Source of the DNA: an endosymbiont of Bathymodiolus septemdierum str. Myojin knoll
Lineage (GTDB): Bacteria; Pseudomonadota; Gammaproteobacteria; PS1; Pseudothioglobaceae
Length of the DNA stretch: 64,000 nt
Direction: 5' to 3'
Assembly (NCBI RefSeq): GCF_001547755.1
Contig: NZ_AP013042.1
Location: 1,302,001 to 1,366,000 of the forward strand
How positions within the stretch are numbered: the stretch's first letter is position 1; every line of letters starts with the position of its first letter. This document shows positions 1-64,000 of this stretch, piece by piece. The notes under the pieces were generated by a model that saw only the letters and a program-made list of their open reading frames with translations, was not told the DNA's origin and made no database searches. Made by a program: the position numbers and the translations under genes.

Positions 1-239
1 GATTCTATTGTCGCATTGGCTAATGTTGAAAAATGTTGCCTTGTTTTTGGGTCGATATTATCAGCAAATACTGTCATTAGTTGCAAACTTCTATTGGCAC
101 TATCTTTACTAGAAAAAACAGACTGTAAACTGAATGACACAATAAGCACAAATACAATTGGCATAAAAAATAAAACCAATAAAGCATGATAATCCCTTAG
201 TATAAGGCGAAATTCTTTAATGAGTAAAGTGCTAAGCAT
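1..239 (-). CDS. ABC-2 type transporter permease, N-terminal part (cut by window edge)
   Basis: The reading frame starts with ATG at 239 and runs off the left end, giving about 79 residues. It begins MLSTLLIKEFRLILRDYHAL and continues into a strongly hydrophobic segment (about residues 19-37), which is the usual cytoplasmic elbow plus first membrane helix of ABC-2 permeases. The start overlaps the last codons of the upstream ATPase gene by 8 bases, so the two are translationally coupled and should form one exporter. The substrate is not visible. The neighbouring DarA/DarB/BtrH-like genes suggest a lipid or resorcinol product. Confidence 0.75.
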   Translation of the reverse strand, partial: MLSTLLIKEFRLILRDYHALLVLFFMPIVFVLIVSFSLQSVFSSKDSANRSLQLMTVFADNIDPKTRQHFSTLANATIE

Positions 240-1149
240 GGTTTATTTTTTGTAAAAATAAAGATTCCATACTACTTGGTCTGATGCTGAATTGTTTTAA
301 ATTAGCTTGCTGGCGTTCAAAATAACGATGAAACTCTTGGGTTATTTCGATAATATTGATTTGTGCAGGGAGTTGCCCAACAATATGACATTCTTCTAAT
401 TTTAGTTCGTACTGTTTAACAAAGTCAGATATGCCTTGTGGCCAAGGGTACATTGTTTCTGCTTCAAAAGTGTAACCATTATTTTTCTTTAATGTAGATA
501 AATCGCCCTGGTGTAGAACCTCGCCCTGATTAATAATGATAACCTGGTCACATAAGATATCAATTTCAGCCATTTGATGGGAGGTATAAACAATACTAAC
601 ACCTGTTTTTTTTAAGCGTTGAATTGCCGTTAAAATGAAATTACGAGAAACAGGGTCGATACCTATAGTTGGCTCGTCTAAAAATAATAAGCTAGGCTTA
701 TTAACAATACCGATAGCTAAGTTAAGTCGCCTTTTAAAGCCACCCGACAATGTTTGAGAGACTTTATCTTGATGATTTTTCAATTGACAAAAATCTAACG
801 CTTCGTCAACCCTAGTTTTAAAAGCACCCAGCTCTTTTCTAAGCTTGGCAAAAAATAACAAATTTTCTTTCACGCTAAGCGTTGGATAAAAGGCATACTC
901 TTGTGGCACAAGTGCGATTTTATTGAGTATTTGACGACGCTGATACTGGTAATCTTTGCCAAAAATATCAAGTGTCCCTGCTTGTGCTTTAAGCTGCCCA
1001 GTTAGCAACGCAATAAGGGTGCTTTTTCCTGCACCATTAACACCTAACAGCCCGGTAATACCTGGCTGAATAGATAAGCTTAGTTTCTTGATTGCCCAAT
1101 TATCTTTTTGATAAGCATAACTAAGTTGCTTGGTTTCTATAAGGGTCAT
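232..1149 (-). CDS. ABC transporter ATP-binding protein
   Basis: A 305-residue ATPase of an ABC-2 type exporter, acting at the inner face of the cytoplasmic membrane. Walker A is at residues 36-44 (GVNGAGKST), the Q-loop glutamine near 83, the signature LSGG at 134-137, and Walker B with the catalytic glutamate at 154-159 (LLFLDE). The C-terminal 80 residues after the H-loop are typical of the CcmA/NatA-like subfamily. It overlaps the permease gene at its 3' end and lies 30 bases after the small gene at 1180-1587, in one minus-strand operon with the ketosynthase. The ATPase call is sure; the transported compound is inferred only from the neighbours. Confidence 0.9.
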   Translation of the reverse strand: MTLIETKQLSYAYQKDNWAIKKLSLSIQPGITGLLGVNGAGKSTLIALLTGQLKAQAGTLDIFGKDYQYQRRQILNKIALVPQEYAFYPTLSVKENLLFFAKLRKELGAFKTRVDEALDFCQLKNHQDKVSQTLSGGFKRRLNLAIGIVNKPSLLFLDEPTIGIDPVSRNFILTAIQRLKKTGVSIVYTSHQMAEIDILCDQVIIINQGEVLHQGDLSTLKKNNGYTFEAETMYPWPQGISDFVKQYELKLEECHIVGQLPAQINIIEITQEFHRYFERQQANLKQFSIRPSSMESLFLQKINHA

Positions 1150-1179
1150 AAATCATTGACATATAAATTATTCAAAATC

Positions 1180-1587
1180 CTAGTCAGGTAAATCGCTGAT
1201 ATTTTGTAATGTATTGACATCAATGTCTAAAGCTACTGCGTATTTTCTCAGTATTTTTAAGGGCAATCTTTTAAAAATATTTGGCTTAAAATGGCGTTTA
1301 ACCTGCCATTTAAATTGCCCAGTTGCTTGTGCTAGCATAGTCACATCTAAGCGTTGATGATGCATATGATATGCCAATATTGAAATTTTACTTAATTTTA
1401 CTTGTTCTAACGCTATTTTTGTATTGTACTCAATTTCTTTAATTGCCTCTTTAAGAGCATTAATCTCAGCATCACAACCTGTACCTGTGGTACTTTTTAT
1501 TTGACCTTGCTTGTTAATCGTATAAATAATTTTTTGATTATTTTCATAAATATCGTCAATTTTATTTGAAATTTTATTATTGCTCAT
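1180..1587 (-). CDS. Hypothetical protein, 135 aa
   Basis: Not recognised. The product is basic and soluble, with no signal peptide or membrane segment. Residues 35-70 are rich in E, K, I and L and may form a coiled coil. Residues 75-130 (MLAQATGQFKWQVKRHFKP, then LRKYAVALDIDVNTL) have the rhythm of a helix-turn-helix followed by a helix bundle, so a small DNA-binding protein is possible. The gene sits between the ABC ATPase and the DarB-like ketosynthase with short gaps (30 and 9 bases), so it is probably co-transcribed with the cluster. Confidence 0.6.
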   Translation of the reverse strand: MSNNKISNKIDDIYENNQKIIYTINKQGQIKSTTGTGCDAEINALKEAIKEIEYNTKIALEQVKLSKISILAYHMHHQRLDVTMLAQATGQFKWQVKRHFKPNIFKRLPLKILRKYAVALDIDVNTLQNISDLPD

Positions 1588-1596
1588 AAAAAATTA

Positions 1597-2730
1597 TCAT
1601 ACCACTGTTAGCAGCATAAATCCACTGGAAAAGCGCCCACTTTCAGGCACAAAACACAATATTTTATTCCCTGGTTTTAAAGATTTGGTTTTAATAAACT
1701 CATCCAACATAATAAAAATAGAAGCGGCACCTGTGTTACCTTTAGTGGCTAAATTGGTAAACCACTTTTCCATTGGAATCGCAAAATTTTTTGCCTCTAA
1801 GGCTTGTTTAATTTTCGGCATAAAATACATAGACGAAGCATGTGGTAAAAAATAATCAATATCGCTGGCTTGGATACCTGTGCAGGCAATAATTTTATCA
1901 ATAGTTTGATTGATAGCAAATTCAATAATACTATAATTGAGTAATTTTACATCTTGTTTCAAAGTAAATGCATTGGGTTGGTAATGCATCCAGCCTAATA
2001 AGCCTCCATTTTCTATTTTTTTAGCACCTAGATACATACAGGTATCAATCTCATTGGCATAAGAATAAGTTTTAATCCATTCAATTCGTAAATTGAGCTG
2101 CCCTGCCCTAGGTTGAGTTTCAAGACACAATGCGCCGGCACCATCAGAAAGCATCCAACGCAAGAAATCTTCATTAAACCCTAACTCTGGATGTTTATCA
2201 AGTGTTTCAGCATCAATGGCTGAATGGTTGGAAAAATTATGAGCATGTAGCAACGGTGAAACCACTTCAGACCCAGTAATAACCGCCATTTGACTGTCGT
2301 CATTTTTAAGGGCTAAAAACCCGTATTTCAACGCCATTAATCCACTAATGCAAATACCTGATAAAGACGCTACTTCGCAAGGGGGTGAGCCTAATTCACC
2401 GTGTACCATCACCGCATGCCCAGGTGCAAGCTGGTCAGCAATAGTAGTTCCTGTGCAAATTAAATCAATGTGATTTAACGCATCTGCTGTATTAAACAAT
2501 TGCTTAATAGCTTTGGCACTAAGCTGTGCATTGGTATGAGAAGGTTTTCCTGACTTGCTATTAAGCACATAATGGCGTAACTTAATACCGTTATTTCTCA
2601 AAACAATACGCTTTGTTTTTGAGGCTTTGTTATTAATTAATCCTAATACCTTTTCTATTTGACTATTGTCAACTGGAGCATTAGGCAGAACACAAGCACT
2701 TGAGGTGATAAAAACAGAATGGCTTAACAT
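1597..2730 (-). CDS. Beta-ketoacyl-ACP synthase III-like enzyme (StlD/DarB family)
   Basis: A 377-residue thiolase-fold ketosynthase with a FabH-type Cys-His-Asn triad: Cys127 in SGICISG, His297 in LPHASS, and Asn332 in GNTGAAS. It is longer than FabH (about 320 aa) and matches the StlD/DarB type, which joins two beta-ketoacyl units into a cyclohexanedione, the precursor of dialkylresorcinols. The start overlaps the stop of the DarA-like gene by 7 bases, which supports the assignment because DarA and DarB act in sequence. No acyl carrier protein gene is visible nearby, so acyl donors would have to come from ordinary fatty acid synthesis. An unrelated FabH paralogue remains the alternative. 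Confidence 0.8.
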   Translation of the reverse strand: MLSHSVFITSSACVLPNAPVDNSQIEKVLGLINNKASKTKRIVLRNNGIKLRHYVLNSKSGKPSHTNAQLSAKAIKQLFNTADALNHIDLICTGTTIADQLAPGHAVMVHGELGSPPCEVASLSGICISGLMALKYGFLALKNDDSQMAVITGSEVVSPLLHAHNFSNHSAIDAETLDKHPELGFNEDFLRWMLSDGAGALCLETQPRAGQLNLRIEWIKTYSYANEIDTCMYLGAKKIENGGLLGWMHYQPNAFTLKQDVKLLNYSIIEFAINQTIDKIIACTGIQASDIDYFLPHASSMYFMPKIKQALEAKNFAIPMEKWFTNLATKGNTGAASIFIMLDEFIKTKSLKPGNKILCFVPESGRFSSGFMLLTVV

Positions 2731-3662
2731 AAAAACTCCGAAATCCTGCTATCATCGGCACCAGAAGGTAGTTCAAATTTCGCCTCTAACGCTTTAATTT
2801 TTTTCCTAAAGAAGGGTTTTAATATTGCCCTTAATAATAAACTGATAGGCACAACACTGATAATCATCAGTATTAAAAATAACAAATACAGCAATAATAT
2901 TGGTTTTCTAATCCAGGAACCACGAGCACCAAGCGAGCGCAAAAGTTTACCCCAAATGTGAAAACTTCTGCTACCAATTTTTTCAGATTGCAACAAACCT
3001 GCATGGACTTTGACGGCACTCAAACCTTTTAAAATATTACTATTTAATTGATGAGTATTGAGTGCATAGGAAATTGCTTTGCCAAAGCGCGCAGATGCCT
3101 CAATCTCTTTTTCACTAATACCTGCTTTAGGAAAACGCCAAAAGCCATTTTTTTTGCCTGTTAGTAGCCATCTTGGTGTTGTGATAAAACTCACTAAACT
3201 TGAACCTTGGTCAGTTAAAACCGCGTTACCGATTAAATTTGCATCTAAATCGTTAAGCATTTGTAATATTTTTTGTTGTGCTTGCACCCACATATTTCTA
3301 CAAGCAATCACAGTAATAACTGGTGTATTTTTCAAAACAACTTGTGCTTGTTTAGATTTTAAAAAAGCCGTTGTTGGTAATGATGGTGCTAAAAACCAGG
3401 GCTGATAACCCAAAATAACCAAATCATAATTACTTTCTAGGTTTAGTGCTTTATTTTTTGGAGCATCTAAATATATACATTCAGGAAAAGTATCAAAGAA
3501 ATTAAAAAAAGACCAAGGGAAGTCATACGCCTTAATAGGCTCTAGTGCTTTAAAGGTTACTTCAATGTTGTTTTGATGGGTTAATGGTAATTTAATTGCT
3601 TTCAAAACCTTATGCAATTGCCCTGTTTGACTATAACCAATAATAAGTACTTTTTTTACCAT
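2724..3662 (-). CDS. DarA-like dialkylresorcinol condensing/aromatising enzyme
   Basis: About 312 residues. The N-terminus MVKKVLIIGYSQTGQ is a flavodoxin-like phosphate-binding start, as in the DarA family, whose members turn the DarB product into a dialkylresorcinol. A hydrophobic segment near the C-terminus (PILLLYLLFLILMIISVVP) suggests membrane association with lipid substrates. I chose ATG 3662 rather than the in-frame codon at 3746 because the longer form would overlap the divergent gene at 3711 and adds 28 residues before the conserved start. Translationally coupled to the ketosynthase. The family call rests on motif and context; no alignment could be made. Confidence 0.7.
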   Translation of the reverse strand: MVKKVLIIGYSQTGQLHKVLKAIKLPLTHQNNIEVTFKALEPIKAYDFPWSFFNFFDTFPECIYLDAPKNKALNLESNYDLVILGYQPWFLAPSLPTTAFLKSKQAQVVLKNTPVITVIACRNMWVQAQQKILQMLNDLDANLIGNAVLTDQGSSLVSFITTPRWLLTGKKNGFWRFPKAGISEKEIEASARFGKAISYALNTHQLNSNILKGLSAVKVHAGLLQSEKIGSRSFHIWGKLLRSLGARGSWIRKPILLLYLLFLILMIISVVPISLLLRAILKPFFRKKIKALEAKFELPSGADDSRISEFLC

Positions 3663-3710
3663 TAAAACAAAGTTGACTGTTAAAATTAGCCATTTTAATA
3701 TACTTTCATT

Positions 3711-4718
3711 ATGGAAACTCACTTTAAACACCAGCAGTCTGCTCATTGCGAAACAGGTGTGGCTTCTACTTTATTGCGCCATCATGGTTTAAGACTATCG
3801 GAGCCTATGGTGTTTGGTATTGCTAGTGGTTTGACCTACGCTTGCTTGCCCTTTGTTAAGATTAACGGTTTGCCATTAATGGCGTATCGCATGCCACCGC
3901 GTTTAATTATTAAACTGTTGTCATGGCGTATCAAAGGACTGAGCGTTACTTTTAAAACTTTCAAAAAACAGGCTGATGGCACTTTATTTTTAAATAAAAA
4001 ATTAAATGAAAATCAAGTGGTTGGGCTCCAAACTTCGGTTTACTTTTTACCTTACTTTCCTAAGGAAATGCGTTTTCATTTTAATGCGCACAACCTAATT
4101 GTGTATGCAAAATCAAATAACAATAAAGATGTGTATTATCATGTTAGCGACCCTGTTTTTGCCAAAACACAGCGCATTGAAGCATCAAACTTGTTAAAAG
4201 CACGCTTTGCTAAGGGTGCGCTAGCGCCAAAAGGTAGGCTATATTACTTAACTTCAGTGCCAAACTCAATTGACTTTAAAGTGGTTATCACAAAAGCCAT
4301 TCGCTTTACAGGTAAAATAAACCTTAGCAAACTTATTCCTATTGCTGGTATAAGTGGTATGAAAAAAGTAGCTAATAAAATTGAATCTTTACAACACAAA
4401 TCACCTAGATATCAACAATTATTTTTAGGTAATATTGTTAGAATGCAAGAAGAAATTGGCACAGGAGGGGCGGGTTTTCGATATATGTACGCTGCTTTTT
4501 TACAAGAATCTGCAGAGTTAATCAATAAGCCAGAACTCGAAGACTGGGCACAACAATTTATGGTAGTGGGCGACGAATGGAGAGAATTTGCTAGGCTATG
4601 TGCACAAATCAATAAAAATCGAGGGGATGCAACCCTGAAACAAGTAGCAAATACCTTGAGGGAGGTGGCTAAAAAGGAAGAAGCGTTGTATAACAAAATG
4701 GCAAGTTTTAAATTGTAG
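3711..4718 (+). CDS. BtrH N-terminal domain protein (acyltransferase-like)
   Basis: A 335-residue protein resembling the BtrH_N plus DUF4872 arrangement. The N-terminus carries HCETGVAS around Cys13, the conserved Cys region of the BtrH cysteine-acyltransferase fold (BtrH moves an acyl group from ACP in butirosin synthesis). The C-terminal 80 residues are helical and acidic (QQFMVVGDEWREFARL). It is divergent from the darA-like gene with 48 bases between starts, so the two share a promoter region. BtrH-like genes accompany darA/darB and ABC exporters in flexirubin or dialkylresorcinol loci, so a role in acylating or loading the lipid product is a reasonable inference. Confidence 0.7.
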   Translation: METHFKHQQSAHCETGVASTLLRHHGLRLSEPMVFGIASGLTYACLPFVKINGLPLMAYRMPPRLIIKLLSWRIKGLSVTFKTFKKQADGTLFLNKKLNENQVVGLQTSVYFLPYFPKEMRFHFNAHNLIVYAKSNNNKDVYYHVSDPVFAKTQRIEASNLLKARFAKGALAPKGRLYYLTSVPNSIDFKVVITKAIRFTGKINLSKLIPIAGISGMKKVANKIESLQHKSPRYQQLFLGNIVRMQEEIGTGGAGFRYMYAAFLQESAELINKPELEDWAQQFMVVGDEWREFARLCAQINKNRGDATLKQVANTLREVAKKEEALYNKMASFKL

Positions 4719-4730
4719 CGCCCTAAAATA

Positions 4731-5954
4731 ATGACAAATCAACACAGACAAAAAAAGTTATTAAGCCAATTAAAAGACGGTGCGTTGGTGATTATTGCCA
4801 CAAATCCTGAGCAAACTCGAAATGGAGATGTGCATTATCCGTTTCGTCCGCATAGCGATTTTTGGTATTTAACGGGATTTACTGAGCCAGAATCGGTGGC
4901 AGTTTTTTCAAGGGAAGGTTATACAATTTTCTTGCGTGAAAAAGACCAAAAACGCCAGATTTGGGATGGGGAGCGATTGGGTGTTAAATCGGCATTAGAG
5001 GTTTTAAAGGCTGATTACGCTTATTCGATTGATGCGTTAAAAACACAATTACCGCAATTAATCAAAAATGCAACGACGGTATATTATGATTTTAAACCGT
5101 GTAAGTTGGATGATGATATTATGGAATGCTTGGCAACAACGCAAACACAATCATTGGGCGAATATTTACATGAAATGCGCCTTATTAAAGATGACAATGA
5201 AATTGCACTTATGCAAAAAGCGGCGGATATCTCGGTGGAGACGCATCAACTGGCAATGCAAGAGACGGCTCCGAAATTATTTGAATACGAGATTGCGAGT
5301 ATTTTTGATGGGAATTTTAGGAAATATAACGCCGAACACGCCTACACACCGATTGTAGCGGGGGGTAAAAACGCCTGTGTGTTGCATTATATTCAGAATA
5401 ATAAGGTGCTGAATGAGGGTGAGTTACTGTTAATTGACGCAGGCTGCGAGGTGGAAGGGTATGCGTCAGATATTACACGAACTTTCCCAATTAACGGGAT
5501 ATTTAGCGGGGCGCAACAACAAATTTATCAACTTGTGTTGGACGCACAATTGGCAGCAATTGCAGCGATTAAGCCAGGTGTGGCAATTACCACACCGCAT
5601 AACATTGCAACGGAAATTATCCAGCAAGGCTTGATTGATTTAGGGATTTTGACGAAAAATGGCGATGTGAAGCAGTTTTATATGCACGGCACGGGGCATT
5701 GGCTGGGGATGGATGTGCACGATGTAGGGTGCTATCAACAAGGGAAACAGGACCGAGAATACGAAATTGGAATGGTAACAACGGTAGAACCAGGCATTTA
5801 CATCCGTAAGAGTGATAAAATTAACCCAATTTATTGGGATATTGGCGTTCGGATTGAGGACAATATATTAGTTATCAAGGGTGGAAATCGTGTACTGACG
5901 CAGGCGTTGGAAAAAGAAATTGACGATATAGAAAAAATAATGGAAACACAATGA
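4731..5954 (+). CDS. pepP: Xaa-Pro aminopeptidase
   Basis: A 407-residue cytosolic M24 metallopeptidase that removes N-terminal residues preceding proline. The pita-bread fold's dinuclear metal ligands are visible: two Asp in LLIDAGCEVEGYASDITRTF, the His in GTGHWLGMDVHDVG, and Glu in VEPGIYI and GVRIEDN. The N-terminal aminopeptidase-P domain contains the typical RPHSDFWYLTGF. Slightly shorter than E. coli PepP (441 aa). It starts 12 bases after the BtrH-like stop and overlaps trpD by 4 bases, heading a housekeeping run pepP-trpD-orn-ispE. Confidence 0.93.
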   Translation: MTNQHRQKKLLSQLKDGALVIIATNPEQTRNGDVHYPFRPHSDFWYLTGFTEPESVAVFSREGYTIFLREKDQKRQIWDGERLGVKSALEVLKADYAYSIDALKTQLPQLIKNATTVYYDFKPCKLDDDIMECLATTQTQSLGEYLHEMRLIKDDNEIALMQKAADISVETHQLAMQETAPKLFEYEIASIFDGNFRKYNAEHAYTPIVAGGKNACVLHYIQNNKVLNEGELLLIDAGCEVEGYASDITRTFPINGIFSGAQQQIYQLVLDAQLAAIAAIKPGVAITTPHNIATEIIQQGLIDLGILTKNGDVKQFYMHGTGHWLGMDVHDVGCYQQGKQDREYEIGMVTTVEPGIYIRKSDKINPIYWDIGVRIEDNILVIKGGNRVLTQALEKEIDDIEKIMETQ

Positions 5955-6970
5955 ACATACAAGAAGCGATAAAAGCAGTTATTGCAAAACAGGATTTAAC
6001 GCAGGAACAAATGCACTCGGTGATGAGTGATATTATGACTGGCAAGACCGAGGATGCACAAATCGGCGGTTTTTTGGTTGGCTTGTCAATGAAAGGCGAA
6101 ACTGTTGCGGAGATTACGGCAGCAGCAAAAGTAATGCGTTCACTAGCGACGCAGGTCAATCTAAAAAACCCAAAACACCTAGTGGACACTTGTGGCACAG
6201 GAGGTGATGGCTTAGGTTTGTTCAACATCTCAACCGCTTGTGCATTTGTCGTTGCTGCTGCTGGGGCACAGGTTGCCAAGCACGGTAATCGCAGTATTTC
6301 TTCTAAATCTGGCAGTGCTGATGTATTGGAAGCGGCAGGCGTTAATTTAGATATGACGCCTGAAGAAATTAGCAAATCGGTGGAAAAAATTGGCGTTGGT
6401 TTTATGTTCGCACCAGCGCATCACTCGGCAATGAAACACGCTATTGGCGCGCGTAAATCCTTAGCAGTTCGCACTATTTTTAATGTCTTGGGTCCACTCA
6501 CAAACCCTGCCAAAGCACCACATCAAGTAATGGGTGTGTATGATAAAAATTTAGTTGAGCCGATTGCAAATGTATTGAAAAGTCTTGGCTCTAAACAAGT
6601 GATGGTCGTACATTCGAAGGATGGGTTGGATGAAATTTCAATCGCTGACGACACTTTTGTGGCAGAATTAAAAGACGGGAAAGTCACAACTTATACCATT
6701 AATCCTACCGATTTTGGCTTACCATTGGGCGATTTAAATGACATCAAGGCAGAAGATGCAGAAAGTTCATTGTTGTTAATTCAAAATGCCTTGGATGGCA
6801 CCGATGGTGCGGCTAAAAATATCGTTGCTTTAAACGCCGGTGCGGCAATTTATGTATCGGGCGTAGTCGATTCTTTGCAAGCAGGCGTCAATAAAGCGAT
6901 GAAAATTTTAAACAGTGGCGTTGCACATCAAAAACTTGATGACTTCGTTAAAGAAAGTACGGGGTGCTAA
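5951..6970 (+). CDS. trpD: Anthranilate phosphoribosyltransferase
   Basis: A 339-residue enzyme that transfers the phosphoribosyl group of PRPP to anthranilate in tryptophan synthesis. The glycine-rich PRPP loop DTCGTGGDGLGLFNIST, the KHGNRSISSKSGSADVLEA block and the FAPAHHSAMKH and RTIFNVLGPLTNP segments are all intact. It overlaps pepP by four bases (ATGA type) and stops directly before orn. It stands apart from other trp genes, so it is probably expressed constitutively with its neighbours rather than under a trp attenuator; none is visible. Confidence 0.95.
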   Translation: MNIQEAIKAVIAKQDLTQEQMHSVMSDIMTGKTEDAQIGGFLVGLSMKGETVAEITAAAKVMRSLATQVNLKNPKHLVDTCGTGGDGLGLFNISTACAFVVAAAGAQVAKHGNRSISSKSGSADVLEAAGVNLDMTPEEISKSVEKIGVGFMFAPAHHSAMKHAIGARKSLAVRTIFNVLGPLTNPAKAPHQVMGVYDKNLVEPIANVLKSLGSKQVMVVHSKDGLDEISIADDTFVAELKDGKVTTYTINPTDFGLPLGDLNDIKAEDAESSLLLIQNALDGTDGAAKNIVALNAGAAIYVSGVVDSLQAGVNKAMKILNSGVAHQKLDDFVKESTGC

Positions 6971-7516
6971 ATGTCAAATAAAGAAACCAACCTAATTTGG
7001 ATTGATTTGGAAATGACAGGTCTGCTGCCAGAAAGCGATGTCATTATTGAAATTGCCACGATTGTAACCGATAAAGATTTGAATATTTTGGCAGAAGGTC
7101 CTGCTTTGGCAATCCATCAAAGCGATGTGCTTTTGGATAAAATGGATGAGTGGAATACCGAGCACCACACCAATTCTGGACTGGTTAAACGCGTCAAAGA
7201 AAGCACAACTTCTACCCTACAAGCCGAAATAAAAACCATCGAATTCTTGCAACAATGGGTGGACAAAGGTGCATCACCAATGTGCGGCAACACCATCTGT
7301 CAAGACCGTCGTTTTCTGTATAACGCTATGCCAAAATTAGAAAAGTTTTTCCACTATCGTCACATCGATGTCAGCACATTAAAAGAGTTAATTAAACGCT
7401 GGAAACCTGAAGCAGCCTTAGAACGAGAAGGTGAATCCGAACACCTGGCCTTGGCGGATATTCGTGAATCCATCAGAGAACTTAAACATTATCGCAAGAC
7501 CTTTATTAATGTCTAA
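6971..7516 (+). CDS. orn: Oligoribonuclease
   Basis: A 181-residue DEDDh 3'-5' exoribonuclease that degrades 2-5 nt RNA fragments and pGpG. Exo I is WIDLEMTGL near residues 10-18, Exo II contains [16 protein letters not shown], and Exo III ends in [12 protein letters not shown] with the catalytic His and Asp. The length equals the E. coli enzyme. The start codon follows the trpD stop directly, and the end overlaps ispE by 8 bases, so it belongs to the same operon. Confidence 0.95.
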
Positions 7517-8342
7517 AACTTGGCTTTCTCCTGCAAAAATCAACCTATTTTTGCACATTAATTCAAAACGAGAAGACGGGTATCATAACCTGCAAACTAT
7601 TTTTCAATTGCTGGATTATTATGATGAATTGACTTTTGAGATTCGTCAAGATGGTGTTATTTCTCGTATTTCTGGCAATGAAACAGTGCCAGAAGCGGAG
7701 GATTTGATTATTCGCGCTGCGAAGGCACTACAAAAATCCACAGGCACAGCATTAGGTGCGGATATTTCGGTGCTGAAAAAAATTCCTGCGGGGGGCGGAT
7801 TGGGGGGCGGCAGTTCAAACGCTGCAACAACTTTACTTGCCCTTAATCAATTATGGAATACAAAATATTCTACAAAACAACTCTCTGAAATCGGCTTATC
7901 GCTAGGGGCTGATGTGCCAATTTTCATTGCTGGACATAGTGCCTGGGCAGAAGGCGTGGGGGAGGCTTTAACGCCGATATGCTTGCCAAAACACCACTTT
8001 TTGGTAGTTTGTATTAACAAACACATCTCTACCAAAAAAATATTCTCACATAAAGCATTGACAATGACGCCTATCATAGGGAAAATACAGCCTTTCTCAG
8101 AATTAATCAATCCACACAATGATTGTCTTGAGGCTGCCATAGAGTTAGAAGATGAGATTTTAGAAGCGTTAACGCATTTGAAATTAAGTGAAAATTATCT
8201 TTATGAGCCGAGAATGACAGGCACAGGTTGCTGTGTTTTTGTGGCGTTTGAGAATGAAAAAGATGCTTTGGTGGCGTTGAGAAATGTGCCAAGGCAGTGG
8301 CTGGGGTTTGTTGCGAAAGCGATTGACACCCTGCCAAAATAA
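7509..8342 (+). CDS. ispE: 4-diphosphocytidyl-2-C-methyl-D-erythritol kinase
   Basis: A 277-residue GHMP-family kinase of the MEP isoprenoid pathway. The N-terminal [12 protein letters not shown] and the ATP loop [17 protein letters not shown] are diagnostic, as is the C-terminal MTGTGCCVF. The ATG at 7509 overlaps the orn stop by 8 bases; an upstream in-frame start would add 26 residues that belong to the orn frame and are not conserved. tRNA-Gln follows one base after the stop. Confidence 0.94.
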
Positions 8343-8343
8343 T

Positions 8344-8418
8344 TGGGCTGTCGCCAAGCGGTAAGGCAACGGGTTTTGATCCCGTCATGCGCAGGTTCAA
8401 ATCCTGCCAGCCCAGCCA
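8344..8418 (+). tRNA. tRNA-Gln (UUG)
   Basis: A 75-nt cloverleaf with a 7-bp acceptor stem (TGGGCTG with CAGCCCA), anticodon TTG in the loop of an ACGGG/CCCGT stem, a GGTTCAAAT T-loop and an encoded CCA end. In proteobacteria the ispE-tRNA-Gln-prs order is common, which fits ispE upstream and prs downstream here. Confidence 0.95.
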
Positions 8419-8423
8419 ATTTC

Positions 8424-8554
8424 CTTTTTTTCGTTGCGTCTTTTTACTTTCTGCGGCGTTAAATTTTAAAAATACTCAGTTATGTAGGCGAACTACATGC
8501 TTTCGTATTTTTGCAATTTGCCTTGCAGAAAGAAAAAATACTTTGCGAAAAAAT
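8424..8554 (+). repeat. Palindromic intergenic repeat, copy A1
   Basis: A long imperfect palindrome of about 130 bases directly after tRNA-Gln. Outer arms run from a T-rich stretch with TTTCTGC to the matching GCAGAAA and A-rich stretch; the apex is a perfect 6-bp stem ATGTAG/CTACAT with a 5-base loop. The stem contains several G-U pairs and I saw no A-C pairs when it is read on the plus strand, the direction of the tRNA. Related elements occupy the rRNA spacers (38490, 42149, 42452). Confidence 0.7.
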
Positions 8555-8557
8555 CTC

Positions 8558-8646
8558 TCGTTGCGTCTTTTTACTTTCTGCGGCGTTAAATTTTAAAAAT
8601 ACTCAGTTATGTAGGCGAACTACATGCTTTCGTATTTTTGCAATTT
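8558..8646 (+). repeat. Palindromic repeat, copy A2 (right arm lost)
   Basis: An exact 89-base direct repeat of positions 8431-8519, giving a period of 127 bases. It keeps the left arm and the ATGTAG/CTACAT apex, but after 8646 the sequence changes and the outer right arm is missing, so this copy can form only the inner part of the hairpin. It lies in the leader region of prs. With copy A1 it accounts for nearly all of the 296 bases between tRNA-Gln and prs. Confidence 0.8.
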
Positions 8647-8714
8647 TTTGTAAAAAAATGATTGCATAGATAGTATAATTTATACACTTTAAAAATACCC
8701 CCCCAAATATACCT

Positions 8715-9677
8715 ATGTCACTTGACAAAATTAAAATTTTTAGCGGAAACGCTAATCCGCAACTTTCTGGTGAGATTATTTCAAATTTGAATGTTATCCA
8801 AGGTAAGGCTTTAGTGAGTAAGTTTAGCGATGGAGAGGCACGGGTTGAGATTTTGGAAAATGTGCGCGGCTGTGATGTGTTTGTATTACAGCCGACTTGT
8901 GGACCTTCTCCAGCGGAAACTTTGATGGAGTTGCTGGTTATTGTAGATGCACTGAAACGCTCCTCAGCTTCTCGGATTACAGCAGTTGTACCCTACCTTG
9001 GGTATTCTCGTCAAGATCGTCGTTCACGATTGACGCGTGTGCCGATTACGGCAAAATTAGCGGCAAAAATGATTGAAGCAGCTGGGGTTGATAGGATTTT
9101 AACCGTTGACTTGCACGCAGACCAAATCCAAGGATTCTTTAATATTCCAATTGATAATATTTATGCGCAACCCGTGTTAATTGAAGATATTCTTGCGCAA
9201 AATTATAAAGATATCGTTGTCGTATCGCCCGATGTTGGTGGCGTGGTGCGTGCACGAGCGGCGGCGAAAAGATTAAATGATGCGGATTTGGCAATTATTG
9301 ACAAACGACGCCCTGAAGCGAATGTTGTAGAAGTAATGAATGTGATTGGCAAGGTTAAAGGTCGAACTTGCGTGCTGATTGACGACATGGTTGATACCGC
9401 TGGCACTTTATGTCAAGCGGCAGCAATTTTAAAAGAAAGAGGCGCTAAAAAAGTAGTAGCCTATGCAACGCATGCTGTGTTATCTGGCAAGGCTATTGTG
9501 AACATTAACAATTCAGAATTAGATGAATTGGTGGCAACCAACACCATTCCTTTATCAGCTCCAGCAACTAATTGTAAAAAAATTAGACAATTATCTCTTG
9601 CGCCAAAACTTGCAGAAGTGATTAAACGAATCAGCGAAGAGCAATCTATCAGCACCATATTCTCTGATGCCAAATAA
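8715..9677 (+). CDS. prs: Ribose-phosphate pyrophosphokinase
   Basis: A 320-residue PRPP synthase (class I, cytosolic), supplying PRPP for nucleotides, His, Trp and NAD, including the trpD and nadC reactions in this window. The flexible loop YSRQDRRSR, the ribose-5-phosphate segment and the PRPP-binding loop [12 protein letters not shown] are present. The length matches the family. The leader contains the truncated palindromic repeat and a TATAAT-like box at 8674-8679, but no convincing -35 element at normal spacing. Confidence 0.95.
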
Positions 9678-9762
9678 TCACTTAAAATTTAAATTTCACC
9701 CTTTACATAAGGCTCTATATGTATAATTGCTCTTTTCGTCAACCGTAAAATAAAAAATCTCT

Positions 9763-11574
9763 ATGAAATCTACGACAAAAGCACACAAACAAGCACTCCA
9801 AAATCTCATTACTGTTGGCAAGGATAAAGGTTACCTAACCTATGCAGAACTTAATGACATGCTACCAGAGGACTTATTGACGCAAGATCAAATTGAGCCG
9901 ATTGTTTCTATTTTAGAAGAGTTAGATATTATCGTTTCTGAAACCGTTCCTGATGCGGATACTTTGGTTGTAGAATCTGGTGCCAAAGCACAATCTACTT
10001 CTGCGGAAGCAGCAACTGCAGCGCTTGCAGCGCTTGACTCAGAATTTGGCAGAACCACTGACCCAGTTAGAATGTATATGCGTGAAATGGGTGTGGTAGA
10101 TTTGTTAGAGCAAGAAGATGAAATTCGTATTGCCAAGGAGATTGAGGAAGGCATCTTCGAAATTATGCAGGCGATTACACTTTATCCGTCAATTACTGAT
10201 TTGTTCTTTAAAGCACATATGCGACTTGAAGAAGGAAAATGTAAGATGACCGATGTCATTATCGGCTACCAAAACGACGCACAAGATTTTGCTAAGAAAA
10301 AAGCAGCATTTGATTCAGGTGAGTTTGACGATGATGATGAATATGCAGATATGGAAGAAATGGAATACACCGGACCCGATGAAGATCAGGTGTACTTGCG
10401 TTATGATAAAATTCTAAAAGCTGCTAAAAAATATGAAGATACCAATAAGGAGTACGGATTGCATGATAAAAAAACAATCTCTACGCGTACAGCACTGGCA
10501 AAAAATCTATCAGATTTGCGCCTAGCACCAAAATTAGTATCTACCATGGTGGATGTTGTTTGTGAGCGTATTGCCAAAGTCAAGAAACAAGAAAAAATCA
10601 TTCAAAATGCTTGCCTATATGCAGACATGGAACGCAAACAATTTTTTGACTTGTTTACTGACAATGAAACTAACTTTGACTGGCTAAAAAATGCCAAATT
10701 AGATAAAAAAGTTAAAGATAAATTAGCCGACAGCGAAGACAAAATTTATTACGCACAAAAAAACCTTAAAGAGTACGAAGAAGAAATGCAACTCACTATT
10801 GCCGAGTTAAAAGCAATTAATAAACTCTATCGTCGTGGCGATCGTCGCGCCAAAACAGCAAAAGCACAAATGATTGAAGCAAACTTGCGTTTAGTGATTT
10901 CAATTGCCAAAAAATATGCCAACCGTGGCTTGCAATTCTTAGACCTTATTCAAGAAGGCAATGTTGGCTTAATGAAAGCCGTTGATAAATTTGAATACCG
11001 TCGTGGTTACAAATTCTCAACTTACGCAACTTGGTGGATTCGTCAAGCAATTACGCGCTCAATCGCTGATCAAGCGCGCACCATTCGTATCCCAGTGCAT
11101 ATGATTGAAACGATTAATAAATTGAATCGTGTAAAGCGTCAATTACTACAAAAATACGGCAGAGAGGCAAGCCCTGAAGAATTATCCGTAGAAATGGAAT
11201 TACCAGAAAGTAAAATTATTAAGATTTTAAAGATTGCCAAAGAGCCATTATCAATGGAAACCCCAGTTGGTGACGACGAAGATTCAAACATTGGTGATTT
11301 TATTGAAGATATCAACCTTTCTTCACCGGTGGAAACCACAACCAAAGAAAGCCTTAGAGAGACAACTGGCGACTTACTTGCCAACCTTTCTTCAAGAGAG
11401 GCAAAAGTATTAAAAATGCGCTTTGGTATCGATATGAACACTGACCATACCCTAGAAGAAGTGGGTCGTCAATTTGATGTAACACGCGAGCGTATTCGTC
11501 AAATTGAAGCCAAAGCATTGCGCAAACTCAGGCATCCGTCAAGAGCGCACAAACTAGCAAGTTTTCTAGAATAA
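9763..11574 (+). CDS. rpoD: RNA polymerase sigma-70 factor
   Basis: A 603-residue primary sigma factor. Region 1.1 covers about the first 80 residues, region 1.2 begins at [11 protein letters not shown] near residue 101, and a long acidic non-conserved insert follows. Region 2 contains [18 protein letters not shown] for -10 recognition and melting. Region 4.2 near the end contains [20 protein letters not shown] for -35 contact. It is close to E. coli RpoD in length (613). tRNA-Ile2 starts 10 bases after the stop and may be part of the same transcript. Confidence 0.96.
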
Positions 11575-11584
11575 CCCCGTTTTC

Positions 11585-11661
11585 GGGCCTATAGCTCAGT
11601 TGGTTAGAGCAATCGACTCATAATCGATTGGTCCTTGGTTCAAGTCCAAGTAGGCCCACCA
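11585..11661 (+). tRNA. tRNA-Ile2 (CAU, lysidine type)
   Basis: A 77-nt cloverleaf with acceptor GGGCCTA/TAGGCCC, anticodon CAT and encoded CCA. The CAT anticodon could mean Met, but the ATCGACTCATAATCGAT stem-loop followed by TTGGTC and the T-arm TGGTTCAAGTCCA resemble tRNA-Ile2 rather than elongator Met, so TilS would convert C34 to lysidine. The following 124 bases to cysQ hold no recognisable feature. Confidence 0.85.
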
Positions 11662-11785
11662 TTTTAAAACTACCTCGTCTCTTTCCTTCGCATTGCGTTG
11701 GATTTTTCGTGTGCCTGTTCATATAACGCTCTTCCGCCCTGTAGAATGAGAAAATGTTTGTATTTAAAAAAGGTATGATGTCCAT

Positions 11786-12553
11786 ATGATGTTTGACCAA
11801 ATTCTGCCCTCGTTAATTAAACTCACCACCAAGGTTGGAGATGAGATTTTGTCGCATTATAAAAACGACATAAAAGTTGAGTTTAAAACAGATGAAACGC
11901 CGTTGACGATTGCAGATAAAAATGCACATCGGGCTATTGCTGAGGCCTTATCCAAACTAACGCCTAATACACCTGTCTTATCCGAAGAATCGACCGTAGT
12001 AGATTTTAAAGAGCGTTCAAAATGGACTGAATATTGGCTGATTGATCCGCTGGATGGGACGAAAGATTTTATTGAACGAACGGGTGAGTTTTGTATTTGT
12101 ATCGCTTATATTAAAAATCATCGGGCAATTTTTGGCTTGGTTTATGCGCCGATAACCCGGGTGCATTATTATGGTTTTGAGGGGGTGGCGTATAAATATC
12201 ATCAGAATATTCAAACTATCATTAATGCTTGCATGAAAAAACAGCCATTGCGTATCGTTACTGGACATCATTCGTCGAATAATTCAAAATTAAAAGCGCA
12301 TTTTGCTACGCTGGGTGAATACGAATTAAATAACTTAGGCAGTGCGTTAAAATTTTGTGAAATTGCGCAAGGGCATTATGACTATTATCCGAGATTTGGA
12401 CCTTGTTCTGAATGGGATACAGCGGCAGGTGGCTGTATTTTACAAAATGCAGGTGGCTTGGTAGTGGATGAGAATGGCAAGCCACTTAGGTACAACACTC
12501 AAGACAGTTTATTATCGCCGCCGTTCTTTGCCTCAGGAAAACCTAAGGGATAA
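11786..12553 (+). CDS. cysQ: 3'(2'),5'-bisphosphate nucleotidase
   Basis: A 255-residue Mg-dependent phosphatase of the inositol monophosphatase superfamily that hydrolyses 3'-phosphoadenosine 5'-phosphate, a by-product of sulfate assimilation. The metal site motif DPLDGTKDFIERTGEF and the C-terminal WDTAAGGCILQNAGG are intact. Two adjacent ATG codons (11786, 11789) are possible starts. The 3' end overlaps the convergent nadC gene by 21 bases, so no terminator can sit between them. Confidence 0.92.
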   Translation: MMFDQILPSLIKLTTKVGDEILSHYKNDIKVEFKTDETPLTIADKNAHRAIAEALSKLTPNTPVLSEESTVVDFKERSKWTEYWLIDPLDGTKDFIERTGEFCICIAYIKNHRAIFGLVYAPITRVHYYGFEGVAYKYHQNIQTIINACMKKQPLRIVTGHHSSNNSKLKAHFATLGEYELNNLGSALKFCEIAQGHYDYYPRFGPCSEWDTAAGGCILQNAGGLVVDENGKPLRYNTQDSLLSPPFFASGKPKG

Positions 12554-13342
12554 ATCGATTGCTTGAATGTTTTTGGTGATACTGCCAGTGGAAATATAAT
12601 CAACACCCGTTTCAGCGACTTTAACAATGGTATTTTCATCAATATTACCCGATGCCTCTAAGGGTAGTTTGTGATTGGCTAATTTAACGGCCTGAATTAA
12701 ATCTGTGATTGAAAAATTATCACACAATGCCCTAGTAATGCCCGTTAAACCTAACACCTCTGTAAGTTGTTCCAAATCTTCTACTTCCACAATTAATGGC
12801 AAATCTGGGTATTGGTCTTTTGCTAATTGCACGGCTTTTGTGATTGATCCAGCGGCAATAATATGATTTTCTTTGAGCATTATCGCATCAAATAAGCCGA
12901 TGCGATGATTAACACCGCCCCCGCATTTAACCGCCTGTTTTTGTGCCAAGCGTAATCCAGGAATGGTTTTTCGAGTGTCTAATAATTGGGCGTTGGTATG
13001 GGCGATTTTATCCACCAAGGTTTTTGTCTGCGTGGCAACAGCGCTCAAAGTTTGTAAGAAATTGAGCGCCACCCTTTCCCCGCTGATAATGCTATTAGAG
13101 GCGCCTGATAAAGTGCATAAAACTTGTTTTGCTTGAATGCGCTCGCCTTCTTTAAAATGCCACTCAATTTGAATATCCTTGTCTAGAGATAAAAAAACAG
13201 CTTGCGCATATTCAACGCCACAAATAATGGCAGATTCCCTGGCAATAACTTGTGCAGATACGATTTTGTCTTCCAACAAGTGTGCCGATACATCGCCACT
13301 GCCAATGTCTTCATTGAGCGCAAGTTCAATTATTTTATTCAT
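12533..13342 (-). CDS. nadC: Nicotinate-nucleotide pyrophosphorylase
   Basis: About 269 residues; makes nicotinate mononucleotide from quinolinate and PRPP in NAD synthesis. The conserved TRKTIPGLRLAQKQAV, GGGVNHRIGLFDAIMLKENH and the C-terminal VDYISTGSITK are present. I chose ATG 13342, which overlaps the lpxB stop in the usual coupled way; an upstream in-frame start at 13384 would add 14 residues lying within lpxB. The 3' end overlaps cysQ convergently. Confidence 0.93.
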   Translation of the reverse strand: MNKIIELALNEDIGSGDVSAHLLEDKIVSAQVIARESAIICGVEYAQAVFLSLDKDIQIEWHFKEGERIQAKQVLCTLSGASNSIISGERVALNFLQTLSAVATQTKTLVDKIAHTNAQLLDTRKTIPGLRLAQKQAVKCGGGVNHRIGLFDAIMLKENHIIAAGSITKAVQLAKDQYPDLPLIVEVEDLEQLTEVLGLTGITRALCDNFSITDLIQAVKLANHKLPLEASGNIDENTIVKVAETGVDYISTGSITKNIQAIDLSLRFS

Positions 13343-14420
13343 TGACAAACTCGCTAATAAGTCGTGCCGACTCTTCGCTAGCATTCATATTTAATTGCTG
13401 ATGAATAGCGTTAAATTCTTGCACCAATAATGCGCTGTCATTTTGCAAAATAGTCATCGCTTTTTCAGCAATATTAGCCCCATTCGCCTCGTCTTGAATC
13501 AACTCTGGCACCAGCGATTTATTGGCAATAATATTCGGCAAACTCACATGCTCAATCTTAACGAGTCGTGAGACAATGAAATAACTAAAAACTGACAATT
13601 TATACACCACCACCATCGGCACGCCCAACAGTGCCAATTCCAAAGCTGCCGTGCCACTCGCCACCAATACCAAATCTGACTCTGGCATCCGCTGATGCGC
13701 ATCACCTGTAGAAATGCTAACATTCGCCTTCTCAGCCAACGGCTTTGCCCACGCCAGCAATTCGTCATTTGCCAAAGCCAAATGAAAAGTTAATTGCGCA
13801 TCTTGCTGCGCCATAATAGAGGTTGCCACCAACATTTCAGGTAACAATCGGGTAATTTCGCTAACGCGTGAGCCAGGCATTAATAAGATTTTTTTGCTAC
13901 TTTGATAGTTGACGCGTGGATGCAATGTTTCTGCCAAAGGATGTCCAACAAACAGCGCACGCTGCTGATGTTTTTGATAAAAATCCACCTCAAAGGGAAA
14001 TAGGCACAACACCAAATCGGTTGACTTTTTGATTTTTTTCACCCGACTTTGACGCCACGCCCACACCGATGGAGAAATAAAATGCACCGTTTTAACACCT
14101 CGGCGCTTGAGTTTTTTCTCAATCATAAAATTAAAATCAGGGCCATCCACCCCAATAAAAACATCGGGTTTATTCTTGGAAAAATAGTCAATAATGGTTT
14201 TTCTGAGTTGCAATAATGCAGGCAATTTTTTCAGCACTTCACTAAGCCCCATCACATTCACCCGCTTTTGATCCCACAATTGCTCACAGCCCGCCTCAAT
14301 CATCTTGTCGCCAGCCAGCCCTTGTATTTGAATATCAGAATTTTGCGCTTTTAACGCAGTCACCAATTTTGAACCAATCAAATCGCCCGAAGTCTCAGCA
14401 GCACTGATGGCAATTTTCAT
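13335..14420 (-). CDS. lpxB: Lipid-A-disaccharide synthase
   Basis: A 361-residue glycosyltransferase (GT19) that condenses UDP-diacylglucosamine with lipid X at the inner membrane. The N-terminal AAETSGDLIGSKLV, the ISPSVWAWRQSRVKKI block and the LMPGSRVSEI nucleotide-binding segment are family hallmarks. Its presence shows a lipid-A-bearing outer membrane. It sits between yhbY (1-base overlap) and nadC (8-base overlap); other lpx genes are not in the window. Confidence 0.94.
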   Translation of the reverse strand: MKIAISAAETSGDLIGSKLVTALKAQNSDIQIQGLAGDKMIEAGCEQLWDQKRVNVMGLSEVLKKLPALLQLRKTIIDYFSKNKPDVFIGVDGPDFNFMIEKKLKRRGVKTVHFISPSVWAWRQSRVKKIKKSTDLVLCLFPFEVDFYQKHQQRALFVGHPLAETLHPRVNYQSSKKILLMPGSRVSEITRLLPEMLVATSIMAQQDAQLTFHLALANDELLAWAKPLAEKANVSISTGDAHQRMPESDLVLVASGTAALELALLGVPMVVVYKLSVFSYFIVSRLVKIEHVSLPNIIANKSLVPELIQDEANGANIAEKAMTILQNDSALLVQEFNAIHQQLNMNASEESARLISEFVNE

Positions 14421-14722
14421 TACTTCCTCGGTAAAATAATTTCCGGCTCTTCATCAAACCCGCGATAAATCACCATCACCGCACCAATCACCTGTATCAA
14501 ATGCGCCTGAGTCACATTGACAATCTCATCAATCATCCGCTGCCTATCTTCTCTATCCTCTGCACGAATTTTTATTTTCAGTAACTCGTGCTTAGTCATA
14601 CTGATTTCCAATTCCTTCAACACCGACTCACTCAGCCCATGCTGCCCGACCATTACAATAGGCTTTAAGGCGTGCCCGCGAGCGCGTAAGAATTTTTTTT
14701 GATTGTTTGTTAGTTTGTTCAT
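14420..14722 (-). CDS. yhbY: CRM-domain RNA-binding protein YhbY
   Basis: A 100-residue single CRM-domain protein that associates with pre-50S ribosomal particles. The pattern LRARGHALKPIVMVGQHGLS followed by a basic second half (LKIKIRAEDREDRQ) fits YhbY/RlbY at its normal length. Its last base overlaps the lpxB start. Upstream, the TPR gene ends 5 bases away, so all of these minus-strand genes up to lptM could share a transcript. Confidence 0.9.
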   Translation of the reverse strand: MNKLTNNQKKFLRARGHALKPIVMVGQHGLSESVLKELEISMTKHELLKIKIRAEDREDRQRMIDEIVNVTQAHLIQVIGAVMVIYRGFDEEPEIILPRK

Positions 14723-14726
14723 AACT

Positions 14727-15701
14727 TTATTTTCTTAATTTTTCAAGTCCATTAATTATTTTTTCCACCAAGCCATTGGAATCATTTTTTTCTTTGATTG
14801 TAGAATACACGATAGCATCAGAGAGTTTAGGTAAAAATTCTTTTTGGTAATCATTATTTTCGTGTTTCACTCGTTCAAACATCTTTGCCATTGCCACACG
14901 ATTGCTGGCTTCAATACGCAAAGCCTTGGCATTAGTATATTGACGAATGACAGTATAAGTGATAATAGAGAAAAATACATAAGCTGTATAAAAAGACATA
15001 TTAGATGGCATGCTGGTCATATCAAAAACATATACAACATCAGGCAGTCCGTTCATTAGATTCTGTCCAGATATAAGGAAGCACACCATTAAAACAATTA
15101 CAACCACGCTACCTACTCCCCAGTTTTTTTCATCTCTTTCACAATTGTCTTCTAATTCTTTTAAAATATCTTGAAACCCTTGCACCTCTTTATTGCTTGC
15201 TTGAGTTTGTTCAATCTTTTCTACAAACTCTTTTTCTAATTCTTTGATGTTTTCTTGAGTAATGATGGTTGGGTCAATATCTGCTGCGGCTTTCAAGCTT
15301 TCAATGGCTTTTTCCTCATCACCCATTTTTCGGTAAGCAACGCCGCGGTTGTAAAAGGCGTTGGCATACTTTGGATTTAAGTCAATGGCCTTATCATAAT
15401 CTTCAATGGCTTTTTCAAACTGTTTTAAATGAGTATAAGCATTGCCGCGGTTGTAAAAGGCCTTGGCATACTTTGGGTTTAAGTCAATAGCCTTATCATA
15501 ATCTTCAATGGCTTTATCAAACTGTTTTAAAGAAGCATAAACAATACCACGGTTATTAAAGGCATAGGCATCATTTGGATCTAGTTTAACAATCTGGGTG
15601 CAAATTTCAATTTTCCTAGTGTGATCGTCACTTTTAATAATCTTATCATATTCTGATTTCAATTCTGCAAGCGTCATTCCCGTCACATTCTTATCCTTCA
15701 T
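14727..15701 (-). CDS. TPR-repeat membrane protein
   Basis: About 324 residues. Residues 30-145 hold three or four tetratricopeptide repeats, two of them almost identical (FDKAIEDYDKAIDLNPKYA and FEKAIEDYDKAIDLNPKYA), pointing to recent internal duplication. Two hydrophobic segments follow (GVGSVVVIVLMVCFLISG and FYTAYVFFSIITYTVI), then a charged C-terminal tail. ATG 15701 is preferred because AAGGAG lies 7 bases upstream, although both sit inside the end of lysA. TPRs mediate protein binding; the partner is unknown. The gene interrupts the lysA-yhbY neighbourhood and may be lineage-specific. Confidence 0.8.
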   Translation of the reverse strand: MKDKNVTGMTLAELKSEYDKIIKSDDHTRKIEICTQIVKLDPNDAYAFNNRGIVYASLKQFDKAIEDYDKAIDLNPKYAKAFYNRGNAYTHLKQFEKAIEDYDKAIDLNPKYANAFYNRGVAYRKMGDEEKAIESLKAAADIDPTIITQENIKELEKEFVEKIEQTQASNKEVQGFQDILKELEDNCERDEKNWGVGSVVVIVLMVCFLISGQNLMNGLPDVVYVFDMTSMPSNMSFYTAYVFFSIITYTVIRQYTNAKALRIEASNRVAMAKMFERVKHENNDYQKEFLPKLSDAIVYSTIKEKNDSNGLVEKIINGLEKLRK

Positions 15702-16932
15702 ACAATCGCTCCTTGGCAAATAAATCTTGCACGCTTTCTCGCTTGCGCACTAATTGGTGATTTTCGCCTGAGACCATCACTTCGGCGACTCTAGGGCGGG
15801 AGTTGTAGTTGGAGCTCATGCTAAAGCCGTAAGCACCAGCGGACATTAGTGCCAAATAATCACCTTCGCTTAGGGATAAATCTCGGTTTTTGGCGAGGAA
15901 ATCGCCGGTTTCGCAGATGGGGCCGACTAAATCCCATTGGGCTTTGGTGCCGGTGGCGTTTTCATTGACGGGTAATACTTGGTGATAGGCGTTATAAAAA
16001 CTTGGGCGTAGTAAATCGTTCATAGCACCATCAACGATAGCAAAGGAATGTTCAGAATTTTGTTTTAAAAACTCAACTTTAGTGACGAATATGCCAGCGT
16101 TACCGACGATGGCTCTGCCAGGTTCTAGGATTATTTCGGTTTGCCCTACTTTGTTGATAATGGCGTCGATGTAGGCTTTAATGTTGATGGTTTGCTCGCC
16201 GTCATAATCAATGCCAACGCCACCACCTAAATCTAAGTGGTGAATACTAATACCTTCGTCATTTAATTGCCAAACTAAGGCTAAAACCTTGTCCAATGCA
16301 TCTAAAAATGGCGATACATCGGTGATTTGTGATCCGATATGGCAGTCTAAGCCTTGGACTTCTAAGTAATCGGCGTTATTGGCTTTTTTGTATAAGTCAA
16401 TGGCTTCACCAATATCAACGCCGAATTTGTTTTCTTTTAAGCCCGTGGATATGTATGGATGGGTTTTGGCATCAACATTTGGGTTGACGCGAATAGAAAT
16501 TGGGGCTTTTTTACCGATGGATTTTGCCACAGTGTTGATGCGGTCTAATTCGGATTCAGACTCCACATTGAAACAACGCACACCAACCTCTAAGGCACGC
16601 TCAATTTCAATGACGGTTTTTGCCACACCTGAAAAAACACATTTGCTCGCTTCTCCGCCTGCTTTAAGGACGCGTTCTAATTCACCGATAGAGACAATGT
16701 CAAAACCACTACCCAATTTTGCTAAAACATTGAGCACAGCAATGTTGGAATTTGCCTTAACGGCGTAACACACTAAATGCGGATGCGCACCAAAAGCTTG
16801 GTCAAACTCACGCCAATTATTCTCAATGTCAGTGCGTGAATAAACATACAGCGGTGAGCCGTAAGCATCCATTAACTCCATGATAGCAATAGATTCTGCG
16901 TGTAGCGTTTGATTTTGGTACGAGAAACTCAA
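15691..16932 (-). CDS. lysA: Diaminopimelate decarboxylase
   Basis: A 413-residue PLP enzyme (fold III) that makes lysine from meso-diaminopimelate. The PLP lysine is Lys59 in CYAVKANSN; the glycine loop HLDLGGGVGIDYDG, EPGRAIVGNAG and the active-site Cys in CETGDFLA are present. The start codon appears to be TTG at 16932, five bases after the lptM stop, because the residues before the first ATG (FSYQNQTLHAESI) match the usual LysA N-terminus. Coupled to lptM as in many gammaproteobacteria. Confidence 0.93.
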   Translation of the reverse strand: MSFSYQNQTLHAESIAIMELMDAYGSPLYVYSRTDIENNWREFDQAFGAHPHLVCYAVKANSNIAVLNVLAKLGSGFDIVSIGELERVLKAGGEASKCVFSGVAKTVIEIERALEVGVRCFNVESESELDRINTVAKSIGKKAPISIRVNPNVDAKTHPYISTGLKENKFGVDIGEAIDLYKKANNADYLEVQGLDCHIGSQITDVSPFLDALDKVLALVWQLNDEGISIHHLDLGGGVGIDYDGEQTINIKAYIDAIINKVGQTEIILEPGRAIVGNAGIFVTKVEFLKQNSEHSFAIVDGAMNDLLRPSFYNAYHQVLPVNENATGTKAQWDLVGPICETGDFLAKNRDLSLSEGDYLALMSAGAYGFSMSSNYNSRPRVAEVMVSGENHQLVRKRESVQDLFAKERLYEG

Positions 16933-16936
16933 AATA

Positions 16937-17062
16937 CTATGCGATGTGTGTAATGTGCGTTGTTGTTGAAGTTTTAACGCGCTCTAATTCGCCCATTCTG
17001 CCACAAGCAGAAATGCTGAGAATAAAAAGTGTTAATGCGGTTAGTTTGATAAAAGTTTTCAT
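16937..17062 (-). CDS. lptM: Small lipoprotein LptM (YifL-like)
   Basis: A 41-residue protein with a lipoprotein signal: MKTFIKLTALTLFILSISAC with the lipidated Cys at residue 20, followed by GRMGELERVK. LptM is a short lipoprotein encoded just before lysA in gammaproteobacteria that assists maturation of the LptD/LptE translocon. The position directly upstream of lysA and the Cys-Gly start of the mature protein support this call. The mature tail (TSTTTHITHIA) is short and poorly conserved. Confidence 0.8.
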   Translation of the reverse strand: MKTFIKLTALTLFILSISACGRMGELERVKTSTTTHITHIA

Positions 17063-17087
17063 GGCTGCCCTCTTAAATGGTTTAACG

Positions 17088-17753
17088 CTATTTTAACAGT
17101 AATTTTTGTAATTTTTGAATGAACACATCACGAGGGATATTAAATGCACCCAAACTTTTTAAATGCGTGCTTTCAACTTGGCAGTCAATCATTTCATAAT
17201 CCATATTTTTAACCAGATGAACGAAGGCGATTTTTGAGGCATTACTCACCTTTGAGAACATAGACTCACCAAAAAACACCCTGCCCATTCGCACACCATA
17301 CAACCCACCCACCAATACATCGTTTTGATACACTTCCACCGATTGCACCACACCCTGATGATATAATTCCGTGTAAGCACGCACCATGTCTGCATCAATC
17401 CAAGTGCCTGTTTGGTCTTTGCGTATTACACTTTTACAGTGGCGAATGACGCTGTCAAAATCGGCGTTAATTCTAACTTCAAATTGATTGGAACGCAGGG
17501 TTTTGCCCAAACTTTTGGCAATATGCAAAGCCTCAGGCGTAATAATCATTCGCGGGTTAGGGCTGTACCAAATCACCGGCTCATTGTCGCTATACCACGG
17601 GAAAATGCCTTGCTGATAAGCGCTGATTAATCGTTCAGATGACAAATCACCGCCAATCGCAATCAGTCCATTTGGCTCATCAAGTGCCAAGGAGGCATCG
17701 GGGAACGGGGTGCTTGGCGATTTGAGAAAAAACGACGGCGGGATTTCTATCAC
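17088..17753 (-). CDS. aat: Leucyl/phenylalanyl-tRNA--protein transferase
   Basis: A 221-residue N-end-rule enzyme that attaches Leu or Phe to proteins with N-terminal Arg or Lys. Typical blocks are GLIAIGGDLSSERLISAY, QGIFPWYSDNEPVIWYSPNP, and the later VGGLYGVRMGRVFFGESMFS. The length is normal. It overlaps nudE by 4 bases at its start. It lies 25 bases upstream of lptM, so it may drive lptM-lysA by read-through. Confidence 0.93.
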   Translation of the reverse strand: MIEIPPSFFLKSPSTPFPDASLALDEPNGLIAIGGDLSSERLISAYQQGIFPWYSDNEPVIWYSPNPRMIITPEALHIAKSLGKTLRSNQFEVRINADFDSVIRHCKSVIRKDQTGTWIDADMVRAYTELYHQGVVQSVEVYQNDVLVGGLYGVRMGRVFFGESMFSKVSNASKIAFVHLVKNMDYEMIDCQVESTHLKSLGAFNIPRDVFIQKLQKLLLK

Positions 17754-18295
17754 TGATTTCTAATGATTTCCTTTGCCATGTAAAGTGCTGCAATGGTTCT
17801 GGCTTCGGTTAAATCTTCGTTATAAACCAAGTTTTCTAAGTCCGATAATTTGTGCTTAACCACTTCCAACGGTTCTGGCTCATCGCCCTGCGCACTGTCT
17901 TTATACAAATCTTGTGCCAAAATAATATGGGTAAAATTTGATTGATAACCTGGTGCTAAAGTCATGGTTTTTACAAAAGAAAGCTGTCTGGCACCGTAGC
18001 CAATTTCTTCAATTAACTCTCTATTAGCAGCCTCAATTGGAGATTCACCTGCATCAATTTTACCTTTGGTCAGTGCTAACTCGTATCTATCGGTGCCACC
18101 CGAATATTCATAAATCATCAAAACTGTATCATCATCCAACATCGGAATCACCAAAACTGCCCCGTCGCCATCGGGCTTCAATCGTTCATATTGTCGCTTT
18201 TCCCCATTAGAAAACTCGATATCCATTGACTGAATATTGAAAAATTTTGTGGTGGCAATATTTTTTATATTGGTAACAATTGGTTTTTTTTTCAT
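17750..18295 (-). CDS. nudE: ADP-sugar/ADP compounds Nudix hydrolase NudE
   Basis: A 181-residue Nudix hydrolase. The Nudix box GKIDAGESPIEAANRELIEE is complete, and the family-specific APGYQSNFTHIILA and QGDEPEPLEVV segments match NudE, which cleaves ADP-ribose, NADH and Ap3A. The start codon is preceded by a short A-rich leader. It is the most upstream member of the aat-lptM-lysA run; the thioredoxin-like gene ends 18 bases upstream of it. Confidence 0.88.
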   Translation of the reverse strand: MKKKPIVTNIKNIATTKFFNIQSMDIEFSNGEKRQYERLKPDGDGAVLVIPMLDDDTVLMIYEYSGGTDRYELALTKGKIDAGESPIEAANRELIEEIGYGARQLSFVKTMTLAPGYQSNFTHIILAQDLYKDSAQGDEPEPLEVVKHKLSDLENLVYNEDLTEARTIAALYMAKEIIRNQ

Positions 18296-18313
18296 TTGAC
18301 CATTATAACGCTT

Positions 18314-18580
18314 TTAGCAACAATCATTATCCGTTGGGCAACATTGTGATTTAAACCAAGATAAAACAGTTTTTGCGTCTGGAATACCGCCTGCATGAGC
18401 GATTTTGCCATCAACCACGACACCTGGTGTGGACATAATACCGTAAGACATAATCTGCGCGGTATCTTCAATTTTTTCTATGCTGATAGGAATGGCGTTG
18501 TCGCTACAGACTTTTTCAATCAATTTTTGCGTTGCCTTGCAATTTGCACAACCTGTGCCTAAAACTTTGACTTCTATCAT
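18314..18580 (-). CDS. Small thioredoxin-like protein (redox-active disulfide type), copy 1
   Basis: An 88-residue thioredoxin-fold protein with the redox pair CANC at residues 10-13 (VLGTGCANCKATQ) and cis-proline segment STPGVVVDG. The C-terminus CCPTDNDCC adds four cysteines and may bind thiophilic metal or arsenic. Such TM0996/MtMsh-like proteins often accompany UPF0718 permeases and ArsR regulators. An almost identical gene encoding the same protein lies at 24516, so this one looks like a recent duplicate separated from its permease partner. Confidence 0.88.
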   Translation of the reverse strand: MIEVKVLGTGCANCKATQKLIEKVCSDNAIPISIEKIEDTAQIMSYGIMSTPGVVVDGKIAHAGGIPDAKTVLSWFKSQCCPTDNDCC

Positions 18581-18594
18581 TTTTTCTCCTTTTT

Positions 18595-19506
18595 TTATAA
18601 TTCATAATCGCCAGCATAAGGCGCCTCATCTTCCACAGTTGGCAAAGTTAAACGATTGCCCCAATGTGACCAGCCACCATTGTAAAGTTTGACATGTTTA
18701 TAACCCAAACTCTTTAATTGTAAATACGCCAAACTCATTCTAAAACCATCATGACAATAAACATAAATAGTCTTATCTTTGGGAATCTGCGCATAAAGAT
18801 CAATCAAACCTTTTTCGTCTATCCATTCTTGTGCGCTAATACCTTTCATACTAACAATATTTATTGCACCAGGAATATGTCCCGCTAAAATAGAATGTTT
18901 AATCACTTCTCCAGTATACATTTTATGTGGTCTGGCATCCAATAACACAATATTCTTATCGCGTTCTGAAACAACATCACCATAAACATCTTGCCATTCA
19001 ATAAATAAATTAGGATTTTTTTCTTGCAACACAACATTACCTCGGGAGACTCTTGTAGTTTCTGTGGTCATATCTTCAAATGAATTCCATGCCCTGCTGC
19101 CACCATTTAAAATTTTAACTTGATTCATATTAAAACCGTATAACTCTAACAAAAAATATACTCTTGATGCTAAGGCAGTGCCTGAATCATCATATATAAC
19201 TATTGTAGAATCATTATTTATACCCCAACGACGCAAGGTGTCTTCAAATGCTTTTTTACTAGGAAAACGCATAATAGGATTGGCGTTATTATCACCCAAA
19301 TCTTTAAAGCGTTGCACCTGCACAGCTCCTGGAATATGTCCAATGGTAAAATAGCGATGCGGATGATAACGCACCTCTAGAACGCGTATATTTTTATCCT
19401 CAATTCTCTCACTTAGCCAATCACTGTCTATTAAAAAATCTCGGTTTGCTAAAGCAAACTGACTGATTAACACCAATATAAAACTAATTAATATTCTCAT
19501 TTTCAT
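18595..19506 (-). CDS. Periplasmic thiosulfate/3-mercaptopyruvate sulfurtransferase (two rhodanese domains)
   Basis: A 303-residue exported protein with a signal peptide ending ISQFALA (about residue 20). The first rhodanese domain (about 24-145) carries VIYDDSGTALASR with Asp in place of the catalytic Cys, so it is structural. The second (about 165-290) has the active Cys251 in YCHDGFRMS. It probably transfers sulfane sulfur from thiosulfate or persulfides in the periplasm. It ends 14 bases before the thioredoxin-like gene, suggesting a sulfurtransferase-reductant pair. Confidence 0.88.
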   Translation of the reverse strand: MKMRILISFILVLISQFALANRDFLIDSDWLSERIEDKNIRVLEVRYHPHRYFTIGHIPGAVQVQRFKDLGDNNANPIMRFPSKKAFEDTLRRWGINNDSTIVIYDDSGTALASRVYFLLELYGFNMNQVKILNGGSRAWNSFEDMTTETTRVSRGNVVLQEKNPNLFIEWQDVYGDVVSERDKNIVLLDARPHKMYTGEVIKHSILAGHIPGAINIVSMKGISAQEWIDEKGLIDLYAQIPKDKTIYVYCHDGFRMSLAYLQLKSLGYKHVKLYNGGWSHWGNRLTLPTVEDEAPYAGDYEL

Positions 19507-19517
19507 TCCCCTGTTAT

Positions 19518-19848
19518 TTAATTTTCAAATTCTAGTTGCAAAAATACATTATTAGGCATTTTTTCTTGCAATGCCTTTAAAATTTTTAAATAATTAAACT
19601 TATCTTGATTAATATTAGTTGCTATCATAATACAATCATCATTAGCAACAACCTTGCGTATTTCATCACGCAAAAATACCAGGTAATCATAAGTATCTTT
19701 GCTTGCCTCCACTAAATTTGTTATATGTCTATGTCCTGGAATAATATAGTTTGGTTTGAAACTTGCCATTTTCTCAAATACCTTAATCCAGCTTTTAATA
19801 TTTGGGTCTTAACTAGTTAAGACCCAAAATAATAATTAGTTTTTTCAT
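19518..19848 (-). pseudogene. Metallo-beta-lactamase-fold hydrolase, internally deleted remnant
   Basis: The 5' end is a good start: AGGAAGG then ATG at 19848 and MKKLIIILGLN, the beginning of a signal peptide like that of the intact gene at 29069. It meets TAG after 11 codons. In another frame the coding sequence resumes as DPNIKSWIKVFEKMASFKPN and YIIPGHRHIT, the C-terminal part of an exported metallo-beta-lactamase enzyme. All of the zinc-binding core (HxHxDH) is missing. A perfect 28-bp palindrome marks the junction. The remnant is non-functional unless the 83-residue C-terminal piece has a separate use. Confidence 0.8.
19801..19828. repeat. Perfect 28-bp palindrome at the deletion junction
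   Basis: Two 14-base arms, TTTGGGTCTTAACT and its exact reverse complement, abut without a loop. The palindrome contains the premature TAG of the remnant gene and spans the point where the signal-peptide frame changes to the C-terminal frame. It could act as a terminator-like hairpin for the arsC transcript, but there is no good T-run on that strand. Confidence 0.85.
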
Positions 19849-19864
19849 TGCGTCCTTCCTAATT

Positions 19865-20274
19865 TTATGATAAACACAATTTATCACTAACAACTGGCAC
19901 AAGTTTTTCTCGAATTTGCATAAAGGTTTGTTTAAACACATCAAATGCTTGTCCATCCGGGTCATCAAACCCAATATGAATAACTTCTGTCTTTCCTGGG
20001 AAAGTTGGGCAAGTTTCTTGTGCGTTACCGCAAACCGTTACCACTAAATCAAACTTAACACCTAATATTGTTTCAATAGCTTTTGAATGATAATTCTCAC
20101 TCCACATATTGTTTTGCTTTAATATTTTTTCAGCATTTGGGTTAACCTTTCCGCTGGCAGCTACCCCAGCAGAATAAGCGTTAACACAATAAGATAAATC
20201 GTAATTTAACAAGGCTTCAGCAATAATAGAACGACACGAATTACCTGTGCATAAAATTAAGTACTTTTTTTCAT
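19865..20274 (-). CDS. arsC: Arsenate reductase, low-molecular-weight phosphatase type (5' frame disrupted)
   Basis: The frame encodes KKYLILCTGNSCRSIIAEAL with a complete CX5R phosphatase loop, then the FDLVVTVCGNAQETCPTFPG segment with the second and third redox cysteines, as in thioredoxin-coupled ArsC. The only ATG (20274) in a normal position is one base out of frame: ATG is followed by A7 and the zero frame stops after MKKST. One more A would give MKKKYLILCTGN and a 136-residue protein of normal length. Either RNA polymerase slippage on A7 restores it, a rare ATT start is used, or the gene is freshly inactivated. The rest of the frame is clean. Confidence 0.75.
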
Positions 20275-20277
20275 GAA

Positions 20278-20493
20278 TTAACCCTTGGTGTCTTTAAGCC
20301 CTAAAAGTTTAAAAATAAATTTAGCAGGGCAAAATCCAGTGATTGCCATTTGCATTAAATTTAATCCTACAAAAGCACTCAGCCATAACCAACTGGTATT
20401 GGTAATATCAATGGTGCCATTAAAATGTGCAAGTGCCAAACCAAGTGTTACCACCGAACCTGCCATAAAATTAACTGCGTTATTAATTGTCAT
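20278..20493 (-). CDS. DUF2892 (YgaP-like) inner membrane protein
   Basis: A 71-residue protein with two membrane segments (VNFMAGSVVTLGLALAHF and TSWLWLSAFVGLNLMQMAIT) followed by GFCPAKFIF, the cysteine motif of the DUF2892 family. These short proteins often lie beside rhodaneses or ArsC and are fused to rhodanese in YgaP. Three bases separate it from the arsC start. It probably helps membrane-linked sulfur or thiol handling, but the function is not established. Confidence 0.8.
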   Translation of the reverse strand: MTINNAVNFMAGSVVTLGLALAHFNGTIDITNTSWLWLSAFVGLNLMQMAITGFCPAKFIFKLLGLKDTKG

Positions 20494-20495
20494 AT

Positions 20496-21833
20496 TTACT
20501 CCTTTAAGTTAAAGATTTTGTTAACTGTAATCATTTCTCGCTGCGCTAATTTCCAGCCTTTCTTGTCTGATAATGGCTTGAATGCATCACGATAAACAAT
20601 ACGGGCTTTTATTTTTATACTTTTAGTATTTTTAGGCAAAGCATACACAAATTTAGCATGGTCTGGTTCTCTGGGTTTGAGCGCTGTATCAAATACGACA
20701 GCATCAGCCAAAAATCCACCAACGCCTACCATTGATCTATTTCCCATTTTAGCAATGGGTTTGGATTTATATACCTTGGCATACATTTTACCTGGTTTAC
20801 CCGCCCAATCATTAGGTCCGCGTTTTTTGGTTTTAGGGTTGCCAAAACCTGCTAACGGTGGCAAAAGACCTCGTTTATCACCTATATAATTAAGTATTTT
20901 ACCATCAACATCTGTGACTTCTATTTTAAGAATAACATTTCTAATAGGTCCAGAACCTGGCACTTTATGACCTGCACCAACATTTTCAACCGTTGTGTTG
21001 ACAATGAGTTTTCCATTTTTCACCTCAGGCTTAACCTCTAATGTTAGTGCTTTTTTTAACATTTCGGTATCATGGGCGCCAACAAAAGTATGGGCTCTAG
21101 TGATTCTTTTAGGATTGTTTAACCCTGTAACGGTTGCCAGTTTATGCCTGCCTGGTAATATTGGCATATGACATTGTTGACAGGTCTGATTTGTTTTGCC
21201 AGAAGTATAAGCCTTTTTCCAATCGTCATATTGTGAAATAGAAAGGAACTTTTCTTGGTTTAAATGGCAGGTGCCACAAAGTTTAGAATCTCTAATTAAA
21301 TCACTTTTCATGGTTGGGTGAGCTAGTGATTTAGCATCTGCACGCGGACCATATTTAACGCCAGAATGATCCATAGTTACTGTTTCAAATATACGCGTAT
21401 TATATCGTCCATTTTTGTCTTTGTTGATATGCACATCTGCAATGCTATGGCAGAAATTACAACTAATACCATGGTCAAGCTTTTGTTTCATGGCTATACC
21501 TAAATCAACCTCTTCACCTTTTGCATGTTTTTCAAGCGCCAACTCTGGCACATGACAATCGGCACAATCACCATTTTTACCGTGCATCAGAGGCTGAAAC
21601 CCAAGCCCATCTTTTTTACCTGCTGGATTAGTGCCAGTATAGAATTGATACACAATTGAATTGTTCAAATCTTTACCCATTAATGAGCCCGACCATTCTT
21701 TGTAAATTCGTTGATGGCAACTACCACAATATTTAGGGTCTTTTAATGGGTCTGGTGCCGCTATTGCTATGACGGATTGCCCTGTTATTACAATCAGTAT
21801 AAGTAAAATCCAGTTTTTGTAATATTTTTTCAT
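20496..21833 (-). CDS. Periplasmic multihaem (five CxxCH) cytochrome c
   Basis: A 445-residue exported protein with a signal peptide (ILLILIVITGQSVIAIAA, about residues 9-26) and five CxxCH haem sites at residues 36-40, 90-94, 125-129, 186-190 and 218-222. The first half resembles the cytochrome c554-type domain; the second half (about 270-445) is haem-free and beta-rich. It probably moves electrons in the periplasm for a sulfur or nitrogen compound. It is followed by DUF2892 and arsC and preceded by an acetolactate-decarboxylase-like gene and an outer membrane barrel. Confidence 0.85.
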   Translation of the reverse strand: MKKYYKNWILLILIVITGQSVIAIAAPDPLKDPKYCGSCHQRIYKEWSGSLMGKDLNNSIVYQFYTGTNPAGKKDGLGFQPLMHGKNGDCADCHVPELALEKHAKGEEVDLGIAMKQKLDHGISCNFCHSIADVHINKDKNGRYNTRIFETVTMDHSGVKYGPRADAKSLAHPTMKSDLIRDSKLCGTCHLNQEKFLSISQYDDWKKAYTSGKTNQTCQQCHMPILPGRHKLATVTGLNNPKRITRAHTFVGAHDTEMLKKALTLEVKPEVKNGKLIVNTTVENVGAGHKVPGSGPIRNVILKIEVTDVDGKILNYIGDKRGLLPPLAGFGNPKTKKRGPNDWAGKPGKMYAKVYKSKPIAKMGNRSMVGVGGFLADAVVFDTALKPREPDHAKFVYALPKNTKSIKIKARIVYRDAFKPLSDKKGWKLAQREMITVNKIFNLKE

Positions 21834-21881
21834 TTTTTATTCCTTTTAAAAGTTTATTATCATTGATATGTTTTGACTTGG

Positions 21882-22568
21882 TTATTTTTGTGGCAAATAT
21901 AGCTTTGCCCCTGCTTGTAACGAGATATTGCGCAAATGCCCTGCTTCCCCTAAATTAGTAAGTAGCACATGTGGGTGAATGTTATAGCCCTTAACCATAA
22001 AATATTTTTGTTTATTATTGACGTTATAAAGTCCGACAACTTCCACAGATTGATTTTTACTATTTACTACTCTAGGGTTTTCAGTATCCATACTCCAAGT
22101 AAGTGAATTGGCATAACCAATAATCTTAAATGGCATCAAAACATTCTCACCACATTCAATTTCTTCTACCACATCATCCATTTCAAATGCTAAACCATTA
22201 AATGAATCAATATCGTCCATTTCACCGTATAATTTCCAAGCTTTTGGTGTTGCTATTTGTAACATTGCAGCGCCATCAGCCTCTTTGAGTATTGTGCGCA
22301 TCATTACTTCATCATCTTTTCCAGGGCGTGCCATATATACCACACCATTAACTATAGTCAATTCGTATTGATGATCAGCACCTGGACCATAGCCAACACT
22401 GGTATTTGACAATTTAACATCTTTAAATAAAACATTGGGTGAAAAATCACCGGCTGTCATTTTTTTAATATTACCAAATGATTGCACAGGCACTTTGCAT
22501 GCAAAATCACTGGCAATACTTGATATACTTAGTGTAATTAAAATACTACCTAATAAATATTTTTTCAT
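21882..22568 (-). CDS. Exported acetolactate-decarboxylase-like protein
   Basis: A 228-residue protein with a signal peptide ending SSIASDFAC. The N-terminal half (KMTAGDFSPNVLFKDVKL, then YELTIVNGVVYMARPG) follows the pattern of alpha-acetolactate decarboxylase. Three histidines, 198, 200 and 211, reproduce the H-x-H-x10-H zinc site of that family with the same spacing. Normal BudA/AlsD enzymes are cytoplasmic or Gram-positive secreted, so a Gram-negative periplasmic version beside a multihaem cytochrome may act on another substrate. The family match is by motif only. Confidence 0.6.
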   Translation of the reverse strand: MKKYLLGSILITLSISSIASDFACKVPVQSFGNIKKMTAGDFSPNVLFKDVKLSNTSVGYGPGADHQYELTIVNGVVYMARPGKDDEVMMRTILKEADGAAMLQIATPKAWKLYGEMDDIDSFNGLAFEMDDVVEEIECGENVLMPFKIIGYANSLTWSMDTENPRVVNSKNQSVEVVGLYNVNNKQKYFMVKGYNIHPHVLLTNLGEAGHLRNISLQAGAKLYLPQK

Positions 22569-22618
22569 TTTTATCTCTCTTTATAAAACAATTAAAATAA
22601 CTAAAATTGGTTAATTTT

Positions 22619-23743
22619 TTAGAAAAATGCATTTCTCCAACTGATGGAAATTGTTGAATCTCTTTCTGCTTGATAACCATTACGATTTTGTGAAATTGGC
22701 ACTGCGTATTCAATGCTAATATTTTTGGCACGGGCATATGTCCAATTCATACCAATACTGGCCTCGGTAAGATTGCCACCATAGTTACTGGTTTGGGCGC
22801 CTAACCCTGGACCGTATATGTTTGAGTCAACACCTTTGATTTTGCCTTGATGCTCTGTGCGTAACCGTAATGATGAGACCAAAGATGGTTTCCAGGCATA
22901 ACTCCCCCAAACAGTTGCTTCATGTTTATCATCATAACGCCAACCTTCTGAATTTTTATCTTCAAGTGGAATGGTGGCTAAATATTGAGCCCCCCAACCC
23001 CATCTTTTATCTTTGCCCCAGTAAGAAACACCTAATAAAGCATCTAAAGTGCCACTGCCTAATTGTAGGCCATAACCTAAGCGTGCACTTTGCATAGTGT
23101 TTGCTGGTGTAAGTGCAATATCCTCTTTTTTAATGCTACCAGTTGGCAAACTCAATACCATATCAACTAACACATGATGTTTGTCGCTATCATGTAACTT
23201 ATACAAAGCACCTAATTTAATATCACCCAAACCTTTAGATTCAACAGTATTAGTGCCAAGACTAACATTTGGATTGGCACCTGAAAAAGTCTCAAGTGTG
23301 GCTTGTTTCTTAGTCAAAGGGACAAGGGCAACTAAGGAAACTTTATCACTTATGGTGTAGTTAATAAATGGAAGTATTACATCTGCTTTGGATTTTTTCG
23401 GCACAACTCGTAATGTTGCTGGTTGCAGAGGTTTGCCAAAAAATTGATTGGGCGCCTCTAAAGCAGTTTGTTGTGCTGAAATAGAATTACTGCCTTTTAA
23501 TAATCCGCTAAATTCATAACGCTGGTAATTAACGCCTATCACAAATTGTCCTTTCTTTGGTAGTCCATAAACGCCAAAAAGTCCAGCTGCTGGTGGGATG
23601 GACAGTTTTTTCTTTAAGTTTTTCATTTTCTCAGACATAACCATATGTTTTTTATCAACATCGCTATATTTAGCAAATGTTTGGGCTGAAGTAGCAAGTG
23701 CCAAAGTAAACATCATTATAGTTAAAATATTTTTTATCATCAT
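22619..23743 (-). CDS. Outer membrane beta-barrel protein
   Basis: A 374-residue protein with a signal peptide (about residues 1-24) and many alternating hydrophobic and polar strands. It ends in aromatic-rich strands and a terminal Phe (SISWRNAFF), as expected for BamA-dependent barrels. It resembles the phenol-pathway MetA/DUF3187-like transporter group. The gene lies 50 bases upstream of the acetolactate-decarboxylase-like gene, so it may be a porin or binding barrel for the compound handled by that protein and the cytochrome. Confidence 0.7.
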   Translation of the reverse strand: MMIKNILTIMMFTLALATSAQTFAKYSDVDKKHMVMSEKMKNLKKKLSIPPAAGLFGVYGLPKKGQFVIGVNYQRYEFSGLLKGSNSISAQQTALEAPNQFFGKPLQPATLRVVPKKSKADVILPFINYTISDKVSLVALVPLTKKQATLETFSGANPNVSLGTNTVESKGLGDIKLGALYKLHDSDKHHVLVDMVLSLPTGSIKKEDIALTPANTMQSARLGYGLQLGSGTLDALLGVSYWGKDKRWGWGAQYLATIPLEDKNSEGWRYDDKHEATVWGSYAWKPSLVSSLRLRTEHQGKIKGVDSNIYGPGLGAQTSNYGGNLTEASIGMNWTYARAKNISIEYAVPISQNRNGYQAERDSTISISWRNAFF

Positions 23744-23817
23744 TTTCTCCCCTTTATAGTTATAAATGAATCATACAATAACTCTGATAAATAAAATATG
23801 ACCGCTGTTAGGTTTTT

Positions 23818-24444
23818 TTATTTTTTTGATTTCAAAATTCTAATGCGTCGACGATTTCTTTTAATTAATCCAATATTTTCCATATTGGCTAATGTGCGAT
23901 ACAAACTTTCTGGCTCAACACATAGTTCTTCTGCCCATACCAATAAAGGTATATTCAGTCCAAGTGTAATTCCATCAGGTGCCTCACAATTGATAAAGTG
24001 CAAAATTCGCTCTTGAATGGTTTTTAAGCGTAACCTTTCAACACGTCCGCATTGCTTTTTTAATTCTTTAGATAAAGCTAGTGAAAATTGCTTACCCAGT
24101 GTTGCCGACACCCCTAGTGACTGATAAAATTTGTCTTTGGGTATGCGCCATAAAATCGTCTTAACTGGTGCAAAACCATCACAAGAATAAGTATCCAGAC
24201 AAAGGCTAGAAGTAGCAAAAAATTCATAATTAGTTGCCCGCATTAAAGTAGATTTTTGTCCACTTAATTGATATCTAATCGCTCGTAATTCACCTTTAAT
24301 AACAAAATACAAATAATCAGAATTTTCGCCACAATGAAAAAGATAAGTATTTTTTTCTACTTGCAACATACTGCCTTTGATGGCAATTTCAGCAGGCACA
24401 ACACTCAAAAGAGCTTTAGGTATGTCAGATTCAACTAAATTCAT
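23818..24444 (-). CDS. Crp/Fnr family transcription regulator
   Basis: A 208-residue protein with a cyclic-nucleotide-binding-like beta barrel (about 25-120, YLFHCGENSDYLYFVIKGEL) and a C-terminal winged HTH (about 145-205, WAEELCVEPESLYRTLANME). The N-terminal four-cysteine cluster of Fnr is absent. It is oriented like the barrel-decarboxylase-cytochrome genes it precedes, so it probably regulates them. The effector is unknown. Confidence 0.85.
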   Translation of the reverse strand: MNLVESDIPKALLSVVPAEIAIKGSMLQVEKNTYLFHCGENSDYLYFVIKGELRAIRYQLSGQKSTLMRATNYEFFATSSLCLDTYSCDGFAPVKTILWRIPKDKFYQSLGVSATLGKQFSLALSKELKKQCGRVERLRLKTIQERILHFINCEAPDGITLGLNIPLLVWAEELCVEPESLYRTLANMENIGLIKRNRRRIRILKSKK

Positions 24445-24515
24445 AATTATATAAAAAGTTTCTTTAGGTTTTCGAGTCTTGCTTGCTTAAAAACTACTCG
24501 TCCTTAAGGAAATTT

Positions 24516-24782
24516 TCAACAACAATCATTATCCGTTGGGCAACATTGTGATTTAAACCAAGATAAAACAGTTTTTGCATCCGGAATACCGCCTGCATGA
24601 GCGATTTTGCCATCAACCACGACACCTGGTGTGGACATAATACCGTAAGACATAATCTGCGCGGTATCTTCAATTTTTTCTATGCTGATAGGAATGGCGT
24701 TGTCGCTACAGACTTTTTCAATCAATTTTTGCGTTGCCTTGCAATTTGCACAACCTGTGCCTAAAACTTTGACTTCTATCAT
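24516..24782 (-). CDS. Small thioredoxin-like protein, copy 2
   Basis: Encodes exactly the same 88 residues as the gene at 18314. The two genes differ at only a few synonymous positions (for example near 24579-24582) and at the last codons, where this copy ends in TGA and the other in TAA. The homology stops a few bases either side of the gene. This copy is in the expected place, directly downstream of the UPF0718 permease gene, so it is probably the original. Confidence 0.88.
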   Translation of the reverse strand: MIEVKVLGTGCANCKATQKLIEKVCSDNAIPISIEKIEDTAQIMSYGIMSTPGVVVDGKIAHAGGIPDAKTVLSWFKSQCCPTDNDCC

Positions 24783-24848
24783 TTTTTTCTCCTTTATAAA
24801 AAGACCCTTGTATGAACATAAATAACCATCTTTGTTTATACGAAAGTC

Positions 24849-25802
24849 TCACAAAATTATATTAAATACAATCCCAATCAAAATAATTGAAATTGTCACT
24901 ATGGCAGTAAAGAGCGCCAATGCCTGCCACTTAATCACCTTTCTTAAAATCAATAATTCTGGCAAAGAAATTGCGGCAATGCTCATCATAAAAGCAAGTG
25001 TGGTGCCGACCGCCACACCTTTTAGCAACATTGCCTCTGCCAATGGAATCACACCGACTGCGTTTGAATACAATGGTACACCGATTAGCACTGCCATTGG
25101 TACGGCTAATACGCTGTTAGCCTCACCCAAACTTTGTGCCCATTCTTCAGGGAAATAACCGTGGAAATACGCACCCAAGCCCACACCTAAAATCACCCAT
25201 TTCCACACGCGTCCAACAATTTCTTTGGTTTCACCAATCGCATAACGATGTCTTGCTTCTAAAGAATTATCTTGCTTAATTTCTGCCATTTCACCCATTT
25301 GGATTTTCCAAACATAATCCTCTACCCAGCGCTCAGGCTTAAATTTTTCAATAATAATGCCACCAAAAAATGCCACCAATAATCCTGATCCGACATACAA
25401 TAATGTAATCTTCCAACCGACAATACCTAACAACATTACTACGGCAATTTCGTTAATCATCGGGCTGGCAATTAAGAATGAAAAGGTAATACCAAGCGGA
25501 ATGCCTGCTTCAACAAAACCAATGAATAATGGCACCGATGAGCATGAGCAAAATGGGGTAAAGGCACCCAGAACGATTGAAAAAATTCGGGCAACAAATT
25601 TAGAGCGTCCGCGCACATAATTACGCACCTTTTCGGGGGAGACAAACGATCTAAATAAACCCATGACATAAATAATAAGAACCAGCATAAAAAATATTTT
25701 GCTAATATCCATTACGAAAAAATGCACACTTTCGCCTAATTTTCCATCAGGTGAGACCCCTGCTAAGTCATAGACCAAATAATTTGCTAATAAATCAAAC
25801 AT
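24849..25802 (-). CDS. UPF0718 (DUF318) family permease
   Basis: A 317-residue inner membrane protein with about eight hydrophobic segments and the hallmark PFCSCSSVPLFIGFVEAGIP around residues 80-100, whose cysteines are conserved in the family. Members are found with ArsR regulators and small thioredoxins and are linked to export of thiol or arsenic species. The start overlaps the end of the arsR gene by 8 bases, so regulator and permease are coupled. Confidence 0.85.
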   Translation of the reverse strand: MFDLLANYLVYDLAGVSPDGKLGESVHFFVMDISKIFFMLVLIIYVMGLFRSFVSPEKVRNYVRGRSKFVARIFSIVLGAFTPFCSCSSVPLFIGFVEAGIPLGITFSFLIASPMINEIAVVMLLGIVGWKITLLYVGSGLLVAFFGGIIIEKFKPERWVEDYVWKIQMGEMAEIKQDNSLEARHRYAIGETKEIVGRVWKWVILGVGLGAYFHGYFPEEWAQSLGEANSVLAVPMAVLIGVPLYSNAVGVIPLAEAMLLKGVAVGTTLAFMMSIAAISLPELLILRKVIKWQALALFTAIVTISIILIGIVFNIIL

Positions 25803-26139
25803 CGCATTCTCCTATTTTTGGACGGTTAGTCATTACTTTAAGTTGTTTTGAATCTTGTTGAAACAAAGACTTTGTATGTGCTTCGGTGGTTGTAAACTTA
25901 ATAATACTCTTCTGAAAATCTACCAAATCTGGGTGAATAGAATACAAGACCCATTTACCACAACGGCGTTTACGAATCAATCCATTGAGTTTTAAAATAT
26001 TCAAGTGACGCGATATTTTTGACTGCGGCAAATTAAGCGCGTATTCAATTTCACAAACGCACAATTCCTTTTGTTCACAAATTAAAGTAAGGCACCTCAG
26101 CCTAGTTTCGTCGGATAAAACATTAAAAAATTCATTCAT
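25795..26139 (-). CDS. arsR: ArsR/SmtB family repressor
   Basis: About 114 residues with a winged HTH. The sensor motif ELCVCEIE is the classic Cys-x-Cys arsenite site in helix 3, followed by LPQSKISRHLNILK as the recognition helix. ATG 26139 (MNEFFNVLSDETR) is preferred because the alternative ATG at 26169 lies at or upstream of the expected transcription start of the promoter at 26172-26200. It probably represses itself and the coupled UPF0718 permease and thioredoxin genes, and is released by arsenite. Confidence 0.87.
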   Translation of the reverse strand: MNEFFNVLSDETRLRCLTLICEQKELCVCEIEYALNLPQSKISRHLNILKLNGLIRKRRCGKWVLYSIHPDLVDFQKSIIKFTTTEAHTKSLFQQDSKQLKVMTNRPKIGECDV

Positions 26140-26149
26140 AATTAAGTAT

Positions 26150-26200
26150 TCACATATTCGTTTTTCCATATATGATACACTAAAAAATTTATAGATGCAA
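26150..26200 (-). promoter_or_regulatory. arsR promoter and likely operator
   Basis: On the minus strand TTGCAT (26200-26195) and TATCAT (26177-26172) are separated by 17 bases. Just downstream, a CATAT/ATATG inverted repeat overlaps the transcription start, the usual place for an ArsR operator. Confidence 0.5.
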
Positions 26201-26292
26201 AACTCTCTAAATTAATCACATTTCTTACTGCTCTAATTCAAAGATAAAGGCTGCACAGATGGGGATAGGCGACAATGTTAGATTTGTTGCTT

Positions 26293-27525
26293 TTATTTTT
26301 GGATTTGGGTACTAGGTAAAGCAATTAAAACATACAGTCCTGATAAAATCATTGCCGTAGATGCGAGCAAAAATGGCGCTATCAGAACTTGTGTCATTTG
26401 CGCAACCATTCCTAGTGTTAAAGCTGATACAGCATAACCAAAATCACGCCAAAATCTGTAAATACCTAACAATGTTCCTCTGGATTCAACAGGTGCAAAA
26501 TCAGCAACAGCAGCGCCCAGTGTTGGGTACAACATTGCCATACCAGTACCGATTACGCCAGCTTCCAATGTCCATAAAAATATATTGTTAGTATATGGAA
26601 TGCTTAACAGACCAAGTCCACATATCCACATACCACCAACAATTAACACTTTGCGTCCAATTTTGTCAGATAAAGGTCCAGTAATCAGCTGAGACCCTCC
26701 CCATACAACAGCATACACAGACACGATCGCACTTCCCTCTATTAAAGTTAAATTTTTTGATAAAAAGAACACAGGTAGAAATATCCAAACCATCGCATCT
26801 GTAAATTTCTCAACCAATCCTGCCTGATTTAAAGACAGTAATACTTTATCATGCCAACTTGCTTGAATAAACAACTTGCCAAGGCTTTGATGTGTAGCAG
26901 GAGTCACACCAACTTGATGCAACTTCGCCCACGGCATGGTTTCTTTGATTGAGAATATAGAAGAAATTAACCCTAGAAAAATAACCACTACGCCAAAAAT
27001 AAACAAACCTTGTCTTGCACCCAGAAAGTCAACAATATAAGCAGTAATTACACCCGCAATTGCAACAGCCGCATAGCCAGAAAACTCATTAATGCCGTTC
27101 ACCAATCCTTTTTGATTGAGTCGTGCTAAGTCTAGCTTGCTATTAATGGTCATCGACCAACACAGACCTTGGTTTACACCTAATAATAAGGTCGCTGCTA
27201 CAATCCAATTCCAACTGGGCGCATACAAAATCATCAATGGAATAGGAATAGCAACAACCCAACCAGTAACCAATACGCGTTTACGCCCATAAGTATCGCT
27301 CAATTTTCCTGCGAGTAAATTCATAATGGCTTTAACCACGCCAAAAACAACCACGAATGAAGTCAACAATAAAAACTGCTGACTTCCTAGCCCAAATTCC
27401 GTATCTGCTAGACCTGGTATGACCGTTCTTGTCATGCCAATTGTTAGACCAACTAAAAATACTTGTATTAATTGCAATATTATTTGCAACTTATTTTCAG
27501 ATATTCCATGTCTAATTGTCATCAT
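26293..27525 (-). CDS. MFS transporter
   Basis: A 410-residue major facilitator with twelve predicted membrane helices. The loop 2-3 motif GKLSDTYGRKRVLVTG and its repeat GPLSDKIGRKVLIVGG in the second half are diagnostic. It is divergent from the ArsR-rhodanese operon with about 100 bases between them, so it may share that regulator. It resembles drug/metabolite exporters of the ProP/YfmO type; the substrate cannot be told from sequence. Confidence 0.85.
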   Translation of the reverse strand: MMTIRHGISENKLQIILQLIQVFLVGLTIGMTRTVIPGLADTEFGLGSQQFLLLTSFVVVFGVVKAIMNLLAGKLSDTYGRKRVLVTGWVVAIPIPLMILYAPSWNWIVAATLLLGVNQGLCWSMTINSKLDLARLNQKGLVNGINEFSGYAAVAIAGVITAYIVDFLGARQGLFIFGVVVIFLGLISSIFSIKETMPWAKLHQVGVTPATHQSLGKLFIQASWHDKVLLSLNQAGLVEKFTDAMVWIFLPVFFLSKNLTLIEGSAIVSVYAVVWGGSQLITGPLSDKIGRKVLIVGGMWICGLGLLSIPYTNNIFLWTLEAGVIGTGMAMLYPTLGAAVADFAPVESRGTLLGIYRFWRDFGYAVSALTLGMVAQMTQVLIAPFLLASTAMILSGLYVLIALPSTQIQK

Positions 27526-27545
27526 TTATCCCCTATTTAATTAAA

Positions 27546-27592
27546 TCTACATTTGCCATATTATATGCTATAATTCAATAAATCAATTGAAT
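27546..27592 (+). promoter_or_regulatory. Promoter and operator of the ArsR-rhodanese operon
   Basis: TCTACA (27546-27551) and TATAAT (27569-27574) are 17 bases apart. An inverted repeat ATTCAAT-N6-ATTGAAT (27573-27592) overlaps the -10 end and start site, fitting autorepression. The next 30 bases repeat an 8-base unit (GAATAGAT) about four times before the start codon. Confidence 0.6.
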
Positions 27593-27624
27593 AGATGAAT
27601 AGATGAATAGATGAATAAATAATT

Positions 27625-28305
27625 ATGTCTTCAATAAAATACTTATTAAATGAACAACTGTCACTCATCGCACAAAGTTTAACATCGCCACAGCGATTAG
27701 AAATATTAGAATATCTATCGCAAACAGAACGCAGTGTTGATGAGTTAAGTCAATTATCAAACTTAAATATTGCTAATACTTCTCGCCATTTACAAATTTT
27801 AAAACAAGCTGCCTTAGTCGTTGTTCGTCGCGCAGGAAATAAACGCTTTTATAAATTAGCTGGAAATGATGTTACCAACCTAATTTCTAGCCTTCGTAAT
27901 ACAGCTAAAATCCATTTGGCTGAAGTTGAGTATTTAATGCAAAGTTATTTAAATAAGAAAGATGAGTTAGAGGCTATTGATGCGCAAGAATTACTCGAAA
28001 GAACAAAACATAATGAGGTTACCATTCTGGATATACGCCCAAAAGAGGAATTTAATACGGGTCATCTGCCAAATGCTATCAATATCCCTCCCGATGAAAT
28101 AAATGAGCGCATTAAAAACCTTAAAAAGGACAAAGAAATTGTGGCATATTGTCGAGGTCCATACTGCTTATTTGCTTATGATGCAATCGAGGCATTGAGA
28201 GGTCAAGGTTTTAGGGCAAAACGCCTAGAAAATGGCTTTCCAGAATGGAAGGCTGCTGGATATCCAATTCAACAGTCTCATAATTTAAAACAAGGAGGCT
28301 TATAA
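27625..28305 (+). CDS. ArsR-type HTH regulator fused to a rhodanese domain
   Basis: A 226-residue fusion. Residues 10-95 form an ArsR-type winged HTH (LSQLSNLNIANTSRHLQILK), and residues 110-215 a rhodanese domain with active-site Cys176 and a second Cys181 (YCRGPYC). It likely senses persulfide or sulfane sulfur through the rhodanese cysteine and represses the operon with the metallo-beta-lactamase enzymes downstream. It ends at the first base of the next gene's start codon, so the two are coupled. The design recalls BigR-Blh systems, but there the regulator is not a fusion. Confidence 0.88.
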   Translation: MSSIKYLLNEQLSLIAQSLTSPQRLEILEYLSQTERSVDELSQLSNLNIANTSRHLQILKQAALVVVRRAGNKRFYKLAGNDVTNLISSLRNTAKIHLAEVEYLMQSYLNKKDELEAIDAQELLERTKHNEVTILDIRPKEEFNTGHLPNAINIPPDEINERIKNLKKDKEIVAYCRGPYCLFAYDAIEALRGQGFRAKRLENGFPEWKAAGYPIQQSHNLKQGGL

Positions 28306-29033
28306 TGTTCTTAACCCAAAGACAAGCGCCTAGCGACCCATCGTCACTATCCTATTTATACGGCTGTGGTGGCAAAGGAAAAGCTATTGCAGTTGATGTT
28401 CATCAAGAGGATGTGGACTGGTTTATCGAGCAAGCCAAAATCAGAGAAGTTGAAATTAATACCATTATTGACACGCATATTCATGCCGACCATATCTCAG
28501 GTGGTCGTGAATTAGCTAATAAATGTGGTGGTACTTATATGCTGCACGAATCGTCTACGCCTAATTTTGAATTTAGTCCATTGCAAGATGAACAACTACT
28601 TGTTTCTGGCAATGTAATGACCAAAATCCTTCACACACCTGGGCATACAATGGACAGCGTATGTTTACTTGTATCTGACACAAGACGGACTAGCGAACCT
28701 TGGTTTTTAATCTCTGGTCATACTTTATTTGTAGGTAGTGCTGGCAGACCAGATTTGAAAGGACAAGAAGAAAAAATGGCGAGATTATTGTATCATTCAA
28801 TTAATGAGAAAATCTTAACCTTGCCGGGACATGTGGAAATATACCCAGGTGCTCAAGCAGGCAGTGTTTGTGGTGCAGGTTTATCAGCCAAACCCTGCTC
28901 AACAATTTCTTTTGAAAGGCGTTTTAATACCTCGCTAAAAGAGAACGAAGATAATTTTATTAAGAGTATCTTAGATAACATCCCGTCGAAACCCATTAAT
29001 ATGCCAAATATTGTTCAGAAAAATAGCCAATAA
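28305..29033 (+). CDS. Metallo-beta-lactamase-fold persulfide dioxygenase-like enzyme
   Basis: A 242-residue ETHE1/glyoxalase-II-type protein. The metal motif THIHADH is at residues 57-63, and HTPGHTMDS supplies the next His. It is coupled to a rhodanese-type regulator, so it most likely oxidises glutathione persulfide to sulfite, detoxifying sulfide products; window genes gshA and grx show that glutathione is made. A hydroxyacylglutathione hydrolase is the alternative. Confidence 0.82.
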   Translation: MFLTQRQAPSDPSSLSYLYGCGGKGKAIAVDVHQEDVDWFIEQAKIREVEINTIIDTHIHADHISGGRELANKCGGTYMLHESSTPNFEFSPLQDEQLLVSGNVMTKILHTPGHTMDSVCLLVSDTRRTSEPWFLISGHTLFVGSAGRPDLKGQEEKMARLLYHSINEKILTLPGHVEIYPGAQAGSVCGAGLSAKPCSTISFERRFNTSLKENEDNFIKSILDNIPSKPINMPNIVQKNSQ

Positions 29034-29068
29034 CAAATATAATACATTCTATTCTTAAGGAGAAAATA

Positions 29069-30025
29069 ATGAAAAAACTTATACTAACATTAACACTTAT
29101 ATTTTTAGCAATCGCTGTCGTTTGGCTGTTAAATAGCACAGAGGGATATAAATTTGAAAAAATTGCCGACAATGTGTATGTAATACATGGTCCACTTGAC
29201 GAGCCTAATGCTGAAAATCGTGGATTTATGAATAATCCTGGGCTTATTGTCGGTGCTAATGGTGCCATTATTATTGATCCAGGTAGCGCTTATAGTGTTG
29301 GCAAAAATGTCCTTGCTGCGGCTGAGAAAATTACCGATAAGCCAATTGTCGCAGTTTTTGACACCCATGTCCATGGTGACCATTGGTTGGGCAATCAGGC
29401 GATTGTTGAACACTACCCAAATGTCAAAATCTATGCCCACCCAAATATGATTGAGCAAGCCAAAGATGGTGAAGGTAATCGCTGGATAGCCTTAATGAAT
29501 ACCTTAACTGAGGGCGCCACTAAAGGCACGATTGCCACTTACCCAACGAATGCCACAACACACCTTCAAATCATTAACGCAGGCGGTGAAACTTTTAAAA
29601 TTCACCATAATGTGACAAAAGCAGCGCACACCAATACTGACATTATGGTTGAGCATATCAAAACTAAAACTTTATTTATGGGTGACAATGGTTTACTACA
29701 CAGACACGGACGATTTGACAACACTTCTGATATGCACGGCAACATTAAAGTATTAGAGTATGCAATCGATTTAAACTTGGATTACTATGTCCCTGGCCAT
29801 GGGGAAACTGGCAATGCAGAAAGCACGGTAAAACCCTTGTTAACTTACTTGCGTATTATCCGTGATGAAGTCAAAAAAGGCTACGAAGAAGACTTGGCCG
29901 ACTATGAAATCAAACCACTTGCTGACAAAAAATTAACGGATTATCGTGATTGGCATGGCTACGAAAGCAACATGGGTAAACATATTGGTAAGATGTTTAG
30001 TGAGATTGAGGCGTTAGATGAATAA
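29069..30025 (+). CDS. Exported metallo-beta-lactamase-fold hydrolase (SoxH-like)
   Basis: A 318-residue protein with an N-terminal signal anchor (LILTLTLIFLAIAVVWLL). The zinc motif is in FDTHVHGDHWLGNQ, with later YYVPGHGETG. It belongs to the periplasmic group near SoxH and quinoprotein-associated hydrolases. A typical AAGGAG ribosome site precedes the ATG. It is probably the third gene of the ArsR-rhodanese operon. The remnant at 19518 is a broken relative. The substrate is unknown, though a sulfur compound is likely from context. Confidence 0.82.
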   Translation: MKKLILTLTLIFLAIAVVWLLNSTEGYKFEKIADNVYVIHGPLDEPNAENRGFMNNPGLIVGANGAIIIDPGSAYSVGKNVLAAAEKITDKPIVAVFDTHVHGDHWLGNQAIVEHYPNVKIYAHPNMIEQAKDGEGNRWIALMNTLTEGATKGTIATYPTNATTHLQIINAGGETFKIHHNVTKAAHTNTDIMVEHIKTKTLFMGDNGLLHRHGRFDNTSDMHGNIKVLEYAIDLNLDYYVPGHGETGNAESTVKPLLTYLRIIRDEVKKGYEEDLADYEIKPLADKKLTDYRDWHGYESNMGKHIGKMFSEIEALDE

Positions 30026-30709
30026 AATTCAAAAAAATATTCTTACGCTATCACTGATTATATTTAATTTTCCTGCTTTTGCATGGTTTGGTATAAAAAT
30101 AGCATAACTGAAGACAATAAAGCAGAATTACATAAACTTGCCTGTCAAGGCGAACGCAAAAGCAACTCCCCTTGGCATATAATCAACTTATACAATTGCG
30201 AAGAAAATACGCTATTTATTCCTTATCAATTATGGAGTGGTGCAGATTGGAATGGCGATAAAAACAGCGCCTGTATGCATAAAGCAAACACCTCCTTCTA
30301 TGTCAATGAAAACAGTGGCACAACCATTAAAGGTCCAAAAAAATGGCTTAACCCAAAAACCAATCAAGAAATTGAAGTATGGTTTAGAGAAAAAATGAAT
30401 GGTTCAAAACAACAATTTTTCACCTGCAACGAAAAAGGCATAGGTCGCGTATATGACAGTCGTAGAGGTGGCAGGTATTATAAATTGGGCAGATGTAAAT
30501 TCCCTGCTGGATTCGGCTGGAGTATTGGCGTGCAAAGAAAATGCAAAAGCACCATGATTGAAATTATCAAGATTGATTTAAACTCAGATAATGACTTATC
30601 TGCAATAGAATTCAAATGGTGGTATAAAAACAAAAAAGGCAAACACATTCACGATCATACTTATAGATATGAAGCAGGTTATGGCTCAACAAATGCTTGG
30701 AAACAGTAA
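30018..30709 (+). pseudogene. Exported hypothetical protein, signal peptide out of frame
   Basis: A good signal peptide (MNKIQKNILTLSLI then FNFPAFAW) starts at ATG 30018, overlapping the preceding stop, but this frame ends eight codons later. The mature protein (WYKNSITEDNKAELHKLACQ onward, about 200 residues, five or six Cys, Trp-rich) is open in another frame from about 30083. One extra T in TGGTTTGG (about 30083-30090) would join them as AFAWFWYKNS. So this is either a one-base loss or a cytoplasmic product starting at ATG 30083. The protein family is not recognised. Confidence 0.65.
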
Positions 30710-30712
30710 TTT

Positions 30713-30952
30713 TTAATCGAAAAAACCATCCATATGTAATTCAGTTAAATCACTAAACCCGCCGATATGCTTGTCGTTAATGACGATTTGTGGCACTGTT
30801 CTTGCACCATTTGTAATTTTTGAAAACTCTGCCATTAAACTGCGGTCTTCATCAATCATTTTTTGTTCAAACGGCAGATTCCATTTGTTTAATAGTGCTT
30901 TGGTTTTAACGCAAATTGGACAGGTATTTGTTGAATAAACCACTATTTTCAT
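30713..30952 (-). CDS. grxC: Glutaredoxin (GrxC type)
   Basis: A 79-residue dithiol glutaredoxin with active site CPIC near residues 11-14 ([12 protein letters not shown]), the cis-Pro TVPQIVIN and GGFSDLTEL glutathione-binding end. The usual CPYC has Tyr replaced by Ile. It overlaps the leuB stop by four bases. It reduces disulfides with glutathione in the cytoplasm. Confidence 0.9.
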
Positions 30953-32019
30953 GCCAATGCTCCCACCACTAAATCACCCATTTTATTAGTGCCCACAACA
31001 GTATCTCCATCGCTGGCAATGTCTTGGGTGCGATAGCCTTGGTCTAAGACACTGTTAACAGCCGCCTCAATTTTCTTGGCGAGAGACTCTTGATTGAGTG
31101 AGTAACGCAACATCATTGCCACTGATAAAATAGTTGCCAATGGATTTGCAATATCTTGCCCCGCAATATCAGGTGCACTGCCATGAATAGGCTCGTACAT
31201 GCCAAAACCATCTTTATTCAACGATGCCGACGGTAACATACCAATAGAACCCGTCAACATTGCGGCGCAATCAGACAATACATCACCGAACAAATTACTG
31301 GTAACCATTACATCAAATTGCTTCGGTGCTTTGACCAATTGCATGGCTGCATTGTCTACATACATATGTGAAAGTTCAACATCTGGATATTCTTTTGCCA
31401 CCTCAATCATGGTTTCACGCCACAACTCGCAAACTTCTAACACATTGGCTTTATCAACCGAACAAACGCGTTTTCCACGAATTTGAGCGATTTTGAAGGC
31501 AGAATGTCCAATACGGCGGATTTCAGATTCAAAATAAGTCGCTGTATTAAAGCCATATTTTTCACCATTCTTCTCTTCAATGCCTCGTGGCTGACCGAAA
31601 TAAATCCCCGCTACCAGTTCACGCACAATCATTAAATCCAGACCTGAAACCACTTCCTCTTTCAAAGTTGAGGCGCTGGCAAGTTGCGGATACAAAATCG
31701 CAGGTCGCAAGTTAGAAAACAAATCCATTTCCGCGCGCAAACCCAATAAACCGCGCTCTGGACGCAAATCGCGCTGTAATTTTTCCCACTGATAACCACC
31801 CACCGCACCCAACAAAATTGAGTCGCACTCCGCGGCCGTATCCAGTGTTGCCTGTGGCAATGGCGAACCCGTCTCGTCATAAGCCGTACCGCCGATTAAC
31901 CCGTGCACCAGCTTCATATTGAGTGCGTTGTTTTCATTTAGAAAATCGATAACTTTCAACGCTTGCTCAACAATCTCTTTGCCGATGCCATCGCCTGGCA
32001 ATATTAGAACTTTTGACAT
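30949..32019 (-). CDS. leuB: 3-isopropylmalate dehydrogenase
   Basis: A 356-residue NAD-dependent decarboxylating dehydrogenase of leucine synthesis. Typical blocks are [39 protein letters not shown] and [19 protein letters not shown]. The ATG at 32019 follows the rubredoxin stop directly. leuCD and leuA are not nearby, so the gene is dispersed. Confidence 0.95.
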
Positions 32020-32184
32020 TTAAATTTCCACCATATCAAATTGGTCTTTAGTCACGCCACAATCAGGGCATACCCAATCTTCAGGAACATCTTGCCATTT
32101 TGTCCCTGGCACAAGCCCTTCTTTTTCAGAACCTTTTTCTTCGTCGTAAATCCAACCGCAAACCATACATTTATATTTTTTCAT
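32020..32184 (-). CDS. Rubredoxin
   Basis: A 54-residue electron carrier with the two iron-binding motifs CMVCGWIYD (residues 6-14) and CPDCGVTK (39-46). It has a GGAG ribosome site and stops one base before leuB. Beside a peroxiredoxin gene it may feed electrons to peroxide or superoxide reduction, but rubredoxins have many partners. Confidence 0.95.
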   Translation of the reverse strand: MKKYKCMVCGWIYDEEKGSEKEGLVPGTKWQDVPEDWVCPDCGVTKDQFDMVEI

Positions 32185-32198
32185 GCTTTTCTCCGTGT

Positions 32199-32227
32199 AA
32201 AAAAGGGAGTGATTGTCACTCCCTTTT
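32199..32227 (-). terminator. Rho-independent terminator of the peroxiredoxin gene
   Basis: A perfect 12-bp stem (AAAAGGGAGTGA and its complement, 32201-32227) with a 3-base loop, followed on the minus strand by a T-run. It separates the peroxiredoxin gene from rubredoxin-leuB. Confidence 0.85.
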
Positions 32228-32248
32228 CATTAAATTTTTACCTAATTA

Positions 32249-32848
32249 CTACAGGTTATCGGCGTTTTTTGCCAAGTATTCAGCCACGCCTTCCGGGGTG
32301 TCTTTCATACCTTCATCACCTTTATTCCAACCTGCTGGACAAACTTCACCGTGTGTTATGTGAAAATCAAGTGCATCAACCATTCGCAACATTTCATCAA
32401 CATCCCGACCTAATGGCAAATCGTTCACCACTTGATGGCGAACAACAAAATCTTCATCAATCAAGAATGACGCGCGAAGTGCGATGCCCGCTGGATGAAC
32501 AACACCATAAGATTCCATAATTGAATGGTTAACATCGGCAACCAATGGGAAGTCAATCTTGCCTAAACCACCATCTTTAGGGTCGGTATTTCTCCATGCA
32601 TTATGGGTAAATTGTGAATCAATAGAAACGCCTACAACTTCAACGCCCTTTTCTGCAAATTTTGCCATACGGTGATGGTGTGCCAAAATCTCAGATGGAC
32701 AAACAAAAGTAAAGTCCAACGGATAAAAGAACAGCATAATTTTCTTACCTTTAAGGCTTGAAAGTGTAAAGTTGTCTACAATTGAACCGTCTGCCAATAC
32801 TGCTGCAGAAGTAAAATCTGGTGCTTGCTGTGTTACTAAAACGCTCAT
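32249..32848 (-). CDS. 2-Cys peroxiredoxin (AhpC/Prx1 type)
   Basis: About 199 residues. The peroxidatic Cys is in DFTFVCPSEI, the resolving Cys in GEVCPAGWNKG near residue 165, and the C-terminal YLAKN end is typical of 2-Cys enzymes. ATG 32848 is chosen because TGGAGA lies just before it; a TTG four codons upstream is part of that ribosome site. It removes peroxides and peroxynitrite in the cytoplasm. Confidence 0.92.
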   Translation of the reverse strand: MSVLVTQQAPDFTSAAVLADGSIVDNFTLSSLKGKKIMLFFYPLDFTFVCPSEILAHHHRMAKFAEKGVEVVGVSIDSQFTHNAWRNTDPKDGGLGKIDFPLVADVNHSIMESYGVVHPAGIALRASFLIDEDFVVRHQVVNDLPLGRDVDEMLRMVDALDFHITHGEVCPAGWNKGDEGMKDTPEGVAEYLAKNADNL

Positions 32849-32959
32849 AATTTTCTCCAAAATAATAAATATAAAACCGTTTAATTATACAACCATAAAT
32901 GCCTTTAAATCATATAAAAAATAAGGGATTGTCTGAAATACTAAGTAAAATACCGTCTT

Positions 32960-34348
32960 ATGCTAAAAATTTACAACACACTCAGCAAGAAAAAAGAAAT
33001 TTTTCAAGCCATTAACCCTGAAAAAATCGGAATGTATGTCTGTGGAATGACGGTGTATGATTATTGTCATATGGGTCATGCCCGCGTGCTGGTGATGTTT
33101 GATGTGATTACTCGCCATCTTCGTCGCCACTTTCCACAGGTGGAATATGTGCGCAATATTACCGACATTGACGATAAGATTATTCAACGGGCAATTGAAA
33201 ATAAAGAGGATATTTATGCATTAACCAACCGTTTTATCAAAGCAATGCACGAGGATGAGCGTGCTTTGGGCATCTTGCCTCCTAATGCTGAACCTCGTGC
33301 AACGGATGCCATTGATCAGATGTTTTATATGATTAAAACTTTGATTGATAAAGGTATTGCTTATCAAGGCAAGAATGGTGATGTGTACTATTCAGTGCGA
33401 AAATTCAAGGATTATGGTAAGTTAAGCGGTAAAAATATCGATGATTTAGAGGCGGGTGCACGGATTGACATTGAGGAAAATAAAAAAGATCCGTTGGATT
33501 TTGTACTGTGGAAAATGGCAAAAGCAGATGAGCCAAGTTGGGAATCGCCTTGGGGCAATGGTCGTCCGGGGTGGCACATTGAGTGTTCGGCAATGTCTTG
33601 CACGCACCTTGGTAAACATTTTGACATTCACGGGGGTGGAATGGATTTGGCGTTTCCACATCACGAAAATGAAATTGCACAATCTGAAGGGGCAAACGAT
33701 TGTGCCTTTGTGAATACTTGGATGCATGTAGGGTTTGTCAATATTAATAACGAGAAAATGAGTAAGTCGTTGAATAATTTCTTTACCATCCGCGGGGTGT
33801 TAGAAAATTATGACGGCGAATCCTTGCGTTACTTTATTATAAGTTCACATTATCGCTCTCCGTTGAATTTTTCAAATGAAAATTTAGACAACGCCAAGGC
33901 ATCGTTGATGCGTTTATATACTGCCATTCGTGGACTTTATGCATCAGAATCAGCAACGGAAGAAGTTTCACAACGCTTTGATTTTGAGGCGAGAATGACA
34001 CAAGCACTGGACGATGATTTTAATACGCCGATTGCATTAAGCGTATTATTTGAATTAGCAAAACTAATCAATACTGAGCGAGAAAAAGACAAGGATTTGG
34101 CAAATGCATTGGGGCAGTTATTGAAAAAACTCGGTGGCTTCATTGGTATTTTGCAGATGGATGCGGATGCTTTTTTAAAGCAAGGCGTAACATTATCTGA
34201 TGAAGATATTGAGGCAAAAATCACACAAAGAAATGAAGCCAGACTCAACAAAGATTTTACCACTTCTGATCAAATCAGAGATGAATTAGCCGACCTTGAT
34301 ATTATTTTAGAAGACAGCGCGGGCGTGACCACATGGCGAAGAAAATAG
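32960..34348 (+). CDS. cysS: Cysteine--tRNA ligase
   Basis: A 462-residue class I aminoacyl-tRNA synthetase. The HIGH-type motif is HMGH in [16 protein letters not shown] is in [11 protein letters not shown], and zinc ligands include Cys28 in [11 protein letters not shown] and the GWHIECSAM segment. The length is normal. The 3' end overlaps the next gene by 16 bases. Confidence 0.96.
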
Positions 34349-34995
34349 AATGGGACGATATTGACACCGTACTGTTAGATATGGATGGCACACTGTTGGA
34401 TTTGAATTTTGATTTGCATTTTTGGATGGAATATATGCCCTTAGTTTTTGCCAAAAAACACGGTCTCACGCATGAGCAAGCAAAGAATAAACTTTTCCCG
34501 ATTTTGCGCGCTGAAGAGGGGAAATTGCATTGGTATTGCCTGGATTATTGGCAGGAAAAATTACAATTAGACATTGCCGCATTAAAAGAAGATGTGGCAC
34601 ATTTGATTCAAATTCATCCTTTTGTTTTGGAATTTTTAGAGCAGGCAAAAGCCCACAAAAAACGCATTTATTTAGTCACTAACGCTCATAGAAAAACCCT
34701 GCAATTAAAAATGCGAGTAACGAATCTAGCGTCTTATTTTGACGCTATGATTGTCTCGCACGACTACAACGCTGCCAAAGAAAAACAAGAATTTTGGCAC
34801 AAATTAGAAACTGAATTAAAATTTGACAAAGCCAAAAGCATCTTTTTCGATGACTCATGCGCCGTATTAAATGCCGCCAAAGAATACGGCATCGGCACCA
34901 TTGTTGCAATGAGCAAGCCCAGTTCTAAAATGGACGCCAAAGAAATTGAAGGTTTTATAAACATCGACACTTTTAAACAGGCATTAATCTTATGA
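34333..34995 (+). CDS. yrfG: HAD-family GMP/IMP nucleotidase (YrfG-like)
   Basis: A 220-residue HAD hydrolase. Motif I is [11 protein letters not shown] (near residue 15), followed by motif [11 protein letters not shown] and motif [18 protein letters not shown]. The [20 protein letters not shown] start and FWMEYMP match YrfG, which dephosphorylates GMP and IMP. It overlaps cysS at its start and the next gene by four bases. Confidence 0.82.
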
Positions 34996-35465
34996 AAATA
35001 GGCATCCTATCAGACTCCCACACTTGGATTCACCCTCAAATAATTACTTTAATGAATACCTGCGACCGCATTATTCACGCAGGGGATATCATGGAAGAAA
35101 ACACGCTCAATGTATTTACTGCGCCACTCACAGCGGTCAGAGGCAATAATGATGGGCACCTTGCTTTTGCCGATATTGAGATGCTTGACTTGCCTGGTGG
35201 CAAATTGGTGGTGGAACATGGGCATGAACACGGATGGCAAACACCGTCGCATGAATCTTTACGAGAAACCCACGCTGACGCCAAAGTCATTATTTACGGA
35301 CACACGCACAAGCAAGTCATTGATACCGATGTTAGCCCTTGGATTGTCAATCCAGGTGCATCGGGTGCTGTTCGCAATCGCGGTGGTTCTAAATGTTTGG
35401 TGCTAACGATTGACAATCAGCAATCATGGGAAATAACGCCTTACAATTTCCCCGATAACGCATAG
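34992..35465 (+). CDS. YfcE/MJ0936-type metallophosphoesterase
   Basis: A 157-residue calcineurin-like phosphodiesterase. The metal ligands appear in order: DSHTW, HAGDIMEE, VRGNNDGH, VEHGHEHGW, and YGHTHKQ. It is the size of single-domain YfcE proteins that hydrolyse phosphodiesters such as bis-pNPP. The physiological substrate is uncertain. It is the last gene of a cysS-yrfG run. Confidence 0.88.
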   Translation: MKIGILSDSHTWIHPQIITLMNTCDRIIHAGDIMEENTLNVFTAPLTAVRGNNDGHLAFADIEMLDLPGGKLVVEHGHEHGWQTPSHESLRETHADAKVIIYGHTHKQVIDTDVSPWIVNPGASGAVRNRGGSKCLVLTIDNQQSWEITPYNFPDNA

Positions 35466-35513
35466 TCTGCACTGTATAATTATTCTTTTTTAAGTTAACA
35501 AAGGATACAACAA

Positions 35514-36758
35514 ATGAAAAACGCTTTTTATGCACAATCTGGCGGTGTAACTGCCGTAATCAATGCTTCGGCTTGTGGTGTTATCGAAACAGCACGCAAA
35601 TTCCCAGACAAAATTGGCAAAGTTTACGCAGGTCAAAATGGCATCATCGGCGCCTTAATGGAAAACTTAATTGACACTTCAAAAGAATCTGACTCGAACA
35701 TTTCTGCATTAAAGCATACACCTTCTGGTGGTTTTGGCTCTTGTCGTTATAAGATGAAGTCTTTAGAGGCTAACAAGGCTGAATATGAAAGACTTATTGA
35801 AGTATTTAAAGCGCACGACATTGGTTATTTTTTCTACAACGGTGGTGGCGATTCTGCTGACACTTGTTTAAAAGTTTCTCAACTATCTGAGTCTATGGGC
35901 TACCCAATCCAAGCGATTCATGTACCTAAAACAGTTGATAACGATTTACCAGTCACAGACAACTGCCCGGGTTTTGGCTCGGTAGCAAAATACATTGCAG
36001 TTTCCACAATGGAGGCAAGTTTTGATGTTGCATCAATGGCTGCAACCTCTACTAAGATTTTCGTTTTAGAAGTAATGGGTCGTCATGCAGGCTGGATTGC
36101 AGCGGCAGGTGGTTTGGTTGATGATTCAATCCCCGTGGTTATTTTATTCCCAGAAATTGAGTTTGATGAAAAGGCATTCCTTGCGAAAGTTGACAAGAAT
36201 GTGAAAGAATTTGGTTATTGCACCATTGTGGTTTCTGAAGGCACGCAATGGCCAGATGGTCGTTTCCTTGCAGAGCAAGGTACACGCGATGACTTCGGTC
36301 ACGCACAACTTGGTGGCGCGGCGCCAGTTGTTGCTAACTTAATTAAAGACGCATTAGGCTACAAATACCACTGGGCAGTTGCAGATTACTTACAACGAGC
36401 AGCACGCCATTTGGCTTCCAAATCAGATGTTGAGCAAGCATACGCATTAGGTGAGGCAGCTGTCAACTTGGCAATGGAAGGCAAAAACTCTGTCATGCCT
36501 GCGATTATTCGCACGGGTAACAACCCGTACACTTGGGAAATCGGCATGGGTGAGCTGAAAGACATTGCTAATGTTGAGAAGATGATGCCAATGGATTACA
36601 TTACTAAAGATGGCTTCGGTATTACCGATGCATGTCGTAAGTATTTACAGCCATTAATTGAAGGCGAAGACTACCCACCATACAAGAACGGCTTGCCGGA
36701 CTATGTAGTGATGAAGAAAGAAATGGTTGATAAAAAATTACCATCGTTTGAAGTTTAA
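35514..36758 (+). CDS. pfp: Pyrophosphate-dependent 6-phosphofructokinase
   Basis: A 414-residue phosphofructokinase of the PPi type. In place of the ATP-enzyme GGDGS it has NGGGDSADTC, with Asp in the position that blocks ATP, and PKTVDNDLP provides the PPi-specific Lys. The MGRHAGWIAAA segment binds the sugar phosphate. PPi-PFK works reversibly; in methane- and sulfur-oxidising autotrophic gammaproteobacteria it is thought also to act on sedoheptulose and ribulose phosphates in a modified Calvin cycle. A good ribosome site (AAAGGA) precedes the ATG. Confidence 0.93.
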   Translation: MKNAFYAQSGGVTAVINASACGVIETARKFPDKIGKVYAGQNGIIGALMENLIDTSKESDSNISALKHTPSGGFGSCRYKMKSLEANKAEYERLIEVFKAHDIGYFFYNGGGDSADTCLKVSQLSESMGYPIQAIHVPKTVDNDLPVTDNCPGFGSVAKYIAVSTMEASFDVASMAATSTKIFVLEVMGRHAGWIAAAGGLVDDSIPVVILFPEIEFDEKAFLAKVDKNVKEFGYCTIVVSEGTQWPDGRFLAEQGTRDDFGHAQLGGAAPVVANLIKDALGYKYHWAVADYLQRAARHLASKSDVEQAYALGEAAVNLAMEGKNSVMPAIIRTGNNPYTWEIGMGELKDIANVEKMMPMDYITKDGFGITDACRKYLQPLIEGEDYPPYKNGLPDYVVMKKEMVDKKLPSFEV

Positions 36759-36775
36759 TTTTTAACGAAAAACTC

Positions 36776-36812
36776 AAAAGGGTTGTGTCATTAGTGGCAT
36801 AACCCTTTTTTA
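36776..36812 (+). terminator. Rho-independent terminator of pfp
   Basis: A hairpin AAAAGGGTT paired with AACCCTTTT, then T residues, 18 bases after the stop codon. Confidence 0.85.
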
Positions 36813-36816
36813 TTAA

Positions 36817-36977
36817 GGGATTGTTGATTATTGAAAGTGCGATTTAGGAAATGCAAAAAATAGTGCATTTTTTACTCAAAAATAAGGAGAATAGCCAGTT
36901 ATTTGACGAATTTTTGAGCGAAAAAAGGTGCTGTTTTATGTGTTTCATGAATTGTGCTTTCAATATTCAATAGTCCC
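36817..36977 (+). ncRNA. Long imperfect hairpin, candidate structured RNA or leader
   Basis: The 161 bases fold on themselves almost completely: the 5' arm (36817-36883) pairs with the 3' arm (36910-36977) with about five mismatches. Twelve further non-Watson-Crick pairs are all G-U in the plus-strand RNA (for example 36821/36973, 36838/36956, 36839/36955, 36852/36942). On the other strand these would be A-C mismatches; only one A-C pair is seen on the plus strand. This bias points to selection on a plus-strand transcript. It ends 20 bases before the next gene's start codon, after the pfp terminator. Confidence 0.5.
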
Positions 36978-36997
36978 TTTAACAAGGAGAAAATAAG

Positions 36998-38158
36998 ATG
37001 CCAACAGGACCAAGAGAAATTACCACGCCTTTTCGACCTATTCCATTGGATGTGCCAGAAGGAATGAAACCGAATGAATTTTTTAACTCGCCAGAAAATT
37101 TAGCGGATTTAGCGGGTAACAATGGCTTATTAACCAACGATGAAGATTTACTACTTTACAGAAAAGCATTAGGACACTCAAATGAATTTGACTGCTCTAT
37201 CATCTACAACACATCCCAGAAGATACTAAACCCACTAGGGCGACCTGTACGACGCACCCAAGTGCCCGACAATGTGAAAAATGTTTGGAATCGTATGAAC
37301 CAAATCATCATTAGCTTTATGCTGGAAAAATATCCTGACCCTGAAAAATACTTAATCCTAGCGGGAGAGGCGTCGCTTGATTCCACTTGGCCGATTACTT
37401 CTCCAGGTGTGCCGAGTATTCGTATGTTGCACAATCACTTTATTGTGTTTGACAAGCAACAACTGAAAGATGCGGATATGACAGATATAAATAATCCTAA
37501 TTTAACCGATGGTGGGCAACATTCTGTTTTTGCTGCTTACATGAAGGATGTTTATGTAGAATTTTTATCATCATTAGATTTAAAAATTCTAAAGCCTGTT
37601 ACTGGTAATTCATCAAGCATTGCACTAACAGGCTATCCGCAAGGATTAACCAACTGGGAAATCCAAGGCGGTATTGAAAGCCTAAAAAACATTGATTTTT
37701 GGCATGAATACGACCAAATTTTAAAAGGTTTCTTAGATTTTTATCGCACTTTCTTCACTCAAGTATCTAGTAGAAATTCAGGTGTACCAAAGAATGCTTA
37801 TTTTGCCAAAGAAATTGAGAAAACCCTATTATTTAACAACGATTTCTTATCTGCAGCCAAGCAAGTACGCGACAAATGCTTAAGCGATGCAAAATACGCC
37901 TCAGATATCCGCTGGCAACCTGCCTTTAAACAACTCATCTATCGTGATGACCAAGGTAGGCTCATCGTTACCATTTCACAGAACTCAATCGGCAATGCAA
38001 TTACTGAATTGTTGGGCGTTGTGGTTAAACGCTCCCCAGATAAGGAAGCCTATGAAAAAGCCGAACCTGCACTAATTAAAAGACTACTAGAAGTGCGCTC
38101 AAGATTAATCGATGCAGACTTAGGTCGTGCTATTAAAACCAAGTATTGGGACAAATAA
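36998..38158 (+). CDS. Hypothetical protein, 386 aa
   Basis: Not recognised. A soluble protein with no signal peptide or membrane segment and a proline-rich start (PTGPREITTPFRPIPLDVPE). The middle holds GEASLDSTWPITSPGVPSIR and MLHNHFIVFD, the latter reminiscent of metal- or nucleotide-binding HxH sites. The C-terminal half is helical. A strong AAGGAG ribosome site lies 8 bases before the ATG. Codon use is like its housekeeping neighbours, so it is not obviously foreign. The long hairpin just upstream may control it. Confidence 0.8.
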   Translation: MPTGPREITTPFRPIPLDVPEGMKPNEFFNSPENLADLAGNNGLLTNDEDLLLYRKALGHSNEFDCSIIYNTSQKILNPLGRPVRRTQVPDNVKNVWNRMNQIIISFMLEKYPDPEKYLILAGEASLDSTWPITSPGVPSIRMLHNHFIVFDKQQLKDADMTDINNPNLTDGGQHSVFAAYMKDVYVEFLSSLDLKILKPVTGNSSSIALTGYPQGLTNWEIQGGIESLKNIDFWHEYDQILKGFLDFYRTFFTQVSSRNSGVPKNAYFAKEIEKTLLFNNDFLSAAKQVRDKCLSDAKYASDIRWQPAFKQLIYRDDQGRLIVTISQNSIGNAITELLGVVVKRSPDKEAYEKAEPALIKRLLEVRSRLIDADLGRAIKTKYWDK

Positions 38159-38287
38159 TAAGGTATATTTTACCAAGTCTTAAATTCAAAAAAGATATAG
38201 ACATTAATTACATTAACAGGCTTGAACCCTGTTAATTAAAAATTACTTAAGCGCATATCTCTCTTTATTTGGCACCTTATTTTAGAC

Positions 38288-38327
38288 AAAAAAATACCCC
38301 AACACTCATTGAATGTTGGGGTATTTT
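38288..38327 (-). terminator. Terminator of the rRNA operon
   Basis: A perfect 14-bp stem (AAAATACCCCAACA and its complement) with a 9-base loop. On the minus strand it is followed by T7 and lies 8 bases after the 5S gene. It could also stop plus-strand transcripts of the 386-residue gene. Confidence 0.9.
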
Positions 38328-38335
38328 AGAATTAA

Positions 38336-38454
38336 AGCCTAGCAATGTCCTACTCTCACATGGGGAGACCCCACACTACCATCGGCGCTAAGTGGTTTCA
38401 CTTCTGAGTTCGATATGGGATCAGGTGGGTCACACTCGCTATTGTCACTAAGCA
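38336..38454 (-). rRNA. rrf: 5S ribosomal RNA
   Basis: About 119 nt. The conserved CCGAACTCAG-like segment appears as ATCGAACTCAGAAGTGAAAC, and the helix I ends TGCTTAGT and GCTAGGC pair. Ends are estimated from that helix. Confidence 0.92.
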
Positions 38455-38489
38455 AACTGTTTTCTTATTCTATCCCGTGGCGAATATTT

Positions 38490-38585
38490 CACTCATTTTC
38501 TGCGTTATTTTCACAACTCAATCAGTCACACAGTTTTCACTGTGCACCTTCAATCATTGTAAAAATGCCTTGAAACTAAGCAAAA
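38490..38585 (-). repeat. Palindromic repeat in the 23S-5S spacer (copy B3)
   Basis: Related to the elements at 42149 and 42452 (shared TTTCTGCGTTATTTT, TCAGTCA and AAAAATGCCTTGAA). The apex stem is CACAG/CTGTG instead of TGTAG/CTACA, with both sides changed together. The spacer from 38455 to 38779 otherwise contains AT-rich sequence and the 3' half of the 23S processing stem. Confidence 0.65.
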
Positions 38586-38779
38586 TCTCCGCCACTCTTT
38601 CTTTATTAGGTGGCATAGATGCATAGATTAAGAGAATTAAAAAGTTTTTATATCTTAAAGAAGATATAACAATTAAATACATTTATAAAGTTTGTACACT
38701 TACTCAGTGTATTGCATGACACATCAACACAAAAATATGAATCCGAATAAATAAATATTCAAATAATTTGGGTGTTATA

Positions 38780-41672
<2,893 letters not shown>

Positions 41673-41936
41673 ATAACCCCAAACTATCTGTTTGTGATGG
41701 CAACTTTTGCCCTCACAAACCTATAAAGGTTATAGGTTAGTATTTCACCTGAAGTCACAAATTGTGATAAATCACAATCGGTGAATTCTTTTTTATTTCA
41801 TTGGCAGCTATTAACTGCCGATGAGAATCCATATTTTTTGAAATTGTTGTGTCAATGCAATACACCAATGATAACTGTCATCACAACAGTCATCGCGTTG
41901 TTATATTGTATATTTACAAACTTTACTTCATGTATT

Positions 41937-41952
41937 AAATTGTTAAAGAGCA
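41937..41952 (-). promoter_or_regulatory. boxA antitermination site before 23S
   Basis: On the minus strand the sequence is TGCTCTTTAACAATTT, identical to the classic rrn boxA that loads NusB/NusE. The 390-base spacer between tRNA-Ala and 23S contains this site and the 5' processing stem; I see nothing else in it. Confidence 0.85.
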
Positions 41953-42061
41953 TCACACCCGAAGGCGAGATTTAAAAACTTAAATTAAAACCACATTAAA
42001 ATGATTTTATTTAAGTTTTCAAGAAAATGAAAACTTGTATTTTGCAAGGCAAAATAGAAAG

Positions 42062-42137
42062 TGGTGGAGCCAGGGAGGATCGAACTCCCGACCTCTTGCG
42101 TGCAAGGCAAGCGCTCTCCCAGCTGAGCTATGGCCCC
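42062..42137 (-). tRNA. tRNA-Ala (UGC)
   Basis: 76 nt with encoded CCA. Acceptor GGGGCCA pairs with TGGCTCC, and the anticodon loop is CTTGCAC. This is the usual second tRNA of the 16S-23S spacer. Confidence 0.97.
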
Positions 42138-42148
42138 TTACTTGTCTA

Positions 42149-42247
42149 TTTTTCATTGTTCTGCGTTATTTTTTTCGTTCGGTCAGTCATGTAGTTTTCA
42201 CTACATTCCTTCCTTCACTCAAAAAAAATGCCTTGAACAATAAAAAA
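42149..42247 (-). repeat. Palindromic repeat between tRNA-Ala and tRNA-Ile (copy B1)
   Basis: Outer arms TTTTTCATTGTTC and GAACAATAAAAAA pair; the apex is ATGTAG/CTACAT with a TTTTCA loop. The same layout appears at 42452 and 8424, but with different outer-arm bases. Confidence 0.75.
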
Positions 42248-42361
42248 TATCCTGCGTAAACAGTATTAAAAAACACTGTAATTTTGATTTTTTGCAAGGA
42301 AAGACTGATTGAACTTATGCTAATAAGCGATTGAAGGCTTGACGCCGCAAAAAACAAAATT

Positions 42362-42438
<77 letters not shown>

Positions 42439-42451
42439 AAATTACTTGTCT

Positions 42452-42549
42452 ATTTTTCATTCTTCTGCGCTATTTTTTTCGCTCAGTTGCTTATGTAGAA
42501 AAACTACACGCCCGCCTTCGCTCAAAAAATGCCTTGAACAATAAAAAAT
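42452..42549 (-). repeat. Palindromic repeat between tRNA-Ile and 16S (copy B2)
   Basis: Shares TTCTGCG, TCGCTCAGTT and AAAAAATGCCTTGAACAAT with copy B1. The apex is TGTAG/CTACA with an AAAAA loop. It may serve as an RNase III or tRNA 5'-processing hairpin in the rRNA precursor. Confidence 0.75.
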
Positions 42550-42651
42550 ATCCTGCGCAATTACATAAATTAATGCTTATGCAATTCCGTAATTTTTTTA
42601 TTTTCTTTATTTAGTTATCAAACAACTTGTTGTGGACACTCATACTTATCT

Positions 42652-44186
<1,535 letters not shown>

Positions 44187-44324
44187 TTCTAACTATTTAG
44201 AACATTGGCAACACTTATAAATAAGTGCGCTTTGCGTTCAATTTTTTAAAAAGCTTATTTGCTTTAGTTTTTAATGTGCACTTGCACAATTTAATGTACG
44301 AGTGCCCACACAAGTTGTTTGATA

Positions 44325-44340
44325 GATTTTTAAAGAGCAA
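44325..44340 (-). promoter_or_regulatory. boxA antitermination site in the rrn leader
   Basis: On the minus strand TTGCTCTTTAAAAATC, close to the boxA consensus, 45 bases downstream of the promoter -10. The rest of the leader (44187-44324) is AT-rich, with no other clear feature. Confidence 0.75.
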
Positions 44341-44384
44341 CTAAGACTTGGAAAGTAAATTCTTTGTCTCAGTGAAAGATGGCT

Positions 44385-44412
44385 ATTATACAAGTAAAAT
44401 TTACGCTGTCAA
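44385..44412 (-). promoter_or_regulatory. rRNA operon promoter
   Basis: Consensus TTGACA (44412-44407) and TATAAT (44390-44385) with a 16-base spacer on the minus strand; both hexamers are perfect sigma-70 matches. Confidence 0.92.
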
Positions 44413-44448
44413 CAACTATTCCACTTTTTTATTAAAATAATTCCTAAG

Positions 44449-44913
44449 TTAAGGAACTACTTGTAATTTCTCTTCTGCAACTGCTTGGTTAAGCCATTCG
44501 TCAGCAGTATTAATATCAACAATATTACCTTTTATATCCATCATTTCGAAGTCATTGTCATTCCAACCCTTGATACCTAATTTAAGAGATTGTACATTTT
44601 CAAAGCCCATCTGTTGCATAGTTTGTGCCGCTAATACGCTGCGATTACCCGAACGACAGATAACAACAATATTTTGATTTCTAGCTTTTGCCAGTGCTGG
44701 CACGGTATCGTCATAATTCCAAACGCAGGCGCTTTCAAGCACACCTCTAGGCACATGAATAGAATTTGGGATGTGCATCATTTCAAATTCGTGCGCTTCT
44801 CTGATATCTAATAAGATTAAATTAGAATTTGGAATACCTTCCTCTAAATCCCATGGCATAATCTCATCCACTGTCTCCAATGCTTTTGCCACTAATTTTT
44901 GATAATCATCCAT
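44449..44913 (-). CDS. Rhodanese-like domain protein
   Basis: A 154-residue cytoplasmic protein. A single rhodanese domain covers about residues 20-130, with the active Cys in IVVICRSGNRSVLAA. It lacks a signal peptide. It is the last gene of the gshA-mnmE-histidine kinase-response regulator run, 19 bases after the response regulator. It may carry sulfane sulfur or act as a sensor partner; the sequence does not tell. Confidence 0.87.
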   Translation of the reverse strand: MDDYQKLVAKALETVDEIMPWDLEEGIPNSNLILLDIREAHEFEMMHIPNSIHVPRGVLESACVWNYDDTVPALAKARNQNIVVICRSGNRSVLAAQTMQQMGFENVQSLKLGIKGWNDNDFEMMDIKGNIVDINTADEWLNQAVAEEKLQVVP

Positions 44914-44932
44914 AACTTATATTAAGACCTTT

Positions 44933-45562
44933 TTATTTACAATACCTTTTTTCAGTCACCATCACCGCAACTTCAACGCGGGATGATAGCGTTAATTTCT
45001 TTAAGATTGATTTCACATGCAGTTTTACCGTACCATCTGATATGCCCAACTCCCGGGCAATGACTTTATTACTGTGTCCGACAGCGATTTGGCAGGCGAC
45101 TTCTTTTTCTCTATCTGTCAATGAATCAAAAGAGGGTTCATTATCGGTGAGTTCGTTGCGTAGAATTTTAGCTAACATATAGGTCATATCTTGAGCAACA
45201 ACAATATTGCCTGTTTTGATTTCTTCTAAAGCATCAACCAATTCATCTGGATCCATATCTTTTAATAGATAACCTTGCGCACCATGCTTTAAACAATCGC
45301 GTAAGTCAGATTCTTCGGTGCTGGTAGTGAGCATGACAATTGGGGTTTCTTCCCCTTGTTTTTTTAGTGCTTTTAAAACTTCAATACCTGACATGCTTGG
45401 CATGCGTAAATCTAATAAGATAACATCCAGTTGCAAGTCTGGAATTTCATTCAAACCTTGCTCGGGTGAGGGTGCAGATTTGGCGCTAATTTTTCTAGAC
45501 TCTAATAAAGACACCAGTCCATTGCGGAATAGGGCGTGGTCATCAATAATATAAACTTTCAT
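44933..45562 (-). CDS. NarL/FixJ-family response regulator
   Basis: A 209-residue regulator. The receiver domain has acidic pocket IIDDHALF, phosphoacceptor Asp in VILLDLRMPSMSG (near residue 54) and Lys in YLLKD. The C-terminal LuxR-type HTH is LTDREKEVACQIAVGHSNKV followed by ELGISDGTVKLHVKSIL. It overlaps the kinase gene by four bases, so the two form a two-component pair. Confidence 0.92.
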   Translation of the reverse strand: MKVYIIDDHALFRNGLVSLLESRKISAKSAPSPEQGLNEIPDLQLDVILLDLRMPSMSGIEVLKALKKQGEETPIVMLTTSTEESDLRDCLKHGAQGYLLKDMDPDELVDALEEIKTGNIVVAQDMTYMLAKILRNELTDNEPSFDSLTDREKEVACQIAVGHSNKVIARELGISDGTVKLHVKSILKKLTLSSRVEVAVMVTEKRYCK

Positions 45563-47043
45563 AAACTTTCTCCAAAGGTTACTATGACGCGAGTGCCTTC
45601 ATCAACCTCAGATTCAATTTCAATGTGGGCACCAATTCGTTGGGCACGCTCTTGCATGATATTCATACCGATATTATTCCCCATTATCTCGGTGTCTAAT
45701 CGCTCTTTTTCAAAGCCAATGCCATCGTCTTCGATTAACAACTGACAAACTGGCTCAGCAGAAAGTAAGATCCGTACATTGCGTGCTTGAGCGTATTTAC
45801 GGATGTTGGACAAGGCTTCTTGTGTGATACGCATAATCTGCATTTCCGTTTCTGGGGTTAAATTAAACTTACCTTTCACTTGTAAATAGGTGACAATACC
45901 CTCTTCAGTTTTGAAGCGATTGACTAAGTTTTCCAGCGAAACTTTAATGCCTCTCGAATCTAATGGCACACGGAAATTGCACATTAATTCTCTAAGTTCT
46001 TGATTGGCTTGCGTAATGTTTGATTGCAAGCTGGCAACTTTTTCACCTGCATCAGATAGATTTCCTTGCTTTAACATATCGTCCAAAACAGTAGCTTGTA
46101 ACTTTAAACTGTAAATTGTTTGTGCTAAAGAATCATGAATTTCTTGCGATAAAAATAAGCCCTCTTGTGAAAGTTCTAATCGTTTGGTTTCTTCATCAAG
46201 TCTTGCCTTATCTAAAGCAATGGCAATATTGTCGGCAATGGATTCCAATAAGGCACGCTCATCAAACGCAAGTGATGGCTCAGTGTCAAAAAATAAATTG
46301 AAAATACCCAAAGTTTTACCGTGATATCTCAAGGGGATGAAAATCGTGCCAACATCGGCTTTGGCTTTGGCTTTTTCGCCCACGCATTTTGCGCAAGTAT
46401 GAATGCTGAATTGTACGCGGGTATCTTGTGCCATTGCCACTTCACCACAGAGACAATCGCTGCTGAGTACATCAGGAACTTGTCCATTTGTATCAATGGC
46501 GCCACATTGGGCGACTAAGTGCAATTCCCCGTCATCACTCAATTGACGCGCTGCGCCTGAAGAGGCACAGGTCATTTTCATAAAAATATCTAAAAAATAC
46601 TCAAATAATTCGTTCGCTGAATGCATAGAGTTGAGTTTTGACGAGACACTATATAAAGTCTCTAATGAGGCGGATTTTTTGCTCAATCGTTGGACTTGCT
46701 TGTGCAGAATACTTTCCATATCGTCGTATAGATATTGGTTTTCGTCAATCAAATGATTAATTGCCCTAGCAACAGGCTGAAAAGTGGTCTTTTCTTTATC
46801 ACTCAAACGCGCACTTTGATCAATATTGTATTCAAGCACCCATTTTTGCAAATCATTAAATGGCAATAAAAAGTCCTTACGAATAAAAAGGTATAGCCCT
46901 AAATAAATCAATAATATTAATAATGCAAATATCGTATCAATGAAATTTGGCGAGTGATACACCGAAACTAACTCACGAAACAATAACGGTGACAAAATAA
47001 TTGTCGTTAAAAAATAGAGATAAAATTTTGTCTTAATGCCCAT
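45559..47043 (-). CDS. NarX-like sensor histidine kinase
   Basis: A 494-residue kinase. Two N-terminal membrane segments flank a very short external loop, unlike NarX with its nitrate-binding domain. A GAF-like domain (about 150-290) contains the cysteine sets CLC and CAKC. The HisKA_3 phosphoacceptor is in SQEIHDSLAQTIYSLK, and the HATPase has EALSNIRKYAQA and LLIEDDGIGFE. The signal is probably cytoplasmic, perhaps redox or a bound Fe-S cluster at the cysteines. It begins at the last base of mnmE. Confidence 0.9.
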   Translation of the reverse strand: MGIKTKFYLYFLTTIILSPLLFRELVSVYHSPNFIDTIFALLILLIYLGLYLFIRKDFLLPFNDLQKWVLEYNIDQSARLSDKEKTTFQPVARAINHLIDENQYLYDDMESILHKQVQRLSKKSASLETLYSVSSKLNSMHSANELFEYFLDIFMKMTCASSGAARQLSDDGELHLVAQCGAIDTNGQVPDVLSSDCLCGEVAMAQDTRVQFSIHTCAKCVGEKAKAKADVGTIFIPLRYHGKTLGIFNLFFDTEPSLAFDERALLESIADNIAIALDKARLDEETKRLELSQEGLFLSQEIHDSLAQTIYSLKLQATVLDDMLKQGNLSDAGEKVASLQSNITQANQELRELMCNFRVPLDSRGIKVSLENLVNRFKTEEGIVTYLQVKGKFNLTPETEMQIMRITQEALSNIRKYAQARNVRILLSAEPVCQLLIEDDGIGFEKERLDTEIMGNNIGMNIMQERAQRIGAHIEIESEVDEGTRVIVTFGESL

Positions 47044-48383
47044 TATTTACCGATGCAGAAAGAAGAAAAAATCTCGCCTAACAAATCATCTGAAGAAAAC
47101 TCGCCAGTAATACTACCCAAATCCTGCGCAGCATAATACAAATCTTGTGCCAACAACTCGCTGGCATTATTATCCAACTGTGTCAATGCATTGTGAACTG
47201 AGGCGAGGGCAGACTCCAAAGCGATGATGTGGCGCTTTCGAGCTAACAAAACGCCCTCATTAGCATCGCTCAATCCTGCAATGCTTGATAATTCTTGCCT
47301 TAATAAGTCAATGCCCTCTGAGTTTTTAGCGCACAATGACAACTGTGTTTGCCCATTAGAATGCTTTATGCTCACCACATCATCGGTCAAATCCACCTTA
47401 TTTTTCACAAAAACAATCGGCTTATCGTTAATCCCCTCAGGCAAAATTGACAAATCTGGTATTTTGTCCTGAGCATCAAATACCAATAACACCACATCGG
47501 CTCGCTCGATTTCACTATGCGCGCGTTTGATGCCTTCTTGTTCAACTTTATCCTTGCTTATATGTAAACCTGCTGTATCGATGATGTTGAGTGGCATGCC
47601 ATTAATATGGATAGTTTCTTTTAACACATCCCGTGTGGTGCCAGCAATATCGGTTACAATCGCACTTGATTCTTGCGTCAATGCATTTAATAACGAAGAT
47701 TTCCCCGCATTCGGTTTGCCGGCAATAGCAACACTCAGCCCCTCTCGTAAAATTGCACCTTGCTCTGCTGATGTCAAAATGGTCTGAATGTCAGCCTCAA
47801 TTTTCTCAATTTTTTTCTTCACTTTGCCCGATGCTAAAAAATCAATCTCTTCATCGGAAAAATCAATCGTCGCCTCCACAAAAACCCGTAACTCAATCAG
47901 TGCCTGTGTCAACGCATTGACCTGCTTAGAAAACTCACCTGACAATGAACGCAATGCCGATCGTGCCGACTGTTTTGAACTGGCGTCAATAATATCTGCT
48001 ACCGCTTCTGCCTGCACCAAGTCCATTTTGCCATTCAAAAACGCGCGCTTAGAAAACTCACCTGGCGATGCAGGAATGGCCCCCAATGCCATTGCCGTAT
48101 CCAGTAACAACCGCATCACAACAAGACCGCCGTGTCCTTGTAATTCTAAAACATCTTCGCCAGTAAAAGAATGTGGTCCGGGAAAAAACAACGCCACACC
48201 CTTGTCAATTTCTCCGCCATTTTCATTAAAAAACGAGCCATAATGGGCATAACGAGCTTTGGGCACACGCCCCAGCATTACCTTAGCAATCGCCGCTGCC
48301 CTTATGCCAGAGATACGCACCACGCCGATACCACCTTGCCCCGCGGCACTTGCTAATGCACAAATTGTTGTCGTTTCACTCAT
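47043..48383 (-). CDS. mnmE: tRNA modification GTPase MnmE
   Basis: A 446-residue enzyme that, with MnmG, installs cmnm5 on wobble uridine. The N-terminal folate-binding domain begins TTICALASAAGQGGIGVVRI, the G domain has GKPNAGKSSLLN, DIAGTTRD and DTAGL, and the C-terminus carries FCIGK with the catalytic Cys. It overlaps gshA by 8 bases. Being in one operon with a two-component system is unusual. Confidence 0.95.
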   Translation of the reverse strand: MSETTTICALASAAGQGGIGVVRISGIRAAAIAKVMLGRVPKARYAHYGSFFNENGGEIDKGVALFFPGPHSFTGEDVLELQGHGGLVVMRLLLDTAMALGAIPASPGEFSKRAFLNGKMDLVQAEAVADIIDASSKQSARSALRSLSGEFSKQVNALTQALIELRVFVEATIDFSDEEIDFLASGKVKKKIEKIEADIQTILTSAEQGAILREGLSVAIAGKPNAGKSSLLNALTQESSAIVTDIAGTTRDVLKETIHINGMPLNIIDTAGLHISKDKVEQEGIKRAHSEIERADVVLLVFDAQDKIPDLSILPEGINDKPIVFVKNKVDLTDDVVSIKHSNGQTQLSLCAKNSEGIDLLRQELSSIAGLSDANEGVLLARKRHIIALESALASVHNALTQLDNNASELLAQDLYYAAQDLGSITGEFSSDDLLGEIFSSFCIGK

Positions 48384-49926
48384 TAAAATACGCTGCTAAA
48401 TATTCATCAAAAGATATATTATCCGCTTGTTCTATCTCTAATTGCTGCTCGCAAGATTTTTTTGCCTGCTCATCCAAATATGCAAAATGTTCCACATCCA
48501 ATTCCTGTGCCAAAGCGTCCCTCTGATGTTGCTTCGCCAATGCATTGCTATAATCAAAAAAACCTTGCCCCTGCTTACGCATATCCTTCAAAATAATTGC
48601 CGATGGCGTTAGTTCCGCATTTTCAATTCGCTCGCCAATCTCTGCCACTGCCTGCTGATACTCCACTCCTAACAACGCCGCGCACAAGGCAATTTTATCC
48701 ATTGCCGTTTTACCAAGTTCTTGCAACGGCACTTTCTGCCCTTGATGTGTCAATGCTAAATTCGGCATTCGCCCTTTATGTGCTACCAACTGGTCATTTG
48801 CATCAATATCAAACTGCTCACGACTGGCAATAATGGGTGACTCTTCCAGTAAACAAAACAACAAAAATACCTCCAAGAATCGTACCTGTGTCTCGTCAAT
48901 CCCTAGTGCCAAATTCGGATTAATGTCCAACGAACGCAATTCAATATAACGCACGCCATTCTCACTCAACGCATCCAACGGCTTCTTATTTGTCATCATT
49001 TCTGGTTTCGGTCGCACCGATGCATAATATTCATTTTCAATCTGCAAAATATTAGTATTTAGTTGTTGGTATAACCCCTGTTTTTTCACCCCCATCTGCG
49101 CATATTCATGACATGTCGTCTGCATTCCCGATTTCAAACTGTGAATATAATGCCCCAGCGAATTATAACTCGCCTTCACTCCTGCCTCATCTTCACGCAA
49201 ATTCTGATAACCAATATCTCCCATTCTAAGCGAAGTCGCATACGGTTCATACAAAGTCGAATCGTTAAATTCAATCAAAGAATGCTGATGATAACCCTTT
49301 AAGAATGATTTGCAAACTGAACTCGATGCCCCAAATAAATACGGCATCAACCACCCATAACGCAGCACATTTCGAGTTAGCCCCATATAATGCTGATCGG
49401 TAAAATCTCTTAGCGACTGATTTGGCGACCGAATCAAACGATATTGCTCCAAAAAATCCGTCGCAAACGAATAATTAAAATGAATTCCCGCAATCGTCTG
49501 CATCACACTCCCATAACGATTCGCCAATCCATGTCGATACACGGTCTTCATTCGTCCACGATTACTGTTGCCATATTGTGCAATCGGAATATGAGTCTCA
49601 CCCCTAATCACACATGGCATACTTGTCGACCAAAAATTTTGGTCTTTTGGCAAATGATGATACAAATATTGCTGCGTCTTTGACAAAAATGTCAGCATTT
49701 CTCTCGCACTATGTACCGGTGGCGTCACCAATTCAATCAACGATTCGGAAAAATCCGTCGTAATATACGGATGCGTCAACGCACAACCCAATGCCTGTGG
49801 ATGTGGCGCCTGAGAAATTCCGCCCTTACGCGATACTCGCAGCCCTTCTTTTTCCAGACCCATCAAATTTCCCTTTAACAAGGTGCGATGTGGCTTTAGT
49901 TGTTGGATTGTTTCAATTAAAGACAA
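48376..49926 (-). CDS. gshA: Glutamate--cysteine ligase (type 1)
   Basis: A 516-residue enzyme for the first step of glutathione synthesis. Blocks typical of the gammaproteobacterial type are GLEKEGLRVSRKGG near residue 24, FSESLIELVTPPVH and YIELRSLDINP. The length equals E. coli GshA. It is the first gene of the minus-strand operon and is divergent from the MutT-ThiE gene, with 48 bases between the two starts. Confidence 0.94.
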   Translation of the reverse strand: MSLIETIQQLKPHRTLLKGNLMGLEKEGLRVSRKGGISQAPHPQALGCALTHPYITTDFSESLIELVTPPVHSAREMLTFLSKTQQYLYHHLPKDQNFWSTSMPCVIRGETHIPIAQYGNSNRGRMKTVYRHGLANRYGSVMQTIAGIHFNYSFATDFLEQYRLIRSPNQSLRDFTDQHYMGLTRNVLRYGWLMPYLFGASSSVCKSFLKGYHQHSLIEFNDSTLYEPYATSLRMGDIGYQNLREDEAGVKASYNSLGHYIHSLKSGMQTTCHEYAQMGVKKQGLYQQLNTNILQIENEYYASVRPKPEMMTNKKPLDALSENGVRYIELRSLDINPNLALGIDETQVRFLEVFLLFCLLEESPIIASREQFDIDANDQLVAHKGRMPNLALTHQGQKVPLQELGKTAMDKIALCAALLGVEYQQAVAEIGERIENAELTPSAIILKDMRKQGQGFFDYSNALAKQHQRDALAQELDVEHFAYLDEQAKKSCEQQLEIEQADNISFDEYLAAYFNE

Positions 49927-49974
49927 AATGCAATAGAATGTTAAAATAACGCTATTTTACATTAAGGCAAGCGA

Positions 49975-50898
49975 ATGAAAATAATCAAGGCAGTTGTCGG
50001 CGTTTTACGCAATGAAAATCAAGAAATCTTTATCGCAAAACGCAGAGCAGGGCAATTTATGGCAGGGTTTTGGGAGCTTCCTGGCGGAAAAATCGAACCC
50101 AACGAACTGCCCGAACAAGCCATCGTCCGTGAATTACAAGAAGAACTCGGCATCCAAGTCCAGCACATTAGTCTGCACCAAACCATGACGCACGCTTACT
50201 CTGACCGCATCGTTGAACTTAGCATTTACAACATTAACCAATACCAAGGCACTGCTGCTGGCATTGAAGGGCAAGAAATTGCATGGGCAGCAATCGATGC
50301 TCTCCTCGCCTACAACCTACTGCCAACTATGAAGGCCTTCATTCACGCCATCACCCTCCCTGACAAATATTGGATAACCCCCGCAAAAAACCACGGTAGC
50401 GACGATTGGATGCTAAAATTCAACCAAAAACTCAGCCAAGGCGTTAAACTCATTCAGCTTCGCAGCAAGATAGCCTTGGATAGCGCGATGATAGAAGAAA
50501 TTAAAAGCAAATGCCGACAATATGACGCAAGTTTACTACTAAACACGCCCAATAAAGATTTTTCCCTTCCCGACTGTGACGGCTACCATCTCACCACCGA
50601 AGAAATGTACATCCTTAAAACCAGACCTTGTCCTGCCACTCAACTACTCGGCATCAGCACCCACAGTCTAACCGAGGCATTTCAGGCCCAGGCATTCGGT
50701 GCAGACTTCATCGTCATCTCCCCCGTCCAAGCCACTCAAACCCACCCCGACACTCAGCCTATCGGCTGGGATGCCGCCAAAGAAGTGGTTGATAAACTCA
50801 ACATCCCCGTCTATTTCCTCGGCGGCATGCAAGAACAAGATTTGGAAAAAACTTTGCAACTCGGCGCTCAGGGCATTGCGGGGGTCAGTGCTTTTTGA
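49975..50898 (+). CDS. Nudix (MutT-like) and thiamine-phosphate-synthase-like fusion
   Basis: A 307-residue fusion found in several gammaproteobacteria. Residues 1-130 are MutT-like, with Nudix box GGKIEPNELPEQAIVRELQE and the 8-oxo-dGTP-type AVVGVLRNENQEIFIAKRRA start. Residues 140-307 resemble ThiE (LIQLRSKIALDSAMIEEIKS; GADFIVISPVQATQTHPDTQ; VYFLGGM). The first domain probably cleans oxidised dGTP; whether the second is active in thiamine synthesis is uncertain. Confidence 0.9.
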   Translation: MKIIKAVVGVLRNENQEIFIAKRRAGQFMAGFWELPGGKIEPNELPEQAIVRELQEELGIQVQHISLHQTMTHAYSDRIVELSIYNINQYQGTAAGIEGQEIAWAAIDALLAYNLLPTMKAFIHAITLPDKYWITPAKNHGSDDWMLKFNQKLSQGVKLIQLRSKIALDSAMIEEIKSKCRQYDASLLLNTPNKDFSLPDCDGYHLTTEEMYILKTRPCPATQLLGISTHSLTEAFQAQAFGADFIVISPVQATQTHPDTQPIGWDAAKEVVDKLNIPVYFLGGMQEQDLEKTLQLGAQGIAGVSAF

Positions 50899-50941
50899 TT
50901 AAAAATTATAGTAGCTTAAACTGATATCTTCTTATTTTTAC

Positions 50942-51072
50942 TTAAAGGCGAACGACTAAATACTCAATTGAGCATAATATTGCTCTATTATATGATTATA
51001 GATATTTAGTCGTTTAATGCTATAGAATAAGAAAAAAGGCGCAGTAATATGGTGGAGGGATAGGGATTTGAA
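50942..51072 (+). repeat. 131-bp direct repeat, left copy
   Basis: Matches 56589-56719 at all but two positions. It contains a CGACTAAATA/TATTTAGTCG inverted repeat with inner palindrome CTCAATTGAG. It ends with GGTGGAGGGATAGGGATTTG, the reverse complement of a tRNA acceptor and T-arm 3' end with CCA, most like tRNA-Ser. No complete tRNA lies here. It looks like an attachment-site-type repeat bounding the restriction-modification segment. Confidence 0.85.
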
Positions 51073-51101
51073 AACGCCGTATAACTAATTGATTTATATA
51101 A

Positions 51102-52481
51102 GACCCTGTAAACCAGATTGTGTAAACCCTCATATTTTATAATCCCTAAAAAGGAGAAAAAACATGAGTAACGCAACACTAAGAAAAAACCAAAAGAACC
51201 AACTGAACAACACAGGCATTAACCAACAAAAACTCCGTGCTTTTGCTGGTGAGCTTGCCAAAGACATCCACACCCAAGATGACTTGGCAGACTTGTCTGC
51301 ATCATTGGTTAAGATGACCATAGAAGCGGCACTTGGTGCTGAGATGGAACATCACCTTGGCTATCCAAAATATGGACAAAATGGCAATGAATCTAATGCC
51401 AGTAATAACGCTCGCAATGGCTACTACTCTAAAATTGTTAAAGGTAATCATGGCGAAGTTGAACTTGCTATTCCAAGGGATCGCAATGCTAACTTTGAGC
51501 CTGCTATCATTGAGAAGGGTCAAACCAGATTAGGCGCTTTTGATAATCAAATATTAAGCCTGTATGCCAAAGGCATGAGCACCCATGATATTGTCACAAC
51601 CTTTAAAGAGATGTATGACGCTGACATCTCAGCAACGTTGGTGTCCAATGTAACACAAGCGGTTATTACTCAAGCCACAGAGTGGCGTAATCGTCCATTG
51701 GATGAGATTTACCCCATTGTTTATTTAGACGGTATTGTCATTAAAGTTAGGCAAGATAAACAAATCATTAAAAAGACCATGTACATTGCCCTAGGCGTTA
51801 ATCTTGAGGGTAAAAAAGAATGTCTTGGCTTATGGTTGTCCAAAAATGAATCTTCTAAGTTCTGGTTGGGCGTTCTTAACGATATTGCTAATCGTGGCGT
51901 AAAAGACATTCTGATCGCCTCAGTCGATGGGTTAACGGGATTCCCCGAAGCTATTAATGCCGTGTTCCCACAGGCTGATGTACAACTGTGTATTGTTCAT
52001 ATGGTTCGCAACTCGCTTAAATATGTGGGCTATAAGGAACGTAAGAATGTTGCTAGTGATTTAAAGCAAATCTATCAGTCTATTACTGAAGAAGAAGCTT
52101 TATTGGCGTTAGATGAGTTTGAGTATAAATGGGATACGCAGTTCCCAAGTATCGCCAAATCGTGGCGACGAAATTGGGATAATGTTGCTACTCTATTTGC
52201 TTATCCTGAGGCAATCAGAAAGGCAATCTATACCACTAATGCCATTGAATCCTTAAACTCAGTGATTAGAAAATCTATCAAAAACAGAAAGATTTTTAAT
52301 CATGATAACTCTGCTTTTAAAGTGGTCTTTTTAGCCATTGAAGCAGCCAGTAAGAAATGGACAATGCCAATACGAAATTGGTCACAAGCAATGAATCAGT
52401 TTATAATCCTACATGAGGATAGATTAAAGGATTATGTCTGATTTTTGAAAGAGGTGTTTACACAATCTGGTTTACAGGGTC
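51102..52481 (+). mobile_element. IS256-family insertion sequence, complete
   Basis: A 1380-bp element with perfect 26-base terminal inverted repeats (GACCCTGTAAACCAGATTGT... at 51102-51127 and its complement at 52456-52481) around one transposase gene. The 8-base flanks (TTATATAA left, CCATATGG right) are not identical, so no target duplication survives; the element may have been joined by recombination or an adjacent deletion. Confidence 0.92.
51164..52441 (+). CDS. IS256-family (Mutator-like) transposase
   Basis: A 425-residue DDE transposase. Catalytic residues sit in YLDGIVIKV (first Asp), ASVDGLTGFPEAI (second Asp) and TTNAIESLNSVIRKS (Glu), with LCIVHMVRNSLKYV between. N-terminal residues 20-110 form the DNA-binding part. 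The frame is complete, with an AAGGAG ribosome site, so the element may still be active. Confidence 0.95.
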   Translation: MSNATLRKNQKNQLNNTGINQQKLRAFAGELAKDIHTQDDLADLSASLVKMTIEAALGAEMEHHLGYPKYGQNGNESNASNNARNGYYSKIVKGNHGEVELAIPRDRNANFEPAIIEKGQTRLGAFDNQILSLYAKGMSTHDIVTTFKEMYDADISATLVSNVTQAVITQATEWRNRPLDEIYPIVYLDGIVIKVRQDKQIIKKTMYIALGVNLEGKKECLGLWLSKNESSKFWLGVLNDIANRGVKDILIASVDGLTGFPEAINAVFPQADVQLCIVHMVRNSLKYVGYKERKNVASDLKQIYQSITEEEALLALDEFEYKWDTQFPSIAKSWRRNWDNVATLFAYPEAIRKAIYTTNAIESLNSVIRKSIKNRKIFNHDNSAFKVVFLAIEAASKKWTMPIRNWSQAMNQFIILHEDRLKDYV

Positions 52482-52517
52482 CCATATGGGTGGCTTTTTG
52501 ATTTTTTTAGTTGGTTT

Positions 52518-52730
52518 ATGCAAAGGTCTCCAAAAACATTAGGACAAAAAATCAAACTTCACAGACTCCATCAAGGACTTAATCAGAAACAATTTTCTCA
52601 ACTACTAAAAGTTGACCCAACGACTGTTAAATTTTGGGAGAGTGGAGAAAGGAAGCCTTCTGAAAAGATGATTGAGAAACTGTACAAAGCTATTAAGCTT
52701 AATTCTAAATATTATCTAAACACAATTTGA
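52518..52730 (+). CDS. XRE-type HTH protein, single-domain remnant
   Basis: Seventy residues containing one XRE helix-turn-helix (KIKLHRLHQGLNQKQFSQLL, then KVDPTTVKFWESGERKPS). It is nearly identical to the second HTH of the two-domain proteins at 58936 and 62648 and lacks their first domain. The IS256 element ends 36 bases upstream and probably replaced or removed the 5' part. It precedes the restriction-modification genes on the same strand and could act as a controller or be a remnant. Confidence 0.7.
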   Translation: MQRSPKTLGQKIKLHRLHQGLNQKQFSQLLKVDPTTVKFWESGERKPSEKMIEKLYKAIKLNSKYYLNTI

Positions 52731-52818
52731 ATTTAAGCATTATTTAGATAAAACTTCGAAGTAATAAAATAATTGTATAAAATATAAAACAATTATGTTT
52801 GCCTTAGACTTTATGAAA

Positions 52819-52847
52819 TTGGTATTTTTTTACACAAGTGTTACAAT
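52819..52847 (+). promoter_or_regulatory. Promoter of the methyltransferase gene, leaderless type
   Basis: TTGGTA (52819-52824) and TACAAT (52842-52847) are 17 bases apart; the spacer starts with T7. The expected start of transcription coincides with ATG 52854, and no ribosome site is visible. Confidence 0.55.
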
Positions 52848-52853
52848 ATTTAT

Positions 52854-55313
52854 ATGAACTATATTAGTCTTTTTAGTAGTGCAGGAGTTGGTTGTTATGG
52901 CTTTAAACAGTCAGGTTTTGAGTGCATTGCCACAAATGAACTACTAGAAAAAAGACTCAATATACAAAAAGCAAACAAAACTTGTTCTGACCCAAAAGGT
53001 TATATTTTGGGAGATATTTCTAAGTCAGAAACAAAACAAAAACTGCTTAATAAAATTTACAGTTGGCAAGATAAAAATAAGAAACAAGATATTGATTTTC
53101 TAATTGCTACTCCGCCTTGTCAAGGTATATCCGTAGCAAATCATAAAAAAAGAAATGATGAAATTAAACGAAACTCTTTGGTTACAGAGTCAATAAAAAT
53201 AGTTTCTGATATAAAACCTAGAGTCTTTGTTTTTGAAAATGTAAGAGGCTTTTCAAAAACATTATGCATAGATACAGATAATAAAGAAAGAGAAATAGGT
53301 TTCGCCATAGAGAAAAATTTAGCAGCACAATATCATATAGAAAATAGAATTATTAATTTTAAAAATTATGGCTCAAACTCTAGTAGAACTAGAACATTAA
53401 TCATAGGCACTAGAAAAGATGTAGAAGATTTAAACCCGCTTATGCTTTTTCCAGATTTAAAAAAAGAAAAAACTCTGAAACAGTCCATAGGTAAATTACC
53501 TAGACTAAATAACATGGGAGAAAGCGACATAAATGATCCATTGCATAAATTTAGAAAATATTCTAATCGCATGGTGCCATGGATAATAAATACAAAGTAT
53601 GGATGCTCTGCATTCGACAATAAAAATCCAAAATTCAGACCGCATAAAATAGTGGATGGAAAAATAGTTGAAAATAAAAATAAAAACGGAGACAAATATA
53701 AAAGATGTATTTGGGAGAAGGTGGCACCATGCATACACACAAGAAATGATATTTTAGCTAGTCAATCTACTATTCATCCTGTAGATAATAGAGTTTTTAG
53801 TATTAGAGAATTGATGTTATTAATGACTATTCCCAAAAGTTTCAAATGGTTTAAATTTGATATAAGCCATGACAATATTGATACTTTAATAAAAAATAAT
53901 GAAATAAATATTAGACAATCAATAGGAGAGGCGGTTCCAACTGCTATATTTAAAAATATAGCAGTTAAGTACAAAAAGCTTATTGGTAAAAAGCAATTGC
54001 CCTTAAGACAAATTAAGTTATTAATCGAAAGTCAAGAACTCTCAAATATTAAAAAATTAATCAACTTTTTAAATAAAAACCTAGACAACTATTCTTTTAC
54101 AGACTTATCGAAAATATCAGAAATAGCCAACTCAAAGAGATTAAAAAATTCAGCTTTTTATACTAGAAGGGATGTTGTTTTTAGGTCAATAAAATACATA
54201 CCAAAAATTACAAATAAAGAGGTTAAAATTTTAGAGCCATCTGTTGGTGTTGGTAATTTTCTCCCTGATATAATTAAAAAATATGAATCATACGAAAGTG
54301 TCACAATAGATGCTATTGATATAGACCCTTATAGTATAAAAATAGCAAAAATTTTAATCAAAAAAATAAAGATTCCTCAACATATAAAATTAAATTTTAT
54401 AAATGATGATTTTTTGTTACATGATTTTAAAAATAAAAAATATGATATTGTTGTAGGAAACCCTCCATTTGGTAAGGTGCTAGATACTTCTCTAAAAAAC
54501 ACATACAAGGAAAATTTATTTAATACAGGCACTAATAACATATTTTCTTTTTTTATGGAGAAGTCACTGCAAATCTCTAGTTATATTTCTTTAATTATTC
54601 CAAAAAGCATACTATCATCTCCAGAATTTGAAAAAACTAGGATATTGTTAGAAACTAGGAAATTTATCTCCATTTATGACCATGGAGAAAAAGGATTTAA
54701 AGGAGTTAAAATAGAAACCATATCTGTATTGTTTTCAAACAAAAAAACTATAGATAAAGATTTAGTTGTATTGGAATCAGCTATAACAAAAGAATGCTCC
54801 ACCAAAAAGCAATCTTATATATTGGACTCTTCTTTACCTATTTGGCTTTTATATAGAAATCATGCTTTTGATGCCACATTTATAAAACTTAAAGTAGATA
54901 TTTTCAAATATTTTAGAGATAGGCAAATTACTAGAAAAGATTTATCTAGCAAAGGAAAATATCAAATAATAAAATCTAAAAATTTATCTCTAGATGGTAG
55001 TTTAGTCAATAATGAAACAAATAGCTTTTTTATAGATGATATCGCTAAATATGTAGTAAAAAAATTCCTAAATAAGATGTGCATAGTAGTCCCAAATTTA
55101 TCATATTATCCTAGAGCTGCTTTTTTGCCAAAAAATAGTGTAGCTGATGGCTCGTTAGCTATTTTTGAAACAGATGAGAATATTACAAAAGACGATATTG
55201 ATTATTTTAAATCAGATGAATTTACTAAATACTACCGTATAGCTCAGAATTATGGCACAAGAACCCTTAATATAAATAGGAGTACCACATTTTTTTGGGG
55301 AATAAGAAAATAA
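52854..55313 (+). CDS. Fused C5-cytosine and N6-adenine DNA methyltransferase
   Basis: An 819-residue protein. The N-terminal half is a C5-cytosine methyltransferase: SLFSSAGVGCYGF binds SAM, catalytic Cys89 is in TPPCQGIS, and FENVRG follows. The C-terminal half is a gamma-type N6-adenine enzyme, with AFYTRRDVV, SAM loop EPSVGVGNF from residue 461 and catalytic NPPFG at 536-540. Two activities in one chain suit an asymmetric type IIS site needing a different mark on each strand, as known for Alw26I/Eco31I/Esp3I. It is very AT-rich with frequent ATA codons, unlike the core genes. Confidence 0.9.
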   Translation: MNYISLFSSAGVGCYGFKQSGFECIATNELLEKRLNIQKANKTCSDPKGYILGDISKSETKQKLLNKIYSWQDKNKKQDIDFLIATPPCQGISVANHKKRNDEIKRNSLVTESIKIVSDIKPRVFVFENVRGFSKTLCIDTDNKEREIGFAIEKNLAAQYHIENRIINFKNYGSNSSRTRTLIIGTRKDVEDLNPLMLFPDLKKEKTLKQSIGKLPRLNNMGESDINDPLHKFRKYSNRMVPWIINTKYGCSAFDNKNPKFRPHKIVDGKIVENKNKNGDKYKRCIWEKVAPCIHTRNDILASQSTIHPVDNRVFSIRELMLLMTIPKSFKWFKFDISHDNIDTLIKNNEINIRQSIGEAVPTAIFKNIAVKYKKLIGKKQLPLRQIKLLIESQELSNIKKLINFLNKNLDNYSFTDLSKISEIANSKRLKNSAFYTRRDVVFRSIKYIPKITNKEVKILEPSVGVGNFLPDIIKKYESYESVTIDAIDIDPYSIKIAKILIKKIKIPQHIKLNFINDDFLLHDFKNKKYDIVVGNPPFGKVLDTSLKNTYKENLFNTGTNNIFSFFMEKSLQISSYISLIIPKSILSSPEFEKTRILLETRKFISIYDHGEKGFKGVKIETISVLFSNKKTIDKDLVVLESAITKECSTKKQSYILDSSLPIWLLYRNHAFDATFIKLKVDIFKYFRDRQITRKDLSSKGKYQIIKSKNLSLDGSLVNNETNSFFIDDIAKYVVKKFLNKMCIVVPNLSYYPRAAFLPKNSVADGSLAIFETDENITKDDIDYFKSDEFTKYYRIAQNYGTRTLNINRSTTFFWGIRK

Positions 55314-55314
55314 T

Positions 55315-56529
55315 ATGATTGACAATGACAATATAGACAATAACATTAATAGCTTATTAGGTTCTTATAATTTTGATATTAAAATTACTAGGGATGCTCG
55401 TTTTATGGATCAAAAAGTAACACCTGATGTTTTAACAATAGTAGCCGATTGTATTATTCAATTTGTTGGTAGCGAAAGCAAAGAATTTACTGCAAGAAAC
55501 ATATGGGAAAATGGCTACACAAATGAAAATGTTAAAGATATTTTTAATAAACCTGATGTTTCAAACAAAAAAGCACGAAGTGAGTACGATAAGTTTTTTG
55601 CCCAACCCTTAAGAATGTTAGCATATGCTGGTGTCTTAAATTTAAGAAAGGTTAGAAACAGAAATTTCTTTACTGTTAATAATTATGGTGTTCTAAGTTA
55701 TATTTCGATTAAAGAAAGAAACGCTCTAAATTTTATAATTAAATATTTAACTAAGGTGTTGGTAGATAGTGACATATTTAAATTGTTTAATAATTTTTTT
55801 CTTAACAATAATGAACAAAACTTTCATAATCTTAAATCTAAATATGAACAGTTTATTATAGACAATACATCTATTAATCAAACAACAGAGGTTAGAAGAA
55901 TTTTTACCAAGATACTAAATCCACTATGCTATAACGAAAAGGTTAATGGAACAAAAAGTGGTTATTTTTCCAAAGATGTAACAGGTTATGATGAGCTTAT
56001 GTATAACAGAACAAATTGGAGAGATGTTAATAAAAAAAGAGGAGAGACTAGGATAGAATATGATTCTAGAGTTCAAAAAAGTGAAAATGCAAAAAATGCA
56101 TTTATTAAATTCACTGTAGAAAAAGCCAAGAGGCTGATTAAAGAAAGACATAAATATATAAGTGAAGTAGATGATGCAGAAGCAGTTGGAAAGGCAACAC
56201 AAGCCCATCATATTTTTCCAAAATCTACTTACCCTAAAATTGAATCATATTTAGAAAATTTAATTTTATTAACAGGCACTCAGCATAATTCTAAAGCGCA
56301 CCCAAATAACAATACGCATCTTGTTGATAAGGACTATCAATTATCGTGTATTTTATCTAAATTTGATTCTATAGAAAAATCTATTAATACTAATGATGGG
56401 TTTTATTCTAAAGAAGATTTTATATTTGTTTTAAATGAAGGTGTGTCTCCTAATGATAAATTTAATGAAAATGGTTCTTTTAAAGAGATAAAAGAAAAAG
56501 TAGTTTTTGAATATCAACAAACAGGCTAA
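55315..56529 (+). CDS. Type IIS restriction endonuclease, HNH type (Alw26I/Eco31I/Esp3I-like)
   Basis: A 404-residue protein that starts one base after the methyltransferase stop. The HNH site is AHHIFPKS (His298-His299), Asn315 in ENLILLTGTQHN and His324. The N-terminal two-thirds should read DNA. Eco31I is a type IIS enzyme with a single HNH site, and the fused two-strand methyltransferase upstream fits that family. Recognition sequence not predictable from the sequence alone. Confidence 0.78.
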   Translation: MIDNDNIDNNINSLLGSYNFDIKITRDARFMDQKVTPDVLTIVADCIIQFVGSESKEFTARNIWENGYTNENVKDIFNKPDVSNKKARSEYDKFFAQPLRMLAYAGVLNLRKVRNRNFFTVNNYGVLSYISIKERNALNFIIKYLTKVLVDSDIFKLFNNFFLNNNEQNFHNLKSKYEQFIIDNTSINQTTEVRRIFTKILNPLCYNEKVNGTKSGYFSKDVTGYDELMYNRTNWRDVNKKRGETRIEYDSRVQKSENAKNAFIKFTVEKAKRLIKERHKYISEVDDAEAVGKATQAHHIFPKSTYPKIESYLENLILLTGTQHNSKAHPNNNTHLVDKDYQLSCILSKFDSIEKSINTNDGFYSKEDFIFVLNEGVSPNDKFNENGSFKEIKEKVVFEYQQTG

Positions 56530-56550
56530 CCACCCAACACAACCCAATAA

Positions 56551-56575
56551 AAAAAAGGGGACGCTACCCTTTTTT
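56551..56575 (+). terminator. Terminator after the restriction gene
   Basis: A 9-bp stem AAAAAAGGG/CCCTTTTTT with a 7-base loop, ending in T6, 22 bases after the stop codon. Confidence 0.8.
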
Positions 56576-56588
56576 AGGTCCATTATTT

Positions 56589-56719
56589 TTAAAGGAGAAC
56601 GACTAAATACTCAATTGAGCATAATATTGCTCTATTATATGATTATAGATATTTAGTCGTTTAATGCCATAGAATAAGAAAAAAGGCGCAGTAATATGGT
56701 GGAGGGATAGGGATTTGAA
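56589..56719 (+). repeat. 131-bp direct repeat, right copy
   Basis: Two mismatches to the left copy at 50942. Here the tRNA-3'-end-like part continues a few bases further (GATTTGAACCC, to 56722) and then the match to a tRNA stops. The rest of the gap to the antitoxin gene (56723-56857) shows no feature. Confidence 0.85.
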
Positions 56720-56857
56720 CCCAACATTAAAACCACTAAAAACCATAAACCGCTACACAAAAGCATTTTAAAAGTTATGATTGGTGTATTTTGACCCTAT
56801 TTAGAAACTATGTTGTCAAAATGTTGTCAATTTATTCTTTAAGAGGTTTCTTAAAAT

Positions 56858-57145
56858 TTAATGACTTAAAGCCCTTAAAACAACGCTTGGCTCTTTAGCG
56901 ACGACATTAAGTAACACCAAAGCTGGACCTCTAGGATGTCTATCGCCACGCTCCCAATGACGCAAAGTATTAACACTAACACCAAAAGCATTGGCGAATT
57001 CATTTTGACTCATTCCAACATTAGCACGAATATTCTTTATATCTAATGGGTTTATATCGTGAACGATAGCCTTTGATTTTTTGCCTTTAGAAAAATCAAT
57101 TGCCTCATCTAAACCTTGCTTGATACTGTTAAATAATTCACTCAT
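56858..57145 (-). CDS. HTH antitoxin (HigA2/NadS-like)
   Basis: Ninety-five residues. The C-terminal half is an XRE-type HTH with MSQNEFANAFGVSVNTLRHW followed by ERGDRHPRGPALVLLNVVAK, typical of antitoxins of RelE/HigB-type toxins. The frame is intact. It lies four bases after the toxin remnant, the toxin-first order of HigBA. It may survive as an orphan regulator. Confidence 0.85.
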   Translation of the reverse strand: MSELFNSIKQGLDEAIDFSKGKKSKAIVHDINPLDIKNIRANVGMSQNEFANAFGVSVNTLRHWERGDRHPRGPALVLLNVVAKEPSVVLRALSH

Positions 57146-57148
57146 TTT

Positions 57149-57479
57149 TTAAGCCTCATAATTATCTTTTAATAGTTTGGTTAATTTAGTCAACTCGTTT
57201 CTTTCTGATTTTGACAAGTTGCTTTTTTCACCTTTGCTAAATATTGCCAACAAAAACAGCGGAATGGCTTTATTGTGATAATAATAAATCACTCTAACGC
57301 CACCGCTTTTTCCTTTACCTTGGCAGACCACCTAAGTTTACGAATACCGCCCGTACCCGTAATTAAATCACCTGCTTTAACATATATAGCTAAATAATCA
57401 ATAAGCCCATCTTTTTCTGAAATGCTTAAAGTTTATCTGCTCTTTTTATAAACTCTGGTAATTCTACTATAGTTTGCAT
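57149..57479 (-). pseudogene. RelE/HigB-type toxin with two frameshifts
   Basis: ATG 57479 opens MQTIVELPEFIKRADKL and stops. Restoring one T at CTTTAAGC (about 57429) continues LSISEKDGLIDYLAIYVKAG and KLRWSAK. Restoring one A in GCCAAGG (about 57325) gives [16 protein letters not shown] and [12 protein letters not shown], the RelE-like core with its catalytic basic and Tyr residues, to the stop at 57149. Two one-base losses have silenced the toxin while the antitoxin frame stayed open. Confidence 0.85.
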
Positions 57480-57721
57480 ATGTGTATTGTAATCCATTGG
57501 ATTATAGTCGTCAAGTTTTTTTGTTTCGCAAAAATTGAGTTACACCCAAACCCGTTCGTTTATTTTTTCAAGTGTCAATATTTGATTTTGGTTGATAGTG
57601 CAGTGTTAAGCTCTCTAAATTCCACAGTGTTGGTCTATTTGAGCGGTCGCATTATTGACTTGTAAAAAGCAACAAGTCTAATAAATGACACGCTTAAAAG
57701 CTTGTCGAAAGTTTTAAGGCG

Positions 57722-57773
57722 TTAAAAAAAGGGGCTATCTAACCCGGCTTCAATTGCCATGGATTCCCCTTTT
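57722..57773 (-). ncRNA. Candidate small RNA with its own promoter and terminator
   Basis: On the minus strand CTGACT (57807-57802) and TATAAT (57785-57780) are 16 bases apart. The predicted start is near 57773. The transcript of about 50 nt would fold as GGGG(A)ATCC paired with GGGTT...CCCC around a GGC-AATTGAA-GCC hairpin and end in T7. No reading frame with a ribosome site is seen in it. The remaining parts of 57480-57721 show no feature. Confidence 0.5.
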
Positions 57774-57802
57774 AAATACATTATACATAATTATAACAAA
57801 AA

Positions 57803-57852
57803 GTCAGCTAATAATGAGTAGGCTTCAATTGCCCTCGTCACTATTAACTGAC
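57803..57852 (-). other. Long hairpin sharing its apex with the small RNA
   Basis: A stem of about 21 bp from GTCAG to CTGAC, with three G-U pairs on the minus strand and one A-A mismatch. The apex is GGCAATTGAAGCC, the same 13 bases as in the small RNA's hairpin 70 bases downstream. It lies 43 bases after the stop of the gene at 57895, so it may end or process that transcript. Confidence 0.6.
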
Positions 57853-57894
57853 TTAGTTAGTATTATAAACAATAAAAACTAAGGATTATGAATA

Positions 57895-58341
57895 TTAATA
57901 TTTTGGAAGGTCATTAATCCATAAATCAGTTTTATTAATTTCTTTGTTTTGCAATATCTTTAAATATTCATCATGCAATTTTTGTTTTTCCTTTGTGGTA
58001 TTTAGCCAATCATCAACAGAATAGAACAATGAAGTAAAAGAATGTTTTTGTCTTATTCTATCTAAAAACATATCGGCAATAGCACGGTAATGATTGGCTG
58101 CATATATTTTATTAGAACTTGGGCTTACACCATACTGTTTTAGAATACTAGAAACCTCGATAACACCTTTACTGCCCCACGGTGTGTTGTTAATATTTTC
58201 AACAAAGTACTTGTTTGGCTTGTGCAAGAAATAATCATAAAAGTGCCAGTCACCCGTCATTTCATCACTGGCAATATTAAGGGCTGTTCTTGCTGTTAAA
58301 TAAGACTCAAGCGAGGTATTAAGTTTAAATATTGTTTGCAT
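57895..58341 (-). CDS. Hypothetical protein, 148 aa
   Basis: Not recognised. A soluble, mixed alpha/beta protein rich in Tyr, Asn and Lys, with segments SDEMTGDWHFYDYFLHKPN and AANHYRAIADMFLDRIRQKH. No signal peptide or membrane helix. It is very AT-rich, like the surrounding accessory genes. Next to a toxin-antitoxin remnant, a small RNA candidate and a methyltransferase island, it may belong to defence or toxin-antitoxin functions, but nothing in the sequence proves it. Confidence 0.7.
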   Translation of the reverse strand: MQTIFKLNTSLESYLTARTALNIASDEMTGDWHFYDYFLHKPNKYFVENINNTPWGSKGVIEVSSILKQYGVSPSSNKIYAANHYRAIADMFLDRIRQKHSFTSLFYSVDDWLNTTKEKQKLHDEYLKILQNKEINKTDLWINDLPKY

Positions 58342-58421
58342 AAAACATCATTCTAACATATCTAAGGCTTTTTGATTTTGAAAGTCAAAGGGGCCCAAAG
58401 TCAAGCTCTTTGTCGTTTAAA

Positions 58422-58883
58422 TCAGTTACGCCGATAGCTAATCGCCTCAGTTAAATGTTGGATGTTGACGGTATCTGAGTTGTCTAAATCAGCAATGGTT
58501 CTGGCAACTTTTAAGATGCGGTGGTAGGCACGGGCAGATAGATTGAGTTTGTCGATAACGCTGGATAATAAGTGTTTGTTGTCTGCATTTAGATTGGTCA
58601 GTTTTTCGATTTCGTCGGGAGCAAGTTTGTCGTTAGATTTACCTTGTCTTTCTAATTGGATGTTGTGGGCTTTGACGACTCTTTAGCGGATGGTTTCGCT
58701 ATTTTCTATTGTGTCCGTACTTTGGTTGAGTAATGTCTCTTTAGGCAGGGGTGGTACGGTTAATACCATATCAATTCTATCTAGTAGCGGTCCTGATATT
58801 TTGTTTTTGTATCTGTCAATTTGGTCAGCTGTGCAATGGCATTTAGCTGTGCCATCGCCATAATAGCCGCATGGGCAGGGGTT
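58422..58883 (-). pseudogene. comM: comM (yifB) 3' fragment, copy 1, with nonsense codon
   Basis: Encodes the C-terminal part of the Mg-chelatase-like ATPase ComM/Yif[35 protein letters not shown], then AYHRILKVARTIADLD and a short end. After SETIR a TAA (58685-58683) replaces the Gln codon found in copy 2. The fragment begins exactly at the NPCPCG block and its N-terminal 340 residues are missing. ComM is a known integration target for mobile elements in gammaproteobacteria. Confidence 0.85.
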
Positions 58884-58935
58884 CTGTGCCTTGTTACCGT
58901 CTCTCATATTTGTTGTTCCAAAGCCTATTGCAGAA

Positions 58936-59337
58936 ATGCCTAAAGAATTAATCACACTTGGCGACCATATTAAAAAGAAAAGGTTGGAAAATAATTTGTT
59001 TCAAAAAGATGTTGGAATAATCATAGGAACTGATAATTTTACTATAGTTAATTGGGAAAAGAATAGCACTAAAAGTATCCCTGCAAAATATTATCCTAAA
59101 ATTATGGAGTTTTTAAATTATTGTCCGCTGGAAAAAATACCCACAACCATAACCGAGAAAATTAAACTCCATAGAATTCATCGAGGCCTTAATCAGAAGA
59201 AATTTACTCAACTGTTAAAAGTTGACCCAACTGCTGTTAAATTTTGGGAGAGCGAGGAAAGAAAGTCAAAATTATTTTTAGTAAGCATCAATAAAAGATC
59301 GAACAGTTTGTGGCATAATTACCCTTTAAATAATTAA
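58936..59337 (+). CDS. Two-HTH XRE family regulator, copy 1
   Basis: About 133 residues from ATG 58936 (an in-frame start at 58891 lies inside the comM fragment boundary). The first HTH is [20 protein letters not shown] with IVNWEKN; the second is [20 protein letters not shown] with [12 protein letters not shown]. The last 25 residues differ from copy 2, so the end has decayed or been replaced. It is divergent from the comM fragment and directly precedes the G8 promoter; it may regulate the payload. Confidence 0.75.
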
Positions 59338-59352
59338 AATATACATTTGCGC

Positions 59353-59383
59353 TTGACAAGTGTATGCAAGGGGGGGGTATATT
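59353..59383 (+). promoter_or_regulatory. Promoter with G8 tract in the spacer
   Basis: A perfect TTGACA (59353-59358) and TATATT (59378-59383) are separated by 19 bases, the last eight all G (59370-59377). Loss of two G would give the optimal 17-base spacing. This is the classic layout of a phase-variable promoter. Confidence 0.7.
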
Positions 59384-59413
59384 ACATTCTAATTTCACCT
59401 AAAAGGTTTACCT

Positions 59414-64000: not shown

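What the first reader, a model, noticed from the sequence alone, without database searches (positions are those of the whole stretch)
59353..59383. G8 tract in a promoter spacer: likely phase-variable switch
A perfect TTGACA and a TATATT lie 19 bases apart with eight consecutive G in the spacer, in a very AT-rich region. Slippage of the G run would change spacing between 17 (strong) and longer (weak), as in known contingency promoters. It drives the surface barrel/peptide genes, the type of gene often under such control.
Basis: seen in the sequence. Interest (0 to 1): 0.75.

Follow-up and report, generated by a model that had tools for sequence, protein, structure and literature searches.

The report
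Conserved poly-G tract inside a promoter
A run of eight Gs sits exactly between the two recognition boxes of the promoter for a peptide-export gene in a deep-sea mussel symbiont, and runs of 8 to 11 Gs sit in the same place before the same gene in some distant bacteria, which suggests a slippage-driven on/off switch, though switching itself has not been seen.

Summary
It is the only G8 on either strand of the 1.47 Mb genome. The gene 36 nt downstream encodes a FapF-like outer-membrane channel (best PDB match FapF, Z 23.4), followed by a peptide precursor with a conserved leader motif and, beyond a terminator-like hairpin, a C39 peptidase. This is the layout of the Fap and Neisseria nap systems. 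New here: 7 of 27 homologous barrel loci examined, all among the 15 at 42% or more identity, have one G8-G11 run upstream of the barrel gene; in 6 of the 7 good -35/-10 boxes flank it. Hosts are mussel symbionts, Limnohabitans and related genomes. Run length and position differ between lineages, and in 6 of 7 a stop codon separates run and gene. Best reading: a promoter-spacer contingency tract, like porA/opc/fetA, on a nap/Fap-type peptide exporter. Against: within-strain variation could not be tested, and two related Limnohabitans-genus genomes carry G8 and G11 with the same 19-nt spacer.

The parts
59353..59358 (+). -35 hexamer TTGACA (6 of 6)
   Evidence: hexamer scores
59370..59377 (+). 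G8 tract in the promoter spacer, abutting the -10 hexamer
   Evidence: counterparts of 8-11 G in six other loci
59378..59383 (+). -10 hexamer TATATT (5 of 6); spacer 19 nt
59414..60283 (+). FapF-like outer-membrane beta-barrel, 289 aa, GTG start; AAAAGG ribosome-binding-like sequence just upstream (read by eye)
   Evidence: ORF; AlphaFold model pLDDT 77; FapF best PDB match; homologues
60340..60579 (+). Peptide precursor (79 aa): hydrophobic N-terminus that reads as a Sec signal (by eye), leader motif LSTTEMKKTEG at 60484-60516, 20 aa after the motif
   Evidence: homologues
60604..60639 (+). Intrinsic-terminator-like hairpin, 15 bp, ending in a T run
   Evidence: -16 kcal/mol, z -5.57, 0 of 200 shuffles as stable. 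The pattern scan did not list it
60645..60672 (+). Second promoter-like site TTGACA-N16-CATAAT (11 of 12) before the downstream genes
   Evidence: 20 sites found in the region against 16.3 in shuffles, so suggestive only
60653..60817 (+). Small hydrophobic ORF, 54 aa, conserved in symbiont relatives
60944..61486 (+). Membrane-protein-like ORF, 180 aa (hydrophobicity judged by eye), conserved in symbiont relatives
   Evidence: no Pfam family
61483..62112 (+). C39 peptidase, stand-alone with no ABC-transporter domains in its 209 aa
   Evidence: Pfam PF03412 E 5.3e-24; NCBIfam FapD model E 5e-24, below that model's cut-off
58936..59337 (+). Upstream gene with two helix-turn-helix stretches; ends 15 nt before the -35 hexamer

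Best explanation
The G8 run is a contingency (simple-sequence-repeat) tract inside the -35/-10 spacer of a sigma-70 promoter that drives a FapF/NapF-like outer-membrane channel gene and the adjacent leader-peptide gene. Slipped-strand mispairing would add or remove Gs and move the spacer between about 17 nt (strong), 18 nt (intermediate) and 19-20 nt (weak), so that genetically near-identical cells differ in how much channel and peptide they make. The stand-alone C39 peptidase, behind a terminator-like hairpin with its own promoter-like site, would stay expressed. Shown: promoter geometry, identity of the genes, recurrence of the tract with different lengths and positions in other lineages, and absence of a translational route in 6 of 7 loci. 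Inferred: promoter activity, slippage, its effect on transcription, and export of the peptide through the channel.
For: (a) Exact geometry and the only G8 in the genome. (b) 7 of 27 barrel loci have one run of 8-11 Gs upstream of the barrel gene, 33-86 nt from its approximate start; all 7 are among the 15 loci at 42% or more identity (counting the window) and 0 are among the other 12. (c) 6 of these 7 have hexamers matching 10 or more of 12 on both sides of the run, against 1 of 37 control G8+ tracts; that one control, L087, itself lies before a lipoprotein-like gene in a same-genus genome. (d) The chance of a sense G8 within 150 nt upstream of a given gene is at most 0.00005 to 0.0012 in the four genomes counted. 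(e) Run length and its distance to each hexamer vary between loci, unlike a fixed protein site. (f) In 6 of 7 loci an in-frame stop separates tract and start codon. (g) porA, fetA and opc are known promoters with homopolymers between -10 and -35 (passages of PMC2791445 and PMC5320596).
Against: No reads or second isolates of one species were available, so no within-strain variation was seen. L019 (G8) and L092 (G11) both measure 19 nt and line up without a gap over the spacer, as if run length changed by substitution at constant spacing (read by eye). The window and B. heckerae symbiont both have G8. L096 has poor hexamers (8 of 12, spacer 15; 332 of 2000 flank shuffles as good). 20 of 27 homologous loci have no tract, so it is not needed for the system. 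The tract-bearing loci do not form one clade (5 changes on the tree, 80 of 500 shuffles as low), so inheritance of one ancestral element is not established. G8 is short for fast slippage.
Confidence: 0.65

Rival explanations
1. The promoter has a fixed, deliberately poor 19-nt spacer and the G-run is a structural or regulatory element. Expression is turned on by an activator that reshapes the spacer, as in MerR-type promoters (recalled), not by slippage.
For: Spacer is 19 in the window, L019 and L092, and can be read as 19 in L094. L019 and L092 keep 19 nt although the run differs by 3. A helix-turn-helix gene lies immediately upstream.
Against: Spacers of 17-18 also occur (L015 18; L018 17 or 21; L094 17 or 19). 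The run's place within the spacer is not fixed: 0-6 nt from the -10 box and 3-11 nt from the -35 box across the seven loci (counted). The upstream gene gave HTH_19/HTH_3 matches and no MerR match. No dyad in the spacer was noted by eye.
Confidence: 0.2
2. The run is a neutral chance homopolymer in a real but constitutive promoter.
For: G8 as such is expected about 0.4 times per 64 kb by shuffling. 20 of 27 homologous loci do without it.
Against: It is the sole G8 in 1.47 Mb, and runs of 8-11 recur before the same gene in six other loci, against a chance of at most 0.0012 per gene in the four genomes counted.
Confidence: 0.1
3. The tract works on translation or mRNA (a longer reading frame through the tract, or a leader structure) rather than on promoter spacing.
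For: In L092 the barrel frame is open through the tract with start codons before it. In the Neisseria nap island the tracts are inside reading frames (PMC11798529).
Against: In 6 of 7 loci a stop in the barrel frame lies between tract and start codon. The tract lies upstream of the predicted transcription start, so it would not be in the mRNA.
Confidence: 0.04

Closest known systems
Promoter-spacer homopolymer phase variation: porA (poly-G), opc and fetA (poly-C) of Neisseria (passages read in PMC2791445, PMC5320596)
   Same: Homopolymeric G/C tract between -35 and -10 of an outer-membrane protein gene; tract lengths in the same range (porA G6-G8 and fetA C10-C14 in Table 1 of PMC5320596)
   Different: Switching is measured there and only inferred here. 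The controlled gene is a FapF-like peptide channel rather than a porin, adhesin or siderophore receptor, and the hosts are mussel symbionts and freshwater betaproteobacteria.
Neisseria nap island (napF, napR, napABC, napH, napP; PMC11798529, abstract, section 5 and passages read)
   Same: FapF-related outer-membrane channel, small leader peptides, an inner-membrane protein and a stand-alone C39 peptidase; predicted phase variation by homopolymers
   Different: There the tracts lie in reading frames (poly-G in napR, poly-T in napC); here the tract is in the promoter of the channel gene. The gonococcal barrel relative (39% identity) has no G7+ run in the 250 nt upstream. I did not establish whether the gonococcal barrel and C39 loci I fetched are napF and napP.
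Fap functional-amyloid system of Pseudomonas (FapF channel, FapD C39 peptidase)
   Same: Channel fold (Z 23.4 to 5o65) and C39 similarity to the FapD model
   Different: The substrate here is a 79-aa precursor with 20 residues after the motif, not a large repeat amyloid (recalled). The FapD match is below that model's cut-off (84.8 of 330 bits). The barrel aligns to FapF residues 88-406 only, so the N-terminal part of FapF has no counterpart.

Membership tests
Promoter-spacer contingency tract (porA/opc/fetA type) | Homopolymer located between recognisable -35 and -10 elements | tested here: met
   window 11 of 12 hexamer bases, spacer 19; 6 of 7 tract-bearing loci at 10 or more of 12
Promoter-spacer contingency tract (porA/opc/fetA type) | Tract length differs between related genomes | tested here: inconclusive
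   8, 8, 9, 8, 11, 11, 9 across species, but not within a species; the only alignable pair with different lengths (L019, L092) keeps the same 19-nt spacer
Promoter-spacer contingency tract (porA/opc/fetA type) | Tract length varies within a clonal population | not testable with these tools
   no reads held; one genome per species; the related G005 assembly has no readable promoter there and contains homopolymers over 200 nt
Promoter-spacer contingency tract (porA/opc/fetA type) | Expression depends on tract length | not testable with these tools
   needs reporter or RNA data
nap/Fap-type peptide export system | FapF-fold outer-membrane channel | tested here: met
   Foldseek E 4.5e-13; Z 23.4, rmsd 2.7 over 237 residues. 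A COG4313 channel (4rl8) scores Z 22.1, so fold alone does not separate the two; identity (19% against 9%) and genomic partners favour FapF
nap/Fap-type peptide export system | Stand-alone C39 peptidase nearby | tested here: met
   PF03412 E 5.3e-24; 1.2 kb downstream of the barrel
nap/Fap-type peptide export system | Small precursor with a double-glycine-type leader | tested here: inconclusive
   an L-S-x-x-E-M-x-x-T-[EQ]-G motif in 18 of 22 loci scanned (window included; none in L015, L019, L096, L097); but the window has G-E, not G-G, where cleavage is expected, so cleavage by C39 is inferred
nap/Fap-type peptide export system | Peptide is cleaved and leaves the cell through the channel | not testable with these tools
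   experiment needed
MerR-type 19-nt-spacer promoter | MerR-family regulator encoded alongside | tested here: inconclusive
   the adjacent gene matches HTH_19/HTH_3; no MerR match listed for it at E up to 1; a distant regulator is not excluded

The most novel reading that the evidence does not exclude
A promoter contingency module travels with, or repeatedly arises in front of, NapF/FapF-type peptide-export operons in gamma- and betaproteobacteria, so that only a fraction of cells in a mussel gill symbiont population make the channel and a Trp-rich peptide: a stochastic division of labour in lysis, strain competition or host signalling inside a mutualistic symbiosis.
Probability: 0.25. Interest if true: 0.75.

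Novelty: new variant of a known kind. Interest (0 to 1): 0.55.

Why it matters
Phase variation is studied mostly in pathogens. In the held library no paper contains 'Bathymodiolus' and 'symbiont' together with 'phase variation' or 'phase variable', nor 'Limnohabitans' with 'phase variation' (a bounded search). If the tract switches, a beneficial chemosynthetic symbiont would carry a stochastic on/off control over a peptide-export system whose gonococcal counterpart promotes autolysis, and the same control would exist in free-living freshwater bacteria. It can be tested on mussel-gill metagenome reads by counting the G-run.

Tried and rejected
Rejected: a translational switch (stop between tract and start in 6 of 7 loci). 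Rejected: a tract unique to this genome or its assembly (seen in six other loci). A phage or plasmid origin was sought: no match of the barrel in phages; 5 records of the plasmid collection matched, 3 Acinetobacter and 2 gonococcal records of 2.2 Mb filed there; none in viral contigs. A tract in the promoter of the Halomonas, Acinetobacter, Helicobacter or Neisseria relatives was looked for and not found. An Rfam RNA in the operon: none at the gathering score. Same-species length variants: genus searches of two tract-bearing genomes gave no further copy (1 of 3 and 1 of 2 genomes, the query genome itself); 3 of 90 in the genus of Limnohabitans WS1, all used; 3 of 83 in the window's family, of which L105 is identical to L015 and G005 has an unreadable promoter region. 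I tried to find the nap island itself in a gonococcal record; the C39 stretch fetched lacks a barrel match, so it was not identified.

Rows dropped or not counted: L029 (gonococcal copy like L027), L105 (copy of L015), L090/L091 (copies of L018/L019), L030 (not; no G6+ run upstream of its barrel), and the weaker matches other than L031-L033. L102 was examined for the tract but left out of the tree (under 170 aa). Control tracts longer than 13 or near a locus end were dropped, and some control loci overlap (for example L060/L081), so the 37 are not all independent. In some searches the tract of each locus was picked by a TTGA[CT] or TTGCA upstream of it, without that condition, lists exactly one G7+ run per tract-bearing locus.

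Full report
Observation. A G8 in a 64-kb window is not in itself surprising (24 of 100 shuffles have one), but it is the only G8 on either strand of the 1,469,434-base genome. A chance 8-mer would fall inside a spacer flanked by hexamers this good at 0.05% of strand positions in the window. The tract is intergenic: a helix-turn-helix gene ends at 59337, and the barrel ORF starts at a GTG at 59414 with a stop in its frame 12 nt after the tract.

Organism. 

What the promoter drives. The first gene encodes a 289-aa beta-barrel. Pfam has no family for it above cut-off, but its AlphaFold model (mean pLDDT 77) matches the FapF secretion channel best, with Foldseek E 4.5e-13 and Z 23.4, rmsd 2.7 over 237 residues. 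A COG4313 channel is close behind (Z 22.1), so the assignment also rests on the neighbours. Next comes a 79-aa precursor with a hydrophobic N-terminus and the motif LSTTEMKKTEG. An L-S-x-x-E-M-x-x-T-[EQ]-G motif occurs in 18 of 22 loci scanned. After a strong hairpin (60604-60639, -16 kcal/mol, z -5.57) follow a promoter-like site, a 54-aa ORF, a membrane-protein-like ORF and a stand-alone C39 peptidase (PF03412, E 5.3e-24; nearest NCBIfam model FapD, below cut-off). The switch would therefore act on channel and peptide, while processing looks separately transcribed. That division is inferred from sequence.

Recurrence of the tract. A scan of the species-genome collection with the C39 protein gave 12 loci. 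Searches with a barrel alignment gave more: class 29 of 369 genomes at E 0.001, most of them weak; Limnohabitans genus 3 of 90; its family 5 of 399; its order 9 of 399; the window's own family 3 of 83. In 27 barrel loci examined (window plus 26), 7 have a single G7+ run in the 250 nt upstream of the barrel, each of 8 to 11 Gs. They are the window G8, B. heckerae symbiont L015 G8, Limnohabitans L018 G9 and L019 G8, G420/L092 G11, G587/L094 G11 and G572/L096 G9. All 7 are among the 15 loci at 42% or more identity to the window barrel (the window counted); none are among the 12 more distant ones (Helicobacter, Acinetobacter, Neisseria and others). The other 8 of those 15 have none: L016, Halomonas L020, L093, L095, L097, L098, L099 and L101; for L016 the upstream region is unreadable.

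Geometry in the relatives. Best hexamer pairs around the run: window TTGACA-19-TATATT; L015 TTGACA-18-TATTAA; L018 TAGACA-17-TATAGT or TTGATA-21-TATAGT; L019 and L092 TTGACT-19-TAAAAT; L094 TTGACA-17-GATAAA or -19-TAAAGT; L096 only TTGCAA-15-TAGAGT. Six of 7 reach 10 of 12; among 37 control G8+ tracts from 30 loci, 1 does. That one, L087 in same-genus genome G003, is TTGACT-18-TATACT around a G8, about 40 nt before a 313-aa lipoprotein-like ORF: possibly a second locus of the same kind in these symbionts. In the four genomes counted, the chance of a sense G8 within 150 nt of a given gene start is at most 0.00005 to 0.0012.

Mechanism. Recurrence of the run, with differing length and differing position relative to the boxes, fits a slippage tract better than a protein site. 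With a 19-nt spacer the sequenced allele is predicted weak, and loss of one or two Gs would bring it to 18 or 17. This is the arrangement reported for porA, fetA and opc (passages of PMC2791445 and PMC5320596). Results against it: L019 and L092 have nearly the same flanks and runs of 8 and 11, yet the same spacer length, so run length there changed by substitution or was compensated; the tract-bearing loci are not one clade (5 changes on the tree, 80 of 500 shuffles as low); L096 has weak boxes; 20 of 27 loci lack the tract; and no within-species variation could be examined.

Comparison with known systems. The operon's parts match the Fap system and the Neisseria nap island, where napF is FapF-related, napP is a C39 peptidase, napABC are small leader peptides promoting autolysis, and phase variation is predicted from a poly-G of 6-12 in the napR frame and a poly-T in napC (PMC11798529: abstract, section 5, passages). 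Gonococcal records contain relatives of the window's barrel (39%) and C39 (56-59%), but the stretches fetched did not hold both, so I do not claim they are NapF and NapP. The barrel relative has no G7+ run upstream. The difference is the place of the tract: promoter here, reading frames there. No paper describing this operon's tract appeared in the listings; only the papers named above were opened.

Verdict. It is a new variant of a known kind: known promoter-spacer phase variation, on a nap/Fap-type peptide exporter, in mutualistic and free-living hosts, with the tract retained or regained across divergent lineages.

Noticed in passing
L087:1501-1508 (G003, same genus): Another G8 lies in a promoter spacer (TTGACT-18-TATACT) before a 313-aa lipoprotein-like ORF: a possible second promoter contingency locus in mussel symbionts.
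   Followed up: partly
59424-59452: TTATTT hexamer repeated 4.8 times, in frame inside the barrel's N-terminal hydrophobic segment; copy-number change would lengthen or shorten it by two residues. Not repeated in L015 (by eye).
   Followed up: partly
58483-59264 and 62195-62994: Imperfect direct repeat (84-85% in ungapped blocks) flanks the operon: a magnesium-chelatase-like fragment plus helix-turn-helix gene upstream and a longer copy downstream, suggesting insertion or duplication at this site.
   Followed up: partly
L015:2633-3370 and L017:1100-1560: In the B. heckerae and B. brooksi symbionts transposase-like sequence (by eye) interrupts the barrel or lies where the barrel should be, upstream of the peptide gene, so the channel is broken in some symbiont lineages.
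   Followed up: partly
L016:655-6621: The Lau B. septemdierum symbiont record has two tandem copies of the operon, one with frameshifts; the G005 assembly also contains T and G homopolymers, one G run of 211, and is unreliable for tract lengths.
   Followed up: partly
52854-55313: Fused cytosine-5 methylase plus Eco57I-type methyltransferase ORF of 819 aa, followed by a 404-aa ORF with an HNH-like stretch (by eye): a probable restriction-modification locus.
   Followed up: no
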